From the NCBI GenBank assembly GCA_030601845.1, contig JAUWAY010000009.1:1-64000 (forward strand): 64,000 nucleotides of DNA, read 5' to 3'. Made by a program: the position numbers and the translations under genes. The stretch comes from Phycisphaerae bacterium (lineage in GTDB: Bacteria > Planctomycetota > Phycisphaerae > Sedimentisphaerales > Anaerobacaceae). Numbering within the stretch: position 1 is the first letter of the stretch; every line of letters starts with the position of its first letter. The notes beneath the pieces are model-generated. The model saw nothing but the letters and a program-made list of their open reading frames with translations, searched no databases and was not told the origin of the DNA. Positions 1 through 64,000 of this stretch are shown one piece after another.

Positions 1-317
1 GGTTTAGTATTTGGCTACTTTTTGCCAGAGGCCAAAAGGTAGCGCCTCTATAATTAGAGCTACCTACGCTTTTGGTCGAATTTTGGGTGATTTTTGACGG
101 GATTAACAGGATTAAGTTGTTATTATCAAAGGACTTAAAAATTTTTAAAATTTCCGATTTTTGCTTATAACTACATGCGCAAATGGTTGAAAACTACTCG
201 ATGCTGGATGCTTGATACTCGATGCTCGCGACTCGTGGCTTGGGAGACCAGGGAAGAAATTGCTTGCCGGCAATTGCGGGGTTTGGGAGATGACATGTAA
301 CAACTTTGAAAATAAAT

Positions 318-1130
318 TTAGGCGGTTTTATAAGCTTTGAAAAACCTAACCTGAGTGTTTAGTATGTTCTTCAGAAGTTCGAAATCGTAATCCATAGTAT
401 GTATCGTTATGCCAGGATAGCTATCTCGAGCTTCTATACTAATTACAGCATCACTAACGGTTCTACATGGGTCCCCATGAGGGGATTTTCCACCAAGTAT
501 AGCTTGAGCTTCATTTTGAATTTGTCCCATGGTACCCTTGGGATCGTTGGTTTTTGCAAACTTCGAAGTGTCGATTTGAGCCAGATTTTGCAAGTCTGCT
601 CGTTTTGAATTCCAAAAATCGTAGATTTTGCAGTTGTTAGGGCATTTTGTCGGAATTGTGAGATAATATCCGTGTTGATATTTTGGTGCGTCTGCACCGC
701 GGGTACAATTAGTCATGTCACATAGTGACCTGGGAACAGCATCGTAGAAGAAGTTTTCCCAATCAACTTCAATTAGCCTCTCCAGGTATCTGATAAGTGG
801 CTTTTTTGAATTATATTTTTTGAGCAATCGCTTACCGATATTGTAGAATAGGTCGTCAATATCAATTTCATGTTTACATTTTTCCAAGCGTTGCTCAGCT
901 TCTTCAACGTCTTTTGACGCTGTAACGAAAATGTGGAGTTTGATCAGTTGATTGAGAACCCTGCAACGATATTCTCGCTCAACGTAAATTGAACAACGTA
1001 ACTTTTTTCCAAATAAATCATCTCTAACTTTTCGACTGATTTGTTCATCAGCCCAGCGTCTACCTATTTGGGTTGACGTATCAAGGAAATAGGAAGCAGG
1101 ATTGTGTTCCCTCCCTCTACTAGTCTCCAT
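318..1130 (-). CDS. Hypothetical protein with PIN-like nuclease features (third gene of a three-gene operon)
   Basis: ORF 318..1139 (TTG at 1139, alternative ATG at 1130). N-terminal 'YFLDTS' and C-terminal 'SDAVISIEARDSYPGITIHTMDYDFELL' resemble the PIN-domain acidic motifs (..D..TxDxDF). Overlaps the upstream gene. Confidence 0.6.
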   Translation of the reverse strand: METSRGREHNPASYFLDTSTQIGRRWADEQISRKVRDDLFGKKLRCSIYVEREYRCRVLNQLIKLHIFVTASKDVEEAEQRLEKCKHEIDIDDLFYNIGKRLLKKYNSKKPLIRYLERLIEVDWENFFYDAVPRSLCDMTNCTRGADAPKYQHGYYLTIPTKCPNNCKIYDFWNSKRADLQNLAQIDTSKFAKTNDPKGTMGQIQNEAQAILGGKSPHGDPCRTVSDAVISIEARDSYPGITIHTMDYDFELLKNILNTQVRFFKAYKTA

Positions 1131-1860
1131 ATTTGTCAATGGCCTTTTGAGTTGTTGGTATTAGGGCTAAGCCCGTTTGCAAAAATTCTTTATGGAGGTT
1201 TTGGTAATCTTCTTTATTGCAGTCAGAGCCTTTATCATGTACGAGACCCATTGCCTTTTTGAGCAGTCCGAGGTGGGTTTCTGTGAGGTCTTCCGCAAAG
1301 TTATAATCTAGAATATCTCTTATCAGGAAAACACACCAACCTAAATATTGTGTTTCCTCATATCCTAAGGAATTTTCTAAAGCAGCTAATTCTTCTTCGA
1401 GAACTGCACATCTTGTAATACGACGCGCAATATCATCAAAATCTTCTTCCAGTTCTCCAAAAAGTTTAGTTACTGTAGTAAGCTTTTCGTGGTATGGCGG
1501 TAAAATTTGGTCAATAGCAGGTCCTATGGGTTGTATAGCAAGTTGGGCTCGTTCCAAAAGGCTCATGCCTTTTACGAACTCGGAAATACTATGCACTGTA
1601 TCAGGAAGGTTCTGCCATGAAGGAAAGTCAGTGGTAAGAGCAGACCTGGGACTCGCCCAGGACGAGGACTTTAAGCAAATTAGAATCTGATAAAGAGCTT
1701 TCTTAATGTCGGCCTGGCCGGTTTCAAGCTGTTCGATGCGGCCGATGTTCCGGAGTGTCTGTTGAAATTCCTTGGGGATAGGTTTTTGCCAACCATCCAG
1801 GTTGGGATTTTCTGGGCCGACATCCGTGTCAGGTAGTTTTCCTTTTGTAAACCTTTTCAT
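1120..1860 (-). CDS. Hypothetical protein (second gene of three-gene operon)
   Basis: 246 aa ORF; ATG at 1860 overlaps the TGA of the upstream ORF by 4 nt (ATGA); 3' end overlaps the PIN-like ORF. Confidence 0.65.
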   Translation of the reverse strand: MKRFTKGKLPDTDVGPENPNLDGWQKPIPKEFQQTLRNIGRIEQLETGQADIKKALYQILICLKSSSWASPRSALTTDFPSWQNLPDTVHSISEFVKGMSLLERAQLAIQPIGPAIDQILPPYHEKLTTVTKLFGELEEDFDDIARRITRCAVLEEELAALENSLGYEETQYLGWCVFLIRDILDYNFAEDLTETHLGLLKKAMGLVHDKGSDCNKEDYQNLHKEFLQTGLALIPTTQKAIDKYGD

Positions 1861-2588
1861 TTGCCTTTCTTGACCTTCTCAAGATTATCACGCAAATCTG
1901 TTAAGGTTTCAATCATTTGGTCCACGTCTGCTTGGTGCACTTCGAGAATCATTTGGTTTGGCTCGCGAACTGTGGGTAGTTCCACTGTCATGCTTTTTAT
2001 TCCAAAACGGACTGAGGCCATGTTGCTTTGTGGAGAAACATATACTATAGAAAGGGAACCGTATGGAATATCGGAAAGTTTCCCTCTGGTTTGATCGTGT
2101 TTTTTGATTACCACTTGCCAAGTCATATTTTCTAAAACAAGACCTTGTGTCGTTCGCCTAAGCGTTGCGCGTTCTCTAAGATTATCCGGAACAAGTTCTC
2201 TCCTAACCTCCTCCAAACGCCATAGAAACTCATCTATACCGCTATCCTTAAGAATTTTAGATGGAATTTCATTTTTAATTCCTTTGGTAGCGTCCGAATA
2301 TGTAGCGACCCGAACAAGTGAGTCAAGTTCTGTTCGAATTAGGTTGGAGAAGTGCTCAGGTGTTAACCCTTGCTTGAATTTATCTTTGGGAATGGCTTCT
2401 AATTTTTCAATATCGATAACAATATCGACGCTACCGTTCGAGTCTAGGTTAATAGACAGGACATTCGACTTTAGGAGGTCTTTAGCCATCGCTAAAGCGG
2501 TTGAGAAAACTGAGCGGGACTCTTTGCCGGGAGGTGGAAATTTACGTTTCTTAGTGCCGGTTTTTTCCCCTTTCTTACCAGTAGTCAT
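1857..2588 (-). CDS. Hypothetical protein (first gene of three-gene operon)
   Basis: 243 aa ORF with Lys-rich N-terminus; translationally overlaps the next ORF. Confidence 0.65.
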   Translation of the reverse strand: MTTGKKGEKTGTKKRKFPPPGKESRSVFSTALAMAKDLLKSNVLSINLDSNGSVDIVIDIEKLEAIPKDKFKQGLTPEHFSNLIRTELDSLVRVATYSDATKGIKNEIPSKILKDSGIDEFLWRLEEVRRELVPDNLRERATLRRTTQGLVLENMTWQVVIKKHDQTRGKLSDIPYGSLSIVYVSPQSNMASVRFGIKSMTVELPTVREPNQMILEVHQADVDQMIETLTDLRDNLEKVKKGK

Positions 2589-3211
2589 GTTCAGAAAGCC
2601 TCCTAAAAGGCAAAGTTACTTTAACCTTTGTTCCTTGTCATTATAGCAAAATCCAACAAAATGGCCTTTTGGAGCGTAAAAACACCCTTTTAGCTTATAT
2701 CGGCTAACTGATAGCGCAAACTTAATAGCCTCCGTCCTGAATATCTTAATTATACCACAGCTTAATTTAGAGTCAAGTAAATATTCTGTCAAGAAAAAAT
2801 TGCTTAAATTTTCTGTCTGATTACGGAGGGCGTACTATTCGGCGAAGACCCCGCACTAAATTACCCCTTCCAAAGAAACGTGGGGGCAGGCGGCAGGGAC
2901 CTAATTCGTACGGGGCAGGTGATTTTTCTCGGCTTTTTTCTGCCATCTGTTCTTGCCGTAAGGCATCCTGTGGACTGTCCTCGCCGCCATCTGCGGCACC
3001 AATTCACCAATCACTAATTAACTATTTTCTTCGTGTCTTTGCGCCTTCGTGGCAAATTTTAATAGATCTCTCGGCTATGCTCGGGACGAAGGCTGTGGCC
3101 CCATTTAACTACTCACCAATCACCCTCCACTAACGACGGTTTTTAATGGTTTCTTTTTTTCAAAAGAAGTGTAAAATTAAGCGAAAGGCAGATGTATGGA
3201 TATTTTAGAAG

Positions 3212-4282
3212 ATGAGCGAAGGTAAATTAAAAACCGCGGTACTTGGCCTGAACGACAAGGGCCGGCTTCTGCTCGAAGCGGCATCACAAAGTGAGCATTT
3301 TCAGATTGAGGCTGTTGCCGACAAAGACGGCAAGCTCGCCGAAAGCGTCGCTACGGAATATCAGTGTGCAGCTTTCGACGATTACCGGCAGTTGATAATA
3401 GCGATGGATTCCCGCCTGCGCGGAGACAGCCGCTGTCTGCTGATTGCCGCCGGCATATATAGTTGTGAGAAGCAAATCCGGGCGGCGATGAAGAAGAAAT
3501 TCAACATACTCAAATTGGCTCCGGCGGCGAGGAATTTTGAAGAAGCCGCAGAATTTGTCCGCCTTGCCGAAGATGAAAATGTAAAATTTGCCGTTGCCAA
3601 TCCCAGCCGCTTTGCCCAGGCCTTTCTTGCTTTGCGACAGTTCCTGCAGGAAGGCCGGATTGAGCAAATCTTCCTGATAACTGCCGTCTGTGCCGTTGGT
3701 CAACAGCAGCACGCTGCCTGGCAGACCGACCCTGAACTCGCCGGCGGAGGTGTGCTGCTGCGTAACTGTTACCAAATAATCGACCAGATAGTGTGGAACT
3801 TTGCGATGCCACAGCAGGTTTATTCATTAAATACAAACCAGGCGGGCGATAGACAGCAGCGGCAATATCTGACGGAAGATACGGCGGTTGTAACGGTGAA
3901 ATTCACCGATACTTTTATCGCAAATCTGATTGTGAGCAGGGCTTTCGGGCCCGAACAGGAATTTCTGAAGGTCTACGGCAAAGACAAAATCCTAACGGTC
4001 AGTAACACCAGATTTACCGTCAGCGACGCTCTTGGGCGAGTCAGCGAGGAATTGGAATACGATGACGACCAGCTTTGCCGGTACAGGGCCCTGCTGAAAA
4101 ACTTTGCTCTGAGTATTGTATCGCCCGATAAAAACAAGCTTTGCAGCAGCGCCAGGGAGAATCTGCGGGATATGGCGGTCATTGAGTCGGCTTATCTTTC
4201 AGCGCGGACGGGCATGCCTGAGCAGCCCGGGCGAATTCTGGAGATGGCATCGGCGCGTTCCGGCAAGACAATAAACATTTGA
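3212..4282 (+). CDS. Gfo/Idh/MocA-family oxidoreductase
   Basis: 356 aa; N-terminal Rossmann-like 'KTAVLGLNDKGRLLLEAASQSEHFQIEAVADKDGKLAESVATEYQCAAFDDY' and Gfo/Idh/MocA organisation. Confidence 0.75.
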   Translation: MSEGKLKTAVLGLNDKGRLLLEAASQSEHFQIEAVADKDGKLAESVATEYQCAAFDDYRQLIIAMDSRLRGDSRCLLIAAGIYSCEKQIRAAMKKKFNILKLAPAARNFEEAAEFVRLAEDENVKFAVANPSRFAQAFLALRQFLQEGRIEQIFLITAVCAVGQQQHAAWQTDPELAGGGVLLRNCYQIIDQIVWNFAMPQQVYSLNTNQAGDRQQRQYLTEDTAVVTVKFTDTFIANLIVSRAFGPEQEFLKVYGKDKILTVSNTRFTVSDALGRVSEELEYDDDQLCRYRALLKNFALSIVSPDKNKLCSSARENLRDMAVIESAYLSARTGMPEQPGRILEMASARSGKTINI

Positions 4283-4439
4283 CCGGCCAACAAATAAAAA
4301 AAATAAGCGTTTGACAAATAATTCGATAAGTGGTAACCTGTCAGTGTAAATTGCTAAGCTAAACTCAAAATGAGCGTTTTGGTTGTGGCAAATAACCACA
4401 AGTATTTTATTAACAATAACATAAGGCAGTTTTTATTCT

Positions 4440-4532
4440 GAACGAAGTGAAGAATTTCTTACTTCGCAAGCGTACTTTAGTTTTGCTCGCAGGCCAGATG
4501 CTTCGCTTCGCTCAGCATGACAATTTAAGACC
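4440..4532. repeat. Dispersed intergenic repeat containing 'cttcgcttcgctcagcatgaca'
   Basis: Sequence 'tctgaacgaagtgaagaattt...agatgcttcgcttcgctcagcatgacaa'; related in style to the copy at 23548-23636. Confidence 0.5.
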
Positions 4533-4580
4533 AGTCAGATTAAGTAACTAAATTATTGTTTCTCATTTGGAGGTTTTTGT

Positions 4581-5051
4581 ATGGAAGAGAGCAAGAAAAA
4601 ACCGAACGCCATATCAAGGATGCCGGCTGGATTTATGGGGTTATCGAAACCGGTTATGATAGGTATTGCTGTTGCGTGCATAGTTTTGGCCCTTGGAATA
4701 ACTATTATTAGGAGTACCGGAGGTAATGGTGGCATTGAGGGCCTTGAACGCGGCACGATGATGATGGTCAAGTGCGCCAACCCGACCTGTGGGGTCATAT
4801 ACGATATAGACGAGGTAGATTACTTCCTGTTCTTAGAAGAATACGAAGACGAGATGGATGAGGATGAGGATGTCGCGCCGGCGATGGAATGCAAAGAGTG
4901 CGGAAAGAGAAGTATTTACAGGGCTATAAAATGCAAAAACGAAAAGTGCGGAGAGATTTTCTTTGCCAATTCTGTGCCTGAGAGTTATGAAGACACGTGC
5001 CCCAAATGCGGCTTTAGCGAAATAGAAGATTTAAGGAGGCGAGCTCCTTAG
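4581..5051 (+). CDS. Hypothetical membrane-anchored protein with zinc-ribbon cysteine pairs
   Basis: 156 aa; one TM segment followed by CxxxxC / CxxC / CxxxxC / CxxC motifs. Confidence 0.6.
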   Translation: MEESKKKPNAISRMPAGFMGLSKPVMIGIAVACIVLALGITIIRSTGGNGGIEGLERGTMMMVKCANPTCGVIYDIDEVDYFLFLEEYEDEMDEDEDVAPAMECKECGKRSIYRAIKCKNEKCGEIFFANSVPESYEDTCPKCGFSEIEDLRRRAP

Positions 5052-5258
5052 GGCGGAGGGAGGTAGAAGGCGCTCGGCACAGGCAAAAGCTGATTAAATT
5101 TTCATTTGCGTTTCTTTAGTAATCGTGTGAGAGAAGTGTCGTTCCGGCGTCATCGGCGGTGCAAGTATAAAGGCAAAACCGGTTAATTTACCCGGGCAGG
5201 ACTTGCAGTTAGTGGTGGTCTTTCTGTACAAAGCCAACGGTATTCCGCAGTTGAAGGG

Positions 5259-6074
5259 TTAGTCGGCTTCATTATCTATTAAGTGTTCCAGGACGGCACT
5301 GCGATAGTCTTGTCTTCCGATTTTCAAACCTTCGAGGTTACGGTACCTTGTTTGAATTCTTGCCCTCAAATATGCTATACGGTTTTGAGGGTCTGGGTGT
5401 GTTGAAAGAAATTCGATTGGCCTAACTTTGTGCTCCTCTTGCAGTATTTGCTGAATCTCAACCGCACCGTAAGGGTTGTAGCCGGCCCAGACCATATAAT
5501 CCAGGCCTGCCAAATCAGCTTCCCGCTCATCTTTTTTGCTGTATTGAAGGCCCATAATTTGTCTCGTGAGGTCGGCTGCGGTAAAAACACCCCGTGACGT
5601 TTTTGCAGAAGCTACGGCAGAGAGTAAAACTCCTATTCCAATATTCCGGCTCATAGCTGCTGAGCTGTCTCTTGCGACGACGTGCGATATCTCGTGTGCC
5701 AGTATCGCGGCGAGCTGCGCCTCGGTCGTCAATTTTTCCAGCATACCCTTTGTGATAAAGACGTATCCGCCCGGCAGAGCAAGAGCATTAATGGATTTAT
5801 GGTTCAGTGCCGTGAAGTGATATTGCCAATCGGGCCTGTGGCTGACGCGGGTGATTTTTTGGCCGACGCTGTCAATGTAGTTTTGTAATCTCTCATCGGC
5901 GATTCTGCCGTCCAATTGCTTTTCAACTTCAGGGGCATATTTTTCGCCTATTTCAATATCCTGCTCCTGTGGAAAAAGCATGAACTCTTCCTGGCCGGTT
6001 ATAGGATTGACCGCACAGCCGGGACACAGGCAAAAGATAAGGCATAATATCAGTAACTGTAATTTTTTAGACAT
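5259..6074 (-). CDS. M48-family metalloprotease, lipoprotein
   Basis: Signal peptide/lipobox 'LILCLIFCLCPGC', 'HEISHVVARD' (HExxH) and 'EREADLAGLDYMVWAGY'. Confidence 0.88.
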   Translation of the reverse strand: MSKKLQLLILCLIFCLCPGCAVNPITGQEEFMLFPQEQDIEIGEKYAPEVEKQLDGRIADERLQNYIDSVGQKITRVSHRPDWQYHFTALNHKSINALALPGGYVFITKGMLEKLTTEAQLAAILAHEISHVVARDSSAAMSRNIGIGVLLSAVASAKTSRGVFTAADLTRQIMGLQYSKKDEREADLAGLDYMVWAGYNPYGAVEIQQILQEEHKVRPIEFLSTHPDPQNRIAYLRARIQTRYRNLEGLKIGRQDYRSAVLEHLIDNEAD

Positions 6075-6164
6075 AATTGTGTTCGCAATCGCACAAGTTT
6101 CTGTTTGAAAATCTCAACTATATATATTATAAACTTTCTTTATTCTATTAGATAGTGGAAACGT

Positions 6165-6458
6165 ATGCCTGAGCAAAAATTCTGCAAAAACTGCAACCAA
6201 AAGCACAACTGCGACGAGATTTACCGCAAGTTGGGGGACGTTAAAGGCCGTTCGGTTGCGGTCAAGGTCGTTGTCGCCTTCCTGCTGCCGTTAGTGGTTT
6301 TTATCGCCTCTTTAGCGGTTTTTGAAGAAATTTTAGCCGAAGCAACGAATATAAAAGCGCTGCAAACAGCCCTTAGCTTCCTGCTGGCTTTGTCCGTAAC
6401 TTTTGTCTGCATATTGATTATAAAAGTGATAGGTAGAGAACTTCGGAAAGACAAATAA
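6165..6458 (+). CDS. Small membrane protein upstream of rnf, possibly RseC-like
   Basis: 97 aa with N-terminal Cys motif (CKNCNQKHNC) and two TM segments; position before rnfC. Confidence 0.5.
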   Translation: MPEQKFCKNCNQKHNCDEIYRKLGDVKGRSVAVKVVVAFLLPLVVFIASLAVFEEILAEATNIKALQTALSFLLALSVTFVCILIIKVIGRELRKDK

Positions 6459-6655
6459 TCTTAGGAGCTTGAAAGTATTAGCCCGGATTTGGCCCGAGTT
6501 ATTTGGGAAATCTCGGTTGAAAGTGAGCCAGCCAATGTTAGGATATATGAGGCAGAAGGTAGGGCAATCTCGAAATTCGAACCGAATTCGAATGACCAAA
6601 ATATAAAATTCAAAACCAATTAAGCCACAGAGGACACGGAGAAGAATAAAAGGAA

Positions 6656-6681
6656 TATAGATTCCTGCTTGCGCAGGAATG
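6656..6681. repeat. REP-like palindrome 'GATTCCTGCTTGCGCAGGAATGAC'
   Basis: Imperfect palindrome; near-identical copy at 33831-33851. Confidence 0.6.
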
Positions 6682-6706
6682 ACAAAGGGAATATCGAACA
6701 AGAAGT

Positions 6707-8080
6707 ATGAGAATTGTTACTAAAGGCAGGTTAAGTTTTCGTGGTGGGGTGCATCCGCCTGGTAGCAAAGAGCTTACCGTCGGCAGCGAGATACAGGGGG
6801 GCCCTGCTGTCAAGCAAGTGGCAATAATGCTGAGCCAGCATATTGGTGCAGTTTGCCGGCCGTTAGTTGAAAAAGGTGGTGCGGTTCAGGCGGGGCAAAA
6901 AATCGGCGACAGCGATGCGTTCGTTTCGGCGCCCGTTCATTCGCCCATTAACGGGAAGGTGAAAGAGATGGGGCTTCGTTCTCACGCGGTTCTTGGCCGA
7001 AGCCCGGCGGTGGTAATAGAGGCGGAGACTGAGGCCGCGACGAAGCAGCCTTCGTGGGAATTGAACGGCGATTTCGATGAAAGCAAGTATTCGTCGGAGC
7101 AGATATGCGAAGCGGTGCGTCAGGCGGGTATTGTCGGTATGGGCGGGGCGGGGTTCCCGACGAGGGTGAAGATAGAGCCAAATCCGCGACTGCCCAAAGA
7201 GACCCTAATCATCAACGGATGTGAATGCGAGCCGTATATCACATGCGACTACCGGATTATGCTCGAATGGACGAAGCAGATTATTGCGGGGACCAAACTT
7301 GCCCGAAAGGCATCGGGCTGTTCGAGAATCCTAATCGGCATTGAAGATAACAAGCCCGAAGCGATAGAGGTTATGAACGCAGCGCTGCAGCAATCTGCAA
7401 ACACCGATGCCATCAAAATTGTGCCGGTCAAGACAAAATATCCACAGGGTGGTGAAAGGCAACTTATAAAAGCGATACTAAAAAGAGATGTTCCCACAGG
7501 GGGGATTCCGCCAATGATCGGGGTGGTGGTGCTTAACGTTGCCACTGTTGCAGCGATTGCCGAGGCGGTAGTTTATGATTCGCCGCTGACGCACAGGGTT
7601 GTAACCGTTACCGGAGAAGCAATCGCCAATCCGGGCAATTACTACGTCTCGATAGGAACATCAGTTGCAGACTTAATAGAATTTTGCGGAGGGGTAACCA
7701 AAAAATCCGCGAAAGTCATTGTTGGCGGACCAATGATGGGAATAGCGATTGCCGATTTAGCAACACCTATCACGAAAACTACCGGCGCTATAACTGTTTT
7801 GACAAAAGAACAAATCGGCAGGGCCAAATTCGAGAGGCGTCAAACGGCCTGTATTCGCTGCGGCAGATGCCTGGAAGTTTGTCCTGAATATTTGAATGCG
7901 ACGAAAATCGCTCATGCGGTAAAAAATAATCTTCTGGATGTGGCGGAAAGCTATTATATCAGTGCTTGTATGGAGTGCGGCTGCTGCAGCTACGTCTGCC
8001 CGGCCAATATAGAACTGACGGGATATATCAAGACAGGCAAGATTTTTCTTGCAAGGCAGAAAGGGGAAATGCCTCAATAA
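6707..8080 (+). CDS. rnfC: Rnf electron transport complex subunit C
   Basis: 'FRGGVHPPGSKELT', 'GMGGAGFPTRVKI', 'NGCECEPYITCDYR', two 4Fe-4S motifs 'CIRCGRCLEVCP' and 'CMECGCCSYVCP'. Confidence 0.95.
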   Translation: MRIVTKGRLSFRGGVHPPGSKELTVGSEIQGGPAVKQVAIMLSQHIGAVCRPLVEKGGAVQAGQKIGDSDAFVSAPVHSPINGKVKEMGLRSHAVLGRSPAVVIEAETEAATKQPSWELNGDFDESKYSSEQICEAVRQAGIVGMGGAGFPTRVKIEPNPRLPKETLIINGCECEPYITCDYRIMLEWTKQIIAGTKLARKASGCSRILIGIEDNKPEAIEVMNAALQQSANTDAIKIVPVKTKYPQGGERQLIKAILKRDVPTGGIPPMIGVVVLNVATVAAIAEAVVYDSPLTHRVVTVTGEAIANPGNYYVSIGTSVADLIEFCGGVTKKSAKVIVGGPMMGIAIADLATPITKTTGAITVLTKEQIGRAKFERRQTACIRCGRCLEVCPEYLNATKIAHAVKNNLLDVAESYYISACMECGCCSYVCPANIELTGYIKTGKIFLARQKGEMPQ

Positions 8081-8096
8081 TTTGGGAAAAGTCTAA

Positions 8097-9161
8097 ATGC
8101 TTAGCGAAATAAGAGTTTCATGTGCCCCTCATATTAGTAAGCCGCTTTCTACGCGCAGCGTAATGATAGACGTCATAATTGGATTAGTGCCTGCTATGGC
8201 GGCGGCGGGCTATTATTTCCGCATCTATGCGCTTATCCTTATCCCCACCTGTGTCATTTCGTCGGTTGCAACCGAATGGCTGTGTAATATTATCCGCAAA
8301 AAGCCCAATTCCCTCGAATCACTCGGCGACTTCAGTGCCGTCGTTACCGGTATAATCCTTGCGTTATCACTTCCGCCGAGTTTGCCTGTCTGGGCGGCAA
8401 TAGTCGGCAGCGTTTTTTGCATCGCAATTGGGAAAATGGTTTTTGGCGGACTGGGCGGGAATATTTTCAATCCTGCTATGGTCGGCAGAGCGTTCTTAGC
8501 CGCCTGCTTTGGTATGCTGATGACGAGCTGGACGGTCCCTGCCACAATCGATTCGACAATGTCCAAAATCGCTGCGGACAACAAAATCGACGCACGGACG
8601 CAGGCAACACCACTGGCCTGGAGCAAGGAGGCCATAAAGGCCAGAAGACAGAAGACAGATGACGGAGGACAGAGCCGGGATGAGGGACGAGTATCGAGGG
8701 TCGTTAATGACCAACTTTGGGCTATGTTCAAGGGTGAGGTTGGCGGATGCCTGGGTGAAACGAGTGGCTTAGCTCTAATAATCGGCGGTGTTTATCTTTT
8801 GATAAGACGGACAATAAACTTTCACATCCCGTTTGCTGTTTTGCTATCTGCTTTTATTTTTGCGGCGATTAGTTACTTAATAAACTCCGATGCCTATATC
8901 CGGCCGTTGGCCCACCTGAGCAGCGGTGGGATGTTGCTGTGCGCATTTTTTATCGCTACCGACCCTGTTACCGCACCTTTGACGCGCAGGGGAATGTGGA
9001 TTTTTGGAATCGGGGTAGGGGCGATAACGATGCTTATAAGAATCATCGGGGAATACCCGGAAGGCGTGATGTATGCCGTTCTTTTGATGAATGCCGTTAC
9101 GCCCCTTATTGACCGGCTCTGCAAGCGGATTCCTGCAGGAGGCAAGCCCAGTATAAAGTAA
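8097..9161 (+). CDS. rnfD: Rnf electron transport complex subunit D
   Basis: 354 aa RnfD-like membrane protein, 'GGLGGNIFNPAMVGRAFL', 'ATDPVTAPLTRRGMWIFGIGVG'; in rnfCDGEAB order. Contains an inserted repeat-derived stretch near 8640-8705. Confidence 0.95.
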   Translation: MLSEIRVSCAPHISKPLSTRSVMIDVIIGLVPAMAAAGYYFRIYALILIPTCVISSVATEWLCNIIRKKPNSLESLGDFSAVVTGIILALSLPPSLPVWAAIVGSVFCIAIGKMVFGGLGGNIFNPAMVGRAFLAACFGMLMTSWTVPATIDSTMSKIAADNKIDARTQATPLAWSKEAIKARRQKTDDGGQSRDEGRVSRVVNDQLWAMFKGEVGGCLGETSGLALIIGGVYLLIRRTINFHIPFAVLLSAFIFAAISYLINSDAYIRPLAHLSSGGMLLCAFFIATDPVTAPLTRRGMWIFGIGVGAITMLIRIIGEYPEGVMYAVLLMNAVTPLIDRLCKRIPAGGKPSIK

Positions 9162-9204
9162 AAGTGCCTAAAGTGAGCTAAAGTGCCTAAAGTGAACTAA
9201 AGTT
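9155..9204 (+). repeat. Left AAAGTGNNCT tandem repeat (inverted with respect to 9589-9627)
   Basis: aaagtaaaagtgcctaaagtgagctaaagtgcctaaagtgaactaaagtt, directly abutting the ATG at 9205. Confidence 0.85.
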
Positions 9205-9555
9205 ATGGATAATAAAGAGTTTGCTAAAGAGCTTGAGAGACGAACACGGGAATTCGGCGTGCGCATAATCCGTTTATCGAGAACTCTACCCAATACATCC
9301 GAGGCAAGGGTCATAAGGACGCAGATGACAAAATCTGGAACGTTCATTGGTGCAAATTATCGAGAGTCGAATCGAGCAAGAAGCAAGGCCGATTTCAAAA
9401 ACAAGATTAAGATTTGTGAAAGTGAAACCAGTGAAACGCAATACTGGCTGGAAGTAATTGTAAAGCTAAATTGGATATCCTGGGCAAAAGTGAAGTGGGA
9501 ATATGAAGAATGCGGCGAATTACTTGGTATTTTTACATCTGCTGCGAACAAGTAA
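9205..9555 (+). CDS. Four-helix-bundle protein, 23S rRNA intervening-sequence protein (IVP) family-like
   Basis: 116 aa 'ELERRTREFGVRIIRLSRTLPNTSEARVIRTQMTKSGTFIGANYRESNRARSKADFKNKIKICESETSETQYWLEV', characteristic of IVP/four-helix-bundle proteins. Confidence 0.9.
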   Translation: MDNKEFAKELERRTREFGVRIIRLSRTLPNTSEARVIRTQMTKSGTFIGANYRESNRARSKADFKNKIKICESETSETQYWLEVIVKLNWISWAKVKWEYEECGELLGIFTSAANK

Positions 9556-9588
9556 ACTCTAAAGATGGGCCTGTGTATTGGTTTTTAC

Positions 9589-9627
9589 AACTTTAGGCAC
9601 TTTACACTTTAGACACTTTACACTTTT
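9589..9627 (-). repeat. Right AAAGTGNNCT repeat, reverse orientation
   Basis: aactttaggcactttacactttagacactttacactttt; reverse complement ends ...gtgcctaaagtt like the left copy. Confidence 0.85.
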
Positions 9628-9635
9628 TACCGTCT

Positions 9636-10322
9636 TTGTATCTTGGTGGCAAAAAAGGATTCATAATGCTTAAGATAAAACATTTTATCCAACAAAGCTG
9701 GCTGTTGATTGCTGCGTCATTCTTATTTGGGCTGCTGATAGCGGTGACTAACGCCGGCCTGGATGAGAGAATAAAGCAGAACGAGAAGGACAAACTCAAT
9801 GACCTAATGAAAGCGCTCGTTACCGATGCCAATGACTTCAAGATAGAGATAGAAGGTGTCCAGATACCCGGCAAAAGGGGCAGGGTAACTGAGACGGATA
9901 TTTACAAGGTCCTTGATGATGACGGCAACAGGATAGGGTTTGCATTTGTTGCAGTCGGGCCCGGCTTTGCAGATAAGATTAAACTTGTGATAGCTGTTGA
10001 CGACAGATGTGAAAAGTTCTTCGGATTTAAGGTGCTGTCGAGCAATGAAACGCCGGGGTTTGGCGACAAAATCAAGGAAGACTACCTTGGTGAGCAGTTC
10101 AAGGGGGCGCCAGCAGGAGAACTTGAGCTTGTGAAAGCCGGCAAGGTGGAAGAAGTAGACAGCAAAATCGTAGCGATCAGTGGGGCAACAGTGAGTAGCG
10201 AAGCTGTAGTAAAGATATTCAATACATACATTGATAGGGTAAGAGAACAGTTGCAAGCGAAGGGATTTATTCATGCCACGAAGGCACTAAGACACGAAGA
10301 AAATAAAAGTGAGCTAAAGTGA
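9636..10322 (+). CDS. rnfG: Rnf electron transport complex subunit G
   Basis: FMN-binding region 'DSKIVAISGATVSSEAVVKIFN' (SGAT flavinylation motif); rnf order. True start may be ATG at 9666. C-terminus is repeat-derived. Confidence 0.93.
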   Translation: MYLGGKKGFIMLKIKHFIQQSWLLIAASFLFGLLIAVTNAGLDERIKQNEKDKLNDLMKALVTDANDFKIEIEGVQIPGKRGRVTETDIYKVLDDDGNRIGFAFVAVGPGFADKIKLVIAVDDRCEKFFGFKVLSSNETPGFGDKIKEDYLGEQFKGAPAGELELVKAGKVEEVDSKIVAISGATVSSEAVVKIFNTYIDRVREQLQAKGFIHATKALRHEENKSELK

Positions 10323-10330
10323 CTAAAGTT
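10305..10330 (+). repeat. Solo AAAGTGNNCT repeat at the 3' end of rnfG
   Basis: aaagtgagctaaagtgactaaagtt. Confidence 0.75.
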
Positions 10331-10362
10331 AAAAAATAACAAGAAAAGAGGATTACTTAGCA

Positions 10363-10983
10363 ATGGCGAATAAATCAATGGATTCAGCTTCTATTTATAA
10401 ACAGACGCTATTGGCAGGTCTGTGGCGTGAGAATCCGGTCTTTCGGCTACTGTTAGGGATGTGTCCGACGCTGGCGGTTACCGCCGCCGTTAAGCCGGCT
10501 CTGACTATGGGACTTTGTGTTATCTTTGTGCTGCTGTGCAGCAATATCGTGGTCAGCCTGATGCGCAACCTTCTCAAGCCGCACCTGCGCATCCTGATGT
10601 TTACGCTGACGATAGCAACTTTTGTTACCATAGCGGATTTGTTTTTGAAGGCGTTTGCGCTGCGAATGAGTGAAACGCTCGGCCCTTATGTCCCGTTGAT
10701 TATTGTCAATTGCATTATCATTTGCCGGGCTGAGGCGTGCGCCAGCAAGAACGGCCTTGTAGTAAGTATTATCGACGCACTGGGAATGGGGGTCGGCTTT
10801 ACACTTACATTGTGCGTTTTGGCCGGGGTGAGGGAGTTGCTATCGACAGGCAAGATATTCGAGGCGCAAGTGATGCCTGATTGGTTTGTGCCGTGGGCTG
10901 CGATGAGTATGCCAGTGGGAGCGTTTATAACTCTGGGATTATTGCTTGGATTGGTAAACGCAGTCAGCAAAAGAAAAGCTTAA
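10363..10983 (+). CDS. rnfE: Rnf electron transport complex subunit E
   Basis: RnfE-like: 'IIVNCIIICRAEACASKNGLVVSIIDALGMGVGFTLTLCVLAGVREL'. Confidence 0.95.
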   Translation: MANKSMDSASIYKQTLLAGLWRENPVFRLLLGMCPTLAVTAAVKPALTMGLCVIFVLLCSNIVVSLMRNLLKPHLRILMFTLTIATFVTIADLFLKAFALRMSETLGPYVPLIIVNCIIICRAEACASKNGLVVSIIDALGMGVGFTLTLCVLAGVRELLSTGKIFEAQVMPDWFVPWAAMSMPVGAFITLGLLLGLVNAVSKRKA

Positions 10984-10995
10984 GAGGTAAGATTT

Positions 10996-11586
10996 ATGGA
11001 TACTTTTAACATTCTGCTTATGGGTTTTATATCCATCGTCATAGTCAACAACCTTGTCCTTACGAAGTTCCTCGGCATCTGTCCCTATCTTGGTGTATCC
11101 GGCAGAATAGATATGGCCTTCGGTATGGGGATGGCAGTAACATTCGTTGTAACACTCAGCGGCACGCTGACCTGGCTGATTGACCATTTAATCCTGATGG
11201 GTACGCCGTTGGAGGTTACGCGATACGTCTGCTTCATATTGGTTATTGCCGGTGCCGTGCAGCTTGTCGAGATGTATGTGCGAAAGTTTTTTCCTTCATT
11301 GTACGAAAGCTTCGGTATATTTTTGCCGTTGATTACTACAAACTGTGCGATTTTAGGACTGTGTTTGTTTATCAACCTATGGGAGATTGACTCTCTTGTA
11401 GAGGCGGTGGTGCTTAGCTTTGGCGCCGGCATTGGTTTTACTATGGCCATTTGTATAATGGCCGGCATTCGTGAGAACCTGAATTTAGCTGACGTGCCGG
11501 AATGTCTTAAAGGAGCACCGATTACACTGATTACGGCGGGTATTCTTACGCTGGCGTTTATGGGCTTTGCGGGAATGATAAGATAA
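10996..11586 (+). CDS. rnfA: Rnf electron transport complex subunit A
   Basis: RnfA-like: 'NNLVLTKFLGICPYLGVSG', 'LITTNCAILGLCLF'. Confidence 0.95.
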   Translation: MDTFNILLMGFISIVIVNNLVLTKFLGICPYLGVSGRIDMAFGMGMAVTFVVTLSGTLTWLIDHLILMGTPLEVTRYVCFILVIAGAVQLVEMYVRKFFPSLYESFGIFLPLITTNCAILGLCLFINLWEIDSLVEAVVLSFGAGIGFTMAICIMAGIRENLNLADVPECLKGAPITLITAGILTLAFMGFAGMIR

Positions 11587-11646
11587 GTGGATGAGTGAAT
11601 GTGTGGATGCGTAGATGAGCAAACGCATAGACGCATTTACAAAGAA

Positions 11647-12522
11647 ATGATTTTAGCTGATATATATCAATTATGGCAGGGTGCCTGGCCGGCTGGGGTG
11701 ACAATGTTGGTCCTGGGCAGTGGTTTTGCAGTGGTGCTTTTAATTGCGAGCGAAAAGCTCAAGGTCAAGGTCGACCCGAAGATAGAACAAATCCAGGAGG
11801 CCCTGCCGAATCTTGACTGCGGTGCGTGCGGCTTTGCCGGCTGTGGTCAATATGCCAAAGCCGTTTTGGAAAATCCTGAACTACTCGGCAAATGCGCACC
11901 CGGCGGACCAGAAACGTCAGAAGCAATCGCAGATGTATTGAATCTGCAAATCAGCGATTCAGGGGCCCCTAAAAGACCGATTGTGCACTGCCGAGCTCGC
12001 AGCGCCGACAAAACCACATACGGAAAATATCAGGGCATACCAACCTGCATATCCGCAAATGCTTTGGCCAATGTGCAGGCCTGCAAATTCGGATGCCTGG
12101 GCTTCGGCGATTGTGTGACGGCCTGCAAATTTGATGCTCTGGGTATTGTTGATGGTCTGGCCATCGTTGATTATGGAAAATGTACCGGCTGCGGCGCCTG
12201 CTCAAGGGCTTGCCCACGCAATCTGATAGAAATGGTTCCTTTCCGTTATGAAAATCTGATGATTATTGCGTGTAGCAGCAAAGAGAGCGGCAAGAGCACA
12301 CGGGCAATGTGCAAAGTGGGCTGTATTGGCTGCAGGCTTTGCGCCAAACAAACCGAGCAATTCAGAGTTGAATATAATTTAGCCCGCTTGGGTTACGAAG
12401 AATACCAGCCGACCGAGCAGGCCGAGACTGCTATGGAGAAATGTCCGACCGGCGTAATTATCCGGGTTGGCAAAACTGCCTTGGGCACCGAACAACCGGC
12501 TGAGAAAGTAGCTAAAGGCTAA
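11647..12522 (+). CDS. rnfB: Rnf electron transport complex subunit B
   Basis: 'LPNLDCGACGFAGCGQYAKAV', ferredoxin motifs 'CTGCGACSRACP'. Likely start ATG 11647; the ORF track extends to 11599. Confidence 0.94.
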   Translation: MILADIYQLWQGAWPAGVTMLVLGSGFAVVLLIASEKLKVKVDPKIEQIQEALPNLDCGACGFAGCGQYAKAVLENPELLGKCAPGGPETSEAIADVLNLQISDSGAPKRPIVHCRARSADKTTYGKYQGIPTCISANALANVQACKFGCLGFGDCVTACKFDALGIVDGLAIVDYGKCTGCGACSRACPRNLIEMVPFRYENLMIIACSSKESGKSTRAMCKVGCIGCRLCAKQTEQFRVEYNLARLGYEEYQPTEQAETAMEKCPTGVIIRVGKTALGTEQPAEKVAKG

Positions 12523-12719
12523 AAACCATCCCCTAAGAAAACTCGAATATCGAATATCGAAATTCGAAACAATCTCGAAATTCAAATTTCAAATGTCCCA
12601 AACCTTAAGTTTCGGATTTCGTATTTATTCTCGTGCTTTTTGTGGATCACTATCTCTTTATTTTCCCAAGACTTACAGGGGGAAAAAACAAAAAATCCCA
12701 TAATTTTTAGGAATTTTTC

Positions 12720-12749
12720 TTGACACACGCCCCCCCCGCTATGTATACT
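12720..12749 (+). promoter_or_regulatory. Sigma70-like promoter with C8 tract in the spacer
   Basis: TTGACA (12720-12725), 18-nt spacer containing CCCCCCCC (12730-12737), TATACT (12744-12749); upstream of the PEP-CTERM gene. Confidence 0.5.
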
Positions 12750-12882
12750 TGTATTGTCTTTTTAGTATTAGTACTAGTGAGGAGTAGTGTGAAAAGTCGG
12801 AGGAGTTCGAATCCAGCTTTTCCCCCACAAAATAATCATATCTTGTTGCAAAAGTACGACTTAAATTTTTGCGGACAAGTAG

Positions 12883-13698
12883 ATGAAAATGAAAAAAACG
12901 AAATCCTTGTTTTTAGCACTTAGTCTTTGTTTGTCAGCTTTAACGTCTAATGTTTTGGCAACGTGGAACATGGAATTTATCGTGCTGTCATATGAAGACA
13001 AGGGCCTTTATAAAGTCTCAGGCATAAATTTGGACGCTGTGCACATTGGCAACCTTGGGGTACAGGGAGATTTTTGGGGACTCGTGGCTGTTTCAGAAGA
13101 GCGCGTTTATACTATTGATAGAACGCCCAACAAACTATATACTGTGAGTATAAAAGATGCTGCGATAATTTCGTCAGTTCAGTTAGACCAAGATGTTTTT
13201 GTAAATACACGGGGATTTGATGTTTCACCAGATGGAATAATGTATGGTGTTTTACCTGGTATGCAATTAAGAACAATTAATCCAGAAACAGGCGAAACTA
13301 CATTCTTAACGAATATCACAGGCGCTAAGACAATCGAATCGATAGCATTTTCTCCAGAAGGCACTTTGTATGCAGTAGGGTCCCCTACTAGCAAAATTTA
13401 TTCTAACACTTTGTATCAATTGGACTTGAATAGTGGTAGCCTGTCGTTAATTAACAGTATGAGTGTATCAGATATCGATACTTTGACCTTTGCTCCTGAC
13501 GGATATTTGTATGGTACTGACTCACTTGCAGGAGTGGTTGCAGACCTATATCAAATCCACCCTGTAACGGGGGCATTAACAAATCTCGGTAGTACTGGTG
13601 TGACTGAAGCAGATGGATTACTTGCCGTTCCCGAACCTGCGACGGTTTTGCTGGTTGGGTTGGGTGGTCTGGCTTTGAGAAGAAGACGCAGAGGATAA
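12883..13698 (+). CDS. PEP-CTERM sorting domain-containing protein
   Basis: Signal peptide and C-terminal 'VPEPATVLLVGLGGLALRRRRRG'. Confidence 0.9.
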   Translation: MKMKKTKSLFLALSLCLSALTSNVLATWNMEFIVLSYEDKGLYKVSGINLDAVHIGNLGVQGDFWGLVAVSEERVYTIDRTPNKLYTVSIKDAAIISSVQLDQDVFVNTRGFDVSPDGIMYGVLPGMQLRTINPETGETTFLTNITGAKTIESIAFSPEGTLYAVGSPTSKIYSNTLYQLDLNSGSLSLINSMSVSDIDTLTFAPDGYLYGTDSLAGVVADLYQIHPVTGALTNLGSTGVTEADGLLAVPEPATVLLVGLGGLALRRRRRG

Positions 13699-13856
13699 AG
13701 GAATTTAGAATGTAGAATTGAGAATACAGAATTAAAATGGGCTGCTGGCGTTATGCTTGCGGCCTTTTTTGTTGACATCTTAAACCGAATTTGATAGAAT
13801 TTATCTTATAGATATAATGAGCGTTAGTACGAACTGCCAAATCAGGAGATAGCTGA

Positions 13857-14078
13857 ATGTATAAAGTAACCGGATATATTGAAAAAGACCCGGAGACCGG
13901 CCTGTACGTGGCTATTGTGCCGGGAATCCCGGGGGCGCACACCCAGGCGGAAACTCTGGATGAGCTTAAGGACAATCTCAAAGAGGTGGTCGAATTATGC
14001 CTTGAGGAAATGGACCCCGAGGCAAAAAAGCAAATACCTGAATTTGTAGGAATCCAGCAACTTGAGGTGGGGGGTTGA
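13857..14078 (+). CDS. hicB: HicB-family antitoxin
   Basis: 'YKVTGYIEKDPETGLYVAIVPGIPGAHTQAETLDELKDNLKEVVELCLEE'. Confidence 0.88.
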   Translation: MYKVTGYIEKDPETGLYVAIVPGIPGAHTQAETLDELKDNLKEVVELCLEEMDPEAKKQIPEFVGIQQLEVGG

Positions 14079-14308
14079 GCAAGCTCAAGCTTATCGATGC
14101 TAAGACAATGGAGAAGTTGCTACTTCGGCTGGGCTTTGAAAAAGTTCGCCAGAAGGGAAGCCACGCCTTTTACAGACACCCAGACGGAAGGGTTACTACC
14201 GTACCACACCACAAAGCAAGGGTATTGGCACGGCCTTTAATCAGAGAGATTCTACGTGAGATAGAAATTACGATTGATGATTATAATAACCATTTGAAAA
14301 GGTTATAA
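14075..14308 (+). CDS. hicA: HicA-family toxin (mRNA interferase)
   Basis: 'KLIDAKTMEKLLLRLGFEKVRQKGSHAFYRHPDGRVTTVPHH'; TTG start overlapping the hicB stop. Confidence 0.88.
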   Translation: MSKLKLIDAKTMEKLLLRLGFEKVRQKGSHAFYRHPDGRVTTVPHHKARVLARPLIREILREIEITIDDYNNHLKRL

Positions 14309-14367
14309 AAATACAAACCAGCGCAATCCATCCCAGCAGGCCGGTATCATTCCTGCTTAAAAGCGAA

Positions 14368-15417
14368 TCACTTTATGTATTTTTCTGCGTTGCTGGTTTT
14401 GAGCAGCTCAAAGTTTGGCGGTGAAGATATCAAAATGCCTTCGGCGGAAGGTATTTTTTCGATTAAGGCAAGGCCTTTTTGTGCACCCATCACGTTCACG
14501 GCCGTCGCCAAGGCATCGGCGTCAGTTGCATTGTCCGCAATAATGGTTACGCTTGATAGGTCTTCGGCGCTTGTTCCCGCATTACGGTTAATGATATGGC
14601 TGTGGCGCTTGCCTTCAATCAGAACAAACTGGCGATAATCACCACTGGTAGCAACTGCTCCATCCACTAATTCCAGTGTCAACAAGAGATTGTATTCGCC
14701 AACATCCTTGTTTATGTTCGGGTCTTGCAGGCCGATTAGCCATTTGTCTTTGCCTCGCGGCGGCGCACCGAAGCATCGGATGTCACCGCCGAGGTCGACC
14801 ATACCACCGATTGCCCCGCTCGTTTGCATTACCTCAATGGCTTTATCCACGGCATAGCCCTTAGCAATGCCGCCCAGGTCCAGCCGCATACCATCAACGG
14901 CAAACTTCACCGTCCTGTTTTGGTCATCAAGTTTTAGCTTCTCAAAGCCCACTTTCGACCTGGCCTGGGCGATTTGGTCTTCGCTGGGAGCGACCTGGTT
15001 TTTCTCCGCCGAACGGAACAAATCTACCAAAGGCCCGACAGTAACATCAAACGCTCCACCGGTAAGTTTGCTGAACGCAACGGCTCTTTGCAAAACTTCG
15101 TATGTTGATTGGCTAACCTTAACTGCTCGCCCGAAGCCATCCCTGTTGACCTGGCATATTTGCGAATCGCTCCTGTAGTCGCTCATCAGCTCATCAACCT
15201 TCTCAATCTCTGCAAAAGCAGCCTCAATGCACTTATTAGCTGTGCTTGAATCTGCTGCAACAGCAACGATGCGGGCAAATGTCCCCATAACGAGGCGGTG
15301 GCCACTGTCGGTTGACACCGGTTTCTTAGCAATAAGAGAAAAATGTAACGCTGTAATCAAAAAAGCAGCGAAAATTATAATCACAATTACTCTAATCTTT
15401 GTATTCATAAGCATCAA
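14368..15417 (-). CDS. apbE: FAD:protein FMN transferase (ApbE family)
   Basis: 'MGTFARIVAV', 'LDLGGIAKGYAVDKAIEVM', 'GDIRCFG'; functional link to the nearby Rnf complex. Confidence 0.92.
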   Translation of the reverse strand: MMLMNTKIRVIVIIIFAAFLITALHFSLIAKKPVSTDSGHRLVMGTFARIVAVAADSSTANKCIEAAFAEIEKVDELMSDYRSDSQICQVNRDGFGRAVKVSQSTYEVLQRAVAFSKLTGGAFDVTVGPLVDLFRSAEKNQVAPSEDQIAQARSKVGFEKLKLDDQNRTVKFAVDGMRLDLGGIAKGYAVDKAIEVMQTSGAIGGMVDLGGDIRCFGAPPRGKDKWLIGLQDPNINKDVGEYNLLLTLELVDGAVATSGDYRQFVLIEGKRHSHIINRNAGTSAEDLSSVTIIADNATDADALATAVNVMGAQKGLALIEKIPSAEGILISSPPNFELLKTSNAEKYIK

Positions 15418-15459
15418 TAATAAATAGAAAATGATTAATAATCAATTTATAATGCCGAT

Positions 15460-17268
15460 GTGAATAAAAAAGAAGTAACGATATTGGCTGCGCGGGTTGA
15501 GCGGGAATTTTTGCCGTTTGTTCGCAGGCCCAGCAGATATATCGGCGGCGAGATAAACCAGAACAAAAAAGACCTGGCGCAATGCGACCTGAGGGTCGCG
15601 TTGTGCTTTCCGGATATTTACGAAGTTGGGATGAGCTATACAGGCCTTGCGATTATCTACGATATTCTCAACAGTATCGACGGCGTTGCAGCTGAGCGGG
15701 TCTTTGCGCCCTGGATTGATGCTGAAAAGGTACTACGCGAGAAGCAAATCCCGCTGTTTAGTCTGGAATCCAAAGCATCACTAAAAAGTTTTGATGTCGT
15801 CGGTTTTAGCTTAACCAACGAGCTTTGCTACACCAATGTGCTCAATATGCTCGATTTAGCCGGCTTGAATATCCGCAGCAGCAGCCGAGATGAAAACGAC
15901 CCATTGGTCATTGCCGGCGGTAGTATGGCAAATTGCTGCGAGCCAATGGCTAAGTTTATCGACCTATTTTTGTTAGGCGATGGCGAAGAGGCAGTTGTTG
16001 AATTGGCAGAATTGATTAAAACGCAGAAAAAAGCTGGCGCAACAAAGAGGGATATCCTTCTCGCCGCTGCTAAAGAATTTGAGTGGGCCTATGTGCCGGC
16101 CCTTTATAAATCAGAAGACAGAAGTCAGAAGACAGAAGACAGAATGGATACATCCGCTTCCGACAAGCGGAATCGAGTATTGCCCAAACAATTCAAAAGT
16201 GCTGTTGTTGAAGATTTTGAAAATGCTGCTGTGCCGTTGAAGCCGATAGTGCCGTTTGCCCAGGTCGTGCACGAACGAGTCAGTGTCGAAATTATGCGTG
16301 GCTGTCCGGGCCGGTGCCGGTTTTGCCAGGCCAGTTTCTGCAGAAGACCTGTGCGCTGCCGAAGCGTTGAAAAGATTATAGATATTGCGAAGGCCTGTTA
16401 CCTCGCAACAGGGTTCGATACGGTCAGTCTGCTGAGTTTATCAACTGCCGATTATCCGAACCTTGAAGAATTAGTTACCGGCCTGCACAAATACTTTCAG
16501 GACAAATATGTCGGTTTGTCACTGCCAAGTCTGCGTGCCCGCCGGCAGCTAAAGCTGCTGCCATTATTGGTAACTTCGGTGAGGAAAAGCGGCCTGACAA
16601 TTGCTGTTGAAGCTGCCAGTGAAAAATTAAGACGGATTATCAACAAGCCCCTCAAAGACAGGGATTTGTTTGCGGCGGTGGAAGCGGCGTACCGTGCCGG
16701 CTGGCAACGATTAAAGTTGTACTTTATGGTGGGGCTGCCCGGTGAGAGCGAACAGGATATAGAGCAGATTGTAGAGCTATCATTTCAATTAGCTAAACTT
16801 CGCAAGAAGATTGACGGCAAGACAGGGCAGATTAACATTACCATAAGCTGGTTTGTTCCCAAGCCGCACACGCCGTTCGGTTGGCTCGGGCAAAAGCCGG
16901 CAAGCTATTTCGAGCAGGCAAAACAGTTAATACTCAACGAAAAAAGGAAACTTCGTGCAAAATTTCTGCAGTTCAAGTTTCATAATATAAATCGCAACGT
17001 ATTGGAATCGGCGATAGGGCGAGGCGACAGGCGCTTATGTGATGTTATCGAAGTGGCCTGGCAGAGCGGTGCAAGATTCGATTTGTGGGACGAGTGCTTC
17101 GATTATGAAATCTGGCAAAGGGCCTTTGGAAAATTCGGAATGGATATTGACACCGCTGCACAAAGGCAGTTTGGCACTGATGAAATTCTGCCCTGGGAGC
17201 ATTTAGGCGGGCCTAATAAAAAATATCTGCTTGGGCATTTAGATAAAGCGGGACTGGTAACTGGTTAA
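15460..17268 (+). CDS. B12-binding domain radical SAM protein (TIGR03960-like)
   Basis: 602 aa; 'MRGCPGRCRFCQA' radical SAM CxxxCxxC; 'CFPDIYEVGMSYTGLAIIYDILN'. GTG start. Confidence 0.88.
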   Translation: MNKKEVTILAARVEREFLPFVRRPSRYIGGEINQNKKDLAQCDLRVALCFPDIYEVGMSYTGLAIIYDILNSIDGVAAERVFAPWIDAEKVLREKQIPLFSLESKASLKSFDVVGFSLTNELCYTNVLNMLDLAGLNIRSSSRDENDPLVIAGGSMANCCEPMAKFIDLFLLGDGEEAVVELAELIKTQKKAGATKRDILLAAAKEFEWAYVPALYKSEDRSQKTEDRMDTSASDKRNRVLPKQFKSAVVEDFENAAVPLKPIVPFAQVVHERVSVEIMRGCPGRCRFCQASFCRRPVRCRSVEKIIDIAKACYLATGFDTVSLLSLSTADYPNLEELVTGLHKYFQDKYVGLSLPSLRARRQLKLLPLLVTSVRKSGLTIAVEAASEKLRRIINKPLKDRDLFAAVEAAYRAGWQRLKLYFMVGLPGESEQDIEQIVELSFQLAKLRKKIDGKTGQINITISWFVPKPHTPFGWLGQKPASYFEQAKQLILNEKRKLRAKFLQFKFHNINRNVLESAIGRGDRRLCDVIEVAWQSGARFDLWDECFDYEIWQRAFGKFGMDIDTAAQRQFGTDEILPWEHLGGPNKKYLLGHLDKAGLVTG

Positions 17269-17445
17269 ATGGTGATTGGTGATTGATGAGTGGTTAATTA
17301 GGCGAAGACAATGGAGAATTGGGAATGTAGAATTGGAAGCCACAGAGGACAAAGACAAATCAAAAAGCAGGTGACTGTCCCTAATTTTAAAGGAAGAGCC
17401 AAAAATAACTTGATTTTTCAAGACAAACTTGATACTCTATTGAAA

Positions 17446-18144
17446 ATGAGGATTAACGGTTTACTACTTATCATAACTGCCATATTGGGCATATGTTCAG
17501 TTGTCGAAGCGGATATTTATATAATCCAGCTTCCCGTGTGCGGTTCATATACTATGGGGCAAAGTAGAAGCTTCACAATCGATTTGGGGACAGAATTGCT
17601 ACAGATCAATGAAGTCAGGTTAATATGTGAAGGCACGGTCACTGCTGGCCTTGATTATTGGTGGAATCCATTCTCAGACTACTTCTATGGATTTTTCGAC
17701 ACAGAACCAGGATATATGTGGGCGAAAGGTCCTCTTGTCGGAGCAAGTACCTATCCTTTACCTGAACCGTTCTCAGATAATCCCAAATTTGTCCCAGAAT
17801 TTGGAGCAACTTGGGATTTTTTGCTCGATGGACAAGCTAACGGGTCGGTTATTCTTTCCGGGATTTTTTTCATACCTGAGTTTCCACCAAAGGCATTTCC
17901 CAGTGGTTACTTAGAGGTAGCAATAATCCAAATTAATGCTGTGCCGCTATTGGCAGGCGATTTTGATAGAAGCGGCAAGGTAGACCTGGCTGACTTTGCT
18001 ATATTAGCGTCTGCTTGGTGGACTACTGTGGGAGACCCCAACTATAACGACGACTGCGACATTTCAGAGCCTCCTGATAGCGTAATTGACTTACTTGATC
18101 TCTCTGTATTTTGCGGGAACTGGTTACAGAAAAGCTTGGAGTAA
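17446..18144 (+). CDS. Secreted protein with dockerin-type/EF-hand-like C-terminal repeats
   Basis: Signal peptide 'MRINGLLLIITAILGICSVVEA'; C-terminus 'GDFDRSGKVDLADFAILASAWW...DSVIDLLDLSVFCGNWL'. ORF track begins at 17311. Confidence 0.7.
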   Translation: MRINGLLLIITAILGICSVVEADIYIIQLPVCGSYTMGQSRSFTIDLGTELLQINEVRLICEGTVTAGLDYWWNPFSDYFYGFFDTEPGYMWAKGPLVGASTYPLPEPFSDNPKFVPEFGATWDFLLDGQANGSVILSGIFFIPEFPPKAFPSGYLEVAIIQINAVPLLAGDFDRSGKVDLADFAILASAWWTTVGDPNYNDDCDISEPPDSVIDLLDLSVFCGNWLQKSLE

Positions 18145-18149
18145 ATTCT

Positions 18150-18839
18150 TTACTCTTTCCTCATTCCCGGCGGTAGTTCTATTCCAACACGTCCTTTTGC
18201 CTCCTTGAAATCTACTATGATCTTAACCGCAGCCTTTGGGTCATCCAGTACGGTGAACACATTCATATCTTCGGGTGAAATATGACTGTGAACTTTGAGC
18301 ATCTTTTCGTTCATCCACGTGGTCAGTCCCTCCCAGTAGTCACTGCCCATCAAAATCACAGGGAAAGAGGCCTGCTTCAGCGTTTGAATCAATACCAGTG
18401 ATTCGAAAAACTCATCCATAGTTCCGTAACCGCCGGGGAAGACTATAAAACCATGGGCGTATTTCAAAAACATTACTTTACGACAGAAGAAATACCTGAA
18501 GTGCAGTGACAGATTCTGGTACTCGTTTGGGATTTGCTCCAGGGGTAGTTCGATATTGAGGCCTATGCTTTTGCCACCTGCCTCTGCAGCGCCCTTATTT
18601 GCCGCTTCCATAATGCCACTTCCGCCACCAGTTATTACTGCAAAACCGGCCTTTGTTATTTCCCAAGCGGTCTGCGCGGCAAGTTTATAGTATCGCTCTC
18701 CCGATTTTGCCCTGGCTGAGCCGAAAAACGACACGGCAGGTCCGATGGAGCCAAGTTCGTCAAAGCCCTCCACGAACTCAGCCATTACCCTGAATATCCG
18801 CCAGAGGTCTTTAACTGGTTTTTCCGTAACATTCATCAT
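18150..18839 (-). CDS. LOG-family / TIGR00730 Rossmann-fold protein
   Basis: 'VITGGGSGIMEAANKGAAEAGGKSIGLNIELP' and 'FPGGYGTMDEFFE'. Confidence 0.92.
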   Translation of the reverse strand: MMNVTEKPVKDLWRIFRVMAEFVEGFDELGSIGPAVSFFGSARAKSGERYYKLAAQTAWEITKAGFAVITGGGSGIMEAANKGAAEAGGKSIGLNIELPLEQIPNEYQNLSLHFRYFFCRKVMFLKYAHGFIVFPGGYGTMDEFFESLVLIQTLKQASFPVILMGSDYWEGLTTWMNEKMLKVHSHISPEDMNVFTVLDDPKAAVKIIVDFKEAKGRVGIELPPGMRKE

Positions 18840-18916
18840 AATTCGTACCTCGTCGCTCGTATGTCGTATATCGCTCTACACGACGCATTTACTCATTTAC
18901 GCATTCGCGTTTCATT

Positions 18917-19630
18917 CTACCACAAAGCCGGGTTGTTTGCAGCGGGACAATATGTTGAAATCGGACAATTTTCACAATCCGGTTTGCGTGCCTTGCAAAT
19001 GTTTCGGCCATGGAAAATCAATAAATGACTGAATAACGTCCAGTTCTTCTGTGGTACTATTTCGGCCAAATCAAATTCCAACTTTACCGCATCGCTATTT
19101 AGCGAAAGTCCGATACGTCGTGACAGCCGAATAACGTGCGTATCGCAGGCTATCGCCGGCCTGCCGAAAGCATTGCCCAGCACGACATTTGCCGTCTTTC
19201 TACCCACGCCCGGAAGTTGTAGAAGTCGTTCCATTGCATCAGGCACTTTACCACCGAACCGGTCGATTATCTCTGTGCAGGCACCTTTGATGTTGATTGC
19301 TTTATTGCGATAGAAGCCGGTGCTTTTTATATCCGACTCGACCTGCTTTATATCAGCTTTTGCCCAGTCCTCAGCCGATTTATATTTTTTGAACAAATCT
19401 TTGGTGACCATATTGACCCGCACATCCGTGCACTGCGCCGACAAAATTGTTGAAATCAGCAACTCCAGTGGATTTGCGAAGTTAAGCGCAGTTTTTGCGC
19501 GCGGATATGTCTTTTTCAGTACCGGCCAAATTTTTTTGACCCTTTCAGCCGCCTCGGCCTTATCAACCCTTATTTTTTTTGCCGTTGTTTTTTTTGCCAT
19601 AAGTTGCACTATTTCACTTTTACCCCTCAC
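18917..19630 (-). CDS. nth: Endonuclease III
   Basis: HhH 'LLQLPGVGRKTANVVLGNAFG', C-terminal FeS cysteines 'CKARKPDCENCPISTYC'. Confidence 0.93.
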   Translation of the reverse strand: MRGKSEIVQLMAKKTTAKKIRVDKAEAAERVKKIWPVLKKTYPRAKTALNFANPLELLISTILSAQCTDVRVNMVTKDLFKKYKSAEDWAKADIKQVESDIKSTGFYRNKAINIKGACTEIIDRFGGKVPDAMERLLQLPGVGRKTANVVLGNAFGRPAIACDTHVIRLSRRIGLSLNSDAVKLEFDLAEIVPQKNWTLFSHLLIFHGRNICKARKPDCENCPISTYCPAANNPALW

Positions 19631-21447
19631 TCATGTTCAGGGCTCTGTGCTTTCTGTCCTTTGTCTTCTGTGTTTAGCTTTTCCAGAAGCGATTTTAGCT
19701 TATTGGCAAAAAACATATTACGCCATCTGACCGGCTCTTTCTCGCCCGGCATAAACAGGAGACTGACCGGCACGCCCGGCTCGTTATAGATATTTTTCAA
19801 AGCAATCGTTGCCGGGTAATCCTTGACTGTGGTATCGGCTTTAATTGCGAAAACGCCTTTTTGCTCGATTAATTTTGCGATATCTTTGCGAGAGTAAACC
19901 GTTCTTTCCACCGCCTGACAGCTCAAGCACCAATCGGCAGTAAACTTAATCAAGACAGGTTTTTCCTGCGTTAAAGCGGCCTGTATCGATGCGGCGTCAT
20001 ACTTCTGCCAGTCGATAAGTTGAGCGTCCGGTGCGGGCAAAAACGTCCCGCCCGCTGCAATTGCCAGGACAATCGCGATAATTCTTATAAGCCACTTGCG
20101 CGATATCTTAGTGTTATAACTGACCCAGCCACCCCACATCCAAACACAAAAGCCAAGCACCACTGCAAAATACAGGACACCCATTCTGCGCACTTGCGGC
20201 AGCGCCGAGAGGAGCTTTACTGCAACAATGAGCAGGACAAATCCAATTGTTTGCTTAAACAATTCCATCCATCGCCCCGGTCTGGGTGTGCGCTTTAACA
20301 ATCCCGGCATTGAGGTAAGTATTGCGTATGGCGTGGCCATACCGATACCTATGACCATTATCGCGGTTGTGGCCAGCAGCAGAGGCTGAGCCTGTGCCCA
20401 GGCAAAGGCCGCTGCCAAGATTGCGAAGCTGCAGGGCGTGCTTAAAACCGCTGCCAGAAAGCCCATTCCGACAGCTCCGGTATAGCCGCTGCCGGAGCCG
20501 GATTTGCTCGCTATTGCGGACGGCAGAGTAATCGTAAAGACCCCGAACATAAAAAGTGCCAGCACAACGAGCAAAAGCACCATCCCGGTAACAAAAGCCG
20601 GATTGCGGAACTGGTCGCCCCACTGCAACACCGTTCCATAGAAGATTTGCAAAACGATATTTGCTCCTGCAAGGCACGCAAAGAACAGCAATATCCCAAG
20701 ACAAAAAGCAAGCCCCAACGCCGTCGATTTACCTTTGCTCTGTTTTGCCTGCTCAACGATTCGCATCACGATAAGAGGCAACACCGGCCAGACACAGGGC
20801 ATAATATTCAGCGACAGTCCCGCCAAAAACGCCAAACCGAATGCAACTAAGGCGGAATAGTTTACCCACTGGCTTATCTCGATTGCTTTAGTCAAATCCG
20901 GCACGGTGAATTTTGGTTTGCTCATCGCTGCATCGAGGGAAATACGGATATCTGTACTCAAATCGCCGAAGTCCGGCACGCGACATTGAATATCCGAGCA
21001 TACCGCCCCTTCGATAACGATGTCGGCGCTGACATTAGTTTTACCAGTCTCAAATTCAGCCCGGGCAACATTAAACGGTAAAAACACTGTGAATTTGTTA
21101 CTGAAGACCTGAAGCTTTTTGCCTGAAGTTCTATCAAAATACCATTCAGAGGCAGGAAATATCGGTTCAGAAAAGCTTATATAATCTTTCGCGGAGGGTT
21201 TGATTTTAAGATTCATGCCACCCGGTGCGGTTTTGACGGATGCGTAGAAATGCCACTCTTTTTTTAAATCGAAATGAACTGCCAATGCGGATTCACTGCC
21301 CGGGCGAACAGCTTCATATTGCTGCTCAACCGAGACAGTAACAATATCGGTTTTGATTATATTGGCAGGAGCCGGTGCAGCGAGTCCATTAACGGCGAAA
21401 ATCAAAATTAAACATAAAATAGCAGCACCTTTTTTCTGCATAGGCAC
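19627..21447 (-). CDS. Thiol:disulfide interchange protein (DsbD-like, CcdA TM plus thioredoxin domain)
   Basis: 606 aa; N-terminal DsbC/D-like domain, multi-TM with 'SLNIMPCVWPVLPL', C-terminal 'FTADWCLSCQAVE'. Confidence 0.88.
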   Translation of the reverse strand: MPMQKKGAAILCLILIFAVNGLAAPAPANIIKTDIVTVSVEQQYEAVRPGSESALAVHFDLKKEWHFYASVKTAPGGMNLKIKPSAKDYISFSEPIFPASEWYFDRTSGKKLQVFSNKFTVFLPFNVARAEFETGKTNVSADIVIEGAVCSDIQCRVPDFGDLSTDIRISLDAAMSKPKFTVPDLTKAIEISQWVNYSALVAFGLAFLAGLSLNIMPCVWPVLPLIVMRIVEQAKQSKGKSTALGLAFCLGILLFFACLAGANIVLQIFYGTVLQWGDQFRNPAFVTGMVLLLVVLALFMFGVFTITLPSAIASKSGSGSGYTGAVGMGFLAAVLSTPCSFAILAAAFAWAQAQPLLLATTAIMVIGIGMATPYAILTSMPGLLKRTPRPGRWMELFKQTIGFVLLIVAVKLLSALPQVRRMGVLYFAVVLGFCVWMWGGWVSYNTKISRKWLIRIIAIVLAIAAGGTFLPAPDAQLIDWQKYDAASIQAALTQEKPVLIKFTADWCLSCQAVERTVYSRKDIAKLIEQKGVFAIKADTTVKDYPATIALKNIYNEPGVPVSLLFMPGEKEPVRWRNMFFANKLKSLLEKLNTEDKGQKAQSPEHE

Positions 21448-21475
21448 CTTGTAGGTAATTGGAATAGCGATAATA

Positions 21476-23530
21476 TCAGCTATCTGAGGGCTTTTGCTGT
21501 TCTTTCTGTTCGGATTTTGGCTGGTTGTTTTTTGCTTGCTCGGCAGCTAACAAATCGGCTACCGTGGGCTTGTCCAGCTCGCCGCCTTTGAGAATCAATT
21601 CCACATCATCGGCATCGAGAGTTTCGTATTTCAGCAGCGCCTTTGCTATTCGTTCGAGTTTATCCTTGTTTGATTCTATCAACTCTTTTGCTTTTTTATA
21701 TGCCTCGTCGGTAATTCTTTTTATTTCCTTATCGATTGTCTCGGCTGTTTTCTCCGAATATTCTTTCTCGCCCGGCATCACGTACATTATGTCCTTAAGC
21801 CCCGCATCCGGCCCGTAACTAATCAGCCCAAGCTGTTCACTCATACCCCAGGTCAAAATCATTTGCTTAGCGATATTGGTGGCCTGTTGGATATCCGATT
21901 GTGCGCCGCTGGATATATCATCGCAAAATATCTCTTCTGCGATTCGCCCGCCGAAACACACCTGCAAAAGTGCCATACAATATCTCTTTGTATAATGCAT
22001 ACGGTCCTTTTCCGGCAGAGCAAAGGTCGCCCCGCCGTAAGGACCGCGAGGGATGATGCTGACTTTATGCAGAGGGTCAGCCTCTTTCAGCACAGATTGG
22101 ATGAATGCATGCCCAGACTCATGATAAGCAGTAATTTTTTTGTCATACTCATCAATGACCCTGCTTTTTTTTGCTCTTCCCCATCGCACTTTGTCCCGTG
22201 CCTCTTCGAGGTCGGCCGTCTCGACGGAGTCTTTATTGGCCATAGTCGCAGCCAGGGCAGCCTCATTGATAATAGCTGCCAGATCGGCACCAGTAAACAT
22301 AGGTGTCCCGCGTGCCAGTCTTTCCAGGTCAGCCTCAGGCCCTAATTTTATTTTCTTTGCATGGACCTTCAAAATATCCACTCGGCCCTTCAAATCCGGC
22401 AGTGGCACAAAAATTTGCCTGTCGAATCTTCCCGGCCTGGTCAACGCATGGTCTAAAATATCGGCGCGGTTGGTCGCTGCAATCACAATCACCTGGTCGT
22501 TCGTATCAAAGCCGTCCATTTCAACCAGGATCGCATTTAGTGTTTGCTCGCGTTCGTCATGTCCGCCACCAACATAGCCGGCCCCACGTTTTCGTCCGAT
22601 AGCGTCAACCTCGTCAAGAAAGATGATACAGGGCGAATTTTCTTTGGCCTGCTTGAACAGGTCGCGTACCCGCGATGCTCCGACTCCAACGAACATCTCC
22701 ACAAAATCGCTGCCGGATATACTAAAGAACGGCACATCGGCCTGGCCGGCTATGGCCTTTGCAAGTAACGTCTTTCCGCAGCCGGGCGGGCCCATAAGCA
22801 AAACTCCGCGAGGGATACGGCCACCCAGCCGTTGGAATTTTTTCGGATTTTTCAAAAACTCGATTATCTCAGCCACTTCTTCCTTTGCTTCTTCGACACC
22901 AGCGACGTCATTAAATGTAACCTTGACCCGGTCTTTGTCTTGCAGGCGATGCCTGCTCCGACCAAACGACATCAGCATCCCGCCGGCCCCGGAGCGAAGA
23001 TTACGTGCAAAGAAAAAATAGAAAATTCCGACGAGAATAAGGATTGGGAATATCATCCCCACCAGATTCCAAAGCCAGATTCGCGGCGGCTCACTATCGG
23101 TCCTTACGCCATCTTCCTTCATTTGCTTGAGCAGCTCACCGAGCCAGTCCCCATGTATTTCCGGCTTATAATAAACCACAAAAGAGGCTTTGCCTTTGTC
23201 TGCCCGGCTGGCAAGGCCCTGCTCATTGAATTTGCCTGTTATCTCTGTATCCTTGATAGTAACACTGTCAACGTTCTTGTTCTCAACATGATCGACAAAT
23301 TCGCTCCAGCTGATCTCATCAATACTCAGCAGGGGTCTCAGCACCATCATCACTGTGAATATCACAAGGCCGATTATCAACAAGTTAAACGGCCCACGTT
23401 TATAGCTCGGTAATGGCGGCTTTTTGCCCCCCCTCAAGCGCCCTTTATTATTGCGTTTTGGGGCCCCGCCGCCTCTGCCTTGTGAGCGAGGATGCGGTTG
23501 AGTCGGCTTTTCGTTTTTACTATCACTCAC
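21476..23530 (-). CDS. ftsH: ATP-dependent zinc metalloprotease FtsH
   Basis: Walker A '[16 protein letters not shown]', 'HESGHAF' zinc motif. Confidence 0.97.
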
Positions 23531-23547
23531 AATTCGTATCTCACTTC

Positions 23548-23636
23548 TGTCATTGCGAGGCCTTTGAAAAAGGCCGTGGCAATCTCAACCTTTCGGAAGA
23601 TTGAGATTGCTTCGCTTCGCTCGCAATGACCTTGCA
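23548..23636. repeat. Dispersed intergenic palindromic repeat 'tcattgcgagg...gagattgcttcgcttcgctcgcaatgac'
   Basis: Self-complementary ends (tcattgcgag / ctcgcaatga); partial related copy near 39877. Confidence 0.65.
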
Positions 23637-23645
23637 CATCCACTT

Positions 23646-24239
23646 TTACCATTTTTTTCCCATTAATTCTACGATTTTCCTTGCCAGGTTGTTTGCCGCA
23701 AGGGCTGATGCATAGCGGAAGCCCTGATTTTGCCATTCCGAAAAGCTGGCAGAGGCGTTGACCAAGCGGTTGTCTATCAACAATTCCCCTGTTTTTAGAT
23801 TTTTCCAGTTGACCACCGCCTGGAGCTGGAGCTGTTTTTCGAGTGCTCGGCCGGTCTGGCGTTCGCTAGTCAGTATTGAAACACTTGCCTGTACGATTTG
23901 TCCGCTTATTACGGTGTCGGCCCGGTCCAGGCTGGAGATTATCTTATAGGGCGTCTCAACCTCGATACGCTTTCCCAGGGCATCGGATAGTTCGTACTCA
24001 ACTCCCCGCCAAAAGCTCTGGTTTTCAAACATTTCCACGTAAACGCTGGCTACTTCTTCAGGGAACAGCGACTCGTTGGAGTAGCCAGCCATCCCGGCAC
24101 ATCCGCAAAAACCCAGACAGAGGACAGAGGACAAAAGGCAGAGGACAGAAGACAGAAAACGAGGGACGAATCGTCCATCGTAGTCCGAATGACCGAAATT
24201 CAAATGACCAAAACTAACTATTCTTTTAACTTTAGGCAC
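23646..24239 (-). CDS. LptE-family LPS-assembly-like lipoprotein
   Basis: Lipobox 'GFCGCAGMAGYSNESLFPEEVASVYVEMFENQSFWRGVEYELSDALGKRIE', typical LptE layout; upstream TPR/BamD-like gene. Confidence 0.75.
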   Translation of the reverse strand: MPKVKRIVSFGHLNFGHSDYDGRFVPRFLSSVLCLLSSVLCLGFCGCAGMAGYSNESLFPEEVASVYVEMFENQSFWRGVEYELSDALGKRIEVETPYKIISSLDRADTVISGQIVQASVSILTSERQTGRALEKQLQLQAVVNWKNLKTGELLIDNRLVNASASFSEWQNQGFRYASALAANNLARKIVELMGKKW

Positions 24240-24268
24240 TTTAGCTCACTTTAGGCACTTTTCACTTT
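24229..24268 (-). repeat. Solo AAAGTGNNCT repeat (reverse orientation)
   Basis: aactttaggcactttagctcactttaggcacttttcacttt. Confidence 0.75.
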
Positions 24269-25206
24269 GTTAATTCTTTTTTTGCCATTTCTGCGGCCTT
24301 ACTGTCCGGCCATTTGTCCAGGACCATTTGATAATACAAATTAGCCGATTGCTTATTACCAGTTCTTTGATAATATCGGCCAATATTGAATTGTTTATAA
24401 GCCAATTGCTCATCTATCTGCTTCAATATTCTATCAACACCGATTTTTTCAGCATCTTCGGGATATAGTGCTCTGAAATTTTCGTAATAGGTTTTGGCGC
24501 TAACCAGATTTGACCCATCATAGTTTGGTCCTTTATACGTAGCGTGCCTGCATCGAGCCTTACCAAGCAGTGCGTCTTTACTGATTTGGTCGGTTGGCCA
24601 TTGCGATTCGATTTCCGACCATTTATAGTATGCCTCGTTGAATTTTCCTCGCCTTTCGTAATTTTCTACCACTGCCTCAGCCGCTAATATCGCGATTGGT
24701 GCATCGCTGGCCCGGTCGCTAATCCTTTCCATAATTTTAATGCCTTCGGCGTATCCTTTCATTTCGAAGATGCCAAGTACTGTTTTTTTCCGCCCGGCCA
24801 AAAATTCCTCAGCAATGTAAAACTGCCTGTCCAAAGCCGCATCACGAAGTTCACTTTCGGGATATTCAGCGAGCAACTTGTCATAGCCCCTGACCGCCCT
24901 GACAAATTTTCCTTCGCAAAAGAACATCTCCGCCTCGATAAAGGCATCCAAATCGGGCCCTGCAATTTCGGGAAAGTCCTTTTCGAGTTGTTCCAATGCC
25001 TCCTTAGCAGCCTTGCATTGCCCTGTGTTAACCAGTTTTTTGATTTGAGTTACCGCCAGCAGATACTTATCCTCACCTTTAGCCGACACAGCTTCCCAAT
25101 CCCTGCCTTCGTTCAATCGCCAGGTCTCCGCCGAGACCTCCGGCAAGGCCAACAGCAGCGATGTTAAAGCCAATACTATTGCAAATTGCGCCCTGTTCTT
25201 AAACAT
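24262..25206 (-). CDS. TPR / outer membrane assembly lipoprotein BamD-like protein
   Basis: Signal peptide and TPR-like repeats 'LLAEYPESELRDAALDRQFYIAEEFL'. Confidence 0.72.
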   Translation of the reverse strand: MFKNRAQFAIVLALTSLLLALPEVSAETWRLNEGRDWEAVSAKGEDKYLLAVTQIKKLVNTGQCKAAKEALEQLEKDFPEIAGPDLDAFIEAEMFFCEGKFVRAVRGYDKLLAEYPESELRDAALDRQFYIAEEFLAGRKKTVLGIFEMKGYAEGIKIMERISDRASDAPIAILAAEAVVENYERRGKFNEAYYKWSEIESQWPTDQISKDALLGKARCRHATYKGPNYDGSNLVSAKTYYENFRALYPEDAEKIGVDRILKQIDEQLAYKQFNIGRYYQRTGNKQSANLYYQMVLDKWPDSKAAEMAKKELTK

Positions 25207-25282
25207 AATGCTGCGTTCCCAATCATCAGAATTTAGCTATTCCAACCGCAACTATCAGATATTATACCCGTTTTCGAAACCA

Positions 25283-25345
25283 TTGCAAAGGGCAAATCGC
25301 TAATTGCAAAGGGCAAATCGCTAATCGCAAAGGGCAAATCGCTAA
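25283..25345. repeat. Three tandem 21-bp direct repeats (ttgcaaagggcaaatcgctaa)
   Basis: Units at 25283, 25304 and 25325; the third has t->c at position 2. Confidence 0.9.
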
Positions 25346-25554
25346 TCGCTGCTTGCTACGACCATAAAAAAACGTTATTTTTTTGCATTTTCCTCATCTA
25401 TATGCAGTAACCTCTTTTCAACAAAGAAATTAAGGGATGTGATTTTTGTTGCCAAAATATATAAATTTTCTTGATGGATGTAGCAACATCCGATATATTA
25501 TATATAATAGTTTGTGAATGTGAACTCAAGCACCAAGCAGGCGTAATATAATTT

Positions 25555-26178
25555 ATGAGGTACCGTAGGGTTCCGGATGAGACTGTTCGGCGGCTGTCAG
25601 TTTACCTGCGGGGTCTGCTGTTTTTGGCAAAGCAGGGTCGACAGAACATATCAAGCCGGGATTTGGCCGATTTCCTCGGCGTTAATCCCTGGCAGATAAG
25701 AAAGGACCTTTCTTATTTTGGCGGTTTCGGCACCCCTGGAGTCGGCTATAAAACAGAAAAGCTAACAAAGCAGATAAAAAAAATTCTCAAGCTCGATTCT
25801 GTCCACAAGACAGCCTTAGTAGGGGTGGGTAATCTGGGCTCGGCTGTTTTGGCGTATCCAGGCTTTAGGATATATGGTTTTAACATCGCTGCCGCGTTCG
25901 ATACCGACCCTAAGAAAATTGGCAGAAAAGTAAAGAATATCACGATTGAAGATGTCTCAAATCTACAGACATTGAAGAGAAGAAAGATTAACCTTGCGAT
26001 TATTACCGTTCCGCGAGATGCTGCTCAGCAAACGGCCGATGCTCTGGTCAAAGCAGGTGTAAAGGGCATCTTGAATTTTTCTCCGTGCCATATAACGGTG
26101 CCTAAGAAAGTCAAAGTAATAACTTTAGACATTGCAAGGGTTCTTGCTCGCCTGCCATACTATATGTCGGCGAGTTGA
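25555..26178 (+). CDS. rex: Redox-sensing transcriptional repressor Rex
   Basis: 'RRLSVYLRGLLFLAKQG...ISSRDLADFLGVNPWQIRKDLSYFGGFGTPGVGY', 'VGVGNLGSAVLAYPGF'. Confidence 0.95.
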   Translation: MRYRRVPDETVRRLSVYLRGLLFLAKQGRQNISSRDLADFLGVNPWQIRKDLSYFGGFGTPGVGYKTEKLTKQIKKILKLDSVHKTALVGVGNLGSAVLAYPGFRIYGFNIAAAFDTDPKKIGRKVKNITIEDVSNLQTLKRRKINLAIITVPRDAAQQTADALVKAGVKGILNFSPCHITVPKKVKVITLDIARVLARLPYYMSAS

Positions 26179-26203
26179 GTTTCACAGGTTCAGGTAAGAA
26201 AAA

Positions 26204-27259
26204 ATGGAAGCCGTTTTTATAAGCAAATTGAAGCCTCTTTTAGATGCTGTTGCCGAACAGATGGCCCTTTATGTTCCGAAAAAGAGCGGAGAATATTATG
26301 TATACAGTAAATACGACCCTTCTGCCAACAAATCGGTTGAGTTTAACAACATACGCACCTGCACTACGGTAAAGGAATTCATATTTGCGGTTTGTGAGCT
26401 TGCTGCAGTTTACCCTGAACCCACCGGACCGGAAGATATAAAACCTTTCGCCGTCTTCGGACTCAAAGACTGCGATTTGCGCTCCATTGAAATCCTGGAC
26501 AAAGTTTTTACAGAAGAGGAATTCCAGGACGTGCTCTATGTAAAACGGCGAGAGAATATGTTTATAATCTCATCCGATTGTTTCGACCCCAGCGAGAGTT
26601 GTTTCTGTAACATTTTTGATGGTCGGCCCTATGCTCAAAGCGGCTTTGATTTGAATGTTTCGCAGGTAAGAGCCGGCTTTATTATCGAAGCCGGTTCGGA
26701 CAAGGGTAAAGATTTTATAGAAAAACACTCGCAGCTCTTCACTGAAGCCGACCAGAGCTTATTGGACGAGCGAGATAAAAACAGGGCTCAGACGCAAAAA
26801 CAACTTGAGCAAAACAATGCTGAACTCAAGTTCGATGCCACAATTAAGGAAATCATGGAAAACGGCCAAGATTCCGCGGTTTTTGATGTCGAGGCAGAGG
26901 AGTGCGTCGAATGTCAGGCCTGTACGAGGATATGTCCCACCTGTCACTGTTTCTACCTCTATGATACCAGGCAGAAAGATTACTTCACCAAGATGAAGAT
27001 GTGGGACAGTTGTATGAGGGTTGGCTATGCCGAAGTAGCCGGTGGTGCAAATCCACACAAAATACTTGGTGATAGAATCAAGCATCGCCTTATGCACAAA
27101 TTTGTCTATTTTCTCGATAGATATGGCATCGATATGTGCGTCGGCTGCGGAAGATGCATTGAGACGTGTGCCGGTGGAATAGACCAACGAACCATACTAA
27201 AGAAATTGAGTGAAGAATTCAAGAGCAAAGGTAAGACAAAATCGAAAGTGGCAAAATGA
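26204..27259 (+). CDS. 4Fe-4S protein, AsrA / sulfhydrogenase beta subunit-like
   Basis: 'CVECQACTRICPTCHCF' and 'CVGCGRCIETCAGGID'; adjacent to the gamma-like subunit. Confidence 0.82.
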   Translation: MEAVFISKLKPLLDAVAEQMALYVPKKSGEYYVYSKYDPSANKSVEFNNIRTCTTVKEFIFAVCELAAVYPEPTGPEDIKPFAVFGLKDCDLRSIEILDKVFTEEEFQDVLYVKRRENMFIISSDCFDPSESCFCNIFDGRPYAQSGFDLNVSQVRAGFIIEAGSDKGKDFIEKHSQLFTEADQSLLDERDKNRAQTQKQLEQNNAELKFDATIKEIMENGQDSAVFDVEAEECVECQACTRICPTCHCFYLYDTRQKDYFTKMKMWDSCMRVGYAEVAGGANPHKILGDRIKHRLMHKFVYFLDRYGIDMCVGCGRCIETCAGGIDQRTILKKLSEEFKSKGKTKSKVAK

Positions 27260-28077
27260 GCCAAAACCCCTACCAGCCCATAAATGGCGAAATCGTTGAC
27301 ATTATAGATGAGTCCCCAACGATTAAAACTTTTGTCGTTGTGCCGGAAGAAAAGTTTAAGTTCGAGACGGGTCAATTCGTGGAGCTGACTTTGCCGGGCG
27401 AAGGTGAAGCTCCGTTTACGCCTTCCTCGCCGCCGGGGCAAACAGAGAAGATGGAAATCACCATTATGGAAGCCGGACGGGTGACGGCCCTATTGCACCA
27501 GTGCAAAAAAGGACAAAAGGTCGGTATTCGCGGGCCTTTCGGCAACGGCTATCCGATTGACGATTTTGTCGGTAAAGAGATTTATATTGTCGGCGGCGGC
27601 GTAGGTTTGGCACCAATCCGGTCGTTATTCCTGACCCTGGTGGATAGAATAAAAGATTTCAAATCCGTAGTTTGCCGGTTTGGAGCCAGAACGCCGGATG
27701 ATTTTATCTATAAAAATACTCTTTTCGGCTCCTGGCAAAAAATTGCCGGCGTGAATATGAAACTTACCGTTGACGAAGCAAACGGCCAATGGAAAGATAA
27801 TGTCGGTGTGGTAACCACGATACTGGCGCCTGATGATGTGAAAATTAAAAACGCAGTGGTGGTGGTTTGTGGGCCGCCGATTATGATGAAATTCACTACC
27901 TTAAAATTGTTGGAGTTTGGATTCGTCGCTAAAGACATTTATCTTTCGATGGAAAAAAATATGAGCTGCGGAATAGGTAAATGCGGCCATTGTATGATAG
28001 GCAAGTATTATGTCTGTAAGGATGGCCCTGTCTTTACCTACAAGCAGATAAAACAATACCCTGATATTTGGGACTGA
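27256..28077 (+). CDS. FAD/NAD(P)-binding protein, AsrB / sulfhydrogenase gamma subunit-like
   Basis: 'YIVGGGVGLAPIRSLFL', C-terminal [2Fe-2S] 'CGIGKCGHCMIGKYYVCKDGPVFTY'. Confidence 0.87.
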   Translation: MSQNPYQPINGEIVDIIDESPTIKTFVVVPEEKFKFETGQFVELTLPGEGEAPFTPSSPPGQTEKMEITIMEAGRVTALLHQCKKGQKVGIRGPFGNGYPIDDFVGKEIYIVGGGVGLAPIRSLFLTLVDRIKDFKSVVCRFGARTPDDFIYKNTLFGSWQKIAGVNMKLTVDEANGQWKDNVGVVTTILAPDDVKIKNAVVVVCGPPIMMKFTTLKLLEFGFVAKDIYLSMEKNMSCGIGKCGHCMIGKYYVCKDGPVFTYKQIKQYPDIWD

Positions 28078-28148
28078 TTCGTGGCTCGCCGCTCGTGGCT
28101 CGGCACTCGTAGTGCGGGTCGCGGAGCACTGGTCACGGGAAACGAACT

Positions 28149-28700
28149 ATGGGTGCGAAGCTAATAATCGATTTGGCAAAATGCAAACTTCAGGGCGATT
28201 CCGGCGTTCGGTGTTCGTACAAGCATCATCCTGAAAACAAGGGAATCGACTCGCTTCTGGAGATGATTCGTTTCGCCTTGATATGTCGCAGGTGCGAAAC
28301 TGCGCCGTGTGTCAATGCCTGTCCCCAGGGCGCTTTAGAGAAGGTGCCGAAACGAGGGACGGGGGGCGAGGGACGAGAGACAAGTGAGGACGTTCTTAAG
28401 CGTGCAAATATGCTGTGCACCGGCTGCGGTACTTGTGCGATTGCCTGTCCGTTTGGCACGATATATACTGATTTGATACCTTTTCCAAGCAGCGTTTGCG
28501 ATGTGTGCAAAGGCAGATTGGGACCGGGCGAAAAACCGTTGTGTGTTACTACCTGCGAGGATGGGAGCATAGACTACAGAGAAGCTGACCTGTCGAAGGA
28601 AGGTGATTTGGTGGAAGTTTTCGAGGATATCGTTGTTAAAGTCACAGGTGGCGTTCTCTGGGAGCCGTTTTTAAGGGAAAAAGAAGAGATAAAGAAATGA
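28149..28700 (+). CDS. 4Fe-4S ferredoxin-type hydrogenase subunit
   Basis: 'CRRCETAPCVNACP', 'CTGCGTCAIACPFGTIY'. Contains a repeat-derived insertion. Confidence 0.83.
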   Translation: MGAKLIIDLAKCKLQGDSGVRCSYKHHPENKGIDSLLEMIRFALICRRCETAPCVNACPQGALEKVPKRGTGGEGRETSEDVLKRANMLCTGCGTCAIACPFGTIYTDLIPFPSSVCDVCKGRLGPGEKPLCVTTCEDGSIDYREADLSKEGDLVEVFEDIVVKVTGGVLWEPFLREKEEIKK

Positions 28701-29620
28701 GTGTCCCCTTGAATATTTTGTTCTGGATTGTTGTTATTCCAGGTACCGTTGTCTTCGGCCTGGTTGCTTCCTGGATAGTTCGCAAGGTCAGCGCCCTTGT
28801 GCAGTGGCGTGTTGGGCCGCCGCTTTGTCAGCCGTTATACGACATTATGAAACTGATGGGCAAGGAAATCCTTGTGCCGCAGGAGGCGCAACAAACCGTT
28901 TTTATGGCGGCGCCGCTTGTTGGTTTGGCCGGCATTCTGCTGTTTTCGATAATGCTCTGGCGGATAACTATTACCGAAACGGCCTTTGTTGGCGACATTA
29001 TTGTGGCGATTTATCTAATGGCTCTGCCGTCTCTGGCACTGATTCTGGGCAGCAGCGCCAGTGCCAGTCCCCACGCGGCGCTTGGCACAAGTCGGGAAAT
29101 GAAGCTGGTTATGAGCTATGAGCTGCCGCTGGTGCTGGCCTTTATCGTGGTGATTATAAAAACCGGTGGGCAGCTCAATTTAGCTGCAATCGCTCAACAG
29201 ACACCGGCCCTTAGTATATCCGGAATGCTGGCGTTTCTGGTTGCGCTATTGTGCGTTCAGGCGAAACTTGGGTTTGTCCCGTTCGATATAGCCGAGGCCG
29301 AGACCGAACTTGGAAGCGGTGTTCTGATGGAATACTCCGGAGCTTTGCTTGCTGTTTGGAAACTTATCCAGGCAGTGATGCTCGTGGCACTGCCGTTGTT
29401 TTTGGTAACAGTATTTCTTGGTGGCTTCAGGCCAAACTTATGGGCAGGGCTTGGCAAACTTGTGGGGATATTGGTTTTGCTGATTTTGATAAAGAATACA
29501 AACCCGCGTGTGCGGATTGACCAGGCAATGAAGTTTTTCTGGTTTTACTGCGGGATTGCTCTGGCTGCTGCTATTATTCTGGCAATAATAGGTAATTATT
29601 GTGGCGTCGGTTGGCTTTAA
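28697..29620 (+). CDS. Group 4 hydrogenase / complex I subunit H-like membrane protein (EchB/HyfC/MbhM)
   Basis: 'QWRVGPPLCQPLYDIMKLMGKE', 'FVPFDIAEAETELGSGVLMEYSG'. Confidence 0.9.
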   Translation: MSVPLNILFWIVVIPGTVVFGLVASWIVRKVSALVQWRVGPPLCQPLYDIMKLMGKEILVPQEAQQTVFMAAPLVGLAGILLFSIMLWRITITETAFVGDIIVAIYLMALPSLALILGSSASASPHAALGTSREMKLVMSYELPLVLAFIVVIIKTGGQLNLAAIAQQTPALSISGMLAFLVALLCVQAKLGFVPFDIAEAETELGSGVLMEYSGALLAVWKLIQAVMLVALPLFLVTVFLGGFRPNLWAGLGKLVGILVLLILIKNTNPRVRIDQAMKFFWFYCGIALAAAIILAIIGNYCGVGWL

Positions 29621-29629
29621 GGTGGATTT

Positions 29630-30061
29630 ATGAGCTGGAAAATATGGTCATTAAAGAAATCACCGTGGGTATTTCACGTTAATACGGGCGCGTGCAATAA
29701 CTGCGATATCGAGATTGTTAATTTGCTAACCCCCAAGTTTGACGTGGAGAGGTTTGGTATCAAATTAGTTGGCTCGCCTCGACACGCCGACGCCCTGTTA
29801 GTAACGGGCGTAGTAACCCGCCAGGCGGCACCGCGACTGCGGGAGGTGTATCGCCAGACCTCCAAGCCCTGTGTTGTTTTTGCAATGGGCGCATGTGCCT
29901 GCGACACAGGAATATTCAGAAGCGGTTATCATGTCGTCGGGCCGGTAGATAAAATAATCAGAGAAATTGACCCAAATGCGATTATCGCCTACGTGCCGGG
30001 CTGTCCGCCGAAGCCGGAAGCGATGATATCCGGCATAGTAAAGGCACTGTCGATCTTATAA
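29630..30061 (+). CDS. Group 4 [NiFe]-hydrogenase small subunit (NuoB/EchC/MbhJ-like)
   Basis: 'NTGACNNCDIEIVNLLTPKFDVERFG', 'GACACDTGIF', 'VPGCPPKPEAMI'. Confidence 0.92.
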   Translation: MSWKIWSLKKSPWVFHVNTGACNNCDIEIVNLLTPKFDVERFGIKLVGSPRHADALLVTGVVTRQAAPRLREVYRQTSKPCVVFAMGACACDTGIFRSGYHVVGPVDKIIREIDPNAIIAYVPGCPPKPEAMISGIVKALSIL

Positions 30062-30079
30062 AAGTGCCTAAAGTTAAAA
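30061..30079 (+). repeat. Solo AAAGTGNNCT repeat immediately after the small-subunit stop codon
   Basis: aaagtgcctaaagttaaaa. Confidence 0.65.
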
Positions 30080-30103
30080 AATACTAAATACGCGATACGA
30101 AAT

Positions 30104-31825
30104 ATGAATCAGGAAGAACTGAACAACAAGCTGTTGGAAATAAAGGATAAGCTCACAGCAGTTGAGCAGCCGGCAGACAATAGAATATATCTTGCCTGTG
30201 AGGCCGAAAACGCTTACGCCGTCAACAAGTTTCTGTTTGAAGATGTGCCTTTGAGGTTTGTAATTGCTACGGGCATTGATTCTGACGATTGCTTTGAAGT
30301 TCTCTACCATTATGCGTATGATGAAACCGGCTGCATGATTACTCTAAAAGTTTTCATCCGTGACCGGGAAAACCCGACGATTGAGTCCATCGCGCCGTTT
30401 TTGCCGGGCGCAGAGTGGATAGAAAGAGAGATTCACGACATTCTGGGAATCGAGTTCAAAAATCATCCTGATATGAGGCGGCTAATCCTGGCTGACGACT
30501 GGCCCGAGGGCGTTTATCCATTGAGAAAAGATGCGAAAGGGCCGGCAGAACGCCCGGATGGCGAGCCATCGACTCGTCCAACCATCCAGACGCAATCGCC
30601 CGCCCGGCGAACCGTCCCACTGGCGAAACCGGTTATTGCAGTCGGGCCGTTTCATCCACTGCAGGAAGAGATGGAGTTTTTCCAGCTAACCGTCGATGGC
30701 GAAATCGTAACGGATATTGATATGAGAATATCTTATAACCATCGCGGCATAGAAAAAATCAGCGAATCGCTGCAATTTGACCAGGTGGCGTTTTTGGTTT
30801 CTCGCGTATGCGGAATTTGTTCGGCCTCGCATCCCTTAGCTTACGTGCAGGCGGTGGAAGAGCTTGCCGGTGTAAAGCCGCCTGAGCGTGCCCTGTATGT
30901 GCGAACGATTATCAACGAGCTTGAACGCATCCACAGCCATATTCTCTGGGTAGGCCTGGCAGGGCACTTTATCGGCTATGATACCGTCTTTATGTGGGCA
31001 TGGAAATATCGTGAGCCGGTGCTTGATTTACTGGAGGAAATCACCGGCAATAGAAACAACTATGGCAACGTCAAGGTTGGCGGCTGTCGTGAGGATATTC
31101 CCAATGAGCTAAAGCCCAAGATACTAAAAGAGATGGACAAGCTCGAAAAAAAGATGGATATGCTCACCAAAGCAGTGCTTGATGACCCTGTTCTTCATGC
31201 TCGGCTAAAAGGTGTAGGCGTGTTGAGCAAAGAGGATGCTATCAAATATGCGGTAACGGGGCCGACAGCCCGGGGCAGTGGAGTCGCCATTGATGTAAGA
31301 CGCGATGACCCCTACGCTTTATACGGTGACTTGGACTGGAATGTAATTAGCCAACCGCAAGGTGACGTTTTTGCCAAGGCCGTTGTTCGTCTTCTGGAAG
31401 TATTTGAATCTATCAAAATGATAAGGCAGGCCGTAAAAAGGATTCCTGACGGACCTATCGCTGTAGAGGTCAAGGAAATCCCGCCTGGCGAAGGGGTCGG
31501 ACACGTTGAGGCACCAAGAGGTGAGACGTTCCATTACGTCCGCAGCGACGGTGGCAACAGGCCGGTCCGACACAAGATAAGAGCACCGAGTTTTGTTAAT
31601 GTCCCTTCGTTCAGGGCCTCGTGCATCGGTGAACACATTGCTGATGTTACGATTACACTCGCAGCGGTTGACCCCTGTTACAGCTGCACCGAGAGATTGG
31701 CTGTTGTTGACCAGCATAGCAATGTTATACACGACTATGAAGCATTGCTGCGATTGAGTCGCGATAAAACAGCACAAATAAGGAAGGAACTCGGCACGCA
31801 GGGAATAAAGATGGAGGATTTATAA
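30104..31825 (+). CDS. Group 4 [NiFe]-hydrogenase large subunit, fused NuoC-NuoD type (MbhK-MbhL-like)
   Basis: 'RVCGICSASHPLAYV' (L1) and 'DPCYSCTER' (L2) CxxC motifs retained; N-terminal NuoC-like domain. Confidence 0.93.
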   Translation: MNQEELNNKLLEIKDKLTAVEQPADNRIYLACEAENAYAVNKFLFEDVPLRFVIATGIDSDDCFEVLYHYAYDETGCMITLKVFIRDRENPTIESIAPFLPGAEWIEREIHDILGIEFKNHPDMRRLILADDWPEGVYPLRKDAKGPAERPDGEPSTRPTIQTQSPARRTVPLAKPVIAVGPFHPLQEEMEFFQLTVDGEIVTDIDMRISYNHRGIEKISESLQFDQVAFLVSRVCGICSASHPLAYVQAVEELAGVKPPERALYVRTIINELERIHSHILWVGLAGHFIGYDTVFMWAWKYREPVLDLLEEITGNRNNYGNVKVGGCREDIPNELKPKILKEMDKLEKKMDMLTKAVLDDPVLHARLKGVGVLSKEDAIKYAVTGPTARGSGVAIDVRRDDPYALYGDLDWNVISQPQGDVFAKAVVRLLEVFESIKMIRQAVKRIPDGPIAVEVKEIPPGEGVGHVEAPRGETFHYVRSDGGNRPVRHKIRAPSFVNVPSFRASCIGEHIADVTITLAAVDPCYSCTERLAVVDQHSNVIHDYEALLRLSRDKTAQIRKELGTQGIKMEDL

Positions 31826-31826
31826 A

Positions 31827-33737
31827 TTGGATAAAACTTTACTTATCCCGCTTACTTATCTATCCCTGGTGTTTTTACCGCTGCTCGCAGGTTTTGTTCT
31901 GTTGTTTTTGCCTAACAGAGTGAAGATAAAGTCCTTCGGCAGGTCATTGACGTTGACTATTTCAGGTTTAACATTTGTATTGGCCATCCTGATATTTGTT
32001 CTCGGCCAATGCAAATCCACTCGGTCTGTTATACCGGTAGACTGGTCTGTTCTACAAATAGAAATAGGCAATCTAAAACTGGACTTGCTGCTGAGCGCCA
32101 AGCCGCTGGGGGCCTTTATATTGATGTTCGCGATGGGTTTCGGCCTTTTGATAACTTTGTACTCGTTAAAATCGATTGGTCCGATGGCGAAACGAGTTAA
32201 TGAATACTACGGTGCCATTCTGCTTACAATAGGCGGCTCAGCGGGGATATTGCTTTCAAATCACTTACTGTTTTTGCTTATTTTCTGGGAGATTGTTACC
32301 GTTTCGCTGTATCTTCTTATAACCACAGGCGGCAAAGGTTCTAATTTCGCAGCGACGAAAAGTTTCGCAATGATAGGGGCATCCGATGCCGCTTTCCTGC
32401 TCGGGATAATGATGGTGTGGGTGCATTCGGGGACACTTGTTATTTCGGATATTAGTCTGGCAGCCACTTCGACACTTCCAATCATAGCTTTCCTACTGCT
32501 TATGACTGCCGCCATTACCAAGGCAGGCGCGTTGCCTTTGCATACCTGGCTGCCGGCCAGTGGTGAATATGCGCCGGTTTCAGTAATGGCTCTGCTGCCC
32601 GCCGCGATAGATAAACTTTTGAGAATTTATCTTCTGGTAATAGTTGTCCGAGGAATGTTCGAGCTCAACTCGGGGGCTTTAAGTGTCATTTTGGCGGTTA
32701 TTGGTGCGGCTACAATTATTATTGCTGCGATGACGGCAATAGTGCAGCATAATATCAAGAAGCTGTTGGCCTACTCTGCAATTAGTCAGGTTGGTTATAT
32801 GGTCTTAGGCATAGCAACGGGGACGGCTGTTGGCCTTGCCGGTGCTGTATTTCATATGTTGAATAATGCAATCTGTAAATGTTGTTTATTCCTTTCGGCG
32901 GGTTCAGTTGAACAGGCAACCGGGACGGCTGATATGGATAAACTCGGCGGGCTGGGCAGAAAAATGCCGCTAACCTTTGCCGCTTTTTTCATTGCGGCGA
33001 TGAGTGTTTCCGGCATTCCGCCGTTCAACGGCTTTGTTTCCAAGTGGATGGTCTATCAAGGCATAATTCAAATGGGAACAGAACAAACCGGCAGCGCAGC
33101 CAAACTATGGCCCGTCTGGCTGCTTGCGGCTGTTTTTGGAAGTGCGCTCACCTTGGCATATTCGGTAAAGATTATACACTCAGTGTTCCTTTCTCGTTTG
33201 CCTTCCAACTTCGGCGATGTAAAAGAAGTTTCGCTGCCTATGAGGGTTCCGGTGCTTGTACTTGCTTCGCTGTGTGTGTTATTCGGAGTCTTTTATAGAC
33301 AGGTGCTTGAGTGGTTCATTTATCCTGCCTTGAATATAGAACCAGGTACCGCGATTTTCGGCACCTGGGATTCTATTCTTGCTACCAGTCTGATATTAAT
33401 TGGCATTGCTCTTGGTCTGGTCATTTTACTCGTCGGGTTATTGGCAAGAAAGGTCAGAGAAGTGCCCACCTGGACCTGTGGCGAAGTGCAGACTAATGAG
33501 CAAATGATAATACCCGGAACACATTTCTACAAAACGGTTTCGTCCATGGGTGGCTTGAAACAGCTTTATGCCGGCCAGGAAAAAGGCCATTTCGATTTGT
33601 ATAATCAAGGTGGAAGGGTGGGGCTGGCCCTGACAGAATTTCTGCGGTGGCTCCATTCCGGAGTTCTGCCTATGTATTTGACCTGGGTAACTCTGGGATT
33701 ACTGGTGATTCTATTTGTAGTTTGCAAGATTTGGTAA
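31827..33737 (+). CDS. Proton-conducting antiporter-like subunit (NuoL/HyfB/MrpA-N-like)
   Basis: 636 aa multi-TM, 'KAGALPLHTWLPASGEYAPVSVMALLPA', 'KKLLAYSAISQVGYMVLG'; TTG start. Confidence 0.88.
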   Translation: MDKTLLIPLTYLSLVFLPLLAGFVLLFLPNRVKIKSFGRSLTLTISGLTFVLAILIFVLGQCKSTRSVIPVDWSVLQIEIGNLKLDLLLSAKPLGAFILMFAMGFGLLITLYSLKSIGPMAKRVNEYYGAILLTIGGSAGILLSNHLLFLLIFWEIVTVSLYLLITTGGKGSNFAATKSFAMIGASDAAFLLGIMMVWVHSGTLVISDISLAATSTLPIIAFLLLMTAAITKAGALPLHTWLPASGEYAPVSVMALLPAAIDKLLRIYLLVIVVRGMFELNSGALSVILAVIGAATIIIAAMTAIVQHNIKKLLAYSAISQVGYMVLGIATGTAVGLAGAVFHMLNNAICKCCLFLSAGSVEQATGTADMDKLGGLGRKMPLTFAAFFIAAMSVSGIPPFNGFVSKWMVYQGIIQMGTEQTGSAAKLWPVWLLAAVFGSALTLAYSVKIIHSVFLSRLPSNFGDVKEVSLPMRVPVLVLASLCVLFGVFYRQVLEWFIYPALNIEPGTAIFGTWDSILATSLILIGIALGLVILLVGLLARKVREVPTWTCGEVQTNEQMIIPGTHFYKTVSSMGGLKQLYAGQEKGHFDLYNQGGRVGLALTEFLRWLHSGVLPMYLTWVTLGLLVILFVVCKIW

Positions 33738-33755
33738 TGGAAAAAAGAAGGATCA

Positions 33756-33884
33756 GCCACGAAGACACAAAGGCACAAAGAAATTAAACTTGTCCCAGCG
33801 AAAGCGGGGAACTAAAAAGAGACTGGATTCCTGCTTCCGCAGGAATGACATCTAACCTTGGTGTCTTGGTGCCTTCGTGGCAAA
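33756..33884. repeat. Composite inverted repeat (MITE-like) with an internal REP-like palindrome
   Basis: Left 'gccacgaagacacaaaggcacaaag', centre 'gattcctgcttccgcaggaatgac', right 'ccttggtgtcttggtgccttcgtggc' (inverted). Confidence 0.65.
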
Positions 33885-33900
33885 AAAGAGAGCAGTTGAT

Positions 33901-34452
33901 ATGGCTATATTCTACATTTTACTGCTGTTTATAATAACCGCAGCGATTATCGCGGTCGAAACCAAAAATCTGCTAAGCGCTGTAATCTGCGTTGGGGCTA
34001 TCGGTTTTGGCGCTTCTCTGATGTTCTTGTTTTTACGCGCACCGGATATTGCAATAACTCAGATTGTGGTGGAAGTTTTAGGTTTGATTATCCTGATTCG
34101 TGTCTGCATCTCTCGCGAGCTGACTTTTATCAGTGGTCCCAGGGAATTTTTCGCAGTGGTTGTCTCGGTGGTAATTATCTTCGCGATTTTCCTGGCCGGC
34201 ATAAAAGTTCTCGAGACGTTGCCTGCCTTCGGGACGCCGATTTTTGCCGAGGTTCCTGACGCCGCTTCACAAACGTACGTCGAAGAAGGGTTACGGAAAA
34301 CCGGAGCGGCCAATCTCGTGGCCTCGGTGATTCTGGATTTCCGTGCCTACGATACTCTCGGCGAGGCAACGGTGCTGTTTACCGCGATTATCGGCGCAAC
34401 CGTTATATTACGAAAAAAGACTAAAAAATTGCTGGAGGAACCGGACGTATGA
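33901..34452 (+). CDS. MbhD/MbhE-like (MrpA C-terminal, DUF4040-type) subunit
   Basis: 'LRAPDIAITQIVVEVLGLIILIRV' and 'LDFRAYDTLGEATVLFTAIIGATVIL'. ORF track starts at 33877. Confidence 0.85.
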   Translation: MAIFYILLLFIITAAIIAVETKNLLSAVICVGAIGFGASLMFLFLRAPDIAITQIVVEVLGLIILIRVCISRELTFISGPREFFAVVVSVVIIFAIFLAGIKVLETLPAFGTPIFAEVPDAASQTYVEEGLRKTGAANLVASVILDFRAYDTLGEATVLFTAIIGATVILRKKTKKLLEEPDV

Positions 34453-34907
34453 AGGGTATGACAATAATAGTAAAAATCATCAGCGGTTGGGTCAAGGTGC
34501 TGATTTTCCTCTTTGGTATTTACATTATTCTTTTCGGCCATCTTACGCCGGGCGGCGGCTTTGCCGGCGGCGTGATTCTGGCTTCTTGCTATGTACTGCT
34601 TATGTTAGCATTCGGCAGAGAATTTGTAGAAGAAAATCTCCCACTGCCGCTTGCCTCGAAGCTTGATTGCGTAGGGGCGCTTGCATTTGCCGTAATAGCA
34701 ATTTTGGGACTGGTTCTTGGCGGTTCCTTCTTCATCAATTTCCTCTATCAAAAGTATTTACCTGGAGAAGCCTTGAACCTTATCAGTGCAGGCACTATAC
34801 CCCTGTCGAATCTTGCTATTGGCCTGAAGGTTGCTACGTCACTATTTCTTGTAATTCTTGTCCTTTCGATGTTCAGGCCTGATATGTCAGGTGATAAAAA
34901 GGAGTAA
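34449..34907 (+). CDS. Na+/H+ antiporter subunit B-like (MrpB/MnhB)
   Basis: 'LFGHLTPGGGFAGGVILAS'. Confidence 0.88.
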   Translation: MKGMTIIVKIISGWVKVLIFLFGIYIILFGHLTPGGGFAGGVILASCYVLLMLAFGREFVEENLPLPLASKLDCVGALAFAVIAILGLVLGGSFFINFLYQKYLPGEALNLISAGTIPLSNLAIGLKVATSLFLVILVLSMFRPDMSGDKKE

Positions 34908-34912
34908 AACCG

Positions 34913-35281
34913 ATGCCTTATGCGTTATGCTTTTTATTGTTTGTGATTGGGCTGTATTGTGCAGTCGTCAAAAAGAATATGGTTAAGATTGTAATCGGTA
35001 TTATGGTTATGGAGTATGCCGTCAATCTTTTCCTGATTATGCTCGGCTATCGCTTCGGTGGAAAAGCTCCGATTGTTGTCGAGGAAGATATAGTTGGTGC
35101 CGGTGGTCAGCTCAGCAGCTTGTTTATAAACAGCAGCGTTGACCCGCTACCCCAGGCACTTGTGCTTACCGCAATTGTTATCAGTCTGGGCTCTTTGGCA
35201 CTTATGATTTCGATATGCATCAGAACCTACGAAAGATACGGCACCTTCGACATCACTGAGATAAGGAGACTAAAAGGATGA
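34913..35281 (+). CDS. Na+/H+ antiporter subunit C-like (MrpC/NuoK)
   Basis: 'DPLPQALVLTAIVISLGSLALMI'. Confidence 0.9.
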   Translation: MPYALCFLLFVIGLYCAVVKKNMVKIVIGIMVMEYAVNLFLIMLGYRFGGKAPIVVEEDIVGAGGQLSSLFINSSVDPLPQALVLTAIVISLGSLALMISICIRTYERYGTFDITEIRRLKG

Positions 35282-35550
35282 GTCCCGCCCCTCAGAGATG
35301 GTTTTACGTATATTTGCTAAAAAGTAAAAGAGATAGCTCAATTTATATTGGGTGCACCTCAAATCTGAATAAAAGATTAGAAGAGCACAAAGAAGGGAAA
35401 GTCTATTCGACGAAAAAGATGTTACCTATTGAACTTATATATTTCGAGGCATTTAGGTCCAGGAAAGCAGCCTTTGAAAGAGAAAAAAGGCTTAAACACT
35501 ATAGTAGTGCTTTAAGGCATTTGAAATTGAGGATTGGAGGGACGGGATGA
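35278..35550 (+). CDS. Small GIY-YIG nuclease-family protein inserted in the hydrogenase/Mrp operon
   Basis: 'RWFYVYLLKSKRDSSIYIGCTSNLNKRLEEHKEGKVYSTKK...FEREKRLKHYSS'; ATGA overlaps with both neighbours. Confidence 0.92.
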   Translation: MSPAPQRWFYVYLLKSKRDSSIYIGCTSNLNKRLEEHKEGKVYSTKKMLPIELIYFEAFRSRKAAFEREKRLKHYSSALRHLKLRIGGTG

Positions 35551-37058
35551 GCGTACCACTGCCTGTTTTTGTTGCTATTCCTTTGGTAACGGCATTTTTG
35601 CTTCCAATTTTCGGTAAAAAGGGCAAAAACGCTGCAACGGTTTTGGCCAATTTAGCAACCATTTCGCTGCTGGTATTGGCTGTTGCCTCCATCGGCCGAA
35701 CCGGCGTCTATGAAATAGGCAAGTGGCCCATTCCGCTTGGAATAAATCTTGTCCTTGACGGCTTGAGTTCTCTTTTGCTTTTGGCTATTGGTGTTGTCAG
35801 CACCGCTGCGATGCTCTTTAGCGTCAGATATATGGAACAATACACCGCTAAATCAAAATACCTGAGCTTATTTATGCTTATGGTCGCAGGTATGAACGGC
35901 GTGGTGCTCTCCGGAGACATCTTCAATCTGTTTGTCTTTTTGGAGATTGCCTCACTCGCGTCCTATGCGCTGGTCGGCTTTGGCTGCGAGCACGAAGAGC
36001 TCGAGGCATCCTTTAAGTATATGGTCCTGGGCAGTATCGGTTCTATATTTGTTCTTTTTGCCGTCGCCCTTGTTTATGGTAACACCGGCTCGCTTAATAT
36101 GGCCTATATCTCAAAAGCGATTGCAAGCGGCGGCTTAAATGCCGGCCTCGGCTTTGCGCTGGCTTTGTTTATCGCCGGCTTCGGCTTAAAAGCTGCTCTG
36201 GTGCCGTTCCACGCCTGGCTGCCCGATGCACACCCATCGGCCCCTGCTCCGATTTCGGCAATGCTCTCCGGCGTGCTCATAAAAGCACTCGGCGTTTATG
36301 CCCTTGCCCGCATAGTTTTCAATGTTTTCGGCATTACTGTTCAATTAGGCTGGCTCTTAACTGTCCTGGGCATCTTGAGTATGGTTACCGGCGCATTTTT
36401 AGCCATAGGACAATGGGATATAAAGCGACTTATGGCCTATTCGAGTATTAGCCAGTTGGGCTACGTAGTCCTCGGCCTGGGCCTTGGCGGACTTATCATT
36501 GCAAGAGGCCAAAATTTGGCCTGGGCTTCCCTGGCTATCCTTGGTGGACTGTTCCATCTTGTCAATCACGCTGTCTATAAGTCCCTGTTGTTCTTGACCA
36601 GCGGCTCGATCCAAATGGCAACCGGCACCAGGGATCTCAAGCAGATGGGCGGACTCGCCGAGAAAATGCCTGTAACGCGCGCTACCTGCACCGTCGCATC
36701 GGCATCCGTTGCCGGCATTCCGCCCTTTAGCGGGTTCTGGAGCAAGCTGATTCTGGTATTCGCAGCAATTCAGGCTGGATTTTACTGGGTTGCAGCAATA
36801 ATCGTTTTTGTCAGTTTATGCACCTTAATTATGTATTTGAAGGTTCAAAGATATGCCTTCCTGGGCGAGCTGCCGGAAAATCTACAGCAAACAAAAGAAT
36901 CCAGAGGTTCTATGCTCGTCGCTATGGTATTCTTAGCCTGCTTATGTGTGCTGATGGGATTACTGCTGGTGCCGGCTTTGAGGTGCAATATTCTTGAGCC
37001 TGCTGTAAAAGTATTGACGGATGGTGTTTCGTATTCGGCTAACGTAATTGGGATGTAA
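35547..37058 (+). CDS. Na+/H+ antiporter subunit D-like (MrpD/MbhH)
   Basis: 503 aa, 'KAALVPFHAWLPDAHPSAPAPISAMLSG', 'KRLMAYSSISQLGYVVLG'. Confidence 0.92.
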   Translation: MSVPLPVFVAIPLVTAFLLPIFGKKGKNAATVLANLATISLLVLAVASIGRTGVYEIGKWPIPLGINLVLDGLSSLLLLAIGVVSTAAMLFSVRYMEQYTAKSKYLSLFMLMVAGMNGVVLSGDIFNLFVFLEIASLASYALVGFGCEHEELEASFKYMVLGSIGSIFVLFAVALVYGNTGSLNMAYISKAIASGGLNAGLGFALALFIAGFGLKAALVPFHAWLPDAHPSAPAPISAMLSGVLIKALGVYALARIVFNVFGITVQLGWLLTVLGILSMVTGAFLAIGQWDIKRLMAYSSISQLGYVVLGLGLGGLIIARGQNLAWASLAILGGLFHLVNHAVYKSLLFLTSGSIQMATGTRDLKQMGGLAEKMPVTRATCTVASASVAGIPPFSGFWSKLILVFAAIQAGFYWVAAIIVFVSLCTLIMYLKVQRYAFLGELPENLQQTKESRGSMLVAMVFLACLCVLMGLLLVPALRCNILEPAVKVLTDGVSYSANVIGM

Positions 37059-37073
37059 TGAAAGTGTAAAGAT

Positions 37074-37577
37074 ATGAGGCGACTGATTTATTTTATTTTG
37101 GCTTTTGTTATCTGGATTCTGCTGACCTGGCCTTTTGTTGACGGCAAAATTGACATCCAGGTTACAGTGGCAGGCGTGATAGCTTCTGCTGTGGTTTCGG
37201 TTCTGTTCTCCGAAATTTTGCCTAAGGAACATCGCGTTTTTATTTCGCCGGTGCGGGTGTTTTGGGCTTTGGTTTATCTGCCGGTATTCTTCTATTATAT
37301 GATAAAGGCTAATTTTGACGTCGTCTATCGCGCCCTGCACCCAAAAATGCCGATAAAACCCGGAATCGTAAAAATAAAAACTACTCTTAAAACAGAATCC
37401 GGCATCACCGCACTGGCAAATTCCATCACTCTCACCCCGGGGACTTTGACCGTGGATTTGACAGATGACGGCTTTTTGTATGTTCACTGGATTAATGTGA
37501 AATCCGACGATATCGAGCAGGCAACCAAACTTATTGCCCGAAGATTCGAGTGGTTTTTGCAGAAAATTTTCGAATAG
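37074..37577 (+). CDS. Na+/H+ antiporter subunit E-like (MrpE)
   Basis: 'LANSITLTPGTLTVDLTDDGFLYVHWI'. Confidence 0.92.
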   Translation: MRRLIYFILAFVIWILLTWPFVDGKIDIQVTVAGVIASAVVSVLFSEILPKEHRVFISPVRVFWALVYLPVFFYYMIKANFDVVYRALHPKMPIKPGIVKIKTTLKTESGITALANSITLTPGTLTVDLTDDGFLYVHWINVKSDDIEQATKLIARRFEWFLQKIFE

Positions 37578-37589
37578 AAAGAGGTAACT

Positions 37590-37847
37590 ATGATAACATC
37601 ATTTTATATCGGCTTGTTCGTATGTTGTTTCTTGTGCCTGTACCGGATAGGTCGCGGCCCCAGCGCCCCCGACAGAACCGTAGCTATTGATATATTAGGT
37701 ATCGTCATAGTGGGGTTCTGTGCCATTATCGGGCTGGCGACAAAAAAGGATTTTTATCTCAATGTCGCTCTTGCCTGGGCACTGTTAAGCTTCATCGGCA
37801 CTATAGCACTGGCAAAGTTTTTGGAGGGTAGAAGTTTCGATGACTGA
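37590..37847 (+). CDS. Na+/H+ antiporter subunit F-like (MrpF)
   Basis: 'YRIGRGPSAPDRTVAIDILGI'. Confidence 0.92.
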   Translation: MITSFYIGLFVCCFLCLYRIGRGPSAPDRTVAIDILGIVIVGFCAIIGLATKKDFYLNVALAWALLSFIGTIALAKFLEGRSFDD

Positions 37848-38169
37848 TATTATAGGATACATACTGGTAACGATTGGGATTTTGTTTGATATATTCGGCT
37901 GTATAGGCCTGGTTCGCTTTCCTGATGTTTACAACCGCCTGCAGGCCTCAACGAAATGCGTAACTCTCGGCACCATTTTGCTGTTGATAGGCGTCGCCTT
38001 CATCCACGGTTGGGGCTCGATAGCTGCCAAAGCAATAATCTGTGCAGTGTTTATATTGATAACCTCACCTACCGCTGCCCACGCAATCGCCAAGGGTGCT
38101 TATGCCTCCGGAGTAAAATTGTGGGAAAAGAGCGTCGTTGACAAATACGCAGAAGAAAGCAAAAAGTAA
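37840..38169 (+). CDS. Na+/H+ antiporter subunit G-like (MrpG)
   Basis: 'GCIGLVRFPDVYNRLQASTKCVTLG', 'TSPTAAHAIAKGAY'. Confidence 0.92.
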   Translation: MTDIIGYILVTIGILFDIFGCIGLVRFPDVYNRLQASTKCVTLGTILLLIGVAFIHGWGSIAAKAIICAVFILITSPTAAHAIAKGAYASGVKLWEKSVVDKYAEESKK

Positions 38170-38186
38170 ATAAAGAGATACAGGTT

Positions 38187-38792
38187 ATGTGGTTACCAAA
38201 GCTACGAGAATTAAAAGAAGCTGTTACGGCGGTCTTTTCGCCACGGTTTACCACCCGGTTTCCCGCTGAGCCCTGCACCGTGCCGGAAAAGTACAGGGGC
38301 AAACCTGAATTCGACCTCGATAGCTGCATCGGCTGCGGTGCGTGTGTAAATGTCTGTCCGACCGAAGCGCTGACTCAAACCGATGACTTAGAAGCCAACC
38401 CGCCCGTAAGAAGAATAACCCATCGGTATGATACCTGCATCTTTTGCGGCAATTGCAGTGAAAATTGCACAACGGAAACAGGCATAAAGCTCTCGAACGA
38501 GTGGGATTTAGCCACTCTAAACAGGGAAGATAGCATCGAAACCCACGAATTCGAACTTCAACTGTGCGAAAAGTGCGGTGCGATAATAGGTGCCAAAAAA
38601 CATCTCATCTGGCTTTACGAAAAGCTCGGCCCATTGGCCTACACCAATCCAACACTATTGATTGCCAAAAGCAGCGAACTAAGTACGAAGCCGCAGGATA
38701 TTCAGCAGCAACCAGATAAAGACGTCCGAACAAGCGATTTTATGCGAATCCTGTGCCCCAAGTGTAAGTGCGAACTAAACATCCAGCTGTAA
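38187..38792 (+). CDS. 4Fe-4S ferredoxin (NuoI/MbhN-like)
   Basis: 'CIGCGACVNVCPTEAL', 'CIFCGNCSENCTTETGI'. Confidence 0.88.
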   Translation: MWLPKLRELKEAVTAVFSPRFTTRFPAEPCTVPEKYRGKPEFDLDSCIGCGACVNVCPTEALTQTDDLEANPPVRRITHRYDTCIFCGNCSENCTTETGIKLSNEWDLATLNREDSIETHEFELQLCEKCGAIIGAKKHLIWLYEKLGPLAYTNPTLLIAKSSELSTKPQDIQQQPDKDVRTSDFMRILCPKCKCELNIQL

Positions 38793-38896
38793 AGCAGTGT
38801 CAGGCCTGCACAACCCAGAACGATGTGGAAGGAGCAAAATTTATTGCTTTAACCGCAGCAAATATGCTATAATTTTGGCAGGAGGCATAGTGTAGA

Positions 38897-39348
<452 letters not shown>

Positions 39349-39393
39349 AATTTCCCTGACCATGGCTTCGGGGTGACGAAAAAACTGGTTGCT

Positions 39394-39876
39394 ATGGACA
39401 AACAGCTTTCTGAACAGCTAAGGAAATTTCGTGGTTCCAAAACGCTTATTGTCGGAATCGGCAATACACTAAAAGGTGATGATGGCGTCGGCCCGCTGAT
39501 TTGTGAGCAGCTCCGGGACGCCGGGGTCTGTGCTGAACTAATAGATGCCGGCACCGTGCCTGAAAATTATATCCAGCCGATTGTAGAGAAAGTCCCGCAG
39601 AACCTGCTTATTATTGATGCTATTGACTTTGGCGGCTCTGCCGGAGCGATAAAGATATTCAAACCTGAGCAGTTAAACTCGTCTGCTTTCTCGACGCATA
39701 CGCTTTCACCCCGGCTTTTTATTGATATGATTACACAAGAAATAAAGGTTGATGTCTATTTGCTTGGTATTCAGCCGACACAAACCGGGCTCGGCCAATC
39801 TCTATCTGCCCCCGTCAGCCGAGCAGTCCAATCACTGGTAAGTACGCTTGCCGAGGTTTTCCCACCTCGAAAATAG
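39394..39876 (+). CDS. Hydrogenase maturation protease (HycI/HyaD family)
   Basis: 'LIVGIGNTLKGDDGVGPLICEQL', 'LLIIDAIDFGG', 'FSTHTLSPRLF'. ORF track begins at 39373. Confidence 0.87.
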   Translation: MDKQLSEQLRKFRGSKTLIVGIGNTLKGDDGVGPLICEQLRDAGVCAELIDAGTVPENYIQPIVEKVPQNLLIIDAIDFGGSAGAIKIFKPEQLNSSAFSTHTLSPRLFIDMITQEIKVDVYLLGIQPTQTGLGQSLSAPVSRAVQSLVSTLAEVFPPRK

Positions 39877-39995
39877 TGTCATTGCGAGTCCCGTAAGTTG
39901 GATGTTGGTTTTACGAGGCAAAGCAATCGCAAGAAATTTAGCCCTCGCTTTCACCCAACGTCCGAGGCACCAAGAAAGGACATAAATAGTCAATT

Positions 39996-42900
39996 CTATG
40001 AGCAGCCCATTGAGTTGCCGCAGTTGAAGCATTTGTAACAGTTGCCGTTGCGGACCGTAATCGCGCCGCAAATATCGCAGGCGGGTGCATCGTCCTGGAA
40101 ATGCCCAAATTGGGCGTTAAATTGCTCTAAAACCTTCATCTGAGATTGTAACGCCTCAGGTTCGTCAAAGTCTGAACCTTCCACAACACCGATTCGCCTC
40201 GCAGGATCGGCAAATTGGGTTGTCAGCAGTGGTGACGGCCGGTTGGCAGGTTGTTTTTCAACTGTCTTTTCCTTGGCCTTTACTCCGGCTTTTGCCTCGG
40301 CGATTTTTTTCGCCAGGTCTTTGGTCTTTTCGACTAATTGCCTGGCGGTTGTTATATTTTTGCTCTCTGTTGGGCCGGGTGCTGGTGCTCTATTGGGCGT
40401 ATTCTTATCCGCATAGCCGGGTATAAACTGGCAGCCCAGCCAGCAGAAAATATAATCAATCAGGCTCTTTGCGAAGGGTATGTCTTTGTTTGATGTCATT
40501 CCCGACGGCTCAAATCGGGCATGCCGGAATTTATCCACCAGTGTAATCAGCGGCACGCCGTACTGCAGCGCCATTGAGGTACAGGTACCAATAACGTCCA
40601 TAAGGCCACCGACGGTGCTGCCCTCCTTGGCCATAGTGATAAACAACTCACCAGGCTGATTATCCTCATACAGCCCCACCGTCAGGTAGCCTTTGTGTCC
40701 TGCGACAGAGAATTTATGGGTTATACTTCTTCTGGTATCCGGCAGCCGGCGCCTGAACGGGCGGGATTGAGTGGCTGCTTCGGCGGCTTTGGCCGTGGCA
40801 TCCTTATGTTTTTTTGTTGAGACCGGCTGAAGCTTCTTCGAGCCGTCCCGATAGATTGCCACGGCCTTCAATCCAAGCTTCCAGCCCTCCATATAGGCCG
40901 CTGTAATTTCTTCTGTTGTGCTTTCCTTAGGCATATTGATTGTTTTGCTGATGGCGCCGGATATGAACGGCTGTACTGCGGCCATCATCTTCAGATGCGC
41001 CGTATAATGAATATGCCTTTTGCCGTTACGCGGTTTAAAAGCACAGTCGAAGAGCGGCAAATGGTCCGGGTTAAGCCCTTCTGCTCCCTCGATGGTTTCA
41101 TTTTTGTCAATGTAATCGCAGATTGATTTGACATCTTCGGCGCTGTAGCCGAGCCGGTCAAGAGCTATTGGCACGGTCTTGTTTACAAGTTTGAGCATCC
41201 CGCCACCGGCCAATAATTTGTATTTAACCAGCGCGATATCCGGCTCAATGCCGGTGGTATCGCAATCCATCATAAAGCCGATAGTTCCCGTTGGCGCAAG
41301 GACGGTTGCCTGAGCGTTACGAAAACCGACTTTGGCCCCGGCGTCTAATGCCTGGTTCCATGCGTCCTTGGCAGCATTGCGCAGATAGTCCGGACAGTGC
41401 GATTCGGGAATATCGTAAGCGTGCTGGCGGTGCATATTTATAACCTTCAGCATCGCATCGGAATTGTTGCCGAATTCCTCAAAAGGACCCATAACCTGCG
41501 CAATTTCCGCGCTTGCTGCATAAGCGGTGCCGGTCATTATCGCGGCTGTCGCCGCTGCCAGTGCCCTTGCCTGGTCGGAATCATAAGCAAGGGCCTGACT
41601 CATAACAACAGAGCCAAGATTGGCAAACCCCAGGCCAAGCGGACGGAACAAATGGCTGTTTCTGGCAACTGCTTTGTCGGGATAGCTGCCGTTATCAACC
41701 AGAATCTCCTGAGCAATGATGAACAGCCGAACCGCCTTTGCAAAGCTGTCAACATCGAAAGAGCCATCTTCCTTGCAAAACTTCATAAGATTCAGCGAAG
41801 CCAGATTACAGGCCGAATCGTCAATGAACATATACTCACTGCAGGGATTTGAAGCGTTAATCGTCCCGGAGGCCGGGCAGGTGTGCCAGCGGTTGATTGT
41901 ACTGTGGTACTGCAGGCCCGGATCACCGCAAATCCTTGTGCCCTCGGCGATTAGCTCCATTAGCCCCCGGGCTGAATGCTCCTGCATTTTTTCGCCTGTC
42001 GTTACAGCATAGGTGGCCCAGGTGTCGTCTTTTTCCACCGCCTGCATAAACTCATCGGTCGCGCGGACGGAAAGATTAGAATTCTGAAACATCACACTGT
42101 TATAAGCCTGGTTGTTGTAATCACCGCTGTAGCCGGCCTCGATAAGCGCCCAAGCCTTTTTTTCTTCCTCGGCTTTGCAGGTGATAAACTCTTTAATATC
42201 GGGATGACTGACCTTTAGCGATTGCATCTTTGCCGCCCTGCGGGTTTTCCCGCCCGATTTTATTACCGCTGCTATCTGGTCATAGACCCTCATAAAACTC
42301 AAGGGGCCGGACGGCTTGCCCCCACCGGAGAGCTTCTCTTTACTGCTGCGAAGCGTCGAAAGGTCGGTTCCGGTTCCTGAACCGTGTTTGAACAGCATCG
42401 CCTCGCTCGTTGCCAGCCGCATTATGTCTTCCATCGAGTCCTGAACCGACTGAATAAAACAGGCAGAGGCCTGCGGGTATTCGTAACTGTTTTTGCAGGC
42501 AACCGCTTCTTCGCACTGCGGGTCCCAGCGTAAGTTGTGTTTACTGCCGGCAACACCGTAGACATCAAAAAGCCCCACATTGAACCACACAGGCGAGTTA
42601 AACGCCCCGTATTGATTCACGCACAGCCAGGCCAGCTCGTTATAGAAAATTTCAGCATCCTCATCAGTGGCGAAGTAGCCGTCCTTTTTGCCGCGGTCGG
42701 CAATCATTTTGCAGACGCGGTGGACAAGCTGCTTTACCGAGTTTTCCCGCTGTCCCGTCTCGACATCACCATAAAAGTATTTACTCGCCACAACCTTTGT
42801 TGCCAATTGGCTCCAGGACACCGGCACTTCGATATTATCCTGCTCGAAGATTGCTTGCCCGCTATCGTCGGTGATTTTGGCTGAGCGCTTTTCCCATTCA

Positions 42901-43040
42901 AGCTGCTCAAACGGATGTACATCCGGCGTCGAAAAGAAATGCTCTATTCTCAAACCCCCTGATTCGCCGGTTTTTACGGCGGTTTTGGGCTGGGATTGCT
43001 TGCCTCTAAAAGGATTCTTAGGGTCGAATTTGTAAGACAT
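39996..43040 (-). CDS. nrdJ: Adenosylcobalamin (B12)-dependent class II ribonucleotide reductase
   Basis: 1014 aa; 'SACFIQSVQDSMEDIMRLATSEAMLFKHGSGTGTDLSTLRS', 'NPCSEYMFIDDSACNLASLNL', C-terminal Cys motif 'ACDICGAITVRNGNCYKCFNCGNSMGCS'. Confidence 0.93.
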   Translation of the reverse strand: MSYKFDPKNPFRGKQSQPKTAVKTGESGGLRIEHFFSTPDVHPFEQLEWEKRSAKITDDSGQAIFEQDNIEVPVSWSQLATKVVASKYFYGDVETGQRENSVKQLVHRVCKMIADRGKKDGYFATDEDAEIFYNELAWLCVNQYGAFNSPVWFNVGLFDVYGVAGSKHNLRWDPQCEEAVACKNSYEYPQASACFIQSVQDSMEDIMRLATSEAMLFKHGSGTGTDLSTLRSSKEKLSGGGKPSGPLSFMRVYDQIAAVIKSGGKTRRAAKMQSLKVSHPDIKEFITCKAEEEKKAWALIEAGYSGDYNNQAYNSVMFQNSNLSVRATDEFMQAVEKDDTWATYAVTTGEKMQEHSARGLMELIAEGTRICGDPGLQYHSTINRWHTCPASGTINASNPCSEYMFIDDSACNLASLNLMKFCKEDGSFDVDSFAKAVRLFIIAQEILVDNGSYPDKAVARNSHLFRPLGLGFANLGSVVMSQALAYDSDQARALAAATAAIMTGTAYAASAEIAQVMGPFEEFGNNSDAMLKVINMHRQHAYDIPESHCPDYLRNAAKDAWNQALDAGAKVGFRNAQATVLAPTGTIGFMMDCDTTGIEPDIALVKYKLLAGGGMLKLVNKTVPIALDRLGYSAEDVKSICDYIDKNETIEGAEGLNPDHLPLFDCAFKPRNGKRHIHYTAHLKMMAAVQPFISGAISKTINMPKESTTEEITAAYMEGWKLGLKAVAIYRDGSKKLQPVSTKKHKDATAKAAEAATQSRPFRRRLPDTRRSITHKFSVAGHKGYLTVGLYEDNQPGELFITMAKEGSTVGGLMDVIGTCTSMALQYGVPLITLVDKFRHARFEPSGMTSNKDIPFAKSLIDYIFCWLGCQFIPGYADKNTPNRAPAPGPTESKNITTARQLVEKTKDLAKKIAEAKAGVKAKEKTVEKQPANRPSPLLTTQFADPARRIGVVEGSDFDEPEALQSQMKVLEQFNAQFGHFQDDAPACDICGAITVRNGNCYKCFNCGNSMGCS

Positions 43041-43305
43041 TTACACAGCTCCGTGCGAAAATAAAGACCACAATATATAGAAAAATGAACGGGAATTAAG
43101 CCAGATATAGTTGTAAAACCCGTAAAATTTGTATCGGCAAATTAATGTTAATTTGATTAGGTGTAAAGACCAAAATGAGAAATTTTTGTGTAATTTTTTT
43201 CGCTCTACCGTTAGTCCTTATAGCTACTGAATCTATGAACATAAAATTTTTTTTATAGTGACGCAATCTATTTAGATAACTTCAAGATAATGTTAATATA
43301 ATAAT

Positions 43306-44652
43306 ATGTCAGCCGAAACAAACAACAGATTTGAAACAATCTGCGAAAAGATAAAGAGTTTTCCGACCGGGCCTGGCCTGTATTTTATGAAGGCCTCGGC
43401 CGATAAGGTCCTCTATATTGGCAAGGCCAAAAATCTTCGCTCCCGAGTTGCCAGCTATTTTCAGCAAGGCGGCCCCAATCTGGTAGTTTCACGCGGTCCG
43501 AAAATTGCTGAAATGATAAACAAGGTCAAAACCGTTGATTTCCTGGAGACTTCAAACGAAGTCGATGCAATACTTCAGGAAGCCCGCCTGATTAAGGACA
43601 TCCGTCCGCCCTATAATACGGACCTTGTCGATGACAAAACCTTTCCGTATCTGGAAATTACCGCCGGCGAAGATTTCCCGGGCGTCTATATCACCCGAAA
43701 ACCCCGTCCTCGCGGCAGCAGATTGTTCGGGCCGTTTGCCGGCGCAAAGGACCTGCGGGCCGTTTTGGTGGTGTTGCAAAAGATATTCAAATTTCGCACC
43801 TGCGGACTGAATATCCGCGAAGCAGACCTGAAACGCAAATTCTTCCGCCCCTGTCTCTTGTACAGTATAAAGCAGTGCACCGCCCCCTGTGCAGCCAAAA
43901 TTGGCAAAATCGAGTATAAGAAAATTGTCAAAGACCTTATAAAATTTTTGCGTTCGAAGCGTTCGGTCATCCTTCGTCAGTTGAAGAAGCAAATGGCCGA
44001 GGCATCTGAAACCCTTGAATATGAGAAAGCTGTGATGTTTCGCGACCGTATTCGGCTAATTGAACGGCTCGACCGCCGGGGCACGCCCGACGAGAACGTC
44101 CAGCCGGAGGTCTTCGCCGGCGACCCTGCCGAAGCCCTGGGCAAATTGCAAAACCTGTTGCAAGCCGACCAGCCGGTCAGGATTATCGAGGGCATCGACG
44201 TTGCCGAAATCGGCGGCGCCGAAGCGGTTGGCTCATTGGTTAAATTCATTGACGGAAGGCCGTTTAAGAGCGGTTATCGGCGGTTCAAAATAAAAACCGT
44301 AAAGGGTATCGACGACTACGCTATGATTGCTGAAGTCGTCAAACGCAGATATAAATATGCGCTGGCTGGTGAAGAGCTCTGGCCCGACCTTGTCCTGATT
44401 GACGGCGGCCTGGGCCATCTGCACGCCGCTGAAAATGCGTTTAGAGAAATGAAGGCACCGGTTCCGAGAATCGCTTCAATTGCCAAAAAAGAGGAACAGA
44501 TTTACCTGCAGGGCACTTCTAAGCCCTTGAAGCTGCCTGCCCATTCGCCCGTGCTCAAGCTGCTGCAATACGTCCGGGACGAGGCCCACCGCTTCGCCCA
44601 GCACTACCACCACATCCTGCGCAGTAAAAAAATGCTGAACAAAAAACCCTAA
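43306..44652 (+). CDS. uvrC: Excinuclease ABC subunit C (short form without HhH domain)
   Basis: GIY-YIG 'GPGLYFMKASADKVLYIGKAKNLRSRVASYFQ', UVR motif, RNase H-like endonuclease 'DLVLIDGGLGHLHAAENAF'; ends right after 'RDEAHRFAQHYHHILRSKKM'. Confidence 0.93.
   Translation: MSAETNNRFETICEKIKSFPTGPGLYFMKASADKVLYIGKAKNLRSRVASYFQQGGPNLVVSRGPKIAEMINKVKTVDFLETSNEVDAILQEARLIKDIRPPYNTDLVDDKTFPYLEITAGEDFPGVYITRKPRPRGSRLFGPFAGAKDLRAVLVVLQKIFKFRTCGLNIREADLKRKFFRPCLLYSIKQCTAPCAAKIGKIEYKKIVKDLIKFLRSKRSVILRQLKKQMAEASETLEYEKAVMFRDRIRLIERLDRRGTPDENVQPEVFAGDPAEALGKLQNLLQADQPVRIIEGIDVAEIGGAEAVGSLVKFIDGRPFKSGYRRFKIKTVKGIDDYAMIAEVVKRRYKYALAGEELWPDLVLIDGGLGHLHAAENAFREMKAPVPRIASIAKKEEQIYLQGTSKPLKLPAHSPVLKLLQYVRDEAHRFAQHYHHILRSKKMLNKKP
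44593..44652 (+). repeat. uvrC 3'-end repeat, copy 1 (functional uvrC tail)
   Basis: First 27 nt 'ttcgcccagcactaccaccacatcctg' identical to 45213-45239; encodes FAQHYHHILRSKKMLNKKP*. Confidence 0.92.
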
Positions 44653-44727
44653 AAAAAAGTAAATATGCCAATGGTGCCTTGACATCAATATGTTTTAATG
44701 CTATAATGTTGGTAGTGAGGTGATAAT

Positions 44728-44961
44728 ATGAAAACCAATACAAAAAGAACAACAATTTACCTGGATTCCGACCTGCACCAAGCATTACGGATAAAAGCAG
44801 CAGAAACGGAACATTCGATGTCAGAATTGGTTGGCGAGGCGATTAAGCTTTCTTTGGCAGAGGATTCATCTGATTTGGCGGCCTTTGAGCAGCGCAAAGC
44901 CGAGCCAAGTCTGGCATTTGGGGATGTTTTGAAGCAGCTAAAGAAAAATGGCAAAATATGA
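44728..44961 (+). CDS. Ribbon-helix-helix antitoxin
   Basis: 'KRTTIYLDSDLHQALRIKAAETEHSMSELVGEAIKLSL'. Confidence 0.85.
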   Translation: MKTNTKRTTIYLDSDLHQALRIKAAETEHSMSELVGEAIKLSLAEDSSDLAAFEQRKAEPSLAFGDVLKQLKKNGKI

Positions 44962-45208
44962 AATAACCATAAAAAAATCTGCTGCGAAAGAGCTGGAAGG
45001 AATCCCCAAAAAAGACCTTCGAACAATAGTGAAATGCATCCAATCGCTTGCCCAAAATCCAAGATCTCGCGGCTCACAGAAGCTTTCAGCGCAGGAGCGT
45101 TACAGAATTCGGCAGGAAGATTACAGAATAGTTTATTTTATCGATGATAAGGAGTTGATAGTCGACATAGTCAAAATCGGCCATAGGCGAGAAATTTATC
45201 GTTCCTGA
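44948..45208 (+). CDS. RelE/ParE-family toxin
   Basis: 'YEITIKKSAAKELEGIPKKDLRTIVKCIQSLAQNPRSRGSQKLSAQERYRIRQEDYRIVYFIDDKELIVDIVKIGHRREIY'. Confidence 0.92.
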   Translation: MAKYEITIKKSAAKELEGIPKKDLRTIVKCIQSLAQNPRSRGSQKLSAQERYRIRQEDYRIVYFIDDKELIVDIVKIGHRREIYRS

Positions 45209-45212
45209 CTAA

Positions 45213-45272
45213 TTCGCCCAGCACTACCACCACATCCTGAGAACCCAAAAAATGATAGGCAAAAAATCCTGA
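45213..45272 (+). pseudogene. Displaced uvrC 3' end (copy 2)
   Basis: ttcgcccagcactaccaccacatcctgagaacccaaaaaatgataggcaaaaaatcctga, reads FAQHYHHILRTQKMIGKKS*; same length, frame and stop position as the uvrC tail. Confidence 0.88.
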
Positions 45273-45419
45273 CCTTCACAGCGACCTTTTGTAAAAAGCA
45301 TGTAAATTTACAAAATTCCTTGCAAATCAACTGATTTTGCATTAGAATTATGTTTAGATAAGCCGCAGAGGCGGTGTTTTCGTAACACATCCATCATACA
45401 TTTTGGAAATGGCAGAAGA

Positions 45420-46868
45420 ATGAGTATGAAAGCAAATCTAAAGACCTGGCTGGTAATATCAATCTTTTCGCTCGTAATAGTAGCTTCGGCTGCGGGAAAA
45501 ACCATTTACGTGGACGCGGATGCAGCCGGAAGCAATGATGGGGCGAGCTGGACAGATGCTTATAATAACCTGCAAGATGCCCTGGCTGCTGCCTCAAGCG
45601 GTGACGAGATTTGGGTGGCTGGGGGTATCTACAAGCCCGACCGGGGCAGAGGGATCAGGCCCGGCGATAGAATTGCCACGTTCAAACTCAAAAATGGTGT
45701 GGCTGTTTACGGCGGGTTTCCGTCCGGCGGGGGCAAGTTTGAGGACAGCAACCCAAGTGTGTACGAAACTATTCTCAGCGGCGACCTCAAGGGAGACGAC
45801 GCCGAAGCTGCCGGCCCTGCAAACCTACCGGATGAGCCGACCCGAGCAGAGAACAGCTACCACGTAGTAACCGGCAGCGGGACCGATGCGACGGCTGTGC
45901 TGGACGGCTTCATCATTACTGCCGGCAATGGTGGCAAAAGCAAAGGAGGGGGATTGTACAACAGCTCCGGCAGCCCCACAATAAGCAACTGCACGTTCAT
46001 TAGTAACCTGGCAAGGTGCGGTGGTGCAATCTATAACGAAAAAAACAGCAACCCAACACTGATTAACTGCACTTTCAGCGGAAATTCAGCGAAGTGCTGC
46101 GGAGGCGGAGTCCGCAACCAGGACAGCAAACCTACGCTTGATAACTGCACGTTCACCGATAATTGGGCCGGGCACGGCGGCGCAATGCGAAACCTATACA
46201 GCAGCCCAACGCTAACCGATTGCACCTTCAGGGCAAACTCAACACCGTCAAGCGGTGCAGCAGTGTACAACGAATGTAGCGAGCCCACTTTCACCAACTG
46301 CACTTTCACTGCAAATCGCGCACAAGGTTCCGGAGGCGCAATGAACAACTGCACCAGCGACCCGAACCTGGTCAACTGCATCTTCACACGAAACACCGCA
46401 CAGAAACACGGCGGCGCTTTACACAACTGTGTCCATGGGAGCAAACCAATACTGATAAACTGTACCCTCAGCGCAAATTCCGCTGAATACCACGGTGGCG
46501 GCATCTACAGTCACACCCGGAGCAGCCCTACATTGACAAACTGCATTTTGTGGGCCAACGTCGACCGCAACGGCACGAATGAGCTGGCACAGATTCACGG
46601 CATGCACGCAACTGTTAACTATTGCTGTACCCAGGGCTGGACGGGCGATTTCGGTGGAATTGGAAACATTGGTCTGGAACCACTCTTCGTCGATATGGAC
46701 AACGATAACTATCACCTGCAGCCTGGCTCGTCCTGTATAGACGCCGGCGATAACATGGCAGTGCCATCATCAGTGGATGTTGACCTCGACGGCAAGCCCA
46801 GGTTCATAGATGGCAATGGCGACGGCATCGCCATCGTAGATATGGGCGTCTATGAGCTCGGGCGCTGA
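45420..46868 (+). CDS. Secreted right-handed parallel beta-helix (choice-of-anchor Q-like) protein
   Basis: Signal peptide; 'IYVDADAAGSNDGASWTDAYNNLQDALAAA'; repeated 'PTLTNCTF..N.A..GGA' units. Confidence 0.85.
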   Translation: MSMKANLKTWLVISIFSLVIVASAAGKTIYVDADAAGSNDGASWTDAYNNLQDALAAASSGDEIWVAGGIYKPDRGRGIRPGDRIATFKLKNGVAVYGGFPSGGGKFEDSNPSVYETILSGDLKGDDAEAAGPANLPDEPTRAENSYHVVTGSGTDATAVLDGFIITAGNGGKSKGGGLYNSSGSPTISNCTFISNLARCGGAIYNEKNSNPTLINCTFSGNSAKCCGGGVRNQDSKPTLDNCTFTDNWAGHGGAMRNLYSSPTLTDCTFRANSTPSSGAAVYNECSEPTFTNCTFTANRAQGSGGAMNNCTSDPNLVNCIFTRNTAQKHGGALHNCVHGSKPILINCTLSANSAEYHGGGIYSHTRSSPTLTNCILWANVDRNGTNELAQIHGMHATVNYCCTQGWTGDFGGIGNIGLEPLFVDMDNDNYHLQPGSSCIDAGDNMAVPSSVDVDLDGKPRFIDGNGDGIAIVDMGVYELGR

Positions 46869-46939
46869 TGAGGATGAAAACCACACGCAATACGAGACAT
46901 AAACCATGGAGGCCGATTAGACAAACCAGGAGGCCATTT

Positions 46940-48076
46940 TCAGGAGCAGGCGTCGTTATGCACCTCTTTTAATAAGCCGGTCAGGCAAATATCATCCCCG
47001 AAATGCTTAATTTCAACGTAGTGCAAACCGATAGCTTCGGTCAGCTCGGCCATTGGCTCGGCTATATCAGCGGCCCCGGCACCGCCGAGTAATTTAGGGA
47101 TGATGTAGATGCGGACTTCATCGGCGAGTTGTTCCTTCAGGAATGACGTGATTACTCTTGGCCCGCCTTCGACAAGCAGTTGTGCGATGCTGCGTCTGCT
47201 CAATTCATCGAGCAAAAAGCATAGATTAGAGCGGCCTTGCGTATCCGGGTAGGCAAGCAGCTCGGCTCCTTTTTGGGTAATCTGCTCTGCTATTTGCGGT
47301 TTGGTCTGAACCGTTTCCTGCCTTGTTACAATCAGCACGGGGGCTTGTTCTGTGGTAGCCAGCAGCTTGCAATCCAATGGAATCCGAAGGTCGCTATCCA
47401 ATACGACCCTGGCGGCTTTTTTGCCTTTGCTCGGCAGGGCCGTCAAAAGCGGGTCATCGGCAATGACCGTATTGACACCAACCAGTATGGCTCCAACACG
47501 CCGGCGAAGGTTGTGCACGTCTTTTCTGCTTGGCTCACTGGAGAGCCGCTTTCGTCCACCATCCTCGTCAGCCCAGCTCATCTTGCCGTCGATACTTTGT
47601 GCCCATTTCAAAACAGTCCAGCATTTGCCGGTAGTGGCAAATTTAATGAAAGGCGCATTGAGAAGTCGCGCCTCGGTTTCACAGACGCCGACCTGCACCT
47701 CGATTCCTGCATTGCGTAATTGTTCGATGCCTTCACCACCCGCGGGCTCGGAGGGGTCTATCATCGCCACGACAACCTTCGCTAATTTGGCAGCGATAAT
47801 CGCATCCGTGCAAGGGCCTGTCTTTTCCTGGTGACAGCACGGCTCAAGCGTAACGTACATCGTAGCCCCCTGGGGATTAACACCGAGCGTCTTACAATCT
47901 TCCAGAGCGTTTATCTCTGCGTGGGGGCCGCCAAATTCTTTATGCCAGCCTTTGCCGACGATTTGATTGCCTTTTACGATAATGCAGCCGACCACAGGGT
48001 TCGGCTCAACCGCACCTATGCCTCGCTGAGCCAGTTTCAAAGCCGCCTTCATGAATTTTTCGTCCTGATCACTCAT
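46940..48076 (-). CDS. ribD: Bifunctional diaminohydroxyphosphoribosylaminopyrimidine deaminase / 5-amino-6-(5-phosphoribosylamino)uracil reductase
   Basis: 'GGPHAEINAL', 'YVTLEPCCHQEKTGPCTDAII', reductase domain. ORF extends to 48103. Confidence 0.94.
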   Translation of the reverse strand: MSDQDEKFMKAALKLAQRGIGAVEPNPVVGCIIVKGNQIVGKGWHKEFGGPHAEINALEDCKTLGVNPQGATMYVTLEPCCHQEKTGPCTDAIIAAKLAKVVVAMIDPSEPAGGEGIEQLRNAGIEVQVGVCETEARLLNAPFIKFATTGKCWTVLKWAQSIDGKMSWADEDGGRKRLSSEPSRKDVHNLRRRVGAILVGVNTVIADDPLLTALPSKGKKAARVVLDSDLRIPLDCKLLATTEQAPVLIVTRQETVQTKPQIAEQITQKGAELLAYPDTQGRSNLCFLLDELSRRSIAQLLVEGGPRVITSFLKEQLADEVRIYIIPKLLGGAGAADIAEPMAELTEAIGLHYVEIKHFGDDICLTGLLKEVHNDACS

Positions 48077-48143
48077 TTTATCACTCCTTTTATGGATGAA
48101 CAATTAGTCCTCTTCCCATAATTGTTATATCATAAAAACCTAC

Positions 48144-48755
48144 TCAGGATACCAATTTCTCTCCCGCTTTATACGCCGTAAATATGGCCTTCTCGCTCTC
48201 GCTCAGTTTCTGATCTTCGTTCTGGCAAATATGCCCAAAATAAAGCGACTTCACTACCTTCGCCCCCATGCACCTCGCAGCTGTTTTCAAAACCTTCAGC
48301 GCGCCCGCAAAAATGATCCTGCCTAACCACGCAGGACATCCACTTGATGTAACAATAACCGCCTTCTTACGTGCACTTTTTATTCGGCGCCTGGGTATAT
48401 CACTGCCCCAAGGCCAATAGCAATACGGCAGCAGTCTTTCAATGAATCTTTTCATAAGAGCCGTCACATTGAAAAAGTTGATCGGCGCACCCAGCACAAC
48501 CCCGTCAGCATCATCGATTTCTCTAAGTAACTCCTCCATATCGTCGTGATGGACACAATTGCCCCTCGTTCCATCCCCCTTTTCCTGCGTACATCTTCTA
48601 CAATTCCTGCAAAACTCAATATCCTTATCAACAAGATAGATTTTCTTCGTCTCAGCCCCGTGTGCTTCGGCTCCTTTGAGGATTTCCGAGACAGCACTAT
48701 CGATAATCCTGCCCTTGCGATAACTGCCCACAACACCAATGATCTTCTTTCCCAT
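48144..48755 (-). CDS. Flavodoxin/NAD(P)H-dependent FMN reductase family protein
   Basis: 'IIGVVGSYRKGRIIDSAVSEILKGAEAHGAETKKIYL', 'DDADGVVLGAPINFFNVTALMKRFIER'. Confidence 0.85.
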   Translation of the reverse strand: MGKKIIGVVGSYRKGRIIDSAVSEILKGAEAHGAETKKIYLVDKDIEFCRNCRRCTQEKGDGTRGNCVHHDDMEELLREIDDADGVVLGAPINFFNVTALMKRFIERLLPYCYWPWGSDIPRRRIKSARKKAVIVTSSGCPAWLGRIIFAGALKVLKTAARCMGAKVVKSLYFGHICQNEDQKLSESEKAIFTAYKAGEKLVS

Positions 48756-48772
48756 CTCTGTGTTCTCTGCGG

Positions 48773-50806
<2,034 letters not shown>

Positions 50807-50859
50807 TTAATTTATACGCTGTTTCAGCCCATTTTGCAAGAGTCTCGTTCGGCAGGGCG

Positions 50860-51096
50860 TTGCAGGCGTTAATTGGGACCAATGGCATCAAATCCAAAGC
50901 CGATTCGGCAGGATGCCTCGGCCTATCCAGAGCCAGGGTAACCCAAGTTCTCAAACGATTAGCGAACCAAGAACATGACGTGACTAAAGTGACCGACCCT
51001 GATAAAGATAGCATCCGCCGCCGCCTAACGAATTTTTTGCCAGATTCTTATTATATTTTCAGTGCAGCACTAATAGTTGAGGAAACCTTCGAATAG
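50860..51096 (+). pseudogene. Fragment of an HTH DNA-binding protein
   Basis: 'NGIKSKADSAGCLGLSRARVTQVLKRLANQ' HTH-like motif in an otherwise unconvincing ORF. Confidence 0.35.
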
Positions 51097-51117
51097 AGCT
51101 GCGGGAGTACACGGAAA

Positions 51118-51143
51118 AAACAAAATATTCTACTATTTTGTTT
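51118..51143. terminator. 10-bp perfect inverted repeat AAACAAAATA-ttctac-TATTTTGTTT
   Basis: Perfect stem with 6-nt loop; upstream of cspA-like gene. Terminator or operator. Confidence 0.35.
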
Positions 51144-51275
51144 ACTTCCGCTCTCTCTTTTGGTATATGATTAGATCTGATGAGGGGTATTCCCTAATCC
51201 TCCGAGGGTGTACTCCTAATAAAAGACAAGTATTTTGTGTGATAGGCCGATATATAGGCCTAAGGAGAAGAACGC

Positions 51276-51482
51276 GTGAATACAGGTACAGTGAAATGGT
51301 TCAATGAAAGAAAAGGATACGGTTTTATCGTTCCCGACGATGGCGGCGATGATTTATTTGTCCATCACTCTGAAATCCAGTCAGAGGGCAAAGCGACGCT
51401 TAGCGAAGGCCAGAAGGTCGAGTACGAGGTCGGGAAAGGCGAAAAGGACCGTCCTTGTGCGGTCAAAGTACGTCCCTGTTAA
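51276..51482 (+). CDS. Cold-shock domain protein (CspA family)
   Basis: '[31 protein letters not shown]'; GTG start. Confidence 0.95.
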
Positions 51483-51820
51483 AACTGAACATCATATCGC
51501 GAAAACCGCGAACTGCCTCTCTACCACCAAGAAGTAATACAGAAACTGGGACATTAATTACAGGGGAGCATGGCCATCGTGTCGTTGTCCTGTAAGACCA
51601 CTTGGTTCCGCAGTTGAAAGCTGGTCAAGTGTTGGTCCCAACATTTGTTGATTGACAGATGGGAAAACGGTATAAGCATATCAGCTTTGTGGTTTTGATG
51701 GTGAGATAGAAATCATGGCAGATGGTCGTATTGCAATTGTTGTCGGTCTTGCTCTATAATCCCAGCAACTCCAGATGCTCCGCACTTTGCAAAGCCCTGG
51801 AATGTTAAGTGAGATAATAT

Positions 51821-52957
51821 ATGAGCTTAAGAAAGATGCCAACACTGCGAATAGGTGATTTGGAAGCTAATATACCAATTATTCAAGGGGGAATGGGTGT
51901 TGGTATCTCTTTGTCAGGTTTAACTTCAGCCGTTGCAAATGCCGGCGGTATTGGGGTTATTGCTACTGCTGGAATCGGCCAGTTTGAACCTAATTGGGAT
52001 ACAAATTCCAGGGAAGCAGACAAAAGAGCCCTGCAGAAAGAAATAAGAAAGACAAAAGCCAAGACAAGGGGCCTGATAGGCGTAAATGTAATGGTAGCCC
52101 TTTCAGATTTTGATGACCTTGTACAATGTGCTGTGGATGAAGGGGCGAATATGCTTTTTCTCAGCGCAGGACTCCCAATAGGACTTCCTAAGACATTGCC
52201 ACTGGATAGATTGAGAGAGCTGTCCACCAAATTTGTCCCTATAGTATCTTCGGGGAGAGCGGCTAAAATTATATTTAAATCCTGGGCAAAACGATACTCT
52301 CATATCCCCGATGCGGTGGTTGTAGAAGGCCCATTAGCCGGAGGACACCTCGGTTTCAAAAAAGAACAGATCGATAATCCTGACTATGCGTTGGAAAAGA
52401 TTCTGCCAGAAGTGGTCTCTGTTATAAAGCCCTACGAAGAGCAATTCGATAGAAGCATTCCAGTAATCGCCGCGGGAGGGATATATACAGGTGCCGACAT
52501 TCATAGATTTATGCAGTTAGGAGCTCAGGGAATACAGATGGGGACGAGGTTTGTTGCAACTTATGAGTGTGATGCTTCGATAGAATTTAAGGAGGCGTAT
52601 TTGAATTGTAAAAAAGAGGATATTGTCATAATTGACAGTCCCGTTGGGTTGCCGGGAAGAGCCATACGGGATAAGTTTCTTGAGCGGGTTTCGTCAGGAG
52701 TTAAAGAAACTTTCAAATGCCCCTGGAAGTGTCTGAGAACTTGTGATTTTAAAAATGTGCCCTATTGTATTGGTCTTGCGCTGACGAATGCGAAAAAAGG
52801 TGATCTTGAAAACGGATTTGCTTTTGCGGGAGCGAATGCCTATCGGGTAGATAAAATCATCTCCGTTAAAGAACTTATTGAGACGTTAGTTGAAGAATAT
52901 ATGGCCGTAGTAATGCAGCGAACAATGGCAGCTGAAATGCCGACGGAAAACACTTAA
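51821..52957 (+). CDS. Nitronate monooxygenase / 2-nitropropane dioxygenase family
   Basis: 'IIQGGMGVGISLSGLTSAVANAGGIGVIATAGI', 'VIAAGGIYTGADIHRFMQLGAQGIQMGTRFVAT'. Confidence 0.92.
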   Translation: MSLRKMPTLRIGDLEANIPIIQGGMGVGISLSGLTSAVANAGGIGVIATAGIGQFEPNWDTNSREADKRALQKEIRKTKAKTRGLIGVNVMVALSDFDDLVQCAVDEGANMLFLSAGLPIGLPKTLPLDRLRELSTKFVPIVSSGRAAKIIFKSWAKRYSHIPDAVVVEGPLAGGHLGFKKEQIDNPDYALEKILPEVVSVIKPYEEQFDRSIPVIAAGGIYTGADIHRFMQLGAQGIQMGTRFVATYECDASIEFKEAYLNCKKEDIVIIDSPVGLPGRAIRDKFLERVSSGVKETFKCPWKCLRTCDFKNVPYCIGLALTNAKKGDLENGFAFAGANAYRVDKIISVKELIETLVEEYMAVVMQRTMAAEMPTENT

Positions 52958-52983
52958 GGCGAAGTTTAGAGAAGCAAATTGAA

Positions 52984-53331
52984 ATGAACATCTATGTAGG
53001 CAATTTGTCACGTGAGACAACTGAGGACGATTTGCGTCATGCTTTTGAAGCCTTTGGCCAGGTCGTATCCATTAACATCGTCAGGGATGGAATTACTGGC
53101 GAATCAAGAGGATTTGGATTTGTACGAATGCTCTCTATGAATGAGGCCCAAACCGCAATCACCGAAATGAACGGCAAGGATTTGAAGGGACACACTATTA
53201 AGGTCGAAGAGGGTCAGCAGAAAACACCCCGTTGGGGTAGCGGAGGCAGACAAAGCGGTTTTGGCGGCGATGGTCGTGGCGGCAGAGGTGGTGGTTTTAG
53301 GGGTGGTAGCCGTGGCGGACGTCGCTACTAA
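52984..53331 (+). CDS. RRM-domain RNA-binding protein with Gly-rich tail
   Basis: 'NIYVGNLSRETTEDDLRHAFEAFGQVVSINIVRDGITGESRGFGFVRM'. Confidence 0.94.
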   Translation: MNIYVGNLSRETTEDDLRHAFEAFGQVVSINIVRDGITGESRGFGFVRMLSMNEAQTAITEMNGKDLKGHTIKVEEGQQKTPRWGSGGRQSGFGGDGRGGRGGGFRGGSRGGRRY

Positions 53332-53501
53332 CGATCGGTGCTATAAAAGATGTTATTCACGTTACTGCTCATTCAACAATATTACTCTTAAAAAAGGCTG
53401 GCATAGAATAGCTTAGCCCTTTTCTTTCAGTCGTCATCACCAAACTGTTGAGGAGTTGCCGTTTGCCTTCGGCCAAATTGTCGAGCCTGCCACTCCCCAA
53501 A

Positions 53502-53518
53502 CTCCCCGAGTAGGGCTC
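53502..53518. repeat. Partial duplicate of tRNA-Asn 3' end
   Basis: ctccccgagtagggctc vs ctccccgagtaggactc at 53880-53896; same orientation, 1 mismatch. Confidence 0.7.
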
Positions 53519-53547
53519 ACTTCGCAGCATAGCTGCTCAGCGTAAAC

Positions 53548-53757
53548 TCACCTGTTGAATTTTGCGATCAAATCTTCTTTCTTTGCTTTCGACCAACCTT
53601 TAATTTGTTTTTCTCTTTGGGCTGCTCTGAATTTATTCGGAAATGTTTCCTTATATAGCAAAGGAGGGCTGTCGTGTTGGCGCATACGGTTTTTGAGGTC
53701 GGTGGTTATGCCGGTGTAATATTTGCCGTTTTTGTTGATGATGTATAGGTGCCACAT
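53548..53757 (-). CDS. Small GIY-YIG nuclease-family protein adjacent to tRNA-Asn
   Basis: 'MWHLYIINKNGKYYTGITTDLKNRMRQHDS...FRAAQREKQIKGWSKAKKEDLI'; ORF track extends to 53871, probably spurious N-terminus. Confidence 0.85.
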   Translation of the reverse strand: MWHLYIINKNGKYYTGITTDLKNRMRQHDSPPLLYKETFPNKFRAAQREKQIKGWSKAKKEDLIAKFNR

Positions 53758-53880
53758 ATCCTTCTTGGGCAGTAGGGCTTCCCTCGTCGCGTTGCTCCTC
53801 GGGACAAGCTCACTTAGGTTCTCGACTCTCGGAGAAAAGTTAAAAAATGCCCGCCCAAGAAGGGTGAGCATTTTTTAATC

Positions 53881-53952
53881 TCCCCGAGTAGGACTCGAAC
53901 CTACAACCTAGCGGTTAACAGCCGCTCGCTCTACCAGTTGAGCTATCGGGGA
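53881..53952 (-). tRNA. tRNA-Asn (anticodon GTT)
   Basis: Reverse complement TCCCCGATAGCTCAACTGGTAGAGCGAGCGGCTGTTAACCGCTAGGTTGTAGGTTCGAGTCCTACTCGGGGA forms a cloverleaf; anticodon loop CTGTTAA. Confidence 0.95.
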
Positions 53953-54295
53953 ATCCCGATGAATCGAGACAAATCAATACGCTGGACATCCAGAACTGTT
54001 TTTCGTCTAAGCTATGCTCGAACATTATCTAAATTCCAGCAGTTTTGTCAAGACACATCTTTTTCTGTGCCAATATCCCAAAAAATTGCCATCATACTGG
54101 ACAAGAAGCCAATTATATTGTAAGTTATTTAGAACGACAAAGCTTAATTGAATCGGCTTGCAATCTGTATAAGAGCCATTTTGTATATTTTTGTGCAATT
54201 TTAGAAAAAACTTGGAACATTTTGGGCTGTTTCTGCATCTTATGCCATAGTAGTCCTGCTGCCAAATTGTTAAATTCAGGGTCGTTATTAGTAAT

Positions 54296-55156
54296 ATGGC
54301 TAAAGATATACTCAATGTTGGCGGCTTTATCATAAAAGAAAGAATCGGAACCGGCGCTCGCAGCACGATCTACCTGGCAACCGACGAGCAGAACAAGACC
54401 AATGTCGCTCTAAAACGAGTGATTTATGAAAGACCACAGGATTCAAGAATCTTCGAGCAAACCGAGGTCGAATATAAGATTGGCCGGCGGATAGACCACC
54501 CGTATGTGCGCAAGTGCTACAAACTAAAGAAAATCCGCAGCATATTTAAAGTGAAAGAGTTACTGCTTTCTATGGAAATGTTCGATGGCAAAACTCTTGA
54601 AGATAGTCCTACTTTGAGTCTGGTCGACGTGTTGCTTGTATTCAGGATGGTCGCAGATGGTCTTAATTCTATGCATCAGCAGGGATTCATTCACTGTGAT
54701 ATAAAGCCAAATAACATCCTTATGAACAAGTCCGGCTCAATTAAAATTATAGACCTCGGTCAAAGCTGCAAAATCGGAACAACAAAACGGCGTATTCAGG
54801 GCACGCCGGATTACATCGCTCCAGAGCAGGTCAGACGCAAGCCGCTCGGCCCAAAAACCGATATCTTCAATCTCGGTGCAACAATGTACTGGGCACTTAC
54901 CGGCAAGAACGTGCCTACTTTGATACCTAAAAAGAATGAGCTCGGCCTTGTTATTCCCAAAAATTGTCCGGCGCCGCACGAACTGAAAAAACAAATACCG
55001 GTAGGAGTCTCGAAACTTGTAATGGACTGCGTAAAAGACAATCCTGCAGAGCGCCCACGTAATATGATGGCGGTCGTCTCCAGACTGGACCTGATGATAC
55101 ACAGTATATTCGGTGGCAAAATAAAAGCTGACAAAAATGCCTCAAACAATAATTGA
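54296..55156 (+). CDS. Serine/threonine protein kinase (soluble)
   Basis: 'IGTGARSTIYLATDEQ', 'HCDIKPNNILMN', 'IDLGQS', 'GTPDYIAPEQ'. Confidence 0.92.
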   Translation: MAKDILNVGGFIIKERIGTGARSTIYLATDEQNKTNVALKRVIYERPQDSRIFEQTEVEYKIGRRIDHPYVRKCYKLKKIRSIFKVKELLLSMEMFDGKTLEDSPTLSLVDVLLVFRMVADGLNSMHQQGFIHCDIKPNNILMNKSGSIKIIDLGQSCKIGTTKRRIQGTPDYIAPEQVRRKPLGPKTDIFNLGATMYWALTGKNVPTLIPKKNELGLVIPKNCPAPHELKKQIPVGVSKLVMDCVKDNPAERPRNMMAVVSRLDLMIHSIFGGKIKADKNASNNN

Positions 55157-55985
55157 TTTGCTCGAAAAAGGTGTAGAAGCCAACAATACGGATAGATTTC
55201 GACAGGGCAATCTGATTTGTCTGCCCGCTGATGGCAGTTTGGTAATAACCGGCGATATTCACGGACACCGGCGAAATTTTGAGCGGCTGACCGCTTTTGC
55301 CGACCTGGTTAACAATCCCGACAGGCATATCGTCCTGCAGGAAATTATCGACGGCGGACCAGAAAATCTCGAAGGCGACTGTTTATCTTATGAACTGCTC
55401 TTTGATGTTATCCGCTATAAACTAAATTTCCCCGACCGCGTCCACACTATTACGGGAAACCACGACATCGCATTTATCAATAACACCAGGGTAATGAAAA
55501 ACGGCAAAGAGATGACCCGTTCGATGCGCTCGGCTTTGGACCGACAATTCCAACGGTACAGTACAAACATCAAACTGGCAATAAGGCAATTTCTATTTTC
55601 ACAACCGTTGGCGGTCAGATGCGAAAACAGAATATGGCTGTCACATTCGCTTCCAGGTGACCATTTCGTGGGTAAATTTGACAAGCAGATTTTCGACAGA
55701 GAACTGAAAATCAACGATTGTGTAAAACCAGGTTCAGCTTACCTTTTAGTCTGGGGCAGAAAACACACCCAGGCCACGCTCGATAAAATGGCCAAACTAT
55801 TAGACGTGGATATATTTATCCTCGGCCATCAACCACAGCCACAAGGATGGAGCCAAGCCGGCAGAAACCTTATAATTGTCACCTCCGACCACAACCACGG
55901 TTGTTTGCTCTCGATCGACCTGGCAACATCTTATACCGCCGAGCAGCTAACAGACTCGATAGTACCGTTAGCCTCGATGATTTAA
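55137..55985 (+). CDS. PPP-family metallophosphoesterase
   Basis: 'VITGDIHGHRRNFERL', 'HTITGNHDIAFI'; overlaps the kinase ORF. Confidence 0.85.
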   Translation: MPQTIIDLLEKGVEANNTDRFRQGNLICLPADGSLVITGDIHGHRRNFERLTAFADLVNNPDRHIVLQEIIDGGPENLEGDCLSYELLFDVIRYKLNFPDRVHTITGNHDIAFINNTRVMKNGKEMTRSMRSALDRQFQRYSTNIKLAIRQFLFSQPLAVRCENRIWLSHSLPGDHFVGKFDKQIFDRELKINDCVKPGSAYLLVWGRKHTQATLDKMAKLLDVDIFILGHQPQPQGWSQAGRNLIIVTSDHNHGCLLSIDLATSYTAEQLTDSIVPLASMI

Positions 55986-56026
55986 GTGCATATCTCATAC
56001 ATGCAAAAGGCACAACTCTTATATGC

Positions 56027-57112
56027 TTACTCGATATCGGCGATGTCACTTTGCGGCTTGCCAACCAGATAAATTCTGTTTTTGCCGCTTCGTTTTGCCT
56101 CCAACAGCGCCTTATCAGCCTGGCCAAAAAGCTCCTGCATTGTTGAACCGTCCCGGGGAAAGCTTGCCAGCCCACCACTTATTGTCAGAATGCCTTTACC
56201 TTTCGGTCCGAGCAGGTGCAATTCGGTTTTCTCTAATTCTTTTATAAATCGCTTTGCTACAAAGATTGCCTCTTTAGGATGGTCAGCTGTTGCCGAGCGC
56301 CTTTCGGCTTCCGCGCTTACCGTTCTTGGCCGCGGGTCGCCCCAGAAAACAACTGCAAACTCATCACCACCAACCCTGCCTACCACATCGTGGCCTCGGC
56401 AGCAGCGCTGCAGCAGGACAGCCGCTTGTTTTAGAACTTCGTCCCCGGCCAGATGACCATAAACATCATTATAATCTTTGAAGTTATCAATATCAAAAAC
56501 AAGCAGCGTCACGCGCCCCTTTCTCTCTTTCGCACGCTCTATAATTTGCCTGGAAAATTCCCATATATACCTTCTATTCTTCAGGCCTGTCAGATCGTCT
56601 TCAGTAGCAAGCTTCTCAAGCACTCTTATTTTCATCTCTACGCTTGTATCGACGCTCACAGACGCACCCGGTTCGGTCTCCTGCTGCCCCCCGGCTGGCA
56701 TATCTCTTAAAGCCCCCCTCGCACCTCGTTCGAGATACGAAATACGACTTGCAAGATGCGAAAAATGGAGCGGACAAATCAAATAGTCATCTGCAACATT
56801 CGCACCATTAGAGGCCGAGCCAACAAGCTGCACTGCCAACGGCTCCTCATACATTTGCGCCAGAAGAACAATTTTTGCGTCGCGATTTTCCCGCCTTAAC
56901 GCCAACAGATGCGAATCTAACTTAGAGCAAAAGCCGGACATTACAACGCCAATCGCCCGAAAGTTATTCTTCGCCGCTGCCTCGATTGCATCAGGCATAT
57001 TGCCGTACACTTCACACGGCGGTTTGCTGACGGCATCAGCATCTAAAAAGATTCTGCCAATATCGCCTATCAGCAAAATTTTCCGAGTATCCGAATCAGA
57101 AGTTTTCATCAA
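56027..57112 (-). CDS. GGDEF-domain diguanylate cyclase with N-terminal receiver-like domain
   Basis: 'DDLTGLKNRRYIWEF', 'LLVFDIDNFKDYNDVYGHLAGDEVL', 'GRVGGDEFAVVF' (GGDEF). Confidence 0.92.
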   Translation of the reverse strand: MMKTSDSDTRKILLIGDIGRIFLDADAVSKPPCEVYGNMPDAIEAAAKNNFRAIGVVMSGFCSKLDSHLLALRRENRDAKIVLLAQMYEEPLAVQLVGSASNGANVADDYLICPLHFSHLASRISYLERGARGALRDMPAGGQQETEPGASVSVDTSVEMKIRVLEKLATEDDLTGLKNRRYIWEFSRQIIERAKERKGRVTLLVFDIDNFKDYNDVYGHLAGDEVLKQAAVLLQRCCRGHDVVGRVGGDEFAVVFWGDPRPRTVSAEAERRSATADHPKEAIFVAKRFIKELEKTELHLLGPKGKGILTISGGLASFPRDGSTMQELFGQADKALLEAKRSGKNRIYLVGKPQSDIADIE

Positions 57113-57287
57113 TCTAAACGGGTCCCATTTAATTCATAGCCGCAAAAAGGCACAAAATGCGCAAAAAAGCTCGTGCTTAATCTTTATGGTAGCATAATTT
57201 ACAGAAAAGTCAAACCCAATTCCCCCAGACAATTGACGATTGGCAGTTGAAGATTAGAAAAGACTTTAAAAATAATCAATAGAAAAT

Positions 57288-57327
57288 AGGGTCCCCATTT
57301 TGTAATACTTCACAAAATGGGGGCCCT
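57288..57327. repeat. Strong 16-bp-arm hairpin agggtccccattttgt-aatacttc-acaaaatgggggccct
   Basis: Inverted repeat with one non-identical position and an 8-nt loop; between two minus-strand genes. Confidence 0.85.
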
Positions 57328-57336
57328 AATCAATAA

Positions 57337-59223
57337 TCAATTTGTGGTCGGCAGGTCATCTAAAATCTTTTTCGCCTGTTCGGTAAAGATGCTGTCCGGG
57401 TACTTTTCTGTAAAGCTCGTCAGAAGTACTCTTGTCTCGGCTAAAAGCTTCTTCTTCAACTCCAAATTTGAGTCATCCTGCTGACTCCACTGGCGCCTTT
57501 TCAAAAGCCCCAGTTCGTATAATGCCTGGCAGCCAGCGTCTGTACCCTCGAACTTTTTATGCAGCCGACTTAGCTCTTCTGCCCGCAGTTGCTCATCGGC
57601 AACAAGCTTCGTCTGAGCCAATAAGACATTGTCGCGCAGCCGGTCCCCGTCGCCCATTTGCGCCAGCAGTTCACCAAGCTCCTGACTAAATCGCCGGCTG
57701 TGGGGATTTAGCATAACATATCTCGCCAAGCGCTTCTCCGTGCCCGGCTCGTCGGTTCGATTTTGAGAGCTTATAAGCTCTCGCAATTGATTTAACCTTC
57801 TTTGCAATTCTTTTAACTTGACACCTGTCATTGCCGATTCGGCAGGCAGACTAAACGGACTAAAGAGCGTCTCACCTCGCTCTTTATCATCATCGAGCAA
57901 TTTCAATCGCTCGTCCACCATAGTCTGGATTTCCGCAATAAGCCCCTCGGCCTGTTCAAATCCGCCCTGGCCAGCCCAGTGCTTTGCAATCCGCCATCGT
58001 GCCTCTAATGATTCCGGGCTATTACCAAATTCCTGGTACAACCGATACCAGATCTCCCGCGACCTTTCATGTGGATAATCACTGTAAAAATGCAACACTT
58101 CTTTTTGCCCCAGCAGCTTGATATCAGGGCTGTATTCGCTCAAAAACGCCTTGAAGTAAAGCGCTATCGGCATACGAGCACTGTTGGGCCGTTTGCTGAT
58201 AAACAAGTCATATTGCTCGAGCAGCTCTTCTCTTTTATCTTGATACTTCAATTCCTTCGGAACTAAAAACCAGCTCGGCCAACGGTCGTGACTCAACTGA
58301 GTTTGGATTTCTTTTTTTAATTCCGACCGCAGCGGTATGGGTTCGGCAGGGTAAAAAAAGCTCTTAAAATATTTCTTCATATCAGGGTTCGTAATCGTTT
58401 CGTCCAGCGCTTCTGTTATGCTGTGGTCGTGAAATTCGCTTGTCTGTTCCGGGTTATTCCTGGCCACATAGAGCTGATAGTCTAACTCATCAAAACCTAT
58501 TCTTATTTCAAAAGTTATGATAGCCAACAAAAGAAAAATGGTGGTAAACGTCCAGACCAGGCCCGGCCGATAACGCGTAAAATGACCTATGCCAAGGACC
58601 AACCCCGCTACGGCTAAACCAACAAGCCAGGCACAAATCCAAGGCGTGAAAGAAAACCCCCATTCAATAGGTTCCCCCCCCCTTGCGCCGCCGAAGTATC
58701 CCCAATAAAGAAGTTGCGGTGCTGTGCATAACGCTATCGCAATAAAACGCGAACGAAAACGAAGTGGACGACACGCCGCCGCAACACAGCTTACAAATAA
58801 GCAAATCGCAAACCCCGGTAAATTCGCCAAGAAAACTACCGCCAGTATAAAAAACAAACTGTACCGAAAGCTCATAAGCTGCGATATCAACAGCGGCGCA
58901 ATGCCCAAAACACCCATAAGCAATCCTAAAACAAGAATCTGCCACGGATATTCAAAGATACTCACGCCGGTTGTAATAAACCTGCCCAAATGCCAGAATT
59001 CAAGAGAGATTATCGTGCTAAAATTGAACGACCAGAATGAGCCGGTCACTATCTTTGACCAGAAAAGACAACTTATCCCAAATGCCGCAACGGCAAGGAG
59101 CCAGCACCTTTGAACATTCTTATGGCTGTAATGCAGCGTGGGACCAACAGCCATAAAAGACTTCACCGGAAGCCCCGAGGTCTCTTTTGGCACTTTTGGC
59201 GTCTCTTTATCATCCATAGCCAT
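57337..59223 (-). CDS. Multi-TM protein with C-terminal TPR-like region
   Basis: 628 aa; several TM segments then helical repeats. Confidence 0.65.
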   Translation of the reverse strand: MAMDDKETPKVPKETSGLPVKSFMAVGPTLHYSHKNVQRCWLLAVAAFGISCLFWSKIVTGSFWSFNFSTIISLEFWHLGRFITTGVSIFEYPWQILVLGLLMGVLGIAPLLISQLMSFRYSLFFILAVVFLANLPGFAICLFVSCVAAACRPLRFRSRFIAIALCTAPQLLYWGYFGGARGGEPIEWGFSFTPWICAWLVGLAVAGLVLGIGHFTRYRPGLVWTFTTIFLLLAIITFEIRIGFDELDYQLYVARNNPEQTSEFHDHSITEALDETITNPDMKKYFKSFFYPAEPIPLRSELKKEIQTQLSHDRWPSWFLVPKELKYQDKREELLEQYDLFISKRPNSARMPIALYFKAFLSEYSPDIKLLGQKEVLHFYSDYPHERSREIWYRLYQEFGNSPESLEARWRIAKHWAGQGGFEQAEGLIAEIQTMVDERLKLLDDDKERGETLFSPFSLPAESAMTGVKLKELQRRLNQLRELISSQNRTDEPGTEKRLARYVMLNPHSRRFSQELGELLAQMGDGDRLRDNVLLAQTKLVADEQLRAEELSRLHKKFEGTDAGCQALYELGLLKRRQWSQQDDSNLELKKKLLAETRVLLTSFTEKYPDSIFTEQAKKILDDLPTTN

Positions 59224-59302
59224 AAGTCAATTGAATATCGAATTCTAAATATTGAACTTCGAAATTTGGTATTCGTCATTCGTTATTCTTTATTCCCTGG
59301 AG

Positions 59303-60562
59303 CTACGTCCCTTCGCCGCTGCTGGTAAGATAACGGACTTGTTCAGCCGTGAGCTTGTCTATACCAATCGACATTGATTTGAGTTTTAGCCTGCTCACCC
59401 ACTGCTCTATCTCCATCGGTACATCGTGAACCGCGACAGCAAGCCCGCCCCGTCTTTTCATAATATATTCGGCCTCCAACGCCTGCGTGGCAAAGCTCAT
59501 ATCCATTACACTTGCAGGGTGACCTTCAGCGGCCGCGAGGTTAATTAATCGCCCTTCAGCCAAAAGGTAAATTCGCTTGTTATTTCTTAAAATATACTCA
59601 TCAACGTGGTTGCGAACATTACGCTTGGCCTTCTTGCTGAGTTTTTTCAGGGCCGGTATGTCTATCTCAACGTTGAAGTGCCCGCTGTTGGCGACAACTG
59701 CTCTGTCTTTCATCACACGGAAATGCTCAGCCCGGATGACATTCTTATTACCTGTAAGCGTTACAAACAGCTCGCCGACCTTTGCCGCCCGTGCCATAGG
59801 CATCACCTCGAAGCCGTCCATCGCCGCCTCAAGGGCCTTGATTGCGTCAATTTCTGTAACGATAACAATAGCTCCCATTCCTCTCGCTCGCATGGCAAAG
59901 CCGCGCCCACACCAGCCGTACCCCGCCACAACAACCTTCTTGCCGGCCATTAAAAAATCAGTCGCTCGAATGATACCGTCAACCGTTGACTGGCCCGTGC
60001 CGTAGCGATTATCAAATAGGTGTTTGGTTGCAGCATCGTTTACTGCAATAACGGGAAACTTCAGCAGGTCGGCGTTTGCCATTGCCCGCAGACGAATAAC
60101 GCCGGTAGTGGTCTCCTCCATACTCGCAATAATCCGATGGGCCTCTTTCTTTCTGCGCGTATGCAGCTCGTTCACCAGATCAGCCCCGTCGTCAAGCGTA
60201 ATAACCGGCTTATGGTCAATCGCTGCGTTGATGTGCCTGTAATAGGTGCTTCGATTTTCACCACAGATGGCAAAGACCGGTATATTAAAATCCTTCACCA
60301 GTGAAGCAGCCACATCATCCTGGGTGCTGAGCGGATTAGAAGCGCAGAGAACAACACTTGCTCCGCCCCGTTTGAGCGTCCTGGCCAGATTTGCTGTTTC
60401 AGCGGTTATATGCAGACAGGCTGAAACGTTTTTGCCCTTCAATGGCTTGCTCTTTGCGAACCGTCTGCGAATCGCCGCCAGAACCGGCATATCATTATCA
60501 GCCCAGAGAACCCGCTTCTTGCCACCCGGCGCCAGCGACAAATCAGCTACGTCGTACTTCAT
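59303..60562 (-). CDS. ahcY: Adenosylhomocysteinase
   Basis: '[40 protein letters not shown]', '[13 protein letters not shown]', '[12 protein letters not shown]', '[21 protein letters not shown]'. Confidence 0.94.
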
Positions 60563-60843
60563 TTATCAACCCTTTCAAAAAAATAGAAACCCTAAATATA
60601 AGGCCAATCAGCCAGATTTGCAACCCTCTGTTTCCACAAAATCACAACGCCCAGGAAACCCCGATGGTGCTCCGCCGCTCATAATTTAAGTAACTATTCC
60701 GATAATCGGACAAGCTGATGCGGAATCCATACCCACCGATAACCCTGGATTCGCACCTCCGCAGAACTTGCCTCTTGTTTGGCGAGGACAACGACAATTG
60801 TCAATTGAGCCGTGACAGTCGTTTTGGATTGGTGGTCGGGACT

Positions 60844-60976
60844 ACTTTAAGGGTTCCCAAAGCCCATACGTCGGCTTTGGGGTCCCTAAGAAAAACCTGT
60901 CAAGGAACATCGCTACGAAATTATAAACACCATGGATGACAATCGCTGTCGCAAAATACCGAAATGCAACGCTCAT
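60844..60976 (-). pseudogene. C-terminal remnant of a PrsW/CPBP-like intramembrane protease
   Basis: MSVAFRYFATAIVIHGVYNFVAMFLDRFFLG...*; neighbouring frame has 'YYIVVVAPVAEEILKQSGMIRVW'. Confidence 0.4.
60851..60886. repeat. Hairpin gggttCCCAAAGCC-catacgtc-GGCTTTGGGgtccc
   Basis: 8-9 bp perfect core stem and 8-nt loop, with GGG/CCC outer sequence. Confidence 0.65.
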
Positions 60977-61099
60977 ATCTGCCCCCCTTACTATCCGCCA
61001 ACTGCTTCTTCCAAACACGTATCATCCCTGATTGTTTCAAAATCTCTTCAGCGACCGGAGCAACAACAACTATGTAGTAGCAAACCATACCACCCTTCT

Positions 61100-61339
61100 C
61101 TACCAGCCATAAAAGCCCCGAACACCGCAAAAGGTCCCCCCAGCATCGCCGCCGAGTTCCTGTGCTTGCTCAAGCATCCGAACTATCGCTTCACGCCTTG
61201 CCCTGCCCATCAGTGTCCGGTAGGTTTTCATCTCACCGCCGAAAAGATTGCGCAGCCCGGCGGCAAAAACCTTGAAGTAATCGGTAGCAATAACAACAGA
61301 GCCCATCACCAAAAAACCTTCCTGGGGTTCCCCAAACAC
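61100..61339 (-). pseudogene. YbjQ (UPF0145)-like fragment
   Basis: 'VMGSVVIATDYFKVFAAGLRNLFGGEMKTYRTLMGRARREAIVRMLEQAQELGGDA' matches the YbjQ core but lacks its usual N- and C-termini. Confidence 0.55.
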
Positions 61340-61366
61340 GAAATAATGCGTTCGGGGCCCCTCTGA

Positions 61367-63412
61367 CTACCAGTCCTCCTCATAGTCCTCATCTTCATAT
61401 TCTTCATCATCTTCATCCGCCCATTCCTCCCACTCTGAAGCAAACTCAAACTCCGCAGATTCAGCCAGACTGCTGCCCCAACCTCGCCAGGGCTCCATCG
61501 GCTCCTTTGCAGCTCTGTTGATTTCAGCAAACGTAACGAGTGATTCTTTGGCCCAATATGTCGATCGAATAGGCATATGCTCAATACTGGTCCCATCAAA
61601 ACTGTAAAGCATACTAAAATAACGTCTGGGACGCAGGTATTTGGTCCCCAACCAATCATTTACAGGTATAAAATCCACCAAAACCGCTCCGGTACTATAA
61701 TCGACTGTTTCGGGTATCATAATCTCCACACTCTCGTCCCACCCTTCTTCCCCCCTTTTCTCCAGCATCTCGGTCTCGACAACTTTACCTATAACTTCTC
61801 CTGGCTCGACCGTAAATGCCTCACTGTACCAATGACCCAATACATACTTGCAGACCTGCACCTTCGTCTTCTTGGCGGCTTCTTGTATATCAATCGGGAA
61901 AAAGTAAAACTTGCCCGGTATCTCTACAGTCTCCGTTACCTCGGAAAACTTGCTCCACAAAATAACCTTGTCCTTCTGCGATTCGTATTGCTCGGTGACC
62001 TGACCGGTCCCGGCTACCGGATTAAAAACGCCTAACCGAACTCTGTATCGGTAGCTCTTCTCCGGCTGGCAAGTATCATCGTGCGCCCAGCATACCAGTG
62101 GCTCGCGCATCTTGGCAAAGTTAGTCTCCGGCGTAATCAAAAGCCCCCTGAATCTACTATAAACCTCACCTATAGACCTTGGCTTTGAACCCTCTCTACT
62201 GCCTATACGCCTTCTATCGCTCCCATACTCCCCATACTCCTCCTCTTCTCCTGTTCTTGCCGCACGCGCCCTGGCACTACGGCTCCTTCGGGTGCCTCTA
62301 CCTGAAAATATGCCTTCGGAAAACTCACCTGTCTCGCCGTATTCCTCTTCCCCTCCTCCAAAAAACCCTGTTGACATTCTTCGCCGCTCTGCCAGTACCT
62401 CTTTAACCCCACGGCCACGCTCTTCCCTCTCTGCCTCTCTTTCCTGACGCTTCTTCTGTGCTTCTACATCTCGCCGCAGCGTCACAAACGTCTTATGCAA
62501 TGAAGGAGGAAGCCACTCTTCTTTTGCAGATGCAATTTGATAAGCTGTCGGCTGCGATATGGCTCTTCTCATGCTACTTTCATCAAATTGAAGTAAACGC
62601 ACTTTTATCCCGCCCGGCGGCAGATCTTCAACCTCTTCTATAACTTCAAGCGTTCGCCAGCGTGTGTCAATCTTGCTTCGGGGCACGATTTGCCAATCAC
62701 TCCAGCTGCCATCGGCACCCAAATCCTGCCTTTGCAACTGCAAGGCCGCAAAAACCGGCTTCGCAAGGCACGGGTCACGCCATTCCTCGTTAACGTCCAC
62801 ACCGGCAAAACTTTCGTAAAACCTCTCATATAATCCCTTAACATCAAACTTCACTTCCACAGTTACAAGATCAAGATCATTCGCCTCACTCGTCTCTGCG
62901 GAATAAACATTCTCCAGGCTAATCTCTTCGATAGGCACATAAGCCACCGCTCTGATATGCTCGACTGCCACCTCGTTGACTTCACCAATCACTGGAAGAG
63001 CATATCTTCTGTCATCCCTTACGTCCCTCCACATATAAGGAGGCAGCGGCGGAACGACATCAACGTCAATATCTCTTAGGGCCGAGTTGAACAAACCGAC
63101 AAACCCACCACTTAACTCACCCCGTATGTCAACCCTTACCGGGTCATTGGGGCCTATGGGACCATTAAATTTCGGCTTATATACCCGCTTGTTCTCCAGG
63201 CCCCCCTCCTTGAGCTTGTACTCTAAATCCTTAGCCTGCTTGCTTATGTAATTATCAATATCGCCGGGGCTATGCTTCTTACCTTCGTATAGAACCTTGT
63301 TGGGACCTATGAAAACACGAAAAACCAAAAGAAAGATGCACACAAGCCCAACAATGGCCAATACTATCTTTTCAATATGTTCTTCAAAAAAATTGTTGTT
63401 TTTCTTGCTCAT
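61367..63412 (-). CDS. Hypothetical single-pass membrane protein with charged low-complexity centre
   Basis: 681 aa; N-terminal TM 'IVLAIVGLVCIFLLVFRVF'; R/E/G-rich central region, acidic C-terminus. Confidence 0.7.
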   Translation of the reverse strand: MSKKNNNFFEEHIEKIVLAIVGLVCIFLLVFRVFIGPNKVLYEGKKHSPGDIDNYISKQAKDLEYKLKEGGLENKRVYKPKFNGPIGPNDPVRVDIRGELSGGFVGLFNSALRDIDVDVVPPLPPYMWRDVRDDRRYALPVIGEVNEVAVEHIRAVAYVPIEEISLENVYSAETSEANDLDLVTVEVKFDVKGLYERFYESFAGVDVNEEWRDPCLAKPVFAALQLQRQDLGADGSWSDWQIVPRSKIDTRWRTLEVIEEVEDLPPGGIKVRLLQFDESSMRRAISQPTAYQIASAKEEWLPPSLHKTFVTLRRDVEAQKKRQEREAEREERGRGVKEVLAERRRMSTGFFGGGEEEYGETGEFSEGIFSGRGTRRSRSARARAARTGEEEEYGEYGSDRRRIGSREGSKPRSIGEVYSRFRGLLITPETNFAKMREPLVCWAHDDTCQPEKSYRYRVRLGVFNPVAGTGQVTEQYESQKDKVILWSKFSEVTETVEIPGKFYFFPIDIQEAAKKTKVQVCKYVLGHWYSEAFTVEPGEVIGKVVETEMLEKRGEEGWDESVEIMIPETVDYSTGAVLVDFIPVNDWLGTKYLRPRRYFSMLYSFDGTSIEHMPIRSTYWAKESLVTFAEINRAAKEPMEPWRGWGSSLAESAEFEFASEWEEWADEDDEEYEDEDYEEDW

Positions 63413-63567
63413 CTTAAATCCCCTTGGAAAGTTCCTTCTCTTAAATCATCATTACCTCGTTGCCCCATTAGAAATTTTCCTCTTTTAATCCATTGCCTCC
63501 TTATAGAATTTCTAACGGGCAAATTTGACCCATTCAAATATATTAGCATTTAGTATTTGGCGACACC

Positions 63568-64000
63568 TCAAAATAGCCCACCTCCCAGCCCTATCGGCGG
63601 TCCTTTGACCGACTCCGGTTTAATCTCATCATAACCTTCCTTGTTGAAGATATATTCGCAAATCAAATCCAATTCTACAACAGCATCTTCGCCATAACGG
63701 TACAGACTGCGAATTTCATCTCCCTGGCTAACCGGCCAAATATTAGTTTCTAAAATCGTTATCTGGTTATGTTCGAAGGGTTGTGGCAAGGTATCTTCAC
63801 TTTTCCATCCCTTGAACTTATGCTGCTTGGCGCTGCAAAGTTCCCGCATAAACGGCAAAATTGCCTTCGTACTAACTACTACACCAACGTTAAAATGCAC
63901 CACATCAATATCATCATCAGATACCCGTGCCGTGCAGGATATTGTAAGTGTCTGCCCCGTAGGGTCCTGCCCCTGGTCGCTCGAAAAAACATAACTGGGC
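63568..64000 (-). CDS. Partial hypothetical protein running off the window edge
   Basis: Frame is open from 63568 through 64000 (upstream residues ...PSYVFSSDQGQDPTGQTLTISCTARVSDDDID precede the GTG at 63903). Confidence 0.7.
   Translation of the reverse strand, partial: PSYVFSSDQGQDPTGQTLTISCTARVSDDDIDVVHFNVGVVVSTKAILPFMRELCSAKQHKFKGWKSEDTLPQPFEHNQITILETNIWPVSQGDEIRSLYRYGEDAVVELDLICEYIFNKEGYDEIKPESVKGPPIGLGGGLF

Follow-up and report, generated by a model that had tools for sequence, protein, structure and literature searches.

The rnfCDGEAB cluster in the 64,000-nucleotide stretch of Phycisphaerae DNA that we analysed (the window) carries an additional ORF between rnfD and rnfG. This ORF belongs to the IVP/S23 family and is placed between two repeat arrays in inverted orientation, with further arrays nearby:

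8097-9161: rnfD, flanking the IVP unit
9161-9204, plus strand: left terminal array of AAAGTG(N)NCT units of 9-10 bp, covering the rnfD stop codon
9205-9555, plus strand: IVP/S23 four-helix-bundle ORF of 116 aa (PF05635, TIGR02436)
9589-9627, minus strand: right terminal array, with AAAGTG(N)NCT units as in the left array, inverted
9628-9651, minus strand: inverted CACCAAGATACAAAGACGG sequence left over from a second type of array, lying upstream of the new ribosome-binding region of rnfG
9666-10322: rnfG, flanking the IVP unit
10306-10329, plus strand: solo AAAGTG array in the rnfG-rnfE interval, with no inverted partner within 700 nt
24229-24268, minus strand: solo AAAGTG array
30061-30074, plus strand: short solo AAAGTG array

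An earlier note on this DNA had described a 116-aa four-helix ORF between rnfD and rnfG with inverted repeats around it, and both the profile searches given below and the arrays at 9161-9204 and 9589-9627 confirm this. The solo arrays that it placed near 10305-10330, 24229-24268 and 30061-30079 are likewise real.

The left array reads AAAGTGCCT AAAGTGAGCT AAAGTGCCT AAAGTGAACT AAAGTT|ATG, with its final unit, AAAGTT, directly abutting the IVP start codon. AAAGTGNNCT occurs nine times in the window compared to 2.1 expected, a count that none of 100 shuffles reached. Genome-wide, 73 matches were obtained with the array pattern CTAAAGTGN{1,3}TAAAGT, compared to two with the reversed control pattern. 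The CACCAAGATACAAAGACGG-type remnant at the rnfD-rnfG junction is also present in two related genomes, G083 and G026, and half-copies of the CACGAAG type, as found at the GxxExxY genes discussed below, lie at 9628-9651 and 10281-10302. Within rnfD itself, a heptamer array of the CAGAAGA/GACAGAT type (8638-8700) constitutes a 14-aa in-frame insertion that is found in none of the relatives compared; this is a second 7-bp array type, located inside a coding gene. More tandem arrays with a 7-bp period and various sequences were observed at 197-228, 16112-16144, 24116-24156 and 25285-25350. The presence of 7-bp arrays of several sequences in the window is consistent with several array families per genome.

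The ORF scored 63 bits against the PF05635 profile (curated cut-off 33.8) and 78.1 bits against TIGR02436 (cut-off 24), which places it in the family. Its AlphaFold model consists of four helices (pLDDT 96.6), a four-helix-bundle fold, and is similar to the S23-family structures 2rld (TM 0.83-0.90) and 2gsc (TM up to 0.85). S23/IVP proteins are common and their structures have been solved, but we know of no function for them. As judged from dN/dS values of 0.03-0.28, the AAAGTG-type IVP ORF is under purifying selection. When folded as RNA, the two arms of the window unit form 29 arm-arm pairs (z -3.9), and the duplex of left and right arrays is predicted at -38.3 kcal/mol compared to a mean of -15.6 for random arms. 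These computations support the idea of the earlier note that the inverted repeats could pair in the rnf mRNA; with the arms paired, the IVP ORF would sit in the loop.

A search for IVP homologues in 163 genomes of the order yielded 12 genomes with close homologues (at least 77% identical), including the window's genome (G000). AAAGTG arrays were present at all 12, with a final AAAGTT (or a closely similar unit) immediately next to the ORF, and the 12 copies lie at six junctions: rnfD-rnfG, efp-secA, lysS-lolC-like, MazG-like/transporter, corrinoid protein-cooC-like, and ftsW, where the gene names at the five non-rnf junctions are what we take them to be from the translations. The site is empty in most relatives, where rnfD and rnfG share a 7-nt overlap. 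Only G000, G007 and G083 have the unit at rnfD-rnfG, and in G026, which is sister to G083, the position of the G083 unit is occupied by a solo array. In a tree of RnfD and RnfG, the three rnf-site carriers were rejected as a clade (p-AU 2e-23), and G000 adjoins G034, whose rnf site is empty. The IVPs nearest to the window copy (92% and 90% identical) are located at efp-secA in G100 and G034, respectively. In genomes carrying the unit at efp-secA, rnfD-rnfG is empty where assembled; efp-secA in G000 has no IVP unit, only a different small repeat hairpin.

One unit is thus found at six loci in 12 genomes, with reciprocal occupancy of the rnf and efp-secA sites, as a mobile element would be. Mobility of the unit is well supported by these comparisons of genome sequences, which show that the array, the ORF and the inverted array move as a group and that their presence or absence at orthologous sites does not follow phylogeny. 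The free-standing and possibly mobile IVS/IVP-type unit that had been suspected is borne out by the six loci, the empty rnfD-rnfG sites and the carriers that do not form a clade. The ORF is not always fixed between rnfD and rnfG, nor are the repeats random relative to the cognate IVP, all 12 copies of which have arrays. That the ORF is a conserved rnf gene was rejected because of the rnfD/rnfG overlap in most relatives. A single ancestral insertion at rnf was also rejected, given that the tree excludes a carrier clade; repeated precise loss is still conceivable.

In G098 and G099, two species of one genus (L130, L131), the IVP unit is present at one locus in opposite orientations, with flanks that are 89-91% identical and IVP ORFs that are 90% identical. 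Opposite orientation between similar flanks indicates either two insertions or an inversion between the arms of the unit, and the inverted arms may permit the latter; the right array of G099 is direct, not inverted. The aligned loci show that the unit can occur inverted in place and can be reduced to a solo array. Solo arrays behave as the footprints or derivatives that the earlier note had imagined, as seen with the solo array of G026 compared to the unit of G083. The 7-nt rnfD/rnfG overlap looks duplicated but degenerate at the G007, G083 and G026 junctions, where no clean target-site duplication can be defined. The IVP copy of G034 (L127), a genome with 167 array matches, contains an in-frame TGA and is a decaying pseudogene.

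The number of arrays tracks the cognate IVP. Array matches per genome ranged from 7 to 244 (median 89.5) in the 12 carriers, compared to a median of 0 in 77 non-carriers of the same family, 50 of which had none and two of which had at least 30 (Mann-Whitney p = 3e-9). Within four of five mixed genera (g35, g23, g5 and mostly g13, not g27), carriers exceeded most non-carriers. The exceptions were G070, with 102 array matches and no detected cognate IVP, which may be explained by an incomplete draft (79% complete), and the carrier G083, with only 7 matches. By these pattern counts, cognate arrays are far more numerous in genomes that have the cognate IVP. A strict array pattern matched 11 of the 12 close IVPs and none of ~190 other IVP loci. 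As a universal IVP mark, AAAGTGNNCT was rejected because it is confined to one IVP subfamily; the suggestion that it flanks IVPs is correct for the cognate IVP (12 of 12) and fails generally, with AAAGTG arrays at one of the seven IVP genes in the window's genome.

Our reading of the genome sequence itself covered the regions surrounding arrays. Most AAAGTG arrays in the window's genome occur as inverted pairs. By arm counts, 12 belong to hairpins with a ~150-nt non-coding cargo, 9 have a short loop, 4 have other cargo and 12 are partnerless; a single unit has the inverted pair around an IVP. The ~150-nt cargo is conserved (GAAGCTCGTTTGTNGGTGTCGAAGCTGG...) and was seen in L051, L053:10538-10759, L056, L057, L059 and L061; one hairpin copy, searched against Rfam, gave no match. 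Dispersed hairpins of the GTCATTGCGAGCGAAGCGAAGCAATC and CATGCTGAGCGCAGCGAAGCATC types were observed nested within AAAGTG arrays (L038:3917-4100, L063:3850-4025).

At least four of the other six IVPs in the window's genome also have inverted arrays, of different sequence and mostly with a 7-bp period. Arrays were scored by aligning the upstream flank (150 nt) locally to the reverse-complemented downstream flank, using Markov shuffles and a threshold of p<0.01. Inverted arrays were significant for 21 of 29 IVPs across the phylum, 54 of 80 GTDB-wide (a sample made up of the top matches to a single query pattern) and 15 of 18 on viral contigs. Among control ORFs, which provide the better yardstick because the shuffles do not preserve higher-order structure, the numbers were 3 of 211 in the window's genome and 13 of 256 in the same GTDB loci. 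The genomes are mostly metagenome-assembled drafts. Array-positive IVPs in the GTDB-wide sample include those of Bacteroidota, Nitrospirota, Firmicutes, cyanobacteria, Patescibacteria and archaea; a search for IVP in a phage record collection gave no match. On either side of the IVPs, the flanks gave autocorrelation peaks at 7 and 14 bp, which were far weaker in controls, and the left arm had a period of 7 in 63 of 90 significant cases. About one third of IVPs had no significant inverted arrays, for which decay, mis-placed ORF ends (as in the pseudogene L127) or another life style may be responsible.

Array sequence goes with IVP sequence. Among IVPs that are at least 70% identical and lie at different loci, the array sequence was common to 72 of 82 pairs, compared to 0.25% of pairs below 40% identity. 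Twenty-four of the array-sharing pairs are outside the AAAGTG family, including pairs from Methanophagales archaea and from Calothrix/Nostoc/Microcoleaceae. Judging from these flanks, what generalises is an inverted array with a ~7-bp period, the sequence of which varies between IVPs. A reading centred on AAAGTGNNCT, as in the earlier note, was too narrow, since this is one of very many array sequences around IVPs. An identical IVP on two Nostoc PCC 7120 plasmids was considered as a recent transposition pair and rejected because the surroundings are homologous too. We also observed that GxxExxY genes (PF13366, PDDEXK_3 nuclease-like; L282-L311) resemble IVP genes in that 22 of 30 are flanked by inverted short-period arrays; they differ in protein family and in the arrays, which are mostly of longer period (CACAGATTA and CACGAAGG types).

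By its profiles the unit at 9161-9627 is an IVP family member; its location excludes a 23S IVS, and the defining genes exclude an IS, a REPIN/RAYT or a DGR. An insertion sequence or DNA transposon was rejected because the only ORF of the unit is the IVP, not a transposase. REPIN/RAYT and other MITEs are likewise small inverted-repeat elements between genes, with a single associated gene and numerous copies that lack an ORF, but the IVP is not a Y1 tyrosine transposase, the window's genome gave no PF01797 match, and each end is a short tandem array where these elements have a fixed terminal inverted repeat. In its four-helix fold, the IVP resembles Avd, the accessory protein of DGRs (8ub7_E, TM 0.71/0.74; 4dwl_D, TM 0.65/0.70), with Foldseek probabilities of 0.95-0.98 and E-values that are not significant, making these matches weaker than those to 2rld and 2gsc. 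However, sequence identity to Avd is ~12-14% and IVP carriers often lack a PF00078 reverse transcriptase; neither the window's genome (75% complete) nor G174 (97% complete, 14 IVPs) gave a PF00078 match.

Among 62 IVP-bearing genomes, no always-present partner enzyme was found. Reverse transcriptase was absent from 21 of the 62 and Y1 transposase from 16, and both Y1_Tnp and RVT_1 were missing from the window's genome and nine other IVP-bearing genomes, with the proviso that drafts can miss genes. We therefore rejected reverse transcriptase as an obligate partner (rho 0.13, p 0.17, with many carriers lacking it), as well as Y1 transposase, whose correlation with IVP copy number is weak (rho 0.38, p 2e-5).

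Intervening sequences of 23S rRNA with S23p ORFs form a stem around the ORF and are removed by RNase III, and they were earlier proposed as mobile or selfish. The window unit has the same protein family and, like these, an ORF within inverted sequences that form a stem, with the 29 pairs and duplex energy given above. In contrast to the IVSs of Leptospira and Coxiella, it lies in the rnf operon, with units of relatives at five other protein-gene junctions, and its arms are short-period arrays that vary and are also found, dozens of times, without an ORF. Conserved 23S motifs were absent from all fetched IVP loci, and IVPs inside 23S rRNA were rejected for these loci on this basis. The Coxiella 23S IVS has tandem GACAGAT heptamers immediately before the S23p start codon, the same layout as in the IVP units here (PMC4990558).

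Another resemblance is to cyanobacterial STRRs and heptameric SSRs (Xanthomonas, Nostoc, Beggiatoaceae), which are likewise 7-bp tandem arrays scattered over intergenic regions; Nostoc and Calothrix plasmids have IVPs that sit between inverted STRR-like heptamers such as AGGGAAC and AGGGAGT. For Xanthomonas, arrays of GGGAATC have been reported. To our knowledge, the spread of heptameric tandem repeats, reported in many bacteria, is unexplained. Papers on heptamer repeats and prokaryotic satellites discuss slippage, regulation or unexplained transposition (PMC4692102, PMC4679880, PMC6749651). S23 or four-helix-bundle genes, unlike here, are not mentioned in two of these (PMC4692102, PMC4679880), and heptamer repeats are reported to have no general association with mobile elements (PMC4692102). 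In the open-access literature, to which our search extended, no paper was found linking IVP/S23 genes to heptamer repeats.

Taken together, our favoured reading, to which we assign a probability of roughly 0.6, is that 9161-9627 is a transposase-less mini-element with array ends, an array-binding IVP, host-driven copying and ORF-less arrays mobilised in trans. The inverted short-period arrays would be the ends of the element and the IVP its sole gene. With its Avd-like fold, the IVP would bind to single-stranded or hairpin forms of its own arrays, and host replication, recombination or another polymerase would place copies of the segment bounded by the arrays at new intergenic positions. Arrays would be lengthened in copying, a process enabled by the IVP, and ORF-less arrays would be derivatives that are moved in trans. 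After transcription, pairing of the arms would give a stem whose loop contains the ORF, such that the unit would be tolerated in operons or 23S rRNA. Against this reading, no catalytic domain or transposase was found in the unit, no partner enzyme was constant among the IVP genomes, and a third of IVPs lack significant arrays.

It is also conceivable, although unlikely, that the unit is mobile with the IVP as a passenger or silencing accessory. An enzyme acting in trans (IS200/REP-type Y1, reverse transcriptase or other) would then move hairpins, and the ORF-less hairpins would be primary. The many AAAGTG hairpins with a short loop or ~150-nt non-coding cargo in place of an IVP would fit, as would the modest correlation of IVP copy number with Y1_Tnp number and an IVP that has no known catalytic site. 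However, array number follows the cognate IVP subfamily, the IVP ORF is under purifying selection, and the IVP layout recurs in many phyla with different arrays; moreover, ten IVP genomes, that of the window among them, have neither Y1_Tnp nor RVT_1, at least in drafts that can miss genes. We consider it improbable that the arrays are recombination hot spots, with IVP cassettes and hairpins spreading by homologous exchange between existing arrays and no dedicated mobility function. Exchange of this kind is suggested by the different arrays or hairpins that rnfD-rnfG and efp-secA hold across relatives, and by the solo AAAGTG hairpins at efp-secA in G020, G004 and G009, which is the IVP site of G034 and G100. 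Yet many recipient sites in close relatives are array-free, and exchange would leave unexplained both the genome-wide array amplification with the cognate IVP and the 7-bp periodicity around IVPs in unrelated phyla, far above controls.

A role at the RNA level, as an IVS in mRNA, appears quite improbable. RNase III would cut the stem, removing the ORF and splitting the rnf message, and DNA mobility would be ancient and incidental. The strong arm pairing and the RNase III excision of classic 23S IVSs with S23p ORFs speak for such a role, as do the Coxiella heptamers ahead of a start codon (PMC4990558). On the other hand, the insertion points are intergenic, where excision is unneeded, and the direct right array of G099 departs from the inverted arrangement. 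Finally, the arrays could be stationary cis-regulatory sites, with the IVP an autoregulator that binds the repeats at its own gene and arrays elsewhere forming its regulon. Arrays do lie directly at the start codon, many intergenic regions contain them, and a regulatory role has been proposed for the TAACTGA repeats of Beggiatoaceae (PMC4679880). We regard this as very improbable, given that the unit shifts locus and orientation and that array placement differs even between sister genomes, with no conservation at rnf or efp-secA.

Returning to the mini-element reading, our results suggest a widespread, hitherto undescribed kind of miniature mobile DNA. Whether IVP/S23 proteins in bacteria and archaea generally define transposase-less mini-elements with freely varying inverted arrays of ~7 bp, which would be a source of heptamer repeats (e.g., STRRs) and would include the 23S IVSs as members that landed in rRNA, is in our estimate an even bet. 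If true, this would be a new mode of DNA mobility in which an Avd-like four-helix protein and repeat arrays take the place of a transposase, and 23S rRNA intervening sequences would become a special case of IVP elements. It would also carry a warning for annotation, as many small "four helix bundle protein" genes in operons would be insertions and not operon members. The link between IVP and heptamers offers a concrete, testable hypothesis for both the function of S23/IVP proteins and the spread of heptamer repeats.

Follow-up and report, generated by a model that had tools for sequence, protein, structure and literature searches.

Restriction-modification systems have reportedly been found inserted with long target duplication, in work said to go back to Nobusato in 2000 and Furuta in 2010. 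Insertion of this kind is documented for such systems (PMC3874152). In Escherichia coli, one-sided homology to the lacZ 3' end led mostly to insertions flanked by end duplications of 109–950 bp, which arose through circularisation and a single crossover (PMC3240628). A model in which gene ends are displaced step by step from an anchor has been put forward for effector-immunity arrays of the T6SS and for Rhs loci (PMC5361080).

At the 3' end of uvrC, in the window (the whole stretch of 64,000 nucleotides that was analysed) and in related genomes of uncultured planctomycetes, inserts are flanked by direct duplications of tens to hundreds of bp and carry no transposase, the pattern by which insertion with long target duplication is recognised. 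As in the restriction-modification insertions, a small addiction-type module comes with duplications of variable length, about 100 bp in order of magnitude, and no known mobile element is linked to it; unlike there, one gene end shows the pattern repeatedly, the cargos include non-addictive genes besides toxin-antitoxin (TA) pairs, and the gene-adjacent uvrC tail appears to be a different allele. Homology-facilitated illegitimate recombination (HFIR) and single-crossover integration likewise place foreign DNA between duplicated gene 3' ends (PMC3240628), although classical HFIR usually deletes whereas the uvrC inserts carry duplications, and in contrast to the E. coli laboratory construct (PMC3240628) the uvrC case is natural, probably ancient and between genera. 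The likeness to the T6SS and Rhs arrays (PMC5361080) lies in a module that is anchored in conserved upstream sequence and replaces the 3' end, with old ends and small genes piling up downstream; there, however, the effector's own toxic domain is replaced, while uvrC, a DNA-repair gene without functional tie to the cargo, has a short C-terminal tail replaced. Finally, as with islands targeting tRNA or tmRNA genes, the gene end is restored and the original end is moved to the far side, but the uvrC inserts differ from those islands in that no integrase was found in them and in having no fixed core, variable edges and tiny, unrelated cargos.

The features of the locus in the window are collected in Table 1. 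The original prediction held that the end of uvrC recurs 620 bp downstream with only a TA pair between the copies, and this was confirmed for the last 58–60 nt of the gene: a repeat search returned 44593–44650 and 45213–45270 as a direct repeat of 58 nt with 83% identity and a start-to-start distance of 620, and self-BLAST matched the two tails with an E value of 2e-9. Positions 44593–44619 and 45213–45239 are identical (27/27 nt) and the remainder of the tails has diverged, so that the tail attached to the TA pair is indeed unlike the displaced one, while both tails share the same frame and stop at an equivalent codon (TAA proximal, TGA distal). The further expectations that the insert lies at the uvrC 3' end with the gene kept open at full length, and that the original tail was displaced and survives as a distal relic, likewise agree with the structure. 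A chance repeat was excluded, as 27 identical nt in a row within 64 kb far exceed what chance would give and the architecture recurs in other genomes; a second uvrC paralogue was excluded, as the genome itself gives one UvrC match and the query matches one place; and an assembly artefact was excluded, as the copies differ by 3–20% across independent assemblies.

Table 1. Positions of the uvrC gene, the inserted TA pair and the duplicated uvrC end within the window
Feature	Positions	Strand	Remarks
uvrC	43306..44652	+	448 aa, intact; GIY-YIG, UVR and RNase H-like domains (Pfam/NCBIfam)
Proximal uvrC tail, FAQHYHHILRSKKMLNKKP and stop	44593..44652	+	identical core at 44593-44619
Promoter in TA leader, TTGACA-17-TATAAT	44679..44707	+	12/12 consensus, sigma-70-type
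RHH-type antitoxin	44728..44961	+	77 aa; PF20605/PF01402 just below gathering score
RelE/ParE-superfamily toxin	44948..45208	+	86 aa; PF05016, 50.7 bits (cut-off 23)
Junction of cargo and displaced tail, CTAA	45209..45212	+	immediately 3' of toxin stop
Displaced (distal) uvrC tail copy, FAQHYHHILRTQKMIGKKS and stop	45213..45272	+	begins 4 nt past toxin stop; no uvrC body attached

The RNase H domain of UvrC was recognised by Pfam with an E value of 9e-46, the NCBIfam uvrC profile scored above its cut-off, and the RNase H-like domain reaches residue 431 of 448. A profile search detected no C-terminal HhH domain in this short, 448-aa protein, and short uvrC ends were also apparent in most of the fetched Phycisphaerae loci. 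Between the tails, the antitoxin and toxin reading frames overlap by 14 nt, and the nearest solved relatives of the toxin in the PDB include RelE toxins. An RHH reading frame that runs into the gene of a ParE/RelE-fold toxin within a single operon is the architecture of a type II TA system, and the pair is predicted to be one on that basis. The -35/-10-like leader is partly kept in homologous TA cassettes; in another genome (G034) the TA leader resembles a uvrC tail end, which is suggestive only. No integrase lies between the tails in the window, where the insert carries the RHH and toxin genes only, as had been claimed.

The family search covered 89 genomes and provided about 75 uvrC loci together with the DNA downstream of them. 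A displaced uvrC end behind an insert was present in 9 of these loci, with differing cargos. In the window the cargo is the RHH antitoxin with the RelE/ParE toxin, and the same pair is found in G070 and G071, which belong to one genus different from that of the window; the displaced tails of the window and G071 are 96% identical over 53 nt. In G031, a DUF2283-containing gene pair is followed by the tail and then by a ParE-type pair, while the cargo is a CNNM-domain gene in G028, an alpha/beta hydrolase in G097, and one gene without family assignment in G099. G098 carries a large DUF362-like gene (assigned by eye) and a beta-helix gene with an 813-bp repeat, part of which is formed by a local paralogous beta-helix gene, and in G022 the genome's own uvrC tail is followed by 3.7 kb of inserted DNA, in which a GFO/IDH/MocA oxidoreductase is encoded, and then by an LNKKS tail fused to the TA pair known from the window. 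Judged by cargo, at least 6 or 7 distinct events have taken place at uvrC. A displaced-type uvrC tail was also seen at a contig edge in G012, and two more loci came from named genomes: L197, and L263 (JAJDDE010000125.1) from a distant member of the Phycisphaerales outside the family, in which a 111-bp duplication of the uvrC end (78% identity) surrounds a 145-aa gene. By contrast, none of 40 uvrC loci in other families of the same order had a displaced uvrC end (Fisher p 0.026). The same TA pair stands directly behind uvrC without a second tail in G004 and G072. Pattern matches in G031 (C47), G034 (C143) and G106 (C263) were rejected, as they are not uvrC tails.

An orphan uvrC 3' end was observed on another contig of G090 (C189, locus L036, 1200–1389). 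It measures 190 bp, is 95% identical to the genome's own uvrC, ends at the stop and adjoins an unrelated 681-aa gene downstream. The unit is flanked by 54-bp direct repeats, and to either side of it are fragments of reading frames that, judged by eye, resemble a REP-associated transposase.

Two of the loci are layered. L197 holds a two-generation array. Its uvrC ends in MIGDK and is followed by a TA pair of the window family, then by a uvrC tail of 39 nt that terminates in MLKKKS, and finally by a stump of a window-type toxin gene, comprising its final ~43 nt and matching the window toxin end at 95% identity. In G022, the LNKKS tail fused to the TA pair lies 3.8 kb from uvrC. Both arrangements are most simply read as a later insertion that drove an older tail-plus-TA unit outward.

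The edges of the duplications vary widely, from -12 to -111 on the left and from -19 to +771 on the right, relative to the uvrC stop, which makes them unlike the product of a site-specific recombinase. Their lengths are 58 bp in the window, roughly 50–150 bp in most other loci and 813 bp in G098; the duplications in G097 and G098 hold 41 nt of the uvrC tail or less, and the repeats run past the stop in G031 and G097–G099. The right edge falls at or near the stop codon in the window, G028, G022, L263 and the cytochrome gene of G091 described below, and these cases could hint at something more precise. Within the tails, identity switches abruptly: besides the divergence after the 27-nt core in the window, the tails of G070 are 95% identical over -107 to -19 and dissimilar thereafter. 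In G070 and G071, the tails within each genome are more alike over the upstream part than are their counterparts between the genomes, the cargo junction being common to both, a pattern that suggests gene conversion between the tails.

The tail alleles agreed only in part with the original prediction. MIG-type tails, expected on uninterrupted alleles, do occur on uvrC in G072 and L197, but both of these carry a TA pair; LNKKS-type tails, expected at other insertions, are fused to the TA pair of the window in G004, G070, G071 and the distal unit of G022, but LNKK is the commonest uvrC tail in relatives without the TA pair and is thus not specific to the cassette. G072 has kept the TA pair behind its MIG-type tail while a displaced tail is absent, and its TA groups with those of G070 and G071 in the TA tree. 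G004 and G068 differ in the TA, and their downstream DNA is 98% identical; G004 lacks a second tail, and the polarity of the change is uncertain. A breakpoint in the body of uvrC was sought between these two sister genomes, where identity falls in the last ~50 nt, but a further dip at -340 to -290 makes this signal weak.

Bias towards uvrC was assessed with a uniform test, in which the last 80 nt of every reading frame of at least 120 aa were compared with the same locus; fetched loci totalling about 600 kb served to estimate the genome-wide rate of displaced ends. Displaced tails were found for 7 of 70 uvrC ends versus 1 of 362 other gene ends (Fisher p 1.6e-5, with related genomes counted as independent). 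Left out of the count were internal protein repeats, the G098 beta-helix repeat (which belongs to the uvrC case there) and a pair of 72% identity in G011; counting this pair as an other-gene case gives p 6e-5. The single clear non-uvrC case concerns a URO-D-like gene (by eye) in G071 (L054), whose 3' end is duplicated as a 69-bp repeat (1311–1379 and 4104–4172 relative to the uvrC end) around a two-gene insert of 2.7 kb; G072 provides the empty site. For the insert in the window, no relative near enough to supply such an empty site was found. In G090 (L143) and G091 (L142), a related TA pair lies between duplicates of a multihaem cytochrome gene's 3' end, the repeat in L142 spanning 2261–2649 and 3302–3690 (389 bp, 96%) and starting at the stop codon. 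Gene 5' ends are also open to duplication, as seen in G067 (L051), where a 102-bp repeat (93%; 5550–5651 and 6646–6747 relative to the uvrC end) covers the 5' end of a ligA-like gene around a metallo-beta-lactamase-like gene (both by eye). The process is thus general, yet strongly biased to uvrC.

A homology-anchored insertion of a donor uvrC end with its adjacent genes is the probable, if far from certain, origin of the scar at the uvrC locus. A DNA fragment from a relative, comprising its uvrC 3' end and the small TA operon behind it, would cross over with the recipient uvrC inside the highly conserved segment encoding RDEAHRFAQHYHHIL, and its other end would be joined without homology. We infer two candidate routes for the fragment: circularisation followed by one crossover (Campbell-type, and then presumably RecA-dependent), or homology-facilitated illegitimate recombination. 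In the product, uvrC would carry ~10 borrowed codons at its end and be followed by the TA pair, the recipient's old tail, presumably the distal copy, and the native downstream DNA. As the crossover would restore an open, full-length uvrC, the insertion would be tolerated; if the TA pair is active and addictive, its loss would be counter-selected once in place, and later rounds at the same address would drive older tails and cassettes outward.

Several of the patterns above argue for such an anchored insertion. The recurrence around unrelated cargos and the bias towards uvrC speak for it, the differing edges fit random fragment ends, the abrupt identity switch within the tails supports an anchored crossover, and the layered arrays of L197 and G022 support it as well, while G004 and G072, with the TA pair directly behind uvrC and no second tail, could act as donors. 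A possible explanation for the preference is that UvrC ends soon after its RNase H-like domain, so that a highly conserved stretch lies within ~100 nt of the stop; a homology anchor combined with selection for an intact gene would account for the recurrence at uvrC better than site targeting does. The divergence switch and the tail types agree as to donor-type and recipient-type ends, although the assignment of alleles to donor and recipient is uncertain, and the frequency of the LNKKS tail in TA-free relatives counts against the anchor. Among the fetched loci, no two alleles were related closely enough as donor and recipient to reveal the crossover itself. The TA pairs next to uvrC may share one ancestral insertion, in which case the window event would be old and common to relatives.

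A process without any anchor, which we consider unlikely though deserving of some weight, is template switching during replication (MMBIR/FoSTeS-like) or another insertion with long target duplication, in which a fork would leave at the uvrC stop, copy foreign DNA and return upstream, so that both tails would be the recipient's. The like duplications at the URO-D-like gene (69 bp, G071), the cytochrome gene (up to 389 bp, G090/G091) and the ligA 5' end (102 bp, G067) would fit this account, as would the several repeats that pass the stop; it does not, however, predict the strong bias to uvrC or the abrupt change in divergence within the tails.

Improbable in our view is site-specific integration in which a tyrosine recombinase would act in trans on the 27-nt core as an attachment site, after the manner of the tRNA and tmRNA islands. 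The common core at a gene 3' end, the restored gene and five Phage_integrase-domain matches elsewhere in the genome could be cited for it, but the edges vary as described and the short stretches of tail in the G097 and G098 duplications do not suit a fixed site. The cargos share no element backbone, a scan of cargo proteins at other loci gave no integrase or recombinase, the uvrC core was absent from the viral contigs searched, and the window unit was absent from the plasmids and phages searched. The original proposal that the cassette targets its site as tRNA islands do is not upheld, since the edges vary, the cargos are unrelated and no recombinase was found to travel along. Very improbable is a tandem duplication of uvrC, or of its tail and a neighbour, followed by deletion, which would also yield a tail-cargo-tail order and could draw on the local beta-helix paralogue in the G098 repeat, but no scanned locus holds a tandem duplication or a neighbouring second uvrC (findings that the original prediction had named as contrary to it), no displaced copy behind uvrC reaches further than about -111, and the cargos are for the most part not copies of local genes.

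Homology-anchored insertion can be extended to a bolder and rather unlikely proposal, namely that units of a tail and a small cargo are recombinase-free mobile cassettes, which might excise by recombination between tails, travel as circles or fragments and re-enter via the uvrC end; uvrC would then be a growing, integron-like array run by host homologous recombination.

A literature search, with most subscription journals outside its reach, returned no paper joining uvrC, toxin-antitoxin systems and an integration site. The process resembles known ones, and the repeated use of the uvrC end, with leftovers of successive rounds, appears to be undescribed. It is an open question by what route TA pairs and other small modules travel when no transposase or integrase goes with them. 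Here one gene end has been hit repeatedly by unrelated inserts, the scars have been kept, and empty and occupied relatives are at hand, which makes the anchor idea, and with it the possibility that a conserved gene end may predict insertion hotspots, testable both from sequence and at the bench.
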